Shown here: in pieces, positions 1-38,429 of the stretch
How the letters are laid out: the number at the start of each line of letters is the position of its first letter
Numbering within the stretch: position 1 is the first letter of the stretch
From: Gemmatimonadota bacterium
GTDB taxonomy: Bacteria > Gemmatimonadota > Gemmatimonadetes > Longimicrobiales > Gaopeijiaceae
Assembly: GCA_027623325.1 (NCBI GenBank)
Contig: JAQBXY010000030.1
Location: 1-38,429 of the forward strand
Length of the DNA: 38,429 bases
Direction: 5' to 3'
Translations under genes and position numbers: made by a program
Notes under the pieces: generated by a model
The model's input: only the letters and a program-made list of their open reading frames with translations
The model's database searches: none
What the model was told of the DNA's origin: nothing

Positions 1-56
1 CGGGGTGCGCAGAGAAGCGCCAGGGTGAGCGCACATCGCAGCATCGGGACGCACAT
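1..56 (-). CDS. N-terminal signal-peptide start of a gene truncated by the left edge
   Basis: On the minus strand an ATG at 56-54 (or a second at 44-42) opens a frame that stays open to the window edge. It encodes a short start (MCVPMLRCALTLALLCAP) of the type seen in Sec or lipoprotein signal peptides: one Arg followed by a run of Ala, Leu and Cys. It is divergent from the small lipoprotein gene that starts near 184, so 57-183 would hold both promoters. No convincing ribosome binding site is visible. Nothing can be said of the mature protein, and chance is possible with only 18 codons visible. Confidence 0.35.
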   Translation of the reverse strand, partial: MCVPMLRCALTLALLCAP

Positions 57-183
57 ATGCCGCATAGGGACACCCTGCCTGAACGGGACCTGGGACCACG
101 CCTGAGGTGGCCCGGCTCCAAGGCAGAAAAGCTCATGATGACGGTAGGGCCACGCAACGGGGCGGGCCTCGCGAAGACGCCTC

Positions 184-552
184 ATGCGAACCAGATTGTG
201 TCGCATGAGACCACAGTGGAGATCCCTGCTGCTCGTCGCACTCCTTTTCGCGTGCGAGAGTGCCTACTCCGACCCGAATCTCCTTCCCGACTGGCTCGAG
301 GATCTGATCGAGCGTCTGGAATCCGATCCGGTCGCGAACCCGCCCGCGTCGATCGCTCGCTGGGAGTACGCAGCCGGCGTCTTCTACTACCTGCCGCCGC
401 GCTGCTGCGACATCTACAGCGACCTATACGACTCCGAGGGCACCCTCCTATGTCACCCGGATGGAGGCATCACCGGCGGCGGTGACGGCCGCTGCCCCCT
501 TCTCGGCGACCGGATCCGTGAGGAAATCGTCTGGCGTGACCCGCGCGGGTAA
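184..552 (+). CDS. small predicted lipoprotein, DUF6970-like
   Basis: This encodes 122 aa with a short N-terminal Arg-rich segment, a hydrophobic stretch (LLLVALLF) and a lipobox-like LFAC, so it is a probable lipoprotein with Cys near residue 24. The mature part has the pattern W-Y...VFYYLPPRCCD..S.LYD..G.LLCHPDGGITGGGDGRCP. This matches my memory of the small DUF6970-type domain, with paired Cys and a G/D-rich loop. The five Cys and the turn-rich core suggest a small disulphide- or metal-stabilised fold in the periplasm. A second ATG at 205 would give a shorter signal peptide and is equally plausible. The gene converges on the serine hydrolase, with 20 bases between the stops. Function is unknown. 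Confidence 0.7.
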   Translation: MRTRLCRMRPQWRSLLLVALLFACESAYSDPNLLPDWLEDLIERLESDPVANPPASIARWEYAAGVFYYLPPRCCDIYSDLYDSEGTLLCHPDGGITGGGDGRCPLLGDRIREEIVWRDPRG

Positions 553-572
553 CCTACTGCTGCAGCGGTTCC

Positions 573-2027
573 CTAGTCGCGCAGGCGGTCGATAAAGGAA
601 TCGCCCGTGATCATGCGGACGACTCGCCCGTCCTCTTCGAGGAAACGGACCACCTCACCGACCGCACCACCCCCGGTCGGGGCGACGAGGAGGAATTGAC
701 CGCCACCGATCGGTTCCAACCGGGTCGGTGTGCCGATGCTGGTCGAGTTCGGCGACATCAGAACGAGACGCTCGTTCAGCAAGATCACCTGGGTGTCACC
801 CCCGCGCCCTCGGTAGTATCCCGCGAATCTTGCCCACGCCGGATCCCAGGCGACCGTCACGGGCCTGACCTTCGTCGCCTCGGCCACGGCGGCACCTACG
901 GTGCTCATGAGCTGCTGCGCGATATCCCCGGGGTTGGAGTCGTTGGTGTTGGTCAGGACGATGACGCCGACCCTGGAGTCGAGCTGGATCATGGTCTGCG
1001 TCGTATAGCCGGGGTAACCGCCCCCATGTCCAACGTAGAGCTTGTCGTCCACACGGCTGACGGCGAAGCCGATGCCCTGCCCACGAGTCCACGTGCTTTC
1101 GAGCATCCGGACCCGATGCATCTCTCTCAACGACGCTGTACTGAGGAGTCGGTCGCCTCCTCTCTGTCCCTGCCGGAACTGGGCCGACACGAACTTCGCC
1201 ATGTCGGAGACGGTGGATGTCAGGCCGGTCGCAGCAGCCATCGATCGTGCGTCGACGAACGGGATCAGCTCCCGCGACCCGTCGGGCATGCGACGGCCGT
1301 ATCCGGTGGCCATCCCCGCGGCGGCGACGTCGACGCTGGAAGCACTCATACCGAGGGGCGCGAAGATGTTCTGGCCCAAATAGTCGGCCCAGCTCTGGCC
1401 CGTGACCGACTCGATGATCATCCCGGCGATCGTATACGCGAGATTCGAGTATTTCCAACGGACCTCGGGCGAGAACGCGGCCTGCCGCTCCGGAATCAGG
1501 TTGCGCATTTCCTCCGCCGTAGGGAACTCCCACGACGACCAATGTCCGGCGGCCTCGCGCGGTAGCCCCGAGCTGTGTGTGAGCAGGTGCTCGATCGTGA
1601 TCGCGGGATCGTCGGCCTCAGCGGTCTGGACTTGGAACCACGGTAGATAGTCCGACACCCGGTCGTCGAGCCGCAGTCTGCCCTCCTCGCGGAGCTGCAT
1701 AATCGCGGTCGCGGTGAAGAGCTTGCTGTGCGACGCCATGCGGAACTTGGTGTCACGGGTCATGGGTCGATTCGCCGCGATGTCCGCGAAACCGAAGCCT
1801 TGATCCCAAACCAACTCCTGGTCCGCGACCACACCCACGGCCACGCCGGGTAGTCCGCGGTACGCGATCTGTCCCTCCATCCATGCCGAGAACAGGCGGA
1901 TCGCCCCTTGAACGTCGGGGTCTGCGCTCACGTTCGACTGTTGGGCCGTAACCGGCGCAGAGATGAGCGAGAATGCCAACGCCCCGACGACAGCGGCCCT
2001 GGAGCCTACGAGTGCGATTCTGGACAT
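573..2027 (-). CDS. secreted class C beta-lactamase-related serine hydrolase
   Basis: This is a 484 aa member of the beta-lactamase/D-Ala-D-Ala carboxypeptidase-like family (Pfam Beta-lactamase, MEROPS S12 type). A signal peptide ends near ...SAPVTAQQ (about residue 29). The catalytic SxxK is S99-H-S-K102, the second motif is Y193-S-N195, and the third is H334-G-G in place of KTG, as is usual for the esterase/peptidase side of the family. Residues about 385-484 form an extra beta-rich C-terminal domain. The start is supported by AAGGTGA a few bases upstream. It lies 77 bases downstream of the amidohydrolase gene on the same strand and is probably co-transcribed with it. Likely substrates are small esters, amides or D-amino-acid peptides, which cannot be settled from sequence. 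Confidence 0.9.
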   Translation of the reverse strand: MSRIALVGSRAAVVGALAFSLISAPVTAQQSNVSADPDVQGAIRLFSAWMEGQIAYRGLPGVAVGVVADQELVWDQGFGFADIAANRPMTRDTKFRMASHSKLFTATAIMQLREEGRLRLDDRVSDYLPWFQVQTAEADDPAITIEHLLTHSSGLPREAAGHWSSWEFPTAEEMRNLIPERQAAFSPEVRWKYSNLAYTIAGMIIESVTGQSWADYLGQNIFAPLGMSASSVDVAAAGMATGYGRRMPDGSRELIPFVDARSMAAATGLTSTVSDMAKFVSAQFRQGQRGGDRLLSTASLREMHRVRMLESTWTRGQGIGFAVSRVDDKLYVGHGGGYPGYTTQTMIQLDSRVGVIVLTNTNDSNPGDIAQQLMSTVGAAVAEATKVRPVTVAWDPAWARFAGYYRGRGGDTQVILLNERLVLMSPNSTSIGTPTRLEPIGGGQFLLVAPTGGGAVGEVVRFLEEDGRVVRMITGDSFIDRLRD

Positions 2028-2104
2028 GAGGTCACCTTGTGTGAGTCCGACGGAAACTGTTGGCTGGCACCAGTCGTGCGGCGATCATGGTTTTGCGGGC
2101 GAGA

Positions 2105-5100
2105 TCAGCGACCTACCCCCGGAAGCGTAGGCGCCGGCTCGTCACTCCACCACCAGAGAGGCTCGATCTCACGCTGACGCGGCCAGACCTCCGTGAGCGT
2201 GTCCCCCTCATAGAGTCGACCGTTGAGCATTACGCGGTCGATCGAGTTGGAGTTCCGTAGGTCATCGAGCGGATTGCGGTCGAGAATCACCAGGTCGGCG
2301 AGCTTGCCGATTTCGATAGTTCCGACATCCTGATCGAGACCGATCGCCTCGGCCCCGAAAATCGTCGCCGCTCTGAGAGCGTCGTGATTGGACATGCCTC
2401 CCGCTCCCACCGACCACAGTTCCCAGTGGTACCCGAGACCCTGGAGCTGACCGTGGCTCCCGATCCCGACGCGCCCACCGGCTTCCACCAGATCACGTGC
2501 GAACGCCGCATGGTCATCGCTGACATACAGCCCCTCACGGAACCACTGCGGGCGACGCTGCGTCATCCGATCGATTTCCGAATGGGGGGTAAAGCGCCGG
2601 AGCTTGTCGTCATCGTGCACTTCCTCGGATTCGAAGAAGTAGTTTTCGGCCCAAGGCCCACCGTACGCGACCAGAAGCGTCGGTGTATAGACACGACGCG
2701 ACTCGACGAAGAGTTGCGTCACATCGGCGTAGAGCGGGAAGACAGAGAGCGTGTGTTCGAGACCGGGATACCCATCGATCGTCTCGGTTAGATTCTGCTT
2801 GAGGTTCAACGACCCCTCGGTCGTCGGCATGAGCCGCAGATCGCGTGCGGCCTCGATGATCCACTGCCGCTGCTGCCGATTCCCCGCGACGTACATCTTC
2901 AGTGTATTCGTGTCGTAGTAGTTGCTGTATCGACTGAGAAGCGTTCGGGCGTGTTCGTAGTCCTTTACGTTCTGTTGCCAGAAAACGCCTGGACCTGTTG
3001 AGTAGATGCGCGGCCCGAGGATCTCGCCTGCGCGCACCATATCCGCGTAGGAGAGCACGTCGGTCGTAGCCGTTTGTGGATCCCGCGTGGTCGTGACGCC
3101 GTAGGCGAGGTTCGCCAGATAGATCCACGGTTGCTTCTTGTGCACGCCCCACGAAGGCCACATGTGGGAGTGCGCGTCGACGAACCCCGGCACTACCGTC
3201 TTGCCCGAGAGATCGATCACCTCCGCGCCACTCGGAATGTTCACCGAACCGCGTGGCCCGATGCCGGCGATGCGATCGTCCCTGATCACGATGTCGGCGT
3301 TCTCGATGACCTGGTAACCGGCCATGGTCACCACTCGTGCCCCACGGAGCACAGCCACACCCGTCGGAACATCGCGTGTGGCCATGATCTCCACGCGCAC
3401 CTCGGTCGCTACGTACTTCGGATCGTCCGCATCGTTCGACTCGTCCGACCCTTCGTCTTCATCCTCCGCGTCTTCCTCTTCCGCAGGCGCAGCCCGCTCG
3501 GCAGCCGTAACCGAGTCGTCGAACGCCTGTGCGGCGTCGAGGTCGTACACGAAGTGTGCGTTGCCGAGCGAAAAGTGGACGCGCCGACCATCGGCACTCC
3601 ACGCCGGGAACTCGCCGCCCATGACGGTGGACACCTTCCGAGCAGGGAATTGAGCCTTCGTTGGATCGGACACCGATATCGTGGGCGTCTGTCCCCCCGT
3701 CCGCGGTACGGTCACTACGAAGAGTTCGCTCTCGACCACCGCCAGGGCCTTGTCGCCCTGCGGAGCCATCAAGATCTCGGAAGCATTGAGCGGATTCGTC
3801 GTCCCGGGAGGCGTCTGACCCTTCACCTGAACGTGGTGCTTGGCATCCGAGCCATCCCAACGAATCGAGCTGAGCCCTTCGGCTCCCACATAGTAGTAGA
3901 TCCGTTCCGGGTCACTCGTGAAGTGAGGCCGCGGGGTGCCGGTCACGGGGGTGATGGCTGTTGCTGAGCCGCCTCCGGCCGGGAACCACACCATCTCGTT
4001 GGCGACGGACGAAGGCCGCGAACCCTCGTTGTCGCGAAAGCTCTGCGCGGCGCCGCGGAGTGCCACGATCCGGTCCCCTGCCGGTGACCACGCGGGTGAC
4101 AGGTAGATCGCGGGCTCACTGGAAACGCGCACAGGCTGGCCCCCATCGGGATTCACCCGATAAAGCCAACCGGCCTCCCCTTCCCACGTCGCATACGCGA
4201 TCGAAGCACCATCGTTCGACCATGCGGGAGCGTGCTCCGAAATACCCTGCGCGCTCGTGAGCCGCCTCGCTCCGGATCCGTCGATAGTCGAGACCCACAG
4301 CTTGTCCATCGCGATAAAAGCGAGCCTGCGCCCATCGGGTGAAGGCTTCACATCCCGAATCTGACGGACCACGAACTGCGGATCCCGGGAGATGGGGTAG
4401 TCGAACTCCGCCGCCGGAGTGATCTCCAGGTCGAAGCGCACACGGAAGGGGATCTCCTGCGCGGGCCCGCCTCGGATCGGCAGCTTCCAGATCTTGCCGC
4501 CATAACTCGCGATCAGATGCTCCGAGTCCGGCGTGAAGCTCATGCCGGGGAGCGCATCACGTGACGCGCGTGACTCCTGGTCGTCGTGTTGCACCGGATA
4601 GGCTAGCCACCGCTCGGCGCCCGAGTCGAGATCGCGGAGGACGAGCCCGGTCTGCTCCTCGTGTCGTGTACCGTACACGAGCCAGCGTCCATCGGGAGAG
4701 ATCGTGGGACGGATCCCGGATCCGTATCGGCTGGAACGGGTGAACTTCTCGCCGGTCTCACGGTCGTAGACCGCGATCTGGTATTGAGGGAACTGCGCGT
4801 TGTACTGCCAATCGCCGGTCCTCTCCGCGAACCAGATGTACCGCCCATCGGGACCGAAGGCCGCGCCCAGCGTCTTCAGATTCGTCGGCTCTGAAATGAG
4901 TTCCGCTCCGCTTCCTCCCTGACGGTGGTAGAGCGTCAGCTTCGGCAGCCCTCCCCGATACCCTCCCTTCGAGACCACGAGATAGTCCCCATCGGGAGTC
5001 CACTCGGGTGACTCGATGCGGTTGGTGCCCCCCGTCGTGATCTGCGTCGTGTCCGCACCGTCGCGCGACATGACGTAGAGGTTCTCGCCTCCGTCCATGT

Positions 5101-5449
5101 CGGACTGAAAGGCGATCCACGCCCCATCCGGAGAAAAGCGCGGCTGTGCGTCGAAGCCCATTCCCGAGGTGATCTGGGTGGCGTCTCCACCAGCGATCGG
5201 AATCGTGAAGAGATCGCCGAGGAAGTCGAAGACGATGGTCTGGCCATCGGGACTCACGTCGAGCGAGATCCAGGAACCTTCGCGGAGGTCCACGGACATC
5301 TGCCGATTCTCCGCCCACCCCTGGAGCGGCAGGTCCTTCTTGCGACGGACTTCGTCGGTCTCCTGGGCGGCCAGGCCGGAGAAGGCAGGGGCCAGGCAGG
5401 CCGCGACGAGGAAGAGAAGGGGCCGGGAGCGTTGGAGTACGTTCTGCAT
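2105..5449 (-). CDS. secreted TolB-like propeller / amidohydrolase fusion
   Basis: From the ATG at 5449 this gives 1114 aa. It opens with a clear signal peptide (LLFLVAACLAPAFSGLAA, cleavage before QE). Residues about 45-630 contain repeated S-P-D-G / T-P-D-G turns (for example DVSPDGQTIVF, RFSPDGAWIAF, TISPDGRWLVY), typical of TolB/PD40 beta-propeller blades. An acidic linker (EEEDAEDEDEGSDESNDADD) leads into a metal-dependent amidohydrolase domain with the DAHSH motif at H760/H762 and a late LADLVILDRNPLDDLRN segment that closes the beta-sandwich. The family cleaves cyclic amides or peptides, such as imidazolonepropionase- and prolidase-like substrates. The propeller probably gates substrate, as in S9 peptidases (inference). 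Longer starts up to 5569 add residues that do not look like a signal peptide. The nearest neighbour is a serine hydrolase on the same strand. Confidence 0.9.
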   Translation of the reverse strand: MQNVLQRSRPLLFLVAACLAPAFSGLAAQETDEVRRKKDLPLQGWAENRQMSVDLREGSWISLDVSPDGQTIVFDFLGDLFTIPIAGGDATQITSGMGFDAQPRFSPDGAWIAFQSDMDGGENLYVMSRDGADTTQITTGGTNRIESPEWTPDGDYLVVSKGGYRGGLPKLTLYHRQGGSGAELISEPTNLKTLGAAFGPDGRYIWFAERTGDWQYNAQFPQYQIAVYDRETGEKFTRSSRYGSGIRPTISPDGRWLVYGTRHEEQTGLVLRDLDSGAERWLAYPVQHDDQESRASRDALPGMSFTPDSEHLIASYGGKIWKLPIRGGPAQEIPFRVRFDLEITPAAEFDYPISRDPQFVVRQIRDVKPSPDGRRLAFIAMDKLWVSTIDGSGARRLTSAQGISEHAPAWSNDGASIAYATWEGEAGWLYRVNPDGGQPVRVSSEPAIYLSPAWSPAGDRIVALRGAAQSFRDNEGSRPSSVANEMVWFPAGGGSATAITPVTGTPRPHFTSDPERIYYYVGAEGLSSIRWDGSDAKHHVQVKGQTPPGTTNPLNASEILMAPQGDKALAVVESELFVVTVPRTGGQTPTISVSDPTKAQFPARKVSTVMGGEFPAWSADGRRVHFSLGNAHFVYDLDAAQAFDDSVTAAERAAPAEEEDAEDEDEGSDESNDADDPKYVATEVRVEIMATRDVPTGVAVLRGARVVTMAGYQVIENADIVIRDDRIAGIGPRGSVNIPSGAEVIDLSGKTVVPGFVDAHSHMWPSWGVHKKQPWIYLANLAYGVTTTRDPQTATTDVLSYADMVRAGEILGPRIYSTGPGVFWQQNVKDYEHARTLLSRYSNYYDTNTLKMYVAGNRQQRQWIIEAARDLRLMPTTEGSLNLKQNLTETIDGYPGLEHTLSVFPLYADVTQLFVESRRVYTPTLLVAYGGPWAENYFFESEEVHDDDKLRRFTPHSEIDRMTQRRPQWFREGLYVSDDHAAFARDLVEAGGRVGIGSHGQLQGLGYHWELWSVGAGGMSNHDALRAATIFGAEAIGLDQDVGTIEIGKLADLVILDRNPLDDLRNSNSIDRVMLNGRLYEGDTLTEVWPRQREIEPLWWWSDEPAPTLPGVGR

Positions 5450-5691
5450 GATCGATCGAGAGTGCGAGACGTCCATCTCCCGGCGGGCTCCGCCGGGCAG
5501 GCAAGGAGCCGAATATTCCCGGTGTTGGATGCTCAGGCAATGCGGGGGCCGTTCCCCGAACGCGTCCAACCGTGCCGAGCCGACCGATTACTGGCGACAG
5601 GCGGAACGCCGGAGCATGTTGAGGCGGCTCCTCGGAGGGTCCGAATGAAGCCAGCCCGCGGACGCCGATCGAATCCCGGAGATGGAGAACG

Positions 5692-7056
5692 ATGAAGAAA
5701 CCAGGAAGCCTCCAGTCACGCCGCGCGTTCGTCGGCTCGCTCGCATCGGGCGCCCTCGCCGCCGGTGCGACGCCCATCATCCTGTCCGCGGCGGACCGTC
5801 GGGAGCCGCACTTGATCGCGGCCCGTCGATATCAGTCTGCGAACGACCAGATCCAGCTGGCGGTGATCGGAGCCGGTGGCATGGGCATGGCCGATGTGAA
5901 CACGGCGCTGCAGGTGCCCGGCGTGAAGCTCGTCGCGGCCGCGGACGTGTATTCGGGGCGCCTCGAGGAAGCCAGGACCCTCCACGGATCCGACATCTTC
6001 ACCACCCGTGACTACAGAGAACTCCTCGCGCGCGACGACATCGACGCCGTGATCGTCGGGACGCCGGATCACTGGCACAAGCAGATCTCGGTGGATGCGT
6101 TGCGCGCCGGCAAGGCCGTGTACTGCGAAAAGCCGATGGTCCATAAGATCTCGGAAGGCGCCGAGTTGATCCGCGCCCAGCAGGAAACCGGCAACACATT
6201 TCAGGTCGGAAGCCAGGGGATGGCATCCCTCGGCAATGAAAAGGCGAAGGAGCTCTTGGAAGCCGGTGCCATCGGCGAACTCAATTACGCCGAAGGATTC
6301 TGGGCGAGGAACGACCCGATCGGAGCGTGGCAGTACGCGATCCCGGAGGACCAGTCGGAGGAGACCGTGGACTGGGACATGTTCCTCGGTTCGGCGCCGC
6401 GCATTCCCTACGACCCCCTCCGAATCTTCCGCTGGCGCAACTACCGGGATTACGGCACCGGCGTGTCCGGCGACCTCTTCGTTCACCTCTTCTCGAGCCT
6501 TCACTTCGTCGCGTCCTCCAAGGGGCCGCGGAAGATCATGGCTCAGGGCGGGTTGCGATTCTGGAAGGACGGTCGTGAAGTCCCTGATGTGCTCCTCGGA
6601 ATGTTCGACTATCCGGCGTCGGACACACATCCCCCGTTCAACCTCTCGCTTCGGGTCAACTTCGTGGACGGCACGTCGGGCAGCACGTTCCTGCGCCTGG
6701 TTGGAAGTGAGGGCGCGATGGATGTGACGTGGACCGAAGTGGTCCTGCGGCGAAACAAGGCGGTCAGCCCGACGGACGCCTTCTTGCAGATGAAGAGCGA
6801 CGAGATGGCACAGGCTCAGGAATCGCGTGCCCAGATGCTGCCCCCGGCGGAGAGCGTCTATATGGTGGAGGACGGCTACCGCGGAGCCCACTTCGATCAT
6901 TTCACGAACTTCTTCCGCGGCGTGCGAGAGGGAACGCCGGTCGCGGAGGACGCGATCTTCGGTCTCCGCGCGGCCGCACCCGCGCTGGCGTGCAACGACA
7001 GCTACTTCGAAGAAAGGGTGGTCGCGTGGGATCCCGAGAAGATGGAGGTCCTTTGA
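5692..7056 (+). CDS. Tat-exported Gfo/Idh/MocA family oxidoreductase
   Basis: This 454 aa protein starts with a Tat signal (S-R10-R11-A-F-V followed by an Ala/Gly-rich hydrophobic segment). The Rossmann fold begins with VIGAGGMGM (residues 58-66), followed by GTPDHWH (123-129) and the family signature C-EKP (145-148), whose Lys is the usual catalytic residue. The family oxidises sugar or inositol hydroxyls with NAD(P). Exported members such as Zymomonas glucose-fructose oxidoreductase carry a tightly bound cofactor across the membrane folded, which fits the Tat signal. The start has a GGAG-type site (ATGGAGAACG) just upstream. It is the first gene of the operon and its TGA overlaps the ATG of the DUF1080 lipoprotein. 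A role in C3 oxidation of a sugar is inferred from that neighbour. Confidence 0.93.
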   Translation: MKKPGSLQSRRAFVGSLASGALAAGATPIILSAADRREPHLIAARRYQSANDQIQLAVIGAGGMGMADVNTALQVPGVKLVAAADVYSGRLEEARTLHGSDIFTTRDYRELLARDDIDAVIVGTPDHWHKQISVDALRAGKAVYCEKPMVHKISEGAELIRAQQETGNTFQVGSQGMASLGNEKAKELLEAGAIGELNYAEGFWARNDPIGAWQYAIPEDQSEETVDWDMFLGSAPRIPYDPLRIFRWRNYRDYGTGVSGDLFVHLFSSLHFVASSKGPRKIMAQGGLRFWKDGREVPDVLLGMFDYPASDTHPPFNLSLRVNFVDGTSGSTFLRLVGSEGAMDVTWTEVVLRRNKAVSPTDAFLQMKSDEMAQAQESRAQMLPPAESVYMVEDGYRGAHFDHFTNFFRGVREGTPVAEDAIFGLRAAAPALACNDSYFEERVVAWDPEKMEVL

Positions 7057-7817
7057 TGACGCGCATGAAGTGGGTCTGTGTGCCTGTCCTGTGTGGGCTG
7101 CTCTCCGCGTGTGGAGGCTCGGCCGATGAGACGACTTCGGAAGCGATTGCTCACAACACGCTGTCCGCCGCCGAACAGGCGGCCGGCTGGACGCTTCTCT
7201 TCGATGGCGTGTCGGCCTCGGGGTGGCGCGGCTACGGCCAAGCAGACTTTCCGGCGGGAGGCTGGAGTGTCGAGGGAGGCGAGCTGATCGGTCAGTCGTC
7301 GAGCGGCGACATGGACGGCGGCGACATCGTGACCATCGCCGAGTTCACGGACTTCGACTTGGTCTTCGACTTCAAGGTCGGTCCCGAGGGCAACAGCGGT
7401 GTTTTCTATCGCGTGAAGGAACACGAAGGCACCGGCTTGTGGCAGGTCGCGGCAGAGTACCAGGTCCTGGACGACCCCGCCTACATCGCCATGGGCACGA
7501 TGGACATGAACACGCACCTCACGGGCGACAACTACGATCTCCATGCGACGCCGGCGAAGACCATGCACCCCACCGGTGAGTGGAACACGGGCCGGATCGT
7601 GGTGATGGGCACTCACGTCGAGCATTGGCTCAACGGGCGCATGACCGTCGAGTTCGACATGTACTCCCCCGAATGGGAGGCCCTTGTGGCCGCCAGCAAG
7701 TTCGGGGCTGAGGAGCACTACGCTCGTGCCCCCACGGGCTCGATCGGCCTCCAGGACCACGGCACGCCGGTCTGGTACCGCAACATGAAGATCCGACCGA
7801 TCGTCGCAGGTGAGTGA
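7056..7817 (+). CDS. DUF1080 (3-keto-disaccharide hydrolase family) lipoprotein
   Basis: From the ATG at 7056, which overlaps the preceding stop (TGATG), this gives 253 aa. A second ATG at 7065 is possible. The N-terminus is a lipoprotein signal with lipobox LLSAC followed by GGS. The mature domain opens with GWTLLFDGVSASGWRGYG and contains WSVEGGELIG, a DFDLVFDFKVG strand, GNSGVFYRV and YQVLDD. These are the hallmarks of the DUF1080 jelly-roll family, which Pfam names 3-keto-disaccharide hydrolase. Such proteins act on 3-keto-glycosides produced by Gfo/Idh/MocA dehydrogenases, so pairing with the upstream gene is functionally coherent. Predicted location is the periplasmic face of a membrane. 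The next gene overlaps it by 8 bases. Confidence 0.9.
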   Translation: MTRMKWVCVPVLCGLLSACGGSADETTSEAIAHNTLSAAEQAAGWTLLFDGVSASGWRGYGQADFPAGGWSVEGGELIGQSSSGDMDGGDIVTIAEFTDFDLVFDFKVGPEGNSGVFYRVKEHEGTGLWQVAAEYQVLDDPAYIAMGTMDMNTHLTGDNYDLHATPAKTMHPTGEWNTGRIVVMGTHVEHWLNGRMTVEFDMYSPEWEALVAASKFGAEEHYARAPTGSIGLQDHGTPVWYRNMKIRPIVAGE

Positions 7818-8508
7818 GGTGGATTCCACCTGTTGCGCGCGAGGTGCGCGCCGGCTCGCGACCGTTGCGGCCCTGCTCGCTTCGGTGACCACGGGGGCAT
7901 ATTCGCTCCAAGCCCAGGAGTCCACTTCCATCTTCAATGGCACGGACCTCAATGGTTGGACCGTGCACGGCACCGAGCTCTGGTACGTCGACGGCGGCGA
8001 ACTCGTGTGCGAGAGCGGCCCGGATGCCGCCTACGGCTACCTGCGGACAGACGCCACCTATCGTGACTTCGAGCTGACGCTGGAGTTCAGGCAGGAGGCG
8101 GACGGAAACAGCGGCGTCTTTTTTCGCTCCACCCTGGATGGGGTCATCATCACCGGCTGGCAGGCCGAGGTCGCCCCACCGGGACTCTTTTCCGGCGGCA
8201 TCTACGAGTCGTACGGACGAGGCTGGCTCATCCAACCGCCCCCGGAGAAAGATGCGGCCCTGCGCATGGGCGAATGGAACGAGATGAAGGTCCGCGTGGT
8301 CGGACCCCATGTAACAACGTGGATCAATGGAACCGAGATGATCGACCTGGTCGACGACAAGATCGGGGAGGCGACCGGACACATCGCGCTTCAGATCCAC
8401 GATGGGGGTGGGATCAAGGTGCGCTGGCGGAATCTGCGAGTCGTGGAGTTGCACCCCCCATCCTCTGAGACCGAGGGGGCGCCTCACCGTGGCAACCTTC
8501 TCCGTTAA
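7810..8508 (+). CDS. second secreted DUF1080 family protein
   Basis: A GTG start at 7810 gives 232 aa. It overlaps the end of the first DUF1080 gene by 8 bases, so translation is probably coupled. After a signal-peptide-like segment ([20 protein letters not shown], then QE) comes [17 protein letters not shown], then [33 protein letters not shown] and [19 protein letters not shown]. These are diagnostic for DUF1080. It differs enough from the neighbour that the two may accept different glycosides or act as lyase and hydrolase (inference). The sequence does not show a lipobox, so a soluble periplasmic protein is likely. Confidence 0.88.
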
Positions 8509-8992
8509 CGGCGAAGCACGGCAAATAGACGTCCGGGGCGACCACCCCCTCCTTTGGGTCCTGCGCGAGTCACTCGGCCTCCATGGTACCAAATTCGGCT
8601 GTGGAATCGGACAGTGCGGGGCGTGCACAGTCCTGGTGAACGGTCGACCGACACGGTCCTGCCAGCTGACCGTCGAGGCAGTCGAGGGTGCCGAGATCAT
8701 GACGATCGAGGGCCTAACCGCCGATGGGCTGCACCCGCTCCAAGAGGCGTGGATCGAGGAGCAGGTCCCCCAGTGCGGCTATTGCCAGTCGGGCCAGATC
8801 ATGTCGGCAACGGCCCTCATTCTTGGGGGCAACGTGCCTTCGGATTCGGAGATCGACGCCGCGATGTCGGGCAATATCTGTCGATGTGGCGCGTACTCGG
8901 CAATCCGCCGCGCCATCCATCGGGCGGCCGAGATTCAGGCCGAGCGTACGGGCACCCGCTCGGGCCCCGCGTCCGAGGGAGGTGACCGATGA
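8489..8992 (+). CDS. [2Fe-2S] subunit of an IorA/CoxS-type molybdenum hydroxylase
   Basis: The GTG at 8489 is chosen because GAGGGGG lies 9 bases upstream and the protein then begins like its family ([15 protein letters not shown]). The product is 167 aa. Cysteines for the plant-type cluster are C38, C43, C46 and C58. Those for the C-terminal cluster are C96, C99, C131 and C133 (CGYC...CRC). It passes electrons from the molybdopterin site to an acceptor. There is no signal peptide, so export would have to ride on the Tat signal of the partner encoded next. Overlaps on both sides (20 bases with the DUF1080 gene, 4 bases with the large subunit) show translational coupling. A separate FAD subunit is absent, as is usual for IorAB-type enzymes, which typically use cytochromes or quinones. 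Confidence 0.92.
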
Positions 8993-11196
8993 TGGCACCG
9001 ACGGAGGGGGTGAGCGTGACCGCGATCTCCAGGGAGAGCGACCCGCCCCGAAGAGGCTTCTCGCGCCGCTCGTTCGTGAAGATCGGGGTCGTCACCGGCG
9101 CTGGCCTCACCCTTGGAGTCACCTGGAAGGTGATGTCGAACCCGGGCCTGCCGTCGAGCGATGCCACCCTGGTCCCGAACGCGTTCCTGCGAATCGACGC
9201 TGACGGGACGATCACCGTCATGGTGCCGCGCTCAGAGATGGGCCAGGGCGTCTCGACGGCCCTCCCTCAACTCGTGGCCGAGGAACTCGACGCGGCCTGG
9301 GGTCAGGTCTCCTTCGAGTTCGCCCCTGCCCACGACGCGTTCGGCATGATGGTCACGGGTGGCAGCACCAGCGTGAAGGAGTCCTGGCTGCCCCTTCGCC
9401 AAGCCGGCGCCACCGCACGATGGATGCTTCGCGAGGCGGCCGCGCAGCGATGGGGGATTCCGGCGGCGGAGGTCGAGACTCGGGATGCGCGTGCGTTCGC
9501 TCCGGACGGAGCGAGCGTCACATACGCCGACCTCGCAGCGGAGGCGGCGCTCCTGGACGTCCCCGACGAGGTCCCGCTCAAGGACCCGGCCGACTTCCGG
9601 CTCATCGGTCAGTCCGTCCCACGGCTCGACGTCGAAGCGAAGAGCACCGGACAGGCCGTCTTCGGTATCGACGCCGGCCCGAACGAAGCTCGCATCGCGA
9701 TGGTGGCCCGTCCGCCCGTGTTCGGCGGCAAGGTGCGTTCCTTCCGGCCCGACGCGGCCCTCGCGGTCCCCGGCGTCCGGGAGGTCGTGCTGATCCAGAG
9801 CGGTGTCGCCGTCGTCGCGGATGGGTACATCGCGGCCAAGGCTGGACGTGATGCCCTCGTTATCGAGTGGGACGATGGCCCCGCGGCAGGACTGAACGAT
9901 GCGGAGATCTTCGCTCAACTACGAGACGCTGCGCAGAACAACGGCCGCACGGTACGTGACGAGGGTGACGTCGAAACGGCGCTCTCGTCGAGCGAGGCGA
10001 AGGTCCGAGCCACGTATCAGCTGCCCTACCTCGCCCACGCCACGATGGAGCCCATGAACTGCACCGCTTGGGTGCGTGATGGGCGCTGCACGGTGTGGGC
10101 TCCTACGCAGTTTCAGAATGCACCCGCGATCCTCGGCGGCGGAGCGCGCCAGGTGGCCGCAAAGGCCGCGGGCGTCAGCGCGGACAACACTGAGGTCCAC
10201 ACGACCTTTCTCGGCGGTGGCTTCGGCCGGCGGGCGGAGCGCGACTTCGTGCACGAGGCGGCCGAGCTAGCGGGCCTGGTTGAGGGACCGGTCAAGGTGA
10301 TCTGGTCGCGCGAAGACGACATGCAGCACGACTTCTACCGGCCTGCGTCATACCACGAGCTCACCGCGACCCTGAACGCGGACGGATCGCCCGATGCGTG
10401 GCATCACCAGATGGCATCGCAGTCCATTCTCCAGCGTTTGGCGCCCAGTTGGGTGCCAGGCCCCGCCGCGAGGTTCGCAGGCAGACGCGACCCGACCTCC
10501 ACCGAGGGTGCCTCTGACCAGCCGTACCGCAGCCCGAACGTCCAGATGACCTACGCGATGGTGGACCTGCCCATCCCCGTAGGCTTCTGGCGATCCGTGG
10601 GGCACACGCATACCGGGTTCGTGGTCGAGTCGTTCATCGACGAGCTCGCTCATGCGGCCGGCCGCGACCCTTACGAGTACCGTCGCGCTCTGCTGAGCGA
10701 GCACCCCCGTCACTTGGGTGTCCTCGACGCAGTCGCCGCAGCGGCGGGTTGGGGTTCGACCGTACCGGATGGTCGAGCCCGTGGGATCGCGGTGGTCGAG
10801 TCATTCGGCTCCTATGTGGCAGAAGTCGCGGAAGTCTCAATGCAAAGCGGTAGGCCCCGCGTTCATCGGGTCTGGTGCGCGATCGACTGCGGCGTGGTCG
10901 TAAATCCTCGCATCGTTCGAGCGCAGATGGAAAGCGGTATCGTCTTCGGACTCACCGCGGCGCTCTACGGGGAGATCAACATTCAGGCTGGACGGGTCGT
11001 GCAGAGCAACTTCCACGACTACCCGATGCTGCGCATGAACGAGGCACCGGACATCGAGGTTGTGCTTGCCCCGAGCGGTGACGCTCCCGGCGGCGTCGGC
11101 GAGCCCGGTACGCCGCCGATCGCACCGGCCGTCACCAACGCCATCTACGCGCTGACGGGCGAGCGCATACGAACCCTGCCGATCGTCCGTGCGTGA
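8989..11196 (+). CDS. Tat-exported molybdopterin-binding subunit (IorB-type aldehyde/purine/azaarene hydroxylase)
   Basis: This 735 aa protein belongs to the xanthine dehydrogenase/aldehyde oxidase superfamily, IorB branch. It has a Tat signal (S-R26-R27-S-F-V, then a Gly/Ala-rich hydrophobic segment). Cofactor-site motifs are [11 protein letters not shown] (residues about 83-93), [14 protein letters not shown] (about 408-415) and [12 protein letters not shown] near residue 704. The Glu in this last motif corresponds to the catalytic base of the superfamily. ATGA overlap with the Fe-S subunit and a GAGGGAGGTGA site fix the start. The substrate is unknown. In this operon an aldehyde or aldose-type substrate released from glycosides is my inference. 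Isoquinoline-like azaarenes or nicotinate-like compounds are alternatives known for relatives. Confidence 0.92.
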
Positions 11197-11202
11197 ATCG
11201 AG

Positions 11203-11928
11203 ATGGTCGACTTGGTCGTTGAGGGCGGGTCGCTGAGCCCATACCGCTGGTGGATCTTCTGGCGCCACATGGCCCGGCTGCAGCTCGGTCTCCTCATGTT
11301 CGGGCTCGCCATCGCACTGATGCTGGAGGCGCACATCGGCCTCGACCCGTGGTCCGCCTTTCATGAGGCGGTGAGCGCCCGGTCGGGATTGAGCTTTGGC
11401 CGTGTTTCTCAGGGAGTCGGCCTTCTCCTGATCCTCTTCAGCGCATCGGTGCTCGCGGTCCGCCCCGGCATCGCCACTGTCTTCAACATGCTCGTCGTGG
11501 GGCCCTGGGTCGATTTACTCCGCGAGCAAGCGTGGCTCCCGGTCGCATCAGGGGGACTGGTAGGGGTGGCTCAGTTCCTGTGTGCCATTCTAGTGATGGG
11601 GCTCGCATCCGCCGTGTACATCGGAGCGCGTTTGGGAGCGGGCCCACGCGATGGACTCGCCATGGGCTTATCCCGCCGCATCGAGCGAAGCCTTCGATTC
11701 ACGCGCAACGGCGTCGAGGTCACCGTCCTCGGCGTCGCCGCCATCCTGGGCGGCTCCATCGGGCTCGGCACGTTGATCTTCGCCCTTCTGATGGGGCCGA
11801 CCATGCAGGCGAGCCTGAAGCTGTTCTCGGTTTCGCACGATCCATCGCCGAGCCTGGGCCGGGTGTCGGCAGAGGAACCTAGACGGCCCCCTCTTGCGAC
11901 GACCGGGGAAACCACCACATTACCCTGA
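11203..11928 (+). CDS. YczE-like integral membrane protein
   Basis: This 241 aa protein has about five hydrophobic segments, including RLQLGLLMFGLAIALMLEA, VGLLLILFSASVLAV, GLVGVAQFLCAILVMGLAS and VEVTVLGVAAILGGSIGLG. Motifs such as GLDPWSAFHEA and GARLGAGPRDGLAMGLS are typical of the YczE/YyaS/YitT-like family, whose transported substrate is unknown. It starts 6 bases after the molybdopterin subunit stop, so it belongs to the same transcript. That makes a role in uptake or efflux of the operon's substrate or product possible, but this is only context. The hairpin at 11941-11966 follows its stop. Confidence 0.85.
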   Translation: MVDLVVEGGSLSPYRWWIFWRHMARLQLGLLMFGLAIALMLEAHIGLDPWSAFHEAVSARSGLSFGRVSQGVGLLLILFSASVLAVRPGIATVFNMLVVGPWVDLLREQAWLPVASGGLVGVAQFLCAILVMGLASAVYIGARLGAGPRDGLAMGLSRRIERSLRFTRNGVEVTVLGVAAILGGSIGLGTLIFALLMGPTMQASLKLFSVSHDPSPSLGRVSAEEPRRPPLATTGETTTLP

Positions 11929-11932
11929 ACAC

Positions 11933-11989
11933 TTGAGGGGAGCCCCGGGCCGATTCGTCCGGGGCTATTCCTTGGCTCGCTCCCCTCAA
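11933..11989. terminator. nested inverted repeats, probable terminator
   Basis: Five bases after the YczE-like stop an outer repeat TTGAGGGGAGC (11933-11943) matches GCTCCCCTCAA (11979-11989) perfectly over 11 bases. An inner GC-rich stem AGCCCCGG (11941-11948) / CCGGGGCT (11959-11966) is followed by ATTCCTT. The inner stem with its short T-containing tail resembles an intrinsic terminator for the operon. The outer repeat shares AGC with it, so the two can form a branched structure or compete. It lies only 26 bases before padR, so a regulatory role on that gene is possible. Confidence 0.6.
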
Positions 11990-12014
11990 CATCTCATGTC
12001 GACCAGGGACTCCG

Positions 12015-12356
12015 ATGGGCCGTAGACAGATGAACCTCCTTCAGGGCACCCTCGACGTCCTCGTCTTGCGGGCTTTGAGCGCCGAGTCTCGTCACGGATA
12101 CGAGGTCGCCGCGTGGATCCGGTCGACCACCGACGGGACATTCGAAATCGAAGACGGCGCCCTGTATACGTCTCTGCACCGCATGGAGAAGCGAGGCTGG
12201 CTTCAGTCGTCGTGGGGCGTGTCCGACACCAACCGCCGAGCCAAATACTACGCGCTGACCCCGGCGGGTCGAGTGGAGCTGAATCGGGCGAGCGGGGATT
12301 GGGCGCGGTACGCCGAGGCCGTTTTCAAAGTGCTCGAGTCGGACCAGGAAGCGTGA
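12015..12356 (+). CDS. PadR family transcriptional regulator
   Basis: This 113 aa winged-helix protein has the family run GTLDVLVLRAL, GYEVAAWI, IEDGALYTSLHRMEKRGWL (recognition helix and wing) and AKYYALTPAGRVEL, ending in a short dimerisation helix. PadR proteins of this size (subfamily 1) usually repress the gene next to them, here the permease that begins 1 base after its stop. This padR/ADOP pairing is very common in Acidobacteria and Gemmatimonadota. The ATG at 12015 has AGGGA just upstream. A Met at 12030 is an alternative start. The nested inverted repeat at 11933-11989 could overlap its operator. Confidence 0.93.
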   Translation: MGRRQMNLLQGTLDVLVLRALSAESRHGYEVAAWIRSTTDGTFEIEDGALYTSLHRMEKRGWLQSSWGVSDTNRRAKYYALTPAGRVELNRASGDWARYAEAVFKVLESDQEA

Positions 12357-12357
12357 G

Positions 12358-15078
12358 ATGAGACTGCCGCGCGGCGTCCGACGCCTCTTCCGACTCGGCA
12401 CGTTCCGACGGGACGTGGAACGGGATCTCGACGACGAGCTTGGCTTCCATCGCCAGAAACTCGTGGAGCAACTGTTGCGGGACGGGATGACGGAGCAGCA
12501 CGCGAAGGCGTTGGCACGGGAGCGGTTCGGAGACGAGCGCGCGTACCGGGAAGCACTACGGAGAATCGACACGGGGAGAGTGAGGATGAGGGAGCGCAGC
12601 GAGTTCGTCGACGTTGTGGTGGGGCTGTGGAGCCAGGCCGTGCGGAGCCTCTACCGCTCGCCTGGTCTCACCCTCGCGATTGTGGTGATCCTCGCCCTGG
12701 GGATCGGTGCGAACGCGGTCATGTTCGGTGTTGTCGATCGGCTGCTCTTGAGTCCTCCCCAACATGTAGATGACTGGGAGCAGCTCCGGCACCTCTACTT
12801 GAAGCGCACGATCTTCAATGGGGACGTCTCTACCGGTCGCACGCTCACGTACCCCGACTACGACGACCTGACCCGCGTGTCGGGCTGGTCTTCGGTCGCG
12901 GCTTATACGACCTCCCAGGCGCTGACCGTAGGGCGAGGAGAGGGCGCCCAACGGGAACGGACGGTCAAAGCCTCAGCCTCTCTCTTCCCACTCCTTGGCG
13001 TTCAACCGGTAATCGGCCGCACGTTCTCCGTGGAAGAGGATCTCGCGGGGGCCCCGCCCACGGCGGTGCTGGCTCACGAATTCTGGGAGCGTCGTTACGG
13101 AGCGGACGAAAGCGTGCTCGGGTCGAGCCTCGACATCGGGCGAGGTACGTATACCGTGATCGGCATCATGCCGCCCGGCTTCACCGGCGCGGAGCTGGAA
13201 CCCGTGGATATCTGGCTCCCATTGGAGACCGCCCAGGCGATCGAAGAACAAAACGTCGACTGGCACGATACTCGCAATTGGTGGTGGCTTCGCACCGTCG
13301 CTCGGTTGTCCGCGGAGGCCACCGACGAGGCCACGACCGCTCAGGCCACCGCGCTACATCGAGCGGGACAGGCAGAGCAGATCGAGGCCGATCGCTATGA
13401 CTCCGCGGCCGAGATCATGAGTGCACCGATCATCGCGGCTCGGGGGCCCACACCTACTGCGGAAGCCGACGTGGCTCGATGGTTGGCCGGCGTGTCGGCG
13501 ATCGTCTTGCTCATCGCCTGTCTCAACGTGGCGAACCTCCTGCTCGCTCGCGGCATCCGTACACGGCGCGAAACCGCTGTCCGTCTCGCGCTCGGTGTGA
13601 GCCGGCGGCGTCTCGTCGCACAGCTTCTAACCGAGAGCCTCGTCTTCTCCGCTCTGGGAGCCGGTGCCGCGCTCCTGGTAGCTCGCCTCGGAGGAGGCGT
13701 CCTCCACCAGCTGTTGTTGCCGAACGTGGCTTTCGCCGACCAGATGCTGAATCCGCGGCTCGTGTTCTTCACCGGAATCGCGGCCCTCCTGTCCACCCTG
13801 CTCGCCGGGGTAATCCCGGGCCTACAGGTGAGTCGGCCGGACGTCGCCGACGCTCTTCGGGATGGAGGTCGCGGTGTCTCGGGGGGTGGCTCGCGCACGC
13901 GCGCGTCGCTTCTGGTAGGACAGGCCGCACTTTCTGTCGTCCTCCTCGTTGGTGCCGGACTCTTCGTGCAAAGCTTCCGGAACGCACAAGGGATGGATCT
14001 CGGTTATGAAGCCTCGAGGGTGGCGGTGATCGCCCTCGAATGGAACGAGACACTATCCGCCGCGGATCGCGAAGCCGTCTACCAGCAGCTGCTCCCCGAG
14101 ATCCGACGCAGCCCTGCTGTGCTCGAGGCAGCCTTCACCTATACGGTTCCCTTCCAGTCGAGCATCAGCCTCGGCCAACCGAGGATCCCCGGGCGAGACT
14201 CGATCCCGCGGCACCACGGGGGAGGGCCTTACGTGAACAAGGTGAGTTCGGGGTACTTCGAGGCGATGAGGCTGTCGATCGTACGGGGTCGCTCCTTCGA
14301 GGCACTCGACGACGCCCCGCAGGCCCCGCCCGTAACCGTACTGTCCGAAAGCATGGCCACCGCGATTTGGCCCGATGAGGACCCGATCGGTCAGTGCATG
14401 GTCTTCGGCGATAGCTCGGATGCGGCTACCGCTTGCACGACCGTCGTGGGCGTCGTCGAGAACCACCGTCGACAGGCGCTCGTGGAAGACGACGAGTTCA
14501 TGTACTACGTCACACAGCGCCACCCAGCCTTAGAGCGCCCACCACAAGGGATCGTCGCAGGGACCATCGATCCCGCTTCGGACGCAGCGGAGTCCCTCAG
14601 GGTTCAAGCTGCTTCGGTTTCACCGCTAGTGCGCTTCGCTACGGTGCTGCCTCTCCAAAGTTCCATCGATCCGGCGCTTCGCCCGTGGAGGATGGGCGCG
14701 TACATGTTCACCCTGTTCGGGCTGCTCGCGCTCGTGGTCGCCGCATGGGGTTTGTACTCCGTGTTGGCGTTCGACATCGCCCTTCGGCGGCAGGAGCTGG
14801 GGGTGCGCTCGGCGCTCGGCGCCGGCGTTGGCCGGCTCGTCGGCCTCGTGTTCAAGCGCGCCGCGGGCCTGGTCATCATGGGTGTGGCGCTCGGGGTGGT
14901 GGCATCGCTCGCCGCGGCACGCTTCGTATCGCCCCTACTCTTCCAGGTGTCGCCTTCGAACCCGACGGTCTACGCCGGGGTGACGATCACGCTCCTTCTC
15001 GTGGCTGCCCTGGCCGGCACGCTGCCCGCGTTACGGGCCTCTCGAGTCGACCCGAGCGAGGCGCTCCGGGCCGACTAG
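12358..15078 (+). CDS. ADOP-type ABC transporter permease (FtsX/MacB-like)
   Basis: This 906 aa protein starts with the ADOP N-terminal helical region (RDVERDLDDELGFH...RFGD), followed by the first membrane helix (LTLAIVVILALGIGANAVMF, about residues 101-120). After that come a MacB-type periplasmic domain, an internal FtsX domain (about residues 380-490), a second periplasmic domain and a C-terminal FtsX domain with ALVVAAWGLYSVLAFDIALRR and RQELGVRSALGA, ending in LRASRVDPSEALRAD. The duplicated permease without its own ATPase is the acidobacterial duplicated orphan permease layout. A partner ATPase would be encoded elsewhere. Substrate is unknown; efflux or mechanotransmission in the envelope is usual for the superfamily. 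It is almost contiguous with padR, so repression by that product is likely. Confidence 0.95.
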   Translation: MRLPRGVRRLFRLGTFRRDVERDLDDELGFHRQKLVEQLLRDGMTEQHAKALARERFGDERAYREALRRIDTGRVRMRERSEFVDVVVGLWSQAVRSLYRSPGLTLAIVVILALGIGANAVMFGVVDRLLLSPPQHVDDWEQLRHLYLKRTIFNGDVSTGRTLTYPDYDDLTRVSGWSSVAAYTTSQALTVGRGEGAQRERTVKASASLFPLLGVQPVIGRTFSVEEDLAGAPPTAVLAHEFWERRYGADESVLGSSLDIGRGTYTVIGIMPPGFTGAELEPVDIWLPLETAQAIEEQNVDWHDTRNWWWLRTVARLSAEATDEATTAQATALHRAGQAEQIEADRYDSAAEIMSAPIIAARGPTPTAEADVARWLAGVSAIVLLIACLNVANLLLARGIRTRRETAVRLALGVSRRRLVAQLLTESLVFSALGAGAALLVARLGGGVLHQLLLPNVAFADQMLNPRLVFFTGIAALLSTLLAGVIPGLQVSRPDVADALRDGGRGVSGGGSRTRASLLVGQAALSVVLLVGAGLFVQSFRNAQGMDLGYEASRVAVIALEWNETLSAADREAVYQQLLPEIRRSPAVLEAAFTYTVPFQSSISLGQPRIPGRDSIPRHHGGGPYVNKVSSGYFEAMRLSIVRGRSFEALDDAPQAPPVTVLSESMATAIWPDEDPIGQCMVFGDSSDAATACTTVVGVVENHRRQALVEDDEFMYYVTQRHPALERPPQGIVAGTIDPASDAAESLRVQAASVSPLVRFATVLPLQSSIDPALRPWRMGAYMFTLFGLLALVVAAWGLYSVLAFDIALRRQELGVRSALGAGVGRLVGLVFKRAAGLVIMGVALGVVASLAAARFVSPLLFQVSPSNPTVYAGVTITLLLVAALAGTLPALRASRVDPSEALRAD

Positions 15079-15164
15079 CGCCGGGTGGGTCACGAGCATG
15101 AGACGGCCCAGCTGGTTTCGTCCGAACCTTTGGTCAGCCTCCTGGCTGGTCTACTTTTCCTGCC

Positions 15165-16790
15165 ATGCCCCGCACCAAGAACATCACCGCTCCCAAGCCC
15201 GACCCCGCCGAAGCGCCAGTCCGCGGCCCCGCACTCGAGGACGAGATTCGAGCCGCCGCCGATTTGCTCGAGAGGATCGGACAGGATCGATCCATTCTGT
15301 CGCACGTCGACAAAGCCGAGCAGCGACGCCTGCTCCACGCGGCGGGGAAAGTCTGGAGCCCCGATGAGACGCGGCGCCGGCAGCTGACTCGAGCACTCGC
15401 GAAGAAACGCAAGTCCGAGGCCACGAGCAAAGAGGAGAAGATCCTCAATCGGACCGGGATTCGGACGTTGCGTCGCAAGCCGACGTTCACGACGCCGAAC
15501 ATCCGCCCACCGGCACTCTCGGGCGACCGGAGCGACTCGTTGCTTCAGACGGTGGACGATCCGACCGAGGCGCGCGACGGCGGGCACCCGGGAGTGGGGG
15601 AGCAGCACTGCTACGTGTGCAAGGTCCACTTCACCGACCTCCATCACTTCTACGACCAGCTTTGCCCCGCGTGCGCCGACCAGAACTATCAGAAACGGGG
15701 CGAGTTGGCGGATCTGTCGGGCCGGGTCGCGCTCCTTACCGGCGGCCGCGTCAAGATCGGCTACCAGGCAGGCATCAAACTCCTTCGTTGCGGCGCCGAG
15801 CTGATCGTTACCACACGCTTCCCCAGGGACGCGGCGGCCCGCTACGCACGTGAAGACGACTTCGAAGACTGGAAGCATCGGCTGCAGATCTTCGGCCTAG
15901 ACCTGCGCCACACTCCGAGCGTAGAGGCGTTCTGCACGGAACTCCTCGAAACCCGGGAACGCCTGGACTTCATCATCAGCAACGCGTGCCAGACCGTCCG
16001 GCGACCGCCGGACTTCTACGCGCACATGATGGCCAACGAGGTAGCGGCCCTCGATGCCCTTCCTGATGCCATTCAGAATCTGCTCGGTTCGTACGAAGGT
16101 CGGCGCGGAATCGAACTCGTCTCGAACGGAACGGCGGTCGCTTCACTCGGGTCGCGATCCTCGAACGGAACCGAACTCCCGGGGCTCACACACGCCGCCG
16201 AACTCTCCCAGGTCCGCCTTCTGCCCGAGGAGGTACATGCGCGACAGGCCCTCTTCCCCGCAGGTGAGCTGGACCAGGACCTTCAACAAATCGACCTGCG
16301 CGAAAGCAACTCCTGGCGCATGCTGCTGGCGGACGTGCCGACGGTCGAGCTGTTGGAGGTGCAACTCGTCAACGCGATTGCGCCGTTCGTGTTGAACGCA
16401 CGGCTCAAGGCGCTCATGCTGCGCACGGACAGTCGCGACAAACACATCGTCAATGTGTCTGCGGTCGAAGGACAGTTCTATCGGAATTGCAAGACGACGC
16501 GGCACCCGCACACGAACATGGCGAAGGCGGCGGTGAACATGATGACGCGGACCTCAGCGACGGACTACCACAACGATGGCATCCACATGAACGCCGTGGA
16601 CACCGGATGGGTAACCGACGAGGATCCAGAGGCCATCGCCGAAAGAAAGACCGAGATGCATCGCTTCCACCCACCCCTCGACATCGTCGACGGCGCGGCG
16701 CGCATCGTGGACCCGATCATCCGTGGCTTCAACACGGGCGAGCACGTCTGGGGGCAGTTCCTGAAGGACTACGCGCCCACCGACTGGTAG
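15165..16790 (+). CDS. SDR-like oxidoreductase with an N-terminal zinc-ribbon-like module and altered active site
   Basis: This encodes 541 aa, about twice a typical SDR. Residues 1-145 are basic and charged, with a helical region (DLLERIGQDRSILSHVDKAE). C149-x2-C152 and C167-x2-C170 form a probable zinc-binding pair with HFTDLHHFYDQL between them. The Rossmann part begins at LSGRVALLTGGRVKIGYQAG (about 184-203) and continues through VTTRFPRDAA, LDLRH and FIISNAC in place of NAG. The active-site Ser is S432 (NVSAVEG). The YxxxK position reads T450-N-M-A-K454, so the usual catalytic Tyr is Thr. The end (TGWVTDEDP, GQFLKDYAPTDW) is SDR-like. Either another residue such as Y439 serves as acid, or the protein is not a classical dehydrogenase. 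No signal peptide, so cytoplasmic. Substrate unknown. Confidence 0.85.
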   Translation: MPRTKNITAPKPDPAEAPVRGPALEDEIRAAADLLERIGQDRSILSHVDKAEQRRLLHAAGKVWSPDETRRRQLTRALAKKRKSEATSKEEKILNRTGIRTLRRKPTFTTPNIRPPALSGDRSDSLLQTVDDPTEARDGGHPGVGEQHCYVCKVHFTDLHHFYDQLCPACADQNYQKRGELADLSGRVALLTGGRVKIGYQAGIKLLRCGAELIVTTRFPRDAAARYAREDDFEDWKHRLQIFGLDLRHTPSVEAFCTELLETRERLDFIISNACQTVRRPPDFYAHMMANEVAALDALPDAIQNLLGSYEGRRGIELVSNGTAVASLGSRSSNGTELPGLTHAAELSQVRLLPEEVHARQALFPAGELDQDLQQIDLRESNSWRMLLADVPTVELLEVQLVNAIAPFVLNARLKALMLRTDSRDKHIVNVSAVEGQFYRNCKTTRHPHTNMAKAAVNMMTRTSATDYHNDGIHMNAVDTGWVTDEDPEAIAERKTEMHRFHPPLDIVDGAARIVDPIIRGFNTGEHVWGQFLKDYAPTDW

Positions 16791-16805
16791 GCGGCCGGCG
16801 AAATA

Positions 16806-17165
16806 TTGTCGGGCGGACTTCTGGCGACGCCAACCGCCACGGGGGCTCAGTTCAGCGCTGGGATCACGGGGCTCGACCCGTCGAGCGATAGCCACGTGAC
16901 CATCACGCTATGGGACGACGAGGCCATCGAGCCGGGCACCTTTACCGGCTTCACAGCTGCCGGCACCTCGGTCGGCGGCGTGACACTGAGCTATGAAAAC
17001 GCCACCGGCACGGAGTGCACAGCTGAGCCCGTCGACGCCTCGATCACACTCAACGACGTCACGGCCACGCACCTACGTGGGAGCCTTTCCGCGGTCGTAT
17101 CTGGAGTCGGTGTCTCGGACGTCACGATCACCGAGGGTCAGTTCTCCGTGAGGCGTGTGAACTAG
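16806..17165 (+). pseudogene. beta-rich ORF lacking an N-terminus, probable remnant of a secreted or lipoprotein gene
   Basis: The reading frame gives 119 aa from a TTG, with no ATG, signal peptide or convincing ribosome site. The sequence is beta-strand and Gly/Thr-rich (FSAGITGLDPSSDSHVTITLWDD, EPGTFTGFTAAG, TLSYENATGTECTAE, LRGSLSAVVSGV) and ends FSVRRVN. It looks like the mature beta-sandwich of small secreted proteins that normally follow a lipoprotein signal. It is in the same frame as the SDR gene, whose TAG lies 15 bases upstream. I treat this as coincidence or a joined fragment. It faces an ABC permease fragment, so 16800-17571 reads as a decay zone. A short functional protein cannot be excluded. 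Confidence 0.45.
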
Positions 17166-17166
17166 A

Positions 17167-17205
17167 GGACCTCTTTCGAAGGCAGCGGTGGCACGGCAGA
17201 GGTCC
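17167..17205. terminator. inverted repeat between convergent remnants
   Basis: GGACCTCT (17167-17174) pairs perfectly with AGAGGTCC (17198-17205) across a 23-base loop. It lies between the stop of the beta-rich ORF and the stop of the permease fragment on the other strand. The position suits a bidirectional terminator, but there is no T-run. Confidence 0.35.
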
Positions 17206-17211
17206 CCCGCG

Positions 17212-17571
17212 CTACTCCTCCCGCAACACGGTCACCGGATCGAGTCGGGTCGCACGCCGCGCGGGAATCCAGGACGCGGCCAGCGCGACGGATATGAGAA
17301 CGACCGGACCGACCAGGAAGGCGATGGGGTCACGGGCGTCGACGTCGTAGAGCATCGACTCCATTACGCCTGTCAGCGCCCAAGCTCCTGCCACACCGAG
17401 CGCGAGCCCGATCAGGGTGACCTTGAGGCCCTGCCCCAACACGAGCTTCTGAACGGTCGACGCCTCGGCACCCATCGCCATCCGAATACCGATCTCGCGC
17501 CCCCGCTGAGAGACGGAATACGACATCACGCCGTACGTACCCACGGCTGCGAGGAGCAAGGCGAGGAGTCC
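17212..17571 (-). pseudogene. C-terminal fragment of an FtsX/MacB-type ABC permease
   Basis: About 119 codons encode the last FtsX domain of an ADOP-like permease. They read [20 protein letters not shown], then [35 protein letters not shown] and the typical end [19 protein letters not shown]. Upstream of about 17571 the same frame stays open but reads as unrelated sequence, antisense to the pterin dehydratase gene, with no permease similarity. The gene is therefore broken within the last membrane domain and about 85 percent of a normal permease is missing. No start codon with a ribosome site precedes it. It is not a copy of the permease at 12358-15078, since the wording differs. Confidence 0.8.
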
Positions 17572-17769
17572 CGGCTCCGGAGGATTGTCCGAGTTCGACA
17601 TGGTACCGCACGATTGGGGCCGTTGGGGGCAAGGGCAAGTCGTCGGATCGCGAATCGACCGCCTGCCTCGCCGCTCGAGGGGTCTCGCTCTACTTTCGTG
17701 GCGCAGAGCAGTCGCTCGGAGGACGCGAACTGTGAACCGCCGAGCCCCCACAAAGGAGAAGCGCCCGAG

Positions 17770-18114
17770 ATGGAACCGATCGCACGGATGAAATGCACGG
17801 CCTGCCGCGTGGGGGCTCCGACGGTTACCGACGCGGAGCGAGACGAACTCCACGCCGCCGTGCCCGAGTGGGCACTGGTCGAGCGCGAAGCGATTCCCCG
17901 GCTCGAACGTGTTTTCGCGTTCCCGAATTTCGAAGATGCGCTCGCGTTCACCAACGCGGTGGGGGCACTGGCCGAAGAGGAGGGCCATCACCCCGCGCTC
18001 CTGACCGAGTGGGGCCGTGTGACCGTGACGTGGTGGACGCACAAGATCCGTGGGCTCCATCAGAACGACTTCATCATGGCGGCCAAGACGGACGAGCTTC
18101 AGGGAGTCGCGTGA
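17770..18114 (+). CDS. phhB: pterin-4a-carbinolamine dehydratase
   Basis: This encodes 114 aa. The ATG at 17770 follows AAAGGAG (17752-17758) at 11 bases; a Met at 17788 is an alternative start. The N-terminus [17 protein letters not shown] and the catalytic block GHHP (H73, H74) with W89 and T90-H91 are diagnostic of this family. The enzyme dehydrates 4a-hydroxytetrahydrobiopterin to recycle the pterin cofactor of aromatic amino acid hydroxylases, and some homologues serve molybdopterin-related or folate chemistry. No hydroxylase is in the window. The final TGA overlaps the GTG of the PQQ dehydrogenase (GTGA), an unexpected coupling of a cytoplasmic pterin enzyme to a secreted quinoprotein. 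The symbol is by family. Confidence 0.92.
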
Positions 18115-21100
18115 AGAAGAGGCCGTTGGTCCGGGAGGCGCGTGGACGCCTGGGAGCGGCGCTCGTATCGGTCGCCCTGTTCGGTCCGCCCATGGGCACG
18201 TCAGCCCAGCAGCCTCCCCCGAGCGCGTGGCCCTACTTCGGCGGCGAGCGCTCGTTCCAGCGGTATGCACCGCTCACTCAGATCGATCGGAACAACGTCG
18301 GTGCGCTCCAGGTGCTCTGGCGGCGGCCTGCGGTGGACCCAGCACACACCGCAGCCTTTCCTGATGACGCGGTCCCGGGCAATCTGCGGTCGACTCCGAT
18401 CCTCGTCGACGGAGTGCTCTTCGCGCCGAATGCTCTCGGACTCGTGGAAGCGTTCGACCCCGGAACGGGAGAGACGATCTGGAGACAGCGACCCTTCGGG
18501 GGGGCAGCCGACGCAGCCCGCGGGCGCAGTTCTCGTGGGGTCGACTATTGGCGGAGTGGGACCGAGGGCCGACTCCTGTCCGTTCGCGATGCGTACCTCT
18601 ACGCCCTCGACCCTGCGACCGGCATACCCTTCCCCGATTTCGGGGACGGCGGCCGCGTGAACCTGATTCCATCCACCGGGCGCTCGTACAGCTGGAGTTC
18701 GGGGCCGATCGTGGTCGGTGATGTGATCGTGGTGGGCGGAGTCGTGGACGGCGCCGGAGACTCGGGCATGCAGTGGCGCGGCAGCGCACCCGAGAACGTG
18801 CGCGGATACGACGTGCGTACCGGCGCACTTCTGTGGGCCTTCCACGTGGTACCGGAGGATGGCGAGTTGGGCGTCGATACCTGGGGCGACGACTCGTGGA
18901 TGTACTCGGGTGACCTCGGGTCGTGGTGTTGTATGAGCGCGGATGAGAGCCTCGGGCTGGTGTACGTACCGCTCGGGGCACCGACCGCCGCCTACTACGG
19001 AGGCCATCGGCCCGGGGCGAACCTGTTCTCGAACAGCCTGCTCGCGCTCGACGCAAAGACAGGGGAGCGCGTCTGGCACTTCCAGATGGTCCACCACGAC
19101 CTGTGGGAGTACGACACCGTCGGCCCGCCGACGCTGGGAGACATCACCGTGAACGGCCGGCTTGTCCGAGCGGTCATGCAGCCGAGCAAGACGGGCTTCC
19201 TGTACGTATTCGATCGCCTCACCGGCGAGCCCGTGTGGCCCATCGAGGAGCGCGCGGTTCCGCAGTCGACGGTGCCGGGGGAGCGCACCTCCCCGACTCA
19301 GCCCTTCCCGACCAAGCCCGCACCTTTCGCGCAGCAGGCTGTGACCGTCGACGACCTGATCGACTTCACGCCCGACCTCCGGCGCCGGGCACTGGCCCTC
19401 GCGGATTCCTTTCTGCTTGGTGGGATCTTCACGCCCCCGTCGCTCGTGGTCGGTCGGACGGACGGGAAGCGAGGCACCCTGTCGCTGCCGGGCTCGTGGG
19501 GGGCCGGGAACTGGAATACAGGAGCGTTCGACCCTGAAACCGGGATCTACTACGCGTTCGCTCACGCCATCCCCCGAGTCTATCGGCTGGAGGAAGCAAC
19601 CGACCCCGAGTCGGAGATGGAGTATTGGAGCCCCGGCCGGGACGCCCCCTACTTGGACGGCCTCCCCATCACCAAGCCGCCGTGGGGACGCATCACCGCC
19701 ATCGACATGAACACGGGCGAGCACGTCTGGTCCGCCGCGAACGGTCGCGGGCCCGTGGACCATCCACTCCTCGACAACCCCGAACTGCCCGACCTGGGGG
19801 TCGCGAGTCGGCCCGCCGCGTTGGTGACCCGCACGCTTCTCTTCATGGGCGACGGAGGGAACGTCTTCGGCGGCGTCCAGCGCAACATGTGGGGGAAGGG
19901 CTTCCGTGCCTACGACAAAGCGACCGGCGACGTGATTTGGGAGACCGAACTGCCCACCGGCGCGACCGGTGCGCCCATGTCGTACATGCATCGAGGGAAG
20001 CAGTACATCGTGGTCCCCATCGGGGGCCGGGACGAGCCGCCGGAGTGGGTAGCGCTCGGGATCCCGTCGCAGGAGCGAACGTTCGTGTGGACCGACCGCC
20101 AGGTACTCGGCACCGAGTCGCAGCTGAGCGCCGGGATGACCTTCGCGGATGTCGATGGTGATGGAGACATGGACGCACTCGTGGCCAATGGTCGGCATTG
20201 GCCCCAGGCGAGTGAGGTCTACCTGAACAACGGATCCGGCCGTTTCACGGTCTCCTACGAACTAGGCCGCCTGCGCGCGACGACCTACGCCCTCCCGGCC
20301 GGAGATCTGGACGGCGATGGTGATATCGATGTCGTCGTGGCCAACGACCAGGCAGAAAACTGGGTCTACCTGAACGACGGAACGGGGCACTTCGAGATGG
20401 CGTGGCCGGTCGGCCCTGAGGTCGAGCCGACGCGGAGCGCGCAGCTGTTCGACCTCGATGAGGACGGCGACTTGGACTTGCTCATTACCAACCGAGGGGC
20501 GAGCAACGGACTCTTCTTGAACGATGGCCGTGGACGCTTCGGACCCAAGCGGGAGTTCGGGAAGGCCGACGGCTCTACGATCGCCGTGGCCGTGGGCGAT
20601 GTGGATGCCGATGGCGACCAGGACCTCGTGCTCGCCAATCGAGACGGCCAGGCCAACCAGATACTCCTCAACGATGGTCGCCTCGGTTTCGCGCAGGAAC
20701 TGGCGTACGGCACCGGAAGCGATGAGACCCGTTCCGCCGCGCTGGCCGATCTGAACGGCGACGGGATTCTGGACATCGTCAACGTGAACATCGGAGAGCC
20801 CAACCGTGTGTACCTGGGCGATGGCAAGGGCGGCTTCGACGCGGGAACCAGCATCGGAGAGTTGGAGGAATCGTACGCAGTGGTCGTCGTCGACGTCGAT
20901 CTCGATGGTGATCTCGACGTCGTCGTAGGGAACGACGGGGGGCGTAACGAGCTTTATCTGAACGATGGTTCTGGGACCGGATGGACGCGCTCGTGGATCG
21001 GCGAAGCCGCCGACAACAGCTACGGCGTGGCGGCAGCGGATCTCAACGGAGACGGCTTCCCGGACCTGGGGTTCGCGAATTCGGGCGCCCCCAATCGCAT

Positions 21101-21140
21101 CTTCCTCAATCGACCGAGTAGGCCGAACGCACCGCGCTAG
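18111..21140 (+). CDS. secreted PQQ-dependent dehydrogenase with a C-terminal seven-repeat FG-GAP/VCBS propeller
   Basis: The GTG at 18111, which overlaps the pterin dehydratase stop and has AGGGAG upstream, gives 1009 aa with a signal peptide ([20 protein letters not shown]). Residues about 35-660 form the quinoprotein propeller. Evidence includes [88 protein letters not shown] and [20 protein letters not shown], all matching glucose-dehydrogenase-type enzymes. A C-C pair lies near residue 272. From about 665 there are seven calcium-type repeats: [54 protein letters not shown] and DLNGDGFPD. Each is followed by a YLN-type strand. This should fold as a second seven-bladed, integrin-like propeller. 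The enzyme probably oxidises sugars or alcohols in the periplasm. No PQQ synthesis genes are in view. Confidence 0.93.
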
Positions 21141-21174
21141 TCTCTCGTCGACGCGCTGATCTCTCGCCGAGGGG

Positions 21175-22182
21175 TTACCGGAGCGACAGTCGAATGGGCT
21201 CGAGGTGCTTCGGGATGAGCACGTGTGAGCCCGGCGACGCGTTGCGCACTTCTGATGCGAACGCTTCGACCCATTCCGTTCGGTAGGCGATTTCCGACCC
21301 ATACGGAGCTTGGAAGTTGTCCGCGTGGGTCGGTATCACGACGCGAGGGAATCCGAGAGCTTCCATGAGGCGCGGAGTGTACCCCGTGATCTCCAGATGG
21401 GAGGGCGCCGCTCCGACGAGGGCGATGTCGGGCCGGAGTCCCTGCACTTCCCGTTCGATGAAGTTCATGGAGCCCATGGTGAGGATCTCATGGCCGCCGA
21501 TCCTCACGAGATACATGAGCGAGCCTCCCTCGACGAGCTCGGAAATCCGCAGCGGCCGCTGCACGCCCTCCTCCACGACCTCCGACTGATAGTAGCGCTT
21601 GTCGTTCAGCGGACTATGCAGACTCGGAATCACACGAATCGAAACGTTGCCGAAGTCATAGTCTTCACCGCCACGAACCGTGATCAGCTGCCCCGCGGGG
21701 ATACCATACGCCCGCATGATATTGATCGTCGTCTCGTGCCCGATGACCACGGCGCCTGTCCGCTGCGCAATGTACGGCACGTCCATGATGTGATCGGGAT
21801 GAGCGTGCTGTACCAGGATGTAATCCGCGCGCGCGATCTGCGCGTCGATCAGGTCGGTGTCGCTGAAGAGGGTATCGGCGCGGGTGTAGTTGGGGCGGGT
21901 GTCCATCGGATCCCAACTCGCCTCGGCCCCGTACTTCGCTCGAGTGAGGTACGGATCGACCAGTACCACCACCGAGTCAGCGACCTCGGATGACGCGGAG
22001 ATCTCCCAACCGGCCGCTCCGAGATAGCGGAGATCGACGCTATCGGCCTCGGAAGCCCGCGACGCCCCGTCCGTGTCAGACGACTCCACCGAAGTGCACC
22101 CCGAGTAGAGCACGGCAAGCGCCACGGCCATGGGAACGAACGCGCCGCTCAGTCGCCTGCCAGAAACCAGACGCATCGTCAT
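21175..22182 (-). CDS. metallo-beta-lactamase-fold hydrolase, probable lipoprotein
   Basis: This 335 aa protein has a hydrophobic N-terminus ending at VLYSGC (C29), a weak lipobox, so it is a likely lipoprotein or secreted protein. The metal site is H126-A-H128-P-D130-H131, with later candidate ligands H149 (VIGHE) and H189 (SLHSP). The opening VDLRYLGAAGWEIS and the VVVLVDPYLT strand resemble the UlaG-like branch (COG2220), which contains lactonases and phosphodiesterase-type enzymes. The ATG overlaps the stop of the TfoX gene by 4 bases, so it is the last gene of a four-gene operon with two YbjQ proteins. Substrate is unknown. Confidence 0.88.
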   Translation of the reverse strand: MTMRLVSGRRLSGAFVPMAVALAVLYSGCTSVESSDTDGASRASEADSVDLRYLGAAGWEISASSEVADSVVVLVDPYLTRAKYGAEASWDPMDTRPNYTRADTLFSDTDLIDAQIARADYILVQHAHPDHIMDVPYIAQRTGAVVIGHETTINIMRAYGIPAGQLITVRGGEDYDFGNVSIRVIPSLHSPLNDKRYYQSEVVEEGVQRPLRISELVEGGSLMYLVRIGGHEILTMGSMNFIEREVQGLRPDIALVGAAPSHLEITGYTPRLMEALGFPRVVIPTHADNFQAPYGSEIAYRTEWVEAFASEVRNASPGSHVLIPKHLEPIRLSLR

Positions 22183-22529
22183 CCCTTCTTCCTCGGCTTT
22201 CTTGGCTTCTTTGGTTTCTTCGGCTTCGGCGGCGGCAGCTCCCTAGCCGTGATCCTCACCAGTTCACTCAGCCATTCCCCATCATCGATCTGAGCGCCGA
22301 TGAGAAGGCATGGTTTCGCGCCAGGATAGGGCGGCGCCTCCACCACATCCCCGATAAAAGCTCGACCGCCTTCCGTCGGCTTCATGAACAGCTGATCGTC
22401 GCAGATCAAGGCAACGATCCTACCACCGCTGAAGAGGCCGAACTCACCGAACATGCTCTTGAACGTCACGGCACAGTCCGAGTCGATCTGATCCACGACG
22501 AACTCGACGAATCCGATATCAGACGCCAT
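22179..22529 (-). CDS. TfoX N-terminal domain protein with a basic tail
   Basis: The ATG at 22529 is preferred because GGGAGG lies 11 bases upstream. A GTG at 22541 sits on top of that site. The 116 aa product matches the TfoX/Sxy N-terminal domain: FVEFVVDQ, VTFKSMFGEFGLF, GRIVALICDDQLFMKPTEGGRAF and PPYPGAKPCLLI. The C-terminal TfoX domain is absent. The protein ends in a run of Pro and Lys/Arg (PPPKPKKPKKPRKPRKKG), which could bind nucleic acid or a membrane. In gamma-proteobacteria Sxy promotes competence gene expression with CRP. Stand-alone N-domains in other phyla have no known role. It sits between a YbjQ protein and the MBL-fold gene with overlaps on both sides. Confidence 0.9.
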   Translation of the reverse strand: MASDIGFVEFVVDQIDSDCAVTFKSMFGEFGLFSGGRIVALICDDQLFMKPTEGGRAFIGDVVEAPPYPGAKPCLLIGAQIDDGEWLSELVRITARELPPPKPKKPKKPRKPRKKG

Positions 22530-23022
22530 TCGCGGTGACACCTCCCGCTAACAGCCGAGGGCTCGTATCCAGCGAAATCGCCGTCCCGAACGCCAGGATC
22601 TCGACGCCCGCCGTCCCCTTTCCATCGCTTCCGGAGCTGGCCAGAGTCGTCGTCTCGATTCTGACGTTGATGATGACGTCGTGGCCGCACGCTCGAGCCT
22701 CGTTCTTCATCCGGATCAGTGCCTCACGGCGCGCCCGTTCGAGCAGGGGCTCGAACACTCGAATATTGCCCCCGACGATTCCTTTGAGAGCCCCGGCGAA
22801 TCGCTTGAAGTAGTCCTGGGAGATCACGACGTTGCCAATCACGAGGTCGAAGGATGTGACGCGCCATCCGGGCGGCAACTTCTCAATCGTCAACGCGAGC
22901 ACATCGCTCGATCCGCTCTCGAGCAACAGGAGGCTCTTCAAGTGACGCCGCTCGAGCCAACTGCCTGAGAGCCAAGCCCCCAGGAGCAGGGCCGGAGTGA
23001 GAGCCAGTGAGAGAAGCTCCAT
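22519..23022 (-). CDS. YbjQ/UPF0145 family protein with an N-terminal membrane anchor
   Basis: This 167 aa protein begins with a hydrophobic helix (LLSLALTPALLLGAWLSGSWL), followed by ERRHLKSLLLLES. The YbjQ-type domain follows, with VTSFDLVIGNVVISQDYFKRF, GIVGGNIRVFEPLLERARREAL, CGHDVIINVRIETTTL and a final EILAFGTAISL strand. The family is called putative heavy-metal-binding (Pfam YbjQ_1), forms oligomeric rings and has no settled function. It follows the soluble paralogue after 4 bases and overlaps the TfoX gene by 11 bases, so the proteins are likely made together and may form mixed complexes (inference). Confidence 0.85.
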   Translation of the reverse strand: MELLSLALTPALLLGAWLSGSWLERRHLKSLLLLESGSSDVLALTIEKLPPGWRVTSFDLVIGNVVISQDYFKRFAGALKGIVGGNIRVFEPLLERARREALIRMKNEARACGHDVIINVRIETTTLASSGSDGKGTAGVEILAFGTAISLDTSPRLLAGGVTANGV

Positions 23023-23026
23023 GGCC

Positions 23027-23341
23027 CTACTCCACGGTCACTGCGGTGCCGTACGCGAACAGTTCGGCCGCGCCCTGAGCCACGCTCGAGGTGCCGAACC
23101 GCACATTCACGATCGCATTAGCCCCCATCTCCTCCGCCTGGCGGCTCATGCGTCGAATCGCCTCGCCGCGCGCCTCCGTGAGCAGTTCCGTGTACCCCTT
23201 CAGCTCACCGCCGACTACGTTCTTCAGGCTCGCCATGATATCGCGGCCGATGTGCTTGGCGCGCACCGTGCTCCCGCTCACCACGCCATAGAACTCGACG
23301 ATAGTCTTTCCGGGGATGTCCTGCGTGTTGCTGATGAGCAT
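23027..23341 (-). CDS. YbjQ/UPF0145 family protein
   Basis: This 104 aa protein has the canonical single-domain YbjQ form: ISNTQDIPGKTIVEFYGVVSGSTVRAKHIG, NVVGGELKGYTELLTEARGEAI, MGANAIVNVRFGTSSV and the end LFAYGTAVTVE. Its length is that of the family. It has no signal or membrane segment, so it is cytoplasmic. It is first in the YbjQ-YbjQ-TfoX-MBL operon and begins 55 bases after the S9 peptidase stop. Metal binding is a family label rather than a demonstrated activity, and no Cys-rich site is present here. Confidence 0.93.
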   Translation of the reverse strand: MLISNTQDIPGKTIVEFYGVVSGSTVRAKHIGRDIMASLKNVVGGELKGYTELLTEARGEAIRRMSRQAEEMGANAIVNVRFGTSSVAQGAAELFAYGTAVTVE

Positions 23342-23396
23342 GCTGCCGTCCTGTGAAGTTTGGATCGGCCCAACCAGCGTAGAGTGCTTGTCTTCC

Positions 23397-25469
23397 CTAC
23401 GAGATCGGCCGCGTGGGTCTTCTGCGGATCCACTGGTCCATCCATTCCTTCTGATTCCGAGCGGTCTCGTACTGCAGCCCGGGTTCCGAAGGCCCGTGCC
23501 CCGAGCGCGGTAGCCATACGAGTTTCGAATCGACCCCGTTCGCCTTCAATCCTCGGTAGAAGATGAGCGCCTGGTTCGGCGGGACGCGCGGATCGTTGGC
23601 GCCATGAATCACCATCGTCGGCGTCGTCGCTTGGTCGATGAACGCGAGCGGGTTGGATTTCTGGTACACATCCCACATGCCGGGTTCGTAGGGCCCGCCG
23701 CCGAAGTAGGCTTCGAAGACGTGCTGAATGTCCTGGGTGCCCCACATGGCGATGTTCTCGGTGATCGCGGCGCCGGCGATGGCAGCCTTGAAGCGCGAGG
23801 TTTGGGTCACCGTCCAGGCGGTCATGTATCCGCCGTAGCTCCAGCCCATGACACCGAGTGAGTCGGGGTGCGCGATCCCTCGATCGATCAGTTCGTCCAC
23901 ACCCGTCATGATGTCCTGGAAGTCGAGCCCGCCCCAGTCGCCGACGACCGCCTTCAGCCCCTCGTCGCCATATCCGGAGGAGCCACGTGGGTTCGGGAGA
24001 AGCACGACGTACCCGTCCGCCGCATAGCGCTGAGCGTCCGACCCATAACTCGCGGCCTGGAAGTTCTGTACGTACACGCCGGAAGGGCCGCCGTGAATCT
24101 TCACGACGGTGGCGCGAGGGCCGTCGGCCTCCGTCCACCCGGCCGGATATACGACCACGCCCTCCACGTCCCGTCCGTCGACGCTCTGCCAACGCAGCAC
24201 CTCGGTCGCTCCCACCGCGAAGTCGACCGCGTGTGTGTTGTGCGACGTGAGCGGGCGGTCCGCCGAGGCCGAGCGCGCTCCGGAGGCTGAAAAGGACGCT
24301 GAAAAAAGCTCCCCGGGTGAATTCGGGCTCTCGAAGGTGTACGCGATGGACCTCCGATCATCGGAGAATGCCACACCGGAGTACACACCTGCGTCGGGCG
24401 TAACGCGGACGGGGCGCCGATCGGCGAGATCCATGTAGAACAGACCTCGCGTCGTGCCGGTCGTGGTCTCGAAGAATGCACCTCGCCCATCGGCGGTGAG
24501 CGTATAGGGCCCCGGAGCCACATCGGCGCGCGGCGAAATGTCCTCGGGCGTGCCCCCCGCGACGGGAATGCGGAAAACGTGGTCGAGCCCGATCTCGTAT
24601 CGATTCGACTGCACTCCGGAGTAGATCAGATGCGCACCGTCGGGAGTCCATATCGGATTCTGGTCCGGACCGGGGTTGTTCGTAACACGAGTGGGTGCGG
24701 ATCCCTCGCCGGCCACCTCCACGACATAGACATCCGATTTCCACGAGTCCGCCGGACGACCGGTGGGGGTGGCGGAGAACGCCAGCCGAGCCCCGTCGGG
24801 ACTCCAGGAGAAAGGCCCGACGGTGTAGGCATGCCCTTCAGTGACACGGCGCGCATCCGTGCCATCTGCTCCGACCATCCAAAGGTGTGTGAAGCGGCCC
24901 TCGTCGTCCTCGATGGAGATGTCCGTTCCGTTCTTCTTGCGCGCTTTGTCGTCGTCGGTCTCCTCATCGATGGCGCGGAAGGCGATCTGCGATCCATCAG
25001 GAGACCAGGCGAAGGCGGAGATCGAGGTCGCGTGTGCGTAGATCTCGCGCGGCTCACCCCCACGGAGGTCCATCAGATAGAGCTTCTGACCCGCCCCCTC
25101 GGCATCGTCGCTGGGACGCTCCGAGGAGAGGAAGGCGAAGGATCGCCCGTCGGGGTGCCAACTCGGACTGCCGTCGTTCTCCGAATGGTGTGTGAGCTGC
25201 ACCGGCTCATCCCATCCCGTCCCTGCCCTGCGGACCAACCAGATATCGGCGTCCCGCTCGTTGGCCTCCAAATCGGCCTCTGTGACCGTATACAGAATGG
25301 CGTCGCCGGCGGGGGAGACCCGTACCGACCCGATCTGTTTGACGGTGAAGAGGTCTTCGAGGGTCGGCCCTGCCTGGTCACCGGTGCTGCTCTGGGCCGC
25401 AAGCGCGGTCGAAGCAACGATGAAGGGCAAAGACAGCACACCGAGAGTTTTCGCGAGCGGAGATACCAT
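23397..25469 (-). CDS. secreted S9 family (dipeptidyl-peptidase/acylaminoacyl-type) serine peptidase
   Basis: The ATG at 25469 gives 690 aa and places a signal peptide (LGVLSLPFIVASTALA, then AQ) at the N-terminus. A TTG at 25520 would add an unrelated leader. Residues about 35-400 form a PD40/TolB propeller with RVSPAGDAILY, SWHPDGRSFAF, AWSPDGSQIAF, SWSPDGARLAF and IWTPDGAHLIY. The alpha/beta hydrolase domain has the nucleophile S544 in GWSYGG, D626 in HGANDPRVPP and H658 in SGHGP. NPRGSSGYG precedes it, as usual. It should cleave short peptides in the periplasm. Its downstream neighbours are the YbjQ operon and its upstream neighbour is the DUF5916 gene, all on the minus strand. Confidence 0.95.
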   Translation of the reverse strand: MVSPLAKTLGVLSLPFIVASTALAAQSSTGDQAGPTLEDLFTVKQIGSVRVSPAGDAILYTVTEADLEANERDADIWLVRRAGTGWDEPVQLTHHSENDGSPSWHPDGRSFAFLSSERPSDDAEGAGQKLYLMDLRGGEPREIYAHATSISAFAWSPDGSQIAFRAIDEETDDDKARKKNGTDISIEDDEGRFTHLWMVGADGTDARRVTEGHAYTVGPFSWSPDGARLAFSATPTGRPADSWKSDVYVVEVAGEGSAPTRVTNNPGPDQNPIWTPDGAHLIYSGVQSNRYEIGLDHVFRIPVAGGTPEDISPRADVAPGPYTLTADGRGAFFETTTGTTRGLFYMDLADRRPVRVTPDAGVYSGVAFSDDRRSIAYTFESPNSPGELFSASFSASGARSASADRPLTSHNTHAVDFAVGATEVLRWQSVDGRDVEGVVVYPAGWTEADGPRATVVKIHGGPSGVYVQNFQAASYGSDAQRYAADGYVVLLPNPRGSSGYGDEGLKAVVGDWGGLDFQDIMTGVDELIDRGIAHPDSLGVMGWSYGGYMTAWTVTQTSRFKAAIAGAAITENIAMWGTQDIQHVFEAYFGGGPYEPGMWDVYQKSNPLAFIDQATTPTMVIHGANDPRVPPNQALIFYRGLKANGVDSKLVWLPRSGHGPSEPGLQYETARNQKEWMDQWIRRRPTRPIS

Positions 25470-25584
25470 GAGTCGGGCCGGCCGGAGGAGTCGGGCGAGT
25501 AGGCGCGTGGCCGAGTACAATGCGCCGCCCCAGGGGGCGCAGCAAGCCGGCGGGAGGTCCCGACAGGATGGCGTGCGCGAGACC

Positions 25585-27846
25585 CTATCGAGCCAGGTTG
25601 AACAGCCGGCTGTACTTGATCACCAGTTGGCGCTGCTTCGGCCCGGCCAGGATGCCCGTCCGATCGAACGTGCCCACGTGGTTGGTGTCGTTCCACACGA
25701 TGAAGAGCCCGGTACCGGCGGTATCCAACCAACCCAGTCGGATGTTCGCGCTCACGTCCTCGGTATCGTCGTTGTACTGGACGTTCGCCTGGAGATAGAT
25801 GCGCGGCGTGAACGAATACGACGCGTTGAGCGCCATCACCGCGGTCTTGAAGCTTCCCTCATCGAGCCGCACATCGAAGTAGTTGAACCGGAACGTGGCA
25901 GCCAACTGTTCGCTGTGACGGTACTCGACCGTCGCCATCGGTCCGAAACGAGTGCCCGAGTAGAAGCCGCCCAACCCCCATCCACCGGTTAGTGAGAGAG
26001 GCGCTCCCCGATTCGTATTCGCTCTGAATTCCCAATCGATATTGTTGTAGGAACCGACTGGAATCACGATGCCTTCACGGATCTCGAAGGGCTCCTCGAT
26101 TCCTTCACCGGTAAAGTTGAAGCCGGGCAGCTGGAAGAAGGCCCCGTTCTCGAACTGGAAGTGCGAGTCAATGTGGACCAGGTACGACTCGCTGAAACCG
26201 TCCAACGTCCAAAACTGGTTCCATGAGATATGGGGGCGAAACTCTCGGAACCACGACGTGTTGTCCGTGCGTATATGCCGCAGGATACGCGCGTTTCCTT
26301 GACGGTATTCACGGCGGTCCACGAAACCGACCTCGGGGTTGAACTCATCCCCGACCTGCCGGTATCCGGCCGAGATCTGCCAGTCACGCGTCACGTAGCG
26401 CCCGACGCCCTCGAAGCCCTACTCCCCGTTGTTGAACCCCTCACGGGTATCGACTTCACCCGCCTCGAGCGGCGTCGTGGTGAGGCCGACCCAGCCGTTG
26501 AGAGTGAGAGCCTCCCCGATGCCCAAGCGACCATCGATGCCATAGGTCACGTTGTAATCGTCGACGTCACTCGTGTTGACGCGGGACACGAAGATCGCGC
26601 CGAGCTGCGTCCGGTTTCCCATCTCTTTGTAAGCGCGGATGACCCCGAAGTTGTTCGAGGGGGCGAGTTCTGTGGCGGCGCCCAGATCATCGACATCCCG
26701 GAGGTCGTCCGTCTGGATGTTGAGGAGCCCGATCTGGAAGTCACCCACCTTCCCGGTGAGGCGCGACCCCACTTGGATGGGCACTTCTTGGCCCCCCGAC
26801 AGCCCGATCCGTCGGCTGAAAAACAGTTCCGCCGAGCGACTCGCACCGACGGCGAAGGTGCCGGCGTTCTCGAGAAAGAACGCCCGCTTCTCCGGGAAGA
26901 AGAGGCTGAAGCGCGTCAGGTTCACCTGCTGGTCATCGACCTCCGCCTGCGCGAAGTCCGTGTTGACCGTCAAGTCGAGCGTGAGGCTCTGGTTGAGGCC
27001 GAATTTCGCATCGCCACCGACCTGATAGCCGTAGTCGGCTTCCGGATCCACAACCTCGTAGTCCTTGAAGCCACTCCCGAGGACGTAGGGACTGACCGTG
27101 ACCGTGCGTCGAGCCGGAGCATCCAGCGCCAGCGTACCCGCCTGAGAGATTCGATAGAGGTCGAACTGACGCGGAATCCGCGCCCACATCGCCTGCTCGC
27201 TGTTGCGTCGGATCTTCCTCTCGAAATTGACGCCCCATTCCTGCTCCCCGCCCGTTCCGTATCGGAGAGTCGAGAAGGGGATGCGCATCTCGGCATACCA
27301 GCCCTCACCGTTCGTGGACGTCGCGACCTCCCAGCTTCCATCCCAATTGAGGTTGAAGCCGCCGGTCGAGCCTCTCTGCTGACGCCCGCCGCCGGCACCG
27401 CCACCCTGCCCTTCACCGGCGACCTGACCGTCATATTCGATTCCGGCCGGGCTCGTCCCGAACACGAACCCGTTCTGTCGATCGAGGTAAGTGTCGAGAA
27501 CGACGACGAAGGCGTCGGATTCGTCCAGCGAAGCGTCCCGTAGCGTCTGGCCGAATACGATCGACCTTGGATCGGCATCGTACAGCCACGCGCCCACGTA
27601 GAGCGCCTCACCGTCTTGCAGCAACCGCACCTCCGTCCTTTGGGAGACGGGCTGCCCTTCGACGGGTTCGCGCTGGATGAAGCCGCTGAGCGCGGGAGCG
27701 TCGAGCCACACGGCCTCGTCGAGGCGGCCATCGATGACCGGAGCGGAGGTGATCCTCGTGGTCGTGGTCGTCGGCAGCTGTTGGGCCCCGAGGCTCGGGC
27801 CGAATACAAGAAGGAGTAGTGCCGCAGCGGAGCACGGGAATCGCAT
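25585..27846 (-). pseudogene. DUF5916 / carbohydrate-binding-9-like secreted protein interrupted by one in-frame amber codon
   Basis: From the ATG at 27846 a signal peptide (AAALLLLVFGPSLGAQQ) leads into a family-9 carbohydrate-binding-like domain (PVIDGRLDEAVWLDAPAL, VRLLQDGEALYVGAWLYDADP). DUF5916 follows, with GWYAEMRIPFSTLRY, WGVNFERKIRR, NTDFAQAEVDDQQVNLTRF and FFPEKRAFFLENAG, and is usually an outer-membrane beta-barrel. A TAG at 26421-26419 (codon 476) stops the frame after ...REGFNNGE. The same frame resumes at once with GFEGVGRYVTRDWQISAGYR and runs to 25585, ending YSRLFNLAR, a normal barrel end. There is no frameshift and both sides read as one 753-residue protein. TAG is an ordinary stop elsewhere in this window. 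A nonsense mutation or a sequencing/assembly error is most likely. Confidence 0.85.
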
Positions 27847-27936
27847 CTGGACTCTGGCCTGTGTGGGGACGCACGAAGAAGCCGGCGGTGTGAGACTCTG
27901 CACAACTCGACAACGGAGGGGTCGAAGTTGCTGGCT

Positions 27937-28821
27937 CTACTGGCAACGCTCGTTCTTGCCCTGGAGCATGTGGTCGCCGTTCACGAAGACTCGGCTGTCG
28001 TCGTAGTTGTATTCGAGCGACATCGAGCTTTGTTGGCCGTTGGACCACTGAAGCAGAAGCGTCCCCGTCGCTCCGCCCCCCGTCGCTGACCATCGCCCGC
28101 CGTCCGTGGTCTGAACGGCTCCGCTCGCACCACCTCCGAATCCGCCGCCCTGGCTGTTGTAGTAGAAGACCCCGTTGCTGCACAGCCAGAGCTCCGTGGA
28201 CTCCGTATAACCCGTCGCCGTGTGGTAGCGTGCGAGGTACATCCCTCGGAGAAACGGCTCCCAGAGGTCGCCCGCGCCGGTGGTCTGAACTACGGCCTCC
28301 ACGACGCCCAGACTGAAGGCGAACTGGCGCATCGCCTCCAAGTGCCCGGCAGCGGAGGCGGGTGGCGACAGCAAGATGAACGCCACGGCGAGTCCGCTTT
28401 GGGTAAGGCGGACGTCGACCACTCCAACCATGTCCGCCGGTGCGCCGGTCACAGCGTACCGCGCGCTAAGGTGTCCCGAGGCGACGTTCTCGATCGCTCC
28501 GTTGGGGGTCAGGACGACGCCTCCCCCCAGGTCCATCGAAGTCGACAACTGCAGCCGGGCATCGGCCTCCGTGATCTCGTCCCCGACGACGACCAGATAG
28601 CCATCACCCGCGTCGGGCTCCAGCACGAAGGACTCTCCATCTTGGGAAAGCCCGCCCCGCCATCCGGCGGGGAGCGTCAACCGCAGGCCTGAATCCGGAT
28701 CGCTGATCTGTTCGCCCCCGGAATAGACTCGGCCCGGCTCGATCTGGGCTCGGACCGGTACCGCCGATAGGGCGAGCAGCGCTACCAACATCCAATTCGC
28801 GGTCCCGCGGTTGGGCCTCAT
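27937..28821 (-). CDS. secreted protein of unknown function
   Basis: Two ATGs six bases apart (28827, 28821) follow GGAGG. Only the second has proper spacing (6 bases), so 28821 is chosen, giving 294 aa. A signal peptide (WMLVALLALSAVPVRAQ) is clear. Residues about 35-165 resemble a PsbP/DUF1795-like fold (SGLRLTLPAGWRGG, GDGYLVVVGDEI, AVTGAPADMVGVVDVRL). The C-terminal half has a second module, LWLCSNGVFYYNSQGGGF, then GGRWSATGGGATGTLLLQWSNG and VFVNGDHMLQG, ending NERCQ. Its LC..G.F.Y and G.W pattern is that of small lipocalin-like beta-barrel modules in secreted proteins of several phyla. I do not recognise a named family. It is divergent from the broken gene at 29013. Confidence 0.8.
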   Translation of the reverse strand: MRPNRGTANWMLVALLALSAVPVRAQIEPGRVYSGGEQISDPDSGLRLTLPAGWRGGLSQDGESFVLEPDAGDGYLVVVGDEITEADARLQLSTSMDLGGGVVLTPNGAIENVASGHLSARYAVTGAPADMVGVVDVRLTQSGLAVAFILLSPPASAAGHLEAMRQFAFSLGVVEAVVQTTGAGDLWEPFLRGMYLARYHTATGYTESTELWLCSNGVFYYNSQGGGFGGGASGAVQTTDGGRWSATGGGATGTLLLQWSNGQQSSMSLEYNYDDSRVFVNGDHMLQGKNERCQ

Positions 28822-28873
28822 CCTCATCCTCCGAGGGTCTCGAGGAGCGTGCACGGCAGACCCAAGGTACGAT

Positions 28874-28901
28874 CCACGGCGTTCAAGGTGCAAAGCCGTG
28901 G
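28874..28901. repeat. hairpin in the leader of the secreted unknown protein
   Basis: CCACGGC (28874-28880) pairs with GCCGTGG (28895-28901) around a 14-base loop, in the divergent region 28822-29012. On the minus strand it would lie in the 5' leader, about 50 bases before the start at 28821. No known riboswitch is recognised. Confidence 0.3.
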
Positions 28902-29012
28902 AGGGGCCGGCTTGCGGAGGAACCCTCTGAGCGACATTTCTGAGCAACATCGTCCTCCTGCGGGCAGAGGCGTGGGAGGACTACCCATGAGGCCAAGAAA
29001 AGGAGTCCGGTC

Positions 29013-29188
29013 ATGTTCATGGTACGCGAAGTCCTCAATTGCAAACCCGGAAAGGTTGGCCAACTGGCTAAGAAATTCCGAGAGCTCTGCGGACTCATGG
29101 GGGAGATGAGCGAGCCCAGGCGATCATGTCCGGCAATCAGGGCCTGATCGAGCGCGGCGCAAGGGAGATCTACAAGGTGGCGTCCTGA
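29013..29188 (+). pseudogene. small NIPSNAP/ABM-like gene with an internal deletion and frameshift
   Basis: AGGAG (29001-29005) stands 7 bases before an ATG at 29013. The frame reads MFMVREVLNCKPGKVGQLAK and on to FRELCGLMGEM, then leaves the expected sequence and stops at 29145-29147 after 44 codons. From about 29110 the +1 frame reads ERAQAIMSGNQGLIERGAREIYKVAS with a TGA at 29186-29188. That reads as the natural C-terminus of the same kind of roughly 100-residue dimeric alpha/beta-barrel (NIPSNAP-like) protein as I remember it. About 50 codons of the middle are missing, with a frame change at the joint. The gene is thus non-functional, or encodes only a 44-residue stub. Confidence 0.7.
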
Positions 29189-29360
29189 TCAAGAGTCCAA
29201 ACGGTTCATGCGAGATCGAAGAATCGAGGAAGTGCTCCGACACCTGCACCCGCCGGTCGGAGTCTTCCCCGACGTCTCCCCGCACGGGAGCCTCGTAGGC
29301 ACCGAAGTATCGGGGGGAGATCGGGTGGCCAAGCGACCGCAACGCCGAGGGGTGCCCGAA

Positions 29361-30575
29361 ATGAGCCCGATTGCCGCGATTCCCGACTCCGTCCTGTCCA
29401 CCGAGATGCTAGAGCGCTTCCGCGCACGGGCTGGAGGCTATGATCGGGACAACGCGCTCTTCCACGAAGACTTCGAGGAATTGCGCGAGTCGGGATATCT
29501 GAAGTTGTGCGTGCCCGAGGAGCTCGGGGGCATGGGCGCGACGCTCCCGCGGGTGGCCGCCGAACAGCGCCGGCTCGCGTATCACGCGCCGGCGACTGCC
29601 TTGGCGACCAACATGCACTTCTACTGGACGGGGGTGGCGGCGGATCTCGAGCGGGCGGGAGATTCCACCTGCGCCTGGATGCTGAAAGAGGCTGCCGAGG
29701 GCGGTGTCTTCGCGGCCGGCCACGGGGAGCGCGGAAACGATATGCCGCTCCTCCTTTCCACCACGACCGCCGAGCCCGTCGAGGGTGGCTATCGCCTGAC
29801 GGGTCATAAGGGCTTCGGAAGCCTCACGCCGGTTTGGACTCGGCTCGGACTGCACGCGATGGATGCGTCGGACCCCGCGGCGCCGAAAATCGTGCACGCG
29901 TTCATGAAGCGTGACACCGAGGGCTATCGGATCGAGGAGACCTGGGACGCCCTCGGCATGCGTGCGACGCGCAGCGACGACACGATTCTCGAGGGGGCCT
30001 TCATCCCCACGGAGGACGTCGCGTACGTGCTGCCGGCTGGCGGTGCCGGCATGAACCTCTTCGTGCTCGGGATCTTCGCCTGGGCCGAGACGACGTTCTC
30101 CAGCATCTACCTGGGGTTGGCGGAACGGGCGAAGGACATCGCCGCCGAGCGCATCAGCAGCAAGTCGTCGATGGCAATCGCCAGTGGCGCCTACAAGCAT
30201 CATCCGGAGTACCAGCACACGTTCGCCGAGATGATGATGGATCTCGACGCGGGCGCGGCTCTGGTGGAGCGCTACGCCGCCGAGTGGGACGCCGAGATCG
30301 GCGACGCGGGCAACTGGGAGCCCGAGCGGCCCTTCAAGTTCGCGTGGCGCTCGGTGAGCATGAAGCACCAAGCGACGCATGCCGCGTTCCGGGTCGTCGA
30401 TCGCGCGATCGATCTCGTCGGCGGCTTCGGCGTGTCGCGTGGGGGTGAGCTCGAGCGCCTCTTTCGGGACGCCCGTATGGGTCGGCTACACCCGGGAAAC
30501 TTCGCGCTCGTTCACGAGCTCATCGCCAAGGTAAACCTGGGGATCGATCTGGACGCGCCCCCGCGCTGGGGCTGA
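29361..30575 (+). CDS. acyl-CoA dehydrogenase family protein
   Basis: The ATG at 29361 follows GAGGGG at 9 bases and gives 404 aa. A longer frame upstream lacks family similarity. Order: N-terminal helical domain (FHEDFEELRESGYLKLCVPEELGG), middle beta domain with flavin-contact motifs (VFAAGHGERGNDM, YRLTGHKGFGSL, WDALGMRATRSDDTILEGAFIP) and C-terminal helical domain ending VDRAIDLVGGFGVSRGGELERLF, then RDARMGRLHPGN. These fit the COG1960 FAD-dependent dehydrogenases. The substrate acyl group cannot be read, and some relatives are flavin monooxygenases (DszC-like) rather than beta-oxidation enzymes. No other beta-oxidation gene is adjacent. A paired inverted repeat follows its stop. Confidence 0.9.
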   Translation: MSPIAAIPDSVLSTEMLERFRARAGGYDRDNALFHEDFEELRESGYLKLCVPEELGGMGATLPRVAAEQRRLAYHAPATALATNMHFYWTGVAADLERAGDSTCAWMLKEAAEGGVFAAGHGERGNDMPLLLSTTTAEPVEGGYRLTGHKGFGSLTPVWTRLGLHAMDASDPAAPKIVHAFMKRDTEGYRIEETWDALGMRATRSDDTILEGAFIPTEDVAYVLPAGGAGMNLFVLGIFAWAETTFSSIYLGLAERAKDIAAERISSKSSMAIASGAYKHHPEYQHTFAEMMMDLDAGAALVERYAAEWDAEIGDAGNWEPERPFKFAWRSVSMKHQATHAAFRVVDRAIDLVGGFGVSRGGELERLFRDARMGRLHPGNFALVHELIAKVNLGIDLDAPPRWG

Positions 30576-30577
30576 GC

Positions 30578-30614
30578 CTTCGGGTCAGCCGCCGCCGTTG
30601 GCCGTGACCCGAAG
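30578..30614. terminator. 10-bp perfect hairpin after the acyl-CoA dehydrogenase gene
   Basis: CTTCGGGTCA and TGACCCGAAG are separated by 17 bases, starting 3 bases after the stop codon. There is no T-run, so it is either a factor-aided terminator or a 3' stabiliser. Its right arm overlaps the left arm of a second repeat that reaches 30688. Confidence 0.5.
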
Positions 30615-30779
30615 CCCCGGATGCGGAGTGCGGGCGCCTCGTGCGGACCGAGACCTGGCTCGAGAGCGCGCGCGCCGCATCCGGGCTTAGTAGGTCGGCA
30701 TGACCACCGCCGATCCCGTCGAACGCCTGACCAAGGCGACTGTGCACCTCAGGCGCGCGTTGCGAAGCGCCTGGCGACC

Positions 30780-30808
30780 TTGCACGCCGGGTTCGGGGAG
30801 CCTATACA
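30780..30808 (+). promoter_or_regulatory. candidate sigma70-type promoter for the aminotransferase-fold gene
   Basis: TTGCAC (30780-30785) and TATACA (30803-30808) are separated by exactly 17 bases, each with two mismatches or fewer to the consensus. The expected transcript start is about 88 bases before the ATG at 30903. The match could arise by chance and has not been tested. Confidence 0.4.
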
Positions 30809-30902
30809 AACGAACTCACGGCCGACTGCGACCGTTCGCCGGCGGGCCCGCTCCTGCGCGATTCGGGCGCGGTGCCGGCTCATCCCTGACCGGAGGAACC
30901 CC

Positions 30903-32141
30903 ATGACGTGGAACCGTCGAACCTTCCTCAAGGCCACCGGGGCGGCCGGCCTGGCAGCCTCGACCGTCGGCCTGGACCCGTCGCGGGTCGAAGCCGCTCC
31001 GAACCGGAGCGTGGCCAGGAGCGACGATCCGCTCGGTATCCGACACCAGTTCCCGGTCACCCGGGAGCTGGCGTACCTGAATACCGCCTCTATGGGCCCG
31101 ATCCCGGTGCCCGTTCGCGACGCGCTGGCTGCCTACGCGGAGGAGCGGATGATGTATCGAGATCCGGGAAGCCTGCGGCGGTCGCTCGATCGTGCCCGGG
31201 CACGTTTCGCCGGCCTGTTCGGTGCGGACACGGACGAGATCGCGCTCCTGTACTCCACGAGTGACGGAGAGAATCTGGTCGCCAACGCGATCGACTGGCG
31301 GCCCGGTGACAACGTCGTTATCGACGAGCTCCACTTCACCACCGCCTTCGTGGTCTTTCGCGAGCTCGAAAAGCGTGCGGGGATCGAACTCCGCATCGTC
31401 CCGTCCGTGGAGGGCAGGGCGAGGCCCGAGGACTACGAGGCCCGTACGGACGCGCGCACGCGGCTCATCAGCGTGGCCTGGGTCTCGAATCGGAACGGCC
31501 TTCGTCACGACCTGCCGACGCTGGCGGAGATCGCGCACGCCCGCGGGGGCTACCTGTTCGCGGATGGCATCCAGGCCTTCGGGACGTTCCCGACCGACCT
31601 GCACGCCGAGGGCGTCGACTTCGCCTGTGGCAACGGCTACAAGTGGCTCTTCGCGGACTACGGCTGCTCGCCGTTCTACGTCCGCAGGGAACACCTGGAG
31701 TGGCTGAGCCCCGATCGGTTCGGTCATGGGCAGGTGGCAGGCGCCATGTCCGACCATCGCTACACGCTGCAGCCGGACGCGAGGAAATTCGAGTATGCGA
31801 ACGCGTCGCACGCGGCCGTTGCCGCCATGGACGCCTCGCTCGGGTTCATCGGGGAGGTCGGCCTCGAGCGCATCGCGCAGCACACGCAGGGGCTTGCGGC
31901 CGACCTACGCAGCGAACTGGCAGGCATGGGCATGGACCTCTTCACGCCGGCCGACAATCCATCGCCGATCGTGAGCTTCTACCACGGCCTCGATCCGGAG
32001 ACGTTGGCCGCGGCGCTCGCCGACGACGGCGTGCGGTTCACCTTCCAGGAGGAGGGCCGACTCATGCGGACCGCGATCGCGATGTTCAACAATCGCGAGG
32101 ACATCGACCGGCTCTTGGCGGTAGTCGCCCGGATGGTGTGA
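30903..32141 (+). CDS. Tat-signal class V aminotransferase-fold PLP enzyme
   Basis: GGAGG (30892-30896) lies 6 bases before the ATG at 30903. The product is 412 aa. The N-terminus is a Tat signal (N-R5-R6-T-F-L-K followed by ATGAAGLAAS). The mature part opens with AYLNTASMGPIP, as in isopenicillin N epimerase and cysteine desulfurase-like proteins. It then has STSDGENLVANAI (phosphate-binding turn), VAWVSNRNGLRHDL, the PLP-contacting D221 in LFADGIQAFG and the Schiff-base K247 in GNGYKWLF. These are all key residues, so an active PLP enzyme is expected. Tat export of a prefolded PLP protein makes biochemical sense, but the substrate in the periplasm is unknown. Confidence 0.92.
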   Translation: MTWNRRTFLKATGAAGLAASTVGLDPSRVEAAPNRSVARSDDPLGIRHQFPVTRELAYLNTASMGPIPVPVRDALAAYAEERMMYRDPGSLRRSLDRARARFAGLFGADTDEIALLYSTSDGENLVANAIDWRPGDNVVIDELHFTTAFVVFRELEKRAGIELRIVPSVEGRARPEDYEARTDARTRLISVAWVSNRNGLRHDLPTLAEIAHARGGYLFADGIQAFGTFPTDLHAEGVDFACGNGYKWLFADYGCSPFYVRREHLEWLSPDRFGHGQVAGAMSDHRYTLQPDARKFEYANASHAAVAAMDASLGFIGEVGLERIAQHTQGLAADLRSELAGMGMDLFTPADNPSPIVSFYHGLDPETLAAALADDGVRFTFQEEGRLMRTAIAMFNNREDIDRLLAVVARMV

Positions 32142-32335
32142 GACGGGGCCTCCGCCACATGTGAGGCGGTCGGCCGCAGAACGAGGCGGGCCAGCTCGTA
32201 CGTCGCCCCTTCTCCTCACCGTAGCTACGGCTACGCTTCGGACACCGGACATTCGTGAAGCACGCCGAGGCCCCCCGTGCCCGTCGCGCGTGACCGCTTG
32301 CCCCGGCGGACATCGGCCGGGCATCTTTTGCGCCC

Positions 32336-35005
32336 ATGGCTGAAACCCTTCCCAGGCTGAACGCCGCGCTGGACGGCCGCTACCGCATCGAGCGGATCAT
32401 CGGCCAGGGCGGCATGGCCACGGTCTACCTCGCGCACGACGACAAGCACGACCGCCCCGTCGCGCTCAAGATCCTGCGTCCGGACCTCGCGGCGGTCATG
32501 GGCGCCGAGCGCTTCCTGTCCGAGATCAAGACGACGGCGAACCTGCAACATCCGCACATCCTGCCGCTGCACGACTCGGGTAACGCCGACGGTTTCCTCT
32601 TCTACGTGATGCCGTTCGTCGAGGGCGAGAGCCTGCGCGCGCTGCTCGACCGCGAGAAGCAACTCGGTATCGACGAGGCGCTCAGGATCGCCAAACAGGT
32701 CGGGAGCGCGCTCGACTACGCACATCGTCACGGGGTGATCCACCGCGACATCAAGCCCGAGAACGTGCTCATGCACGACGGGCAGCCGCTGGTGGCCGAC
32801 TTCGGCATCGCGCTCGCGGTGACCGCGGCCGGCGCGGGCCGGCTCACCGAGACGGGTCTCAGCCTGGGCACGCCGTACTACATGAGCCCCGAGCAGGCGA
32901 CGGCCGACCGCACCCCGGGCCCTCAGAGCGACGTCTACTCGCTGGGGTGCATGCTCTACGAGATGCTCGTCGGCGATCCGCCGCACACGGGCTCGAGCGC
33001 ACAGGCCGTGCTGGCGAAGATCCTCACCGAGCGGCCGCGCTCGGTCACCGAGCTGCGCGAGACCGTGCCGCCGCACGTGGGCGCTGCGGTGGCCAAGGCG
33101 CTCGAGCGGCTGCCCGCCGACCGCTTCGAGACGGCCGGTGCGCTCATCAAGGCGCTCGACGATTCGGGCTTCACCCACACGGCCGTGGCGCGGACGGCGA
33201 CGGCGGCGGCGCAACCCGCACCGACGAAGCCGACCAAGCGCTGGCAGTCCGCTCTGCCGTGGGGCATCGCGGCGGTCGCGACGGGTGTCGCTTTGTGGGC
33301 GCTCGGGAGCGAGCCCCCCGCAGGGCTCGTCACGCGCGTGAACCTGACGACGCCCGAGGGCCAGGAGTTCTCCGAGAGAGGGGTACCCGCTAATCTGAAC
33401 AACACCGCGCTGAGCCCGGACGGGTCGCAACTCGTCTACCTCGGGCCGCCGAGCCCAGGCGCGGCGCCCGGGGCGAGGGCTCAGCTGTGGCGAAGGCGGC
33501 TCGACGAACTCTCGGCGACGCCGATCGCGGGCACCGAAAACGTCGTCCAGCCGAACTTCTCGAGGACCGGCGAGTCGCTCTCGTTCTCCAGCATCGGCGC
33601 CGCAGCCGGCTCGCTCGGCGTCATCCCGGCGGAGGGTGGGACGCCGGTGTGGGTGGCCGGTGGCACCTCCTACAACGCGTGGGGCGACGACGGCGCGATC
33701 TACTTCCGCGTCGAGGGCAGCATCATGAGGTGGATCCCGGGAGAGGCCGAAGCCGCAGCCGTCGCGCCCATCGACCGGAACGCAGCGGTCTTCGATGTCC
33801 TCCCGGGCAGCAACGCCGTGCTGCTGTCCGATCCCTCGTCCATGTTCGTGGTGGATCTCGCCTCGGGCGAGCTCCGCGACCTCGGTGACGGGACGCGCCC
33901 CAAGTACCTGAGCTCGGGGCACATCGTGTACATGCGCGTGGACGACAACGCGTTGCTGGTGCAGCCCTTCGACCTGAAATCGCTCGCGACGAAGGGACCC
34001 GCGGTGTCGACGTCGGCGGTCGTGCAGAGCGGGGGCCGTATCGGGGGGGAGTACACGCTATCGGCTGAAGGGAGCCTCGTGTACGCCATGGGAGGGGCCG
34101 GAGCAGGGGAGCAGCTGATCTGGGTCGACCGCAACGGCCTCCGGGAGGTCATCGAGTGGATCGAACCGGCACCCTACGATGGGATCGCCCTGTCCCCGTC
34201 GGGAGACCGGGTCGCGGCGGGCTGGGGCGGCGGGGCCTCGGCGCAGGGCGGCACCGACATCTGGACTTTCGACCTCGTTGAGCGCGCCCGCCTGCCTCTC
34301 ACCCGGGACGGCAGCAGCGCCCGCCCACAGTGGCACCCGTCGGGGGACCGGATCTCGTTCAACCGATCCGACTCCACCGGCAACGCCGTGTGGTCGGTGG
34401 CCACGGACGGCTCGGGACAGTTGGAGCGCATCGTCGAGCTGCCGCCCAGCGGGCCTGCGGACGCGTGGTGGAGCTCGGAAGGGAGAGAACTGCTCTTGCG
34501 CCAACAGGGTGTGTCGATGCGCAGCCTCTTCCGCTTCGTCCCAGGCGAGCACGACGAGGCCCAGCCGTGGCTCGATCGAGCGTTCAACGAACGGAATCCG
34601 GCTCCATCCCCGGACGGCAACTGGCTCCTGTACACCTCGGATCAGTCCGGCCGCGACGAGGTCTACGCGCAGCCGTACCCGGACGGTGGCGCCGTCACGC
34701 CCGTATCCATCGAGGGCGGCTACTCGGCGCTGTGGTCCCGGGACGGGAGCGAGGTCTTCTTCCTCGGCCTGGACGGGTACATGTGGAGCGCTTCGGTGAC
34801 GTTCGACGCGACGCGCTTCATGGTCGACTCGAGGGAGCGTCTCTTCGAGGTCGGCGGGTTGGCCAACGAACTGCAGCGACGCATGCACGACGTCGCGCAG
34901 GACGGCCGCTTCCTCTTCACCACGCAGGGCGAGGTCCAGGCGCAGAGTCAGCTCGTTCTGGTGCGCAACTGGGTGCAGGAGGTCACGGGGCGGAGCCCGC
35001 GATAA
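32336..35005 (+). CDS. membrane Ser/Thr protein kinase with an extracytoplasmic TolB-like propeller
   Basis: This encodes 889 aa. The N-terminal kinase has GQGGMATVYLAHD (23-35), the Mg-ATP Lys K45 in VALKIL, catalytic HRDIKPEN (D138), DFG (155-157) and GTPYYMSPEQ. One membrane helix (LPWGIAAVATGVALWAL, about 307-323) separates it from a C-terminal domain of about 560 residues. That domain has repeated propeller turns (ALSPDGSQLVYL, ALSPSGDRVAAGW, QWHPSGDRISFN, APSPDGNWLLYTS, LWSRDGSEVFFLG). The layout suggests a sensor propeller outside that controls the kinase inside. It is a common expanded family in Gemmatimonadota. The start has no strong ribosome site. Interval 32142-32335 carries only a short CCGCC/GGCGG hairpin. 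Confidence 0.94.
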   Translation: MAETLPRLNAALDGRYRIERIIGQGGMATVYLAHDDKHDRPVALKILRPDLAAVMGAERFLSEIKTTANLQHPHILPLHDSGNADGFLFYVMPFVEGESLRALLDREKQLGIDEALRIAKQVGSALDYAHRHGVIHRDIKPENVLMHDGQPLVADFGIALAVTAAGAGRLTETGLSLGTPYYMSPEQATADRTPGPQSDVYSLGCMLYEMLVGDPPHTGSSAQAVLAKILTERPRSVTELRETVPPHVGAAVAKALERLPADRFETAGALIKALDDSGFTHTAVARTATAAAQPAPTKPTKRWQSALPWGIAAVATGVALWALGSEPPAGLVTRVNLTTPEGQEFSERGVPANLNNTALSPDGSQLVYLGPPSPGAAPGARAQLWRRRLDELSATPIAGTENVVQPNFSRTGESLSFSSIGAAAGSLGVIPAEGGTPVWVAGGTSYNAWGDDGAIYFRVEGSIMRWIPGEAEAAAVAPIDRNAAVFDVLPGSNAVLLSDPSSMFVVDLASGELRDLGDGTRPKYLSSGHIVYMRVDDNALLVQPFDLKSLATKGPAVSTSAVVQSGGRIGGEYTLSAEGSLVYAMGGAGAGEQLIWVDRNGLREVIEWIEPAPYDGIALSPSGDRVAAGWGGGASAQGGTDIWTFDLVERARLPLTRDGSSARPQWHPSGDRISFNRSDSTGNAVWSVATDGSGQLERIVELPPSGPADAWWSSEGRELLLRQQGVSMRSLFRFVPGEHDEAQPWLDRAFNERNPAPSPDGNWLLYTSDQSGRDEVYAQPYPDGGAVTPVSIEGGYSALWSRDGSEVFFLGLDGYMWSASVTFDATRFMVDSRERLFEVGGLANELQRRMHDVAQDGRFLFTTQGEVQAQSQLVLVRNWVQEVTGRSPR

Positions 35006-35024
35006 GGGGCGGCGATGAAGCCCC
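35006..35024 (+). terminator. weak hairpin after the kinase gene
   Basis: GGGGC (35006-35010) pairs with GCCCC (35020-35024) directly after the stop codon. The stem is only 5 bp and has no T-run, so termination here is uncertain. Confidence 0.25.
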
Positions 35025-35120
35025 GCGGAGTAGACGGACGTCGAGACGGGGGCAAGCCCGACTGGCCGTTTCGCTCCAGCACCGTAGAATCAGCCGCTCC
35101 CCCCCCACCCCAAGGCTACC

Positions 35121-36158
35121 GTGTCCAAGCGCCTCACTGTTCTCGTCCTTTTCGGCCTCCTCGCGGTGCGACCGATTGCCGCGCAGGAGCAGCACTTCGC
35201 GGACCTGGGCACGTGCACCCTGGAAAGTGGAGCCGTGCTCGAGGAGTGCCGCATCGGCTACCGAACCATCGGCGCGTTGAGTGCCGACGGAAGCAACGCG
35301 ATCCTCGTCCCTTCGTGGTACGGGGGAAGCACGGCGAACTGGCTCGAGCTGCAGGCCGCGCTCCTGGGTGAAGATCACGACTACCTCGTGATCCTTGTCG
35401 ACGCACTGGCGAACGGGGTCTCGGTCTCACCGTCGAACAGCGTCGCACAGCCGGGAAGCGCGTTCCCGGACATCACGACGCGGGACATGGTCCACACCCA
35501 GTACAGACTCGCCACCGAAGTTCTGGGCCTCGAGCGACTGCATGCGGTCATGGGCATCTCCATGGGTGGCATGCAGACTTTCGAGTGGGCCGTCCTCTAC
35601 CCGGACTTCATGGAGAAGCTGGTCCCCATCGCGGGATCGCCCCGCCTGGCAGGGCACGACGTGGCGCTCTGGGAGTCTTACAAGCGACTGCTCTCGTGGG
35701 GTGTCGCCTGCCAATGCGACGAGGCGGCGGAGGCGATGTCGGCCCTGATGCTGCTGAACAGCACGACGAGCGATCAGGCTGGCGTCGACCTCCCCGGCGA
35801 CTCGGTCCGGGCGAGAGTCGCACGTTCGTCGACCAACCGCATGCAGGCGGGCTCGGCCATGAACCTGATTCGGCAGGCCGACGCAATGATCGCCACGGAC
35901 GCGGCCCGCTCGTTCACTGGCGACTGGGCTGCGGCGGCCGGCGCCGTCCGGGCCGAAATGCTGATCATCGTGGGGGCCAGCGACCACGTGGTCACGCCCG
36001 GCGCCGCCATCGAGTTCGGCCGGCACCTGGGCGACCGGGCCACGACCATCGTCTTCGAAAACGACTGCGGCCACAACATTCCCGGGTGCGAGATGTTCCG
36101 GTCGCGTAGCCTGATCCGGGAGTTCCTACGGGCCGCACCACGGCCCGGCTCTAGTTGA
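35121..36158 (+). CDS. secreted alpha/beta hydrolase of the homoserine O-acetyltransferase (MetX-like) fold
   Basis: A GTG start gives 345 aa with a signal peptide (LTVLVLFGLLAVRPIAAQ). The fold and motifs follow MetX: CRIGYRTIGAL near the start, LVPSWYGGSTANW in the oxyanion region, TTRDMVHTQYRLATEVLGL, and nucleophile S147 in GISMGGMQ followed by FEWAVLYPD. D288 is in VGASDHVVTP and H318 in NDCGHNIPG. Cytosolic MetX uses acetyl-CoA and homoserine. A secreted copy would not meet acetyl-CoA, so it more likely hydrolyses esters, which relatives of this fold are known to do. It should not be counted as the methionine pathway enzyme. Neighbours give no pathway. Confidence 0.87.
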   Translation: MSKRLTVLVLFGLLAVRPIAAQEQHFADLGTCTLESGAVLEECRIGYRTIGALSADGSNAILVPSWYGGSTANWLELQAALLGEDHDYLVILVDALANGVSVSPSNSVAQPGSAFPDITTRDMVHTQYRLATEVLGLERLHAVMGISMGGMQTFEWAVLYPDFMEKLVPIAGSPRLAGHDVALWESYKRLLSWGVACQCDEAAEAMSALMLLNSTTSDQAGVDLPGDSVRARVARSSTNRMQAGSAMNLIRQADAMIATDAARSFTGDWAAAAGAVRAEMLIIVGASDHVVTPGAAIEFGRHLGDRATTIVFENDCGHNIPGCEMFRSRSLIREFLRAAPRPGSS

Positions 36159-36195
36159 GGCCGCCTCACGACCCGCTGAGGCCGGCGGGGCCTCA
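36156..36195. terminator. alternating TGAGGC/GCCTCA repeats after the MetX-like gene
   Basis: Starting at the stop codon, TGAGGC (36156-36161) and GCCTCA (36163-36168) are followed by TGAGGCC (36177-36183) and GGCCTCA (36189-36195), the last two forming a perfect 7-bp stem with a 5-base loop. Several hairpins are possible. There is no T-run. Confidence 0.45.
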
Positions 36196-36420
36196 CCCGG
36201 TGTTCGTGCCGAACTGTTGGGGGGCCGGTTCCCAAGGAACTCTGGGGGACGGAAGGAAGATGCGCTCCGAGACCCCCCATGCGACCACTAACCCTCTCTG
36301 GTCATCCACGGGCAGATCACGGAGCAGCATCCGCCACACACCCGCGAAGGCGGTTACCGTAGCACCGATGCCGATCGACAGCGTGACACGTCGCGAACAC
36401 CCGACCGGGCGCCGCCGAAA
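36193..36420 (-). pseudogene. N-terminal membrane-segment fragment of an ADOP-type ABC permease
   Basis: On the minus strand the frame from 36420 reads RRVTLSIGIGATVTAFAGVW, RMLLRDLPVDDQRGLVVAWG and then ERIFLPSP, before a TGA at 36195-36193. This matches the first membrane helix and following segment of ADOP/MacB-type permeases (compare LTLAIVVILALGIGANAVMF in the intact gene at 12358). Similarity fades after about 36265. The upstream part ends where transposase-remnant sequence begins on the other strand (36420/36421). Nothing of the remaining 800 residues is present nearby. Confidence 0.6.
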
Positions 36421-37125
36421 GCGCTACGCATCGAGGGTGAGGACCGAGCGGGTATCGAGCGACTCGTCCGCTACTGTGCCCGCCCGCCCTTCGCGCTCGA
36501 AGGGCTGCACGCTCTCGACCCCACACCCGCCCTTGCCTCGCCCGAGAGCCGCCTGATTTACCGTTTCCCCAAGCCTGACATCCACGGCCGCACCGAGCTG
36601 CTGCTCACGCCTCTCGAGCTCCTCGAGGCCCTCGCCAAGTTCGTCCCGCCCCCGCGAGTCCATCGTCATCGCTACCACGGCGTCCTGGCTCCGAATGCCA
36701 GGCTCAGGCCCCACGTGGTGGCCCTCGGCCGGGCCGAGCTCGTGTCCGAGGCGCCAGCAGCCGAAAGCGATGTCGCCTCACCCAGCCCGTCCCCCGAACC
36801 CGCTCCCGCTCCGGCCTCCGCCGCGAGGATCCGATGGGCCGTCCTGCTCGCTCGGATCTACGACGTGCTGCCGCTGCTCTGTCCCGCCTGTGGCGGCGAG
36901 ATGAGGATCCTCGCGTTCCTGACCGATCCGCCCGTCGTCTCCGCCATCCTCCTCCACCTCGATCTCCCCCACAAACCCCCGCCCCTCTCGCCCGCCCGCG
37001 GCCCACCTCAGAGCGATCTCCTCACCGGGCTCCTCGATCAGACACCGGCCTTCGACCCCGCCGAGCCCGACCCCGTCCCCGACTTCGAATTCGACCAATC
37101 CCTGCCCGACGACTTCGACCTCTGA
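36421..37125 (+). mobile_element. C-terminal remnant of an IS91-family transposase
   Basis: The frame is open from about 36292 to the TGA at 37125, but transposase-like sequence begins at 36421 with ALRIEGEDRAGIERLVRYCA, RPPFALEGL, ESRLIYRFPKPD, LLLTPLELLEALAKFVPPPR, HRHRYHGVLAPNA and then ARIRWAVLLARIYDVLPLLCPACGGEMRILAFL. This is the C-terminal half of IS91-type (Y2) transposases. The N-terminal zinc finger and HUH/Tyr catalytic region are missing and no start codon is suitable. A GTG at 36715 could yield only the last 136 residues. The tail is Pro/Asp-rich (PAEPDPVPDFEFDQSLPDDFDL). It is a dead element and could act only as a recombination target. Confidence 0.85.
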
Positions 37126-37334
37126 GGCGCCCCCTGTCCGGCCTGCTGGGGATTCTCCTCCAAGCGTCATCCCCGCCCATCCGCGCATCTCGGCGGCCAT
37201 TACCACACCCCGAGCTCTCGCGCCTCGCTCGTCGCACTCCCGCGCCCGCGTCTCCTCGTCTCCCCCGCTCTGCCTCCTAACCCCGTGCCCCGTCCCACCT
37301 CGCTTCCTGCCACGATAGGCCCTTTGAACTTCCT

Positions 37335-37359
37335 AGCCGTCTAGGGACTAGGGACGGCT
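37335..37359. terminator. hairpin downstream of the right-end S9 peptidase
   Basis: AGCCGTC (37335-37341) pairs with GACGGCT (37353-37359) around an 11-base loop, 7 bases past the stop of the minus-strand peptidase. No T-run follows on the minus strand. It could instead be part of the end of the IS91-like element. Confidence 0.4.
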
Positions 37360-37365
37360 CGCCGG

Positions 37366-38429
37366 CTAGTCTCCCAGCAAACACTCCCGAATCATCTGCT
37401 GCTGGGCGAGTCCGGCGTAGAAGGTGTTCCACGGGTGACGGAAGCCGTGCCCTTCATTCGCACCTTCCATGTAGGCGACATCGAGGCCATTGCCGCGAAC
37501 TCGCTCCACGAGTTGCCGCGACTCCCCGACGGGCACGCGGGGATCGTTGGCGCCCTGCAACACCATGAGCGGAGACGTGATGCGCTCGGCGTGGTTCAGC
37601 GGTGAGATCGACTCGAGGAAGGCCCGCATCTCCGGAATTCGCTCATCTCCGTACTCGGCCCGGCGCAAATCCCGACGATAGTCGGCTGTGTTCTCGAGGA
37701 AGGTCACGAAATTGCTGACCCCCACTGCGTCGAAGCCGCACCGTATACTCGGACCGTAGTGTACGAGCGAGGCGAGGACCATGTATCCGCCGTAGGACCC
37801 GCCCTGCACGGCAACCCGTTCCGCATCGAGGTCGGGCTGCTCCGCGATCCAGTCGAGAAGCGCTCCGATGTCGCGCACGGCGTCCTCGCGGAGGTATTGA
37901 TCATCCAGCCCCGCAAAGGTCCGGCCGTAGCCGGTCGAACCCCTCACGTTGGGCGTGATCAACGTGATGCCGTCCTTCCGTAGCGCACCGGGTGACACCC
38001 TCAGCCGGGCCTGAGCCTCGGGCCCTCCGTGGATGTCGATGAGCACGGGACGCGGTCCGTCTCCAACACCCGGGTACACGAAGGCTGGAATCCGACGCGG
38101 TTCGCCGTCGACCTCATCGAAGGTGGGGTATCGAACCGTGCGCGCCTCGAGAACCACACTCTCCGAGGGAGACGGACCGGCCCAAAGCGTGAGCTCGTCG
38201 CGGCCCAGATCGTAGACGAAACCACGAGCGACCCCGTCGCCATCGGCATGGTTGACCAGGAGTAGTGGCTCCGTCGGATGCAGTGTTGCTGCGAACTGGC
38301 CCGACGAAAACAGATCGAGAGGGTGCATGCCCTCGCCCAGCGCATCCGTCGTGTAATAACGCGTCGCCCCGTCCTCATTGACCTCCAGGAGGAGAAGCGC
38401 GCCGTCGCCCGACTGTTGGACCGAAGAGA
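37366..38429 (-). CDS. S9 family serine peptidase, N-terminus beyond the right edge
   Basis: The frame stays open from the TAG at 37368-37366 to the window edge. The ATG at 38328 is internal, because propeller-like sequence (GALLLLEVNEDGATRYYT) continues upstream of it. At least 354 residues are visible. They hold the end of the propeller and the alpha/beta hydrolase domain with VLIDIHGGPEAQ, TPNVRGSTGYG, nucleophile Ser in QGGSYGGYM, Asp in GANDPRVP and His in NEGHGFRHPWN. This is a complete prolyl-oligopeptidase-type triad. Unlike the enzyme at 23397-25469 it has the loop YRRDLRRAEYGDER. A signal peptide cannot be judged. Confidence 0.93.
   Translation of the reverse strand, partial: SSVQQSGDGALLLLEVNEDGATRYYTTDALGEGMHPLDLFSSGQFAATLHPTEPLLLVNHADGDGVARGFVYDLGRDELTLWAGPSPSESVVLEARTVRYPTFDEVDGEPRRIPAFVYPGVGDGPRPVLIDIHGGPEAQARLRVSPGALRKDGITLITPNVRGSTGYGRTFAGLDDQYLREDAVRDIGALLDWIAEQPDLDAERVAVQGGSYGGYMVLASLVHYGPSIRCGFDAVGVSNFVTFLENTADYRRDLRRAEYGDERIPEMRAFLESISPLNHAERITSPLMVLQGANDPRVPVGESRQLVERVRGNGLDVAYMEGANEGHGFRHPWNTFYAGLAQQQMIRECLLGD

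What the first reader, a model, noticed from the sequence alone, without database searches (positions are those of the whole stretch)
15165..16790. SDR-like protein with a CxxC/CxxC module and Thr in place of the catalytic Tyr
The protein is twice normal SDR length, has C149/C152/C167/C170 before the Rossmann fold, SNAC in place of NAG, and T-x-x-x-K (450-454) where Tyr-x-x-x-Lys is expected. This suggests either a new active site (Y439 is close to S432) or a non-catalytic, NAD-sensing role with a zinc module that could bind nucleic acid or protein.
Basis: partly seen in the sequence, partly recalled or inferred. Interest (0 to 1): 0.55.

Follow-up and report, generated by a model that had tools for sequence, protein, structure and literature searches.

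The report
Tyrosine-less SDR family with Cys4 module
This gene encodes a member of an uncharacterised but strongly conserved branch of a common enzyme family, in which the usual catalytic tyrosine is a threonine in every copy examined and a four-cysteine (probably zinc-binding) knot precedes the cofactor-binding fold, so it probably does unusual NADPH chemistry.

Summary
ORF 15165-16790 (541 aa) is an SDR-fold protein (Pfam adh_short) with a variable N-terminal extension, a C-x2-C-x14-C-x2-C module and an insertion that splits the Rossmann domain. In all 147 aligned rows (139 distinct cores, 12 clusters at 75% identity) the four cysteines, Thr450, Lys454, Asn403, Glu435, Lys443, His447 and His449 are invariant, with fixed spacing. 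No row has Tyr at 450, so this is not a mutation in one copy. S432 is not the catalytic serine; that position is A433. The Gly-rich motif is also altered (TGGRxKIG). The active-site segment is the best conserved part (40 of 60 columns), which argues for a working enzyme rather than a dead scaffold. I propose an NADP(H)-dependent reductase with a replaced acid/base set and a structural Cys4 module. Relatives occur in several bacterial phyla, on two phage-like contigs and, by structure match, in giant viruses. Substrate unknown; no gene neighbour conserved between phyla. New variant of a known kind.

The parts
15165..16790 (+). Whole gene, 541 aa, SDR-fold protein of the Tyr-less Cys4 family
   Evidence: ORF; Pfam adh_short E 3.8e-12; relatives at up to 78% identity over residues 15-541
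15228..15476 (+). N-terminal helical extension (residues 22-104), variable, absent in the shortest member
   Evidence: AlphaFold2 helices, block pLDDT 78-91 for residues 21-100; 1 of 142 N-terminal columns conserved at 97%; only 18 residues before the first Cys in L128
15597..15707 (+). Cys4 module (C149, C152, C167, C170), presumed zinc ribbon/knuckle
   Evidence: four Cys 147 of 147, spacing 2/14/2 in 147 of 147; metal binding inferred
15738..15761 (+). Altered dinucleotide motif TGGRVKIG (residues 192-199); R195 147 of 147, K197 146 of 147
   Evidence: an ordinary SDR of the same genome (L129) has TGGSRGIG here
15816..15818 (+). R218 after beta-2 (TTRFP), predicted NADP 2'-phosphate contact
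   Evidence: 147 of 147; role inferred
15993..16328 (+). Insertion that splits the SDR domain (residues 277-388), with the invariant NSW motif at 382-384
   Evidence: two Pfam stretches; 22 of 112 columns conserved at 97%; N382, S383, W384 invariant
16371..16373 (+). N403, the retained Asn of the SDR tetrad
   Evidence: 147 of 147; aligned to the N of AANLKGAF in L129
16461..16469 (+). A433-V434-E435: catalytic Ser position is Ala; E435 invariant
   Evidence: A433 146 of 147 (Ser in L162), E435 147 of 147; alignment
16479..16481 (+).
   Evidence: Y in 139 of 147; exceptions are divergent members
16491..16526 (+). K443 to K454 segment with invariant K443, H447, H449, T450 (Tyr position), N451, K454
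   Evidence: all 147 of 147; T450 aligned to the catalytic Tyr

Best explanation
It is a member of an uncharacterised SDR family that keeps the Rossmann fold, a (modified) NADP(H) site and the Asn and Lys of the catalytic tetrad, but has lost both the Ser (A433) and the Tyr (T450). I infer that it is a working NADP(H)-dependent oxidoreductase in which protonation is done by an invariant polar set in the same loop (E435, K443, H447, H449; possibly through ordered water with N403 and K454), as expected for an enzyme acting on a conjugated or otherwise activated substrate. The Cys4 module most likely binds one zinc and acts as a structural clip before the Rossmann fold. Shown (by sequence and predicted structure): fold, substitutions, conservation, variable ends. 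Inferred: cofactor, metal, acid/base residues, reductase direction. Substrate unknown.
For: SDR fold in both predicted models: VIA Z 21.3, rmsd 2.6, 219 aligned with 3f9i for the window protein, and Z 23.7, rmsd 2.5, 218 aligned with 2ae2 for the 368-aa member L128. Asn403 and Lys454 retained in 147 of 147; E435, K443, H447, H449, T450, N451 in 147 of 147. The best conserved segment is the active site, 40 of 60 columns against 46 of 94 in the first Rossmann half and 1 of 142 in the N-terminus: not the pattern of a decayed active site. Basic residues R195, K197 and R218 point to NADP(H); PMC4988501 (passages) calls a Lys in this motif (TGxxKGIG) predictive of NADP(H), though there the Lys is one place earlier than K197. 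Working Tyr-less SDRs exist: isopiperitenone reductase, Glu for Tyr, conjugate C=C reduction (PMC4988501 passages); SimC7, Ile for Tyr and His for Lys, substrate-assisted ketoreduction (PMC5039031 passages); human DECR2, whose acidic residues around the active site and K182 were needed for complementation (PMC12691678 section 11; that DECR2 lacks the usual Tyr is recalled).
Against: No assay, no substrate and no operon conserved between phyla support a reaction. K197 replaces a Gly of the dinucleotide motif and might weaken binding. The active-site loop is poorly predicted (residues 435-447 pLDDT under 50; blocks 261-270 and 271-280 of L128 68 and 60), and no coordinates were available, so closeness of E435, H447 and H449 to the nicotinamide is not shown. 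Conservation alone could also preserve a ligand-sensing pocket. L162 has an ordinary Ser and Gly at 433 and 197, so part of the signature is not absolute.
Confidence: 0.5

Rival explanations
1. Pseudo-enzyme: an NADP(H)-binding SDR that senses redox state and uses the Cys4 module and N-terminal helices to bind a partner protein or nucleic acid.
For: Ser and Tyr both replaced; Cys4 module in 147 of 147 rows; no pathway neighbours conserved between phyla. A non-catalytic SDR domain is described in malonyl-CoA reductase (PMC10470521, passages).
Against: The pocket loop is the best conserved segment while the N-terminus, the likely partner surface, is nearly unconserved; no recognisable nucleic-acid-binding family in the Cys4 stretch; Asn403 and Lys454 retained.
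Confidence: 0.2
2. Substrate-assisted catalysis as in SimC7: the protein only positions NADPH and a conjugated substrate, which supplies the proton itself; E435, H447 and H449 only bind the substrate.
For: SimC7 precedent (PMC5039031, passages); Tyr and Ser both replaced here.
Against: Unlike SimC7 the Lys is kept and several ionisable residues in the loop are invariant, which is more than substrate positioning would seem to need (inference).
Confidence: 0.12
3. DECR1-like site: Y439 takes over as catalytic tyrosine, T450 being the Ser of the Tyr-x10-Ser-x3-Lys arrangement (DECR1 numbering and spacing recalled from memory, not checked in a call).
For: Y439-x10-T450-x3-K454 has the recalled spacing; Y439 is Y in 139 of 147 rows.
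Against: All eight exceptions are divergent members with T, G, S, N or Q, although E435, K443, H447, H449, T450, N451 and K454 are kept in them.
Confidence: 0.04
4. Metal-dependent SDR: E435, H447 and H449 form a 2-His-1-carboxylate site whose metal replaces Ser and Tyr as Lewis acid.
For: E435, H447 and H449 are 147 of 147, and the E435-H447 spacing is fixed; the H-x-H pattern is common in metal sites (general knowledge).
Against: No coordinates to test distances; loop of low confidence; the phrase 'metal-dependent SDR' occurs in none of the 10 papers listed, of 289 found.
Confidence: 0.1

Closest known systems
Classical SDRs (FabG, tropinone reductase; Pfam PF00106/PF13561)
   Same: Rossmann fold, Asn and Lys of the tetrad, overall order of elements
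   Different: Ser and Tyr replaced by Ala and Thr, Gly motif TGGRxKIG, 4 extra residues before the Tyr position, about 110-residue insertion, Cys4 module in front
Isopiperitenone reductase of Mentha (PMC4988501, passages)
   Same: SDR with the catalytic Tyr replaced, NADP(H)-dependent
   Different: Tyr to Glu at the Tyr position itself, Ser kept; here Thr, with Glu and His elsewhere in the loop
SimC7 ketoreductase (PMC5039031, passages)
   Same: SDR without the catalytic Tyr; works on a conjugated substrate with NADP(H)
   Different: extended SDR, Ser kept, Lys lost (His); here Ser lost and Lys kept
BcSDR of Burkholderia cenocepacia (PMC11614110, passages)
   Same: Tyr-less motif conserved across a clade, NADP+ bound in the crystal, mechanism unknown
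   Different: L-x3-K with a Ser near the active site; no Cys4 module mentioned in the passages seen
2,4-dienoyl-CoA reductases DECR1/DECR2 (4fc6 found; PMC12691678 section 11)
   Same: SDR reductases without the usual Tyr (recalled); DECR2 depends on acidic residues and a Lys
   Different: no Cys4 module or insertion (recalled); different loop
Giant-virus oxidoreductases A0A3G5A578 (Harvfovirus), A0A1V0SKJ3 (Klosneuvirus), A0A3G5A6W1 (Homavirus)
   Same: best structural matches of the L128 model among viral models, E 4e-30 to 2e-25 at 30-35% identity, far ahead of other SDRs; probably the same family
   Different: longer (572-635 aa); their active-site letters were not seen

Membership tests
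SDR superfamily (fold) | Rossmann fold matching SDR structures | tested here: met
   VIA Z 21.3, 219 aligned, rmsd 2.6; Z 23.7, 218 aligned, rmsd 2.5 for L128; Pfam above cut-off
Classical SDR | TGxxx[G/A]xG dinucleotide motif | tested here: not met
   TGGRVKIG, K197 in place of the second Gly, in 146 of 147 rows
Classical SDR | Catalytic YxxxK | tested here: not met
   T450-x3-K454 in 147 of 147 rows
Classical SDR | Catalytic Ser at the end of beta-5 | tested here: not met
   A433 in 146 of 147; Ser only in L162
Classical SDR | Asn of the tetrad on alpha-4 | tested here: met
   N403 147 of 147, aligned
Zinc ribbon / treble-clef modules | Two CxxC knuckles | tested here: met
   C-x2-C-x14-C-x2-C in 147 of 147
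Zinc ribbon / treble-clef modules | Bound zinc | not testable with these tools
   no metal data; Zn_ribbon_8 only E 0.048, below cut-off
DECR1-like SDR | Substitute Tyr upstream (Y-x10-S/T-x3-K, recalled) | tested here: not met
   Y439 missing in 8 of 147, all divergent
Named NCBIfam SDR families | Score above the curated cut-off | tested here: not met
   none of the 25 families shown (of 149 at E 1 or less) reaches its cut-off; best 58.3 bits against 279
Known anti-phage defence protein | PADLOC model match | tested here: not met
   0 families at E 0.01 or less for three members

The most novel reading that the evidence does not exclude
The family is a metal-dependent SDR: invariant E435, H447 and H449 form a mononuclear 2-His-1-carboxylate site next to the nicotinamide, so that a metal ion, not Ser and Tyr, polarises the substrate; the Cys4 module is a separate structural zinc.
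Probability: 0.1. Interest if true: 0.75.

Novelty: new variant of a known kind. Interest (0 to 1): 0.48.

Why it matters
The SDR superfamily is usually described by its catalytic Tyr; one alignment of over 500 SDRs quoted in PMC4988501 (passages) showed only four further Tyr substitutions. Here a whole family, found in Gemmatimonadota, Pseudomonadota (mainly Lysobacteraceae and Rhodanobacteraceae), Verrucomicrobiota, Acidobacteriota, Elusimicrobiota, actinomycetes, Deinococcus, two phage-like contigs and apparently giant viruses, has a fixed Tyr-free site and a fixed Cys4 module, while automatic annotation calls it simply an SDR oxidoreductase. It is a well-defined target for finding new NADPH chemistry, and its strict conservation predicts a specific substrate.

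Tried and rejected
Gene-neighbourhood inference. A home-made codon-usage gene caller on 89 loci gave 12 upstream and 7 downstream same-strand genes within 100 bp. The largest shared neighbour cluster (12 loci; I take it for a pirin by eye, and one of the 30 proteins matched Pirin) is confined to Pseudomonadota loci. Of 35 same-strand neighbours within 150 bp, 29 were scanned, plus one LRR gene next to L126 (30 in all; L044, L047, L052, L065 and L082 were left out as near-duplicates and L010 because of an N-run): no Pfam family matched more than 2 of 30 in the 25 of 63 families shown. A first attempt with plain ORFs was swamped by shadow ORFs of GC-rich DNA. The apparent esterase fusion in L010 spans a run of N and is taken as an artefact.

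Frequent horizontal transfer. Rejected as the default: in an 84-row quick tree the five labelled phyla (11 rows unlabelled) need 5 changes where 4 is the minimum; distant branches are long and unsure.

Y439 as catalytic tyrosine: rejected by divergent members. Row clean-up: one search held one wrong-frame remnant row, removed, and a 5'-truncated row of L091, replaced by its full frame from then on.

Sensitivity and bias. One search kept 80 of 253 relatives; one of its six peptide patterns lies in the Cys4 module, none in the 426-454 loop. The viral-contig scans (only two contigs in all) used patterns that include parts of that loop, so L126 and perhaps L128 are biased towards it. The plasmid records (tblastn) and the profile hits were not chosen by such patterns. 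Not all members found were read: 30 loci plus 18 second copies, 4 of the 10 genomes, none new; the members reported in two pieces (e.g. G010, G011, G030) were not read except G829. The 147 rows contain 139 distinct cores, 94 at 90% and 12 at 75% identity.

The own-genome SDR control is not clean. Of 12 stretches, L137 was read in a wrong frame and stayed in the profile; of the 11 others, 9 have the Tyr and L134 and L140 lack it at that position. Tyr loss alone is therefore not unique in this genome; the combination is.

Phage collection: no tblastn match. phrog_3142 matches, but it also rings in all 14 control genomes, so it is mostly a generic SDR family. Solved structures: only general SDRs, no family member. 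Literature: the listings (3 of 4 papers; none found; 15 of 94; 9 of 9; 10 of 289; none found) showed no paper on this family; (10 of 233) was a DECR search, (6 of 6) one on SDR structures, and one search listed one giant-virus review, not read. Structures missing from the fold-search rows are not excluded by that.

Full report
OBSERVATION. The ORF at 15165-16790 (+) codes for 541 residues. Pfam places it in the short-chain dehydrogenases (adh_short 3.8e-12 in two stretches, adh_short_C2 1.4e-11). The N-terminal Rossmann half (about 183-276) and the active-site half (about 389-494) are separated by an insertion. NCBIfam gives only below-cut-off matches among the 25 of 149 families shown (best 58.3 bits against 279), and no solved structure belongs to the family (best profile match 3.5e-9, an ordinary SDR).

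FAMILY. A scan of one genome per species gave 253 relatives, of which 80 were kept: Gemmatimonadota, Verrucomicrobiota, Acidobacteriota, Elusimicrobiota, Pseudomonadota and some unlabelled bins. More distant members are on plasmid records of Deinococcus, Tsukamurella and two Streptomyces and on two IMG/VR contigs: a provirus-like contig at whose edge the gene lies (L126; I guess a cyanobacterial host, untested) and a contig with ParB-like, DNA methylase-like, integrase-like and terminase-like ORFs (L128; labels by eye). The family is patchy. Strong matches (E below 1e-100) are in 15 of 59 close relatives, the own genome included. With the profile at E 1e-30 it is found in 76 of 298 genomes of the window's phylum, in 38 of 200 of the order and 2 of 274 of the class of a Rhodanobacter genome, and in 10 of 199 of the phylum of an Acidobacteriota genome; each count includes the centre genome. 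A quick tree of 84 rows follows the phyla closely (5 changes, minimum 4), so old descent with losses fits better than rampant transfer, although distant branches are long and unsure.

ACTIVE SITE. A profile alignment with SDRs of the same genome (one of its 12 rows was a wrong frame) lays IVNVSAVEGQF....HPHTNMAKAA on ILNISSVVGLT....QVNYAASKAG. The catalytic Ser position is therefore A433, not S432. T450 stands at the Tyr, K454 at the Lys, N403 at the alpha-4 Asn, and there are four extra residues before the Tyr position. The dinucleotide motif is TGGRVKIG where L129 has TGGSRGIG. In 147 rows (139 distinct cores, 94 at 90% and 12 at 75% identity), C149, C152, C167, C170, R195, R218, N273, Q276, W384, E398, N403, E435, K443, H447, H449, T450, N451, K454, D479, W482, K534 and W541 are invariant. 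K197 and A433 are 146 of 147, the exception being the Acidobacteriota member L162, which has the ordinary Gly and Ser but still Thr450. Y439 is Y in 139 of 147 and T, G, S, N or Q in eight divergent members. Spacings are rigid: Cys 2/14/2, A433 to T450 16 residues between, E435 to H447 11, T450 to K454 3, all in 147 of 147. Position 272 is N in 136 of 143 rows, so the window's SNAC is a minor variant of NNAC. Against uniqueness: two of eleven readable SDRs of the same genome also lack the Tyr.

WHERE THE CONSERVATION LIES. Columns conserved at 97% or more in 143 rows: active-site segment 40 of 60, first Rossmann half 46 of 94, C-terminus 24 of 56, Cys4 module 13 of 37, alpha-4 13 of 37, insertion 22 of 112, N-terminus 1 of 142. 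The shortest member has 18 residues before the first Cys and 69 residues in the stretch aligned to 277-381, so the minimal family unit is Cys4 module plus SDR domain.

STRUCTURE. The window model is modest (mean pLDDT 69, pTM 0.66; residues 435-447 under 50). The model of L128, made with a 58-row alignment, is better (79.5, pTM 0.83), but the loop holding the E435, K443, H447 and H449 equivalents is still at about 60-68. Both are SDR folds (Z 21.3 with 3f9i, 219 aligned, rmsd 2.6; Z 23.7 with 2ae2, 218 aligned, rmsd 2.5). The Cys4 module and N-terminus were barely covered by these matches.

VIRUSES. Against predicted viral structures the L128 model picks out Harvfovirus, Klosneuvirus and Homavirus oxidoreductases of 572-635 aa and one unnamed 432-aa protein (E 4e-30 to 3e-19, 28-35% identity), with the next SDR at 1e-8. 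I read this as family membership; their active-site letters were not seen.

MECHANISM. Tyr-less SDRs that work are known: isopiperitenone reductase (Glu; PMC4988501, passages), SimC7 (PMC5039031, passages) and DECR2 (Tyr loss recalled), whose acidic residues and Lys were needed for complementation (PMC12691678, section 11); a crystallised LxxxK SDR of unknown mechanism binds NADP+ (PMC11614110, passages). The substrates of the first three suggest, as an inference, that Tyr loss goes with activated or conjugated substrates. My best reading is an NADP(H)-dependent reductase whose acid/base work is taken over by the E435, K443, H447, H449 cluster, with N403 and K454 holding the cofactor and water, and a structural zinc in the Cys4 module. 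The cofactor, metal and chemistry are inferred. The pseudo-enzyme reading is weakened, not excluded, by the fact that the pocket is the best conserved part.

CONTEXT. No neighbour was found conserved between phyla. In the window the gene lies 86 bp after a MacB/FtsX-like permease gene; a terminator-like hairpin lies between them (15130-15151), but such matches are near the shuffled expectation (2 against mean 1.0, sd 1.0), and no sigma-70-type site was found. No PADLOC match.

VERDICT. New variant of a known kind.

Noticed in passing
window 17793-21140 +: A PQQ-dependent dehydrogenase beta-propeller (PF01011, 568 bits) continues in one frame into FG-GAP-type repeats (seven FG-GAP_3 stretches), which looks like an unusual combination; the true start is probably downstream, near 18110.
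   Followed up: no
window 17212-18270 -: An FtsX-type permease C-terminal match (residues 235-345 of a 352-codon frame) without an N-terminal part; the frame also overlaps the pterin-4a-carbinolamine dehydratase ORF (17773-18111 +). Looks like a remnant of a MacB-like permease.
   Followed up: partly
L128 5968-7074: A 368-aa member of the family lies on a phage-like contig, after a DNA methylase-like ORF and before integrase-like and terminase-like ORFs (labels by eye); a possible phage-borne metabolic gene.
   Followed up: partly
L126 1303-2460: In the provirus-like contig the next gene, a few bases downstream, encodes a leucine-rich-repeat protein; possible operon partner, seen in this one locus.
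   Followed up: no
genus g62 of the window's phylum (e.g. G084, G132, G102): 14 of the 16 genomes of this genus listed with a match carry two copies of the gene; the copies that were fetched all have the Cys4, Thr450, Glu435 and His447/His449 signature.
   Followed up: partly
L140 (G000:C54:8647-9448) and L134 (G000:C3:12979-13870): Two other SDRs of the same genome also lack the catalytic Tyr at its usual position (PHHAVSK with His, and LSNSLR with Ser and Arg).
   Followed up: no
window 12015-15078 +: PadR-type regulator followed directly by a MacB/FtsX-like permease, just upstream of the gene studied.
   Followed up: no
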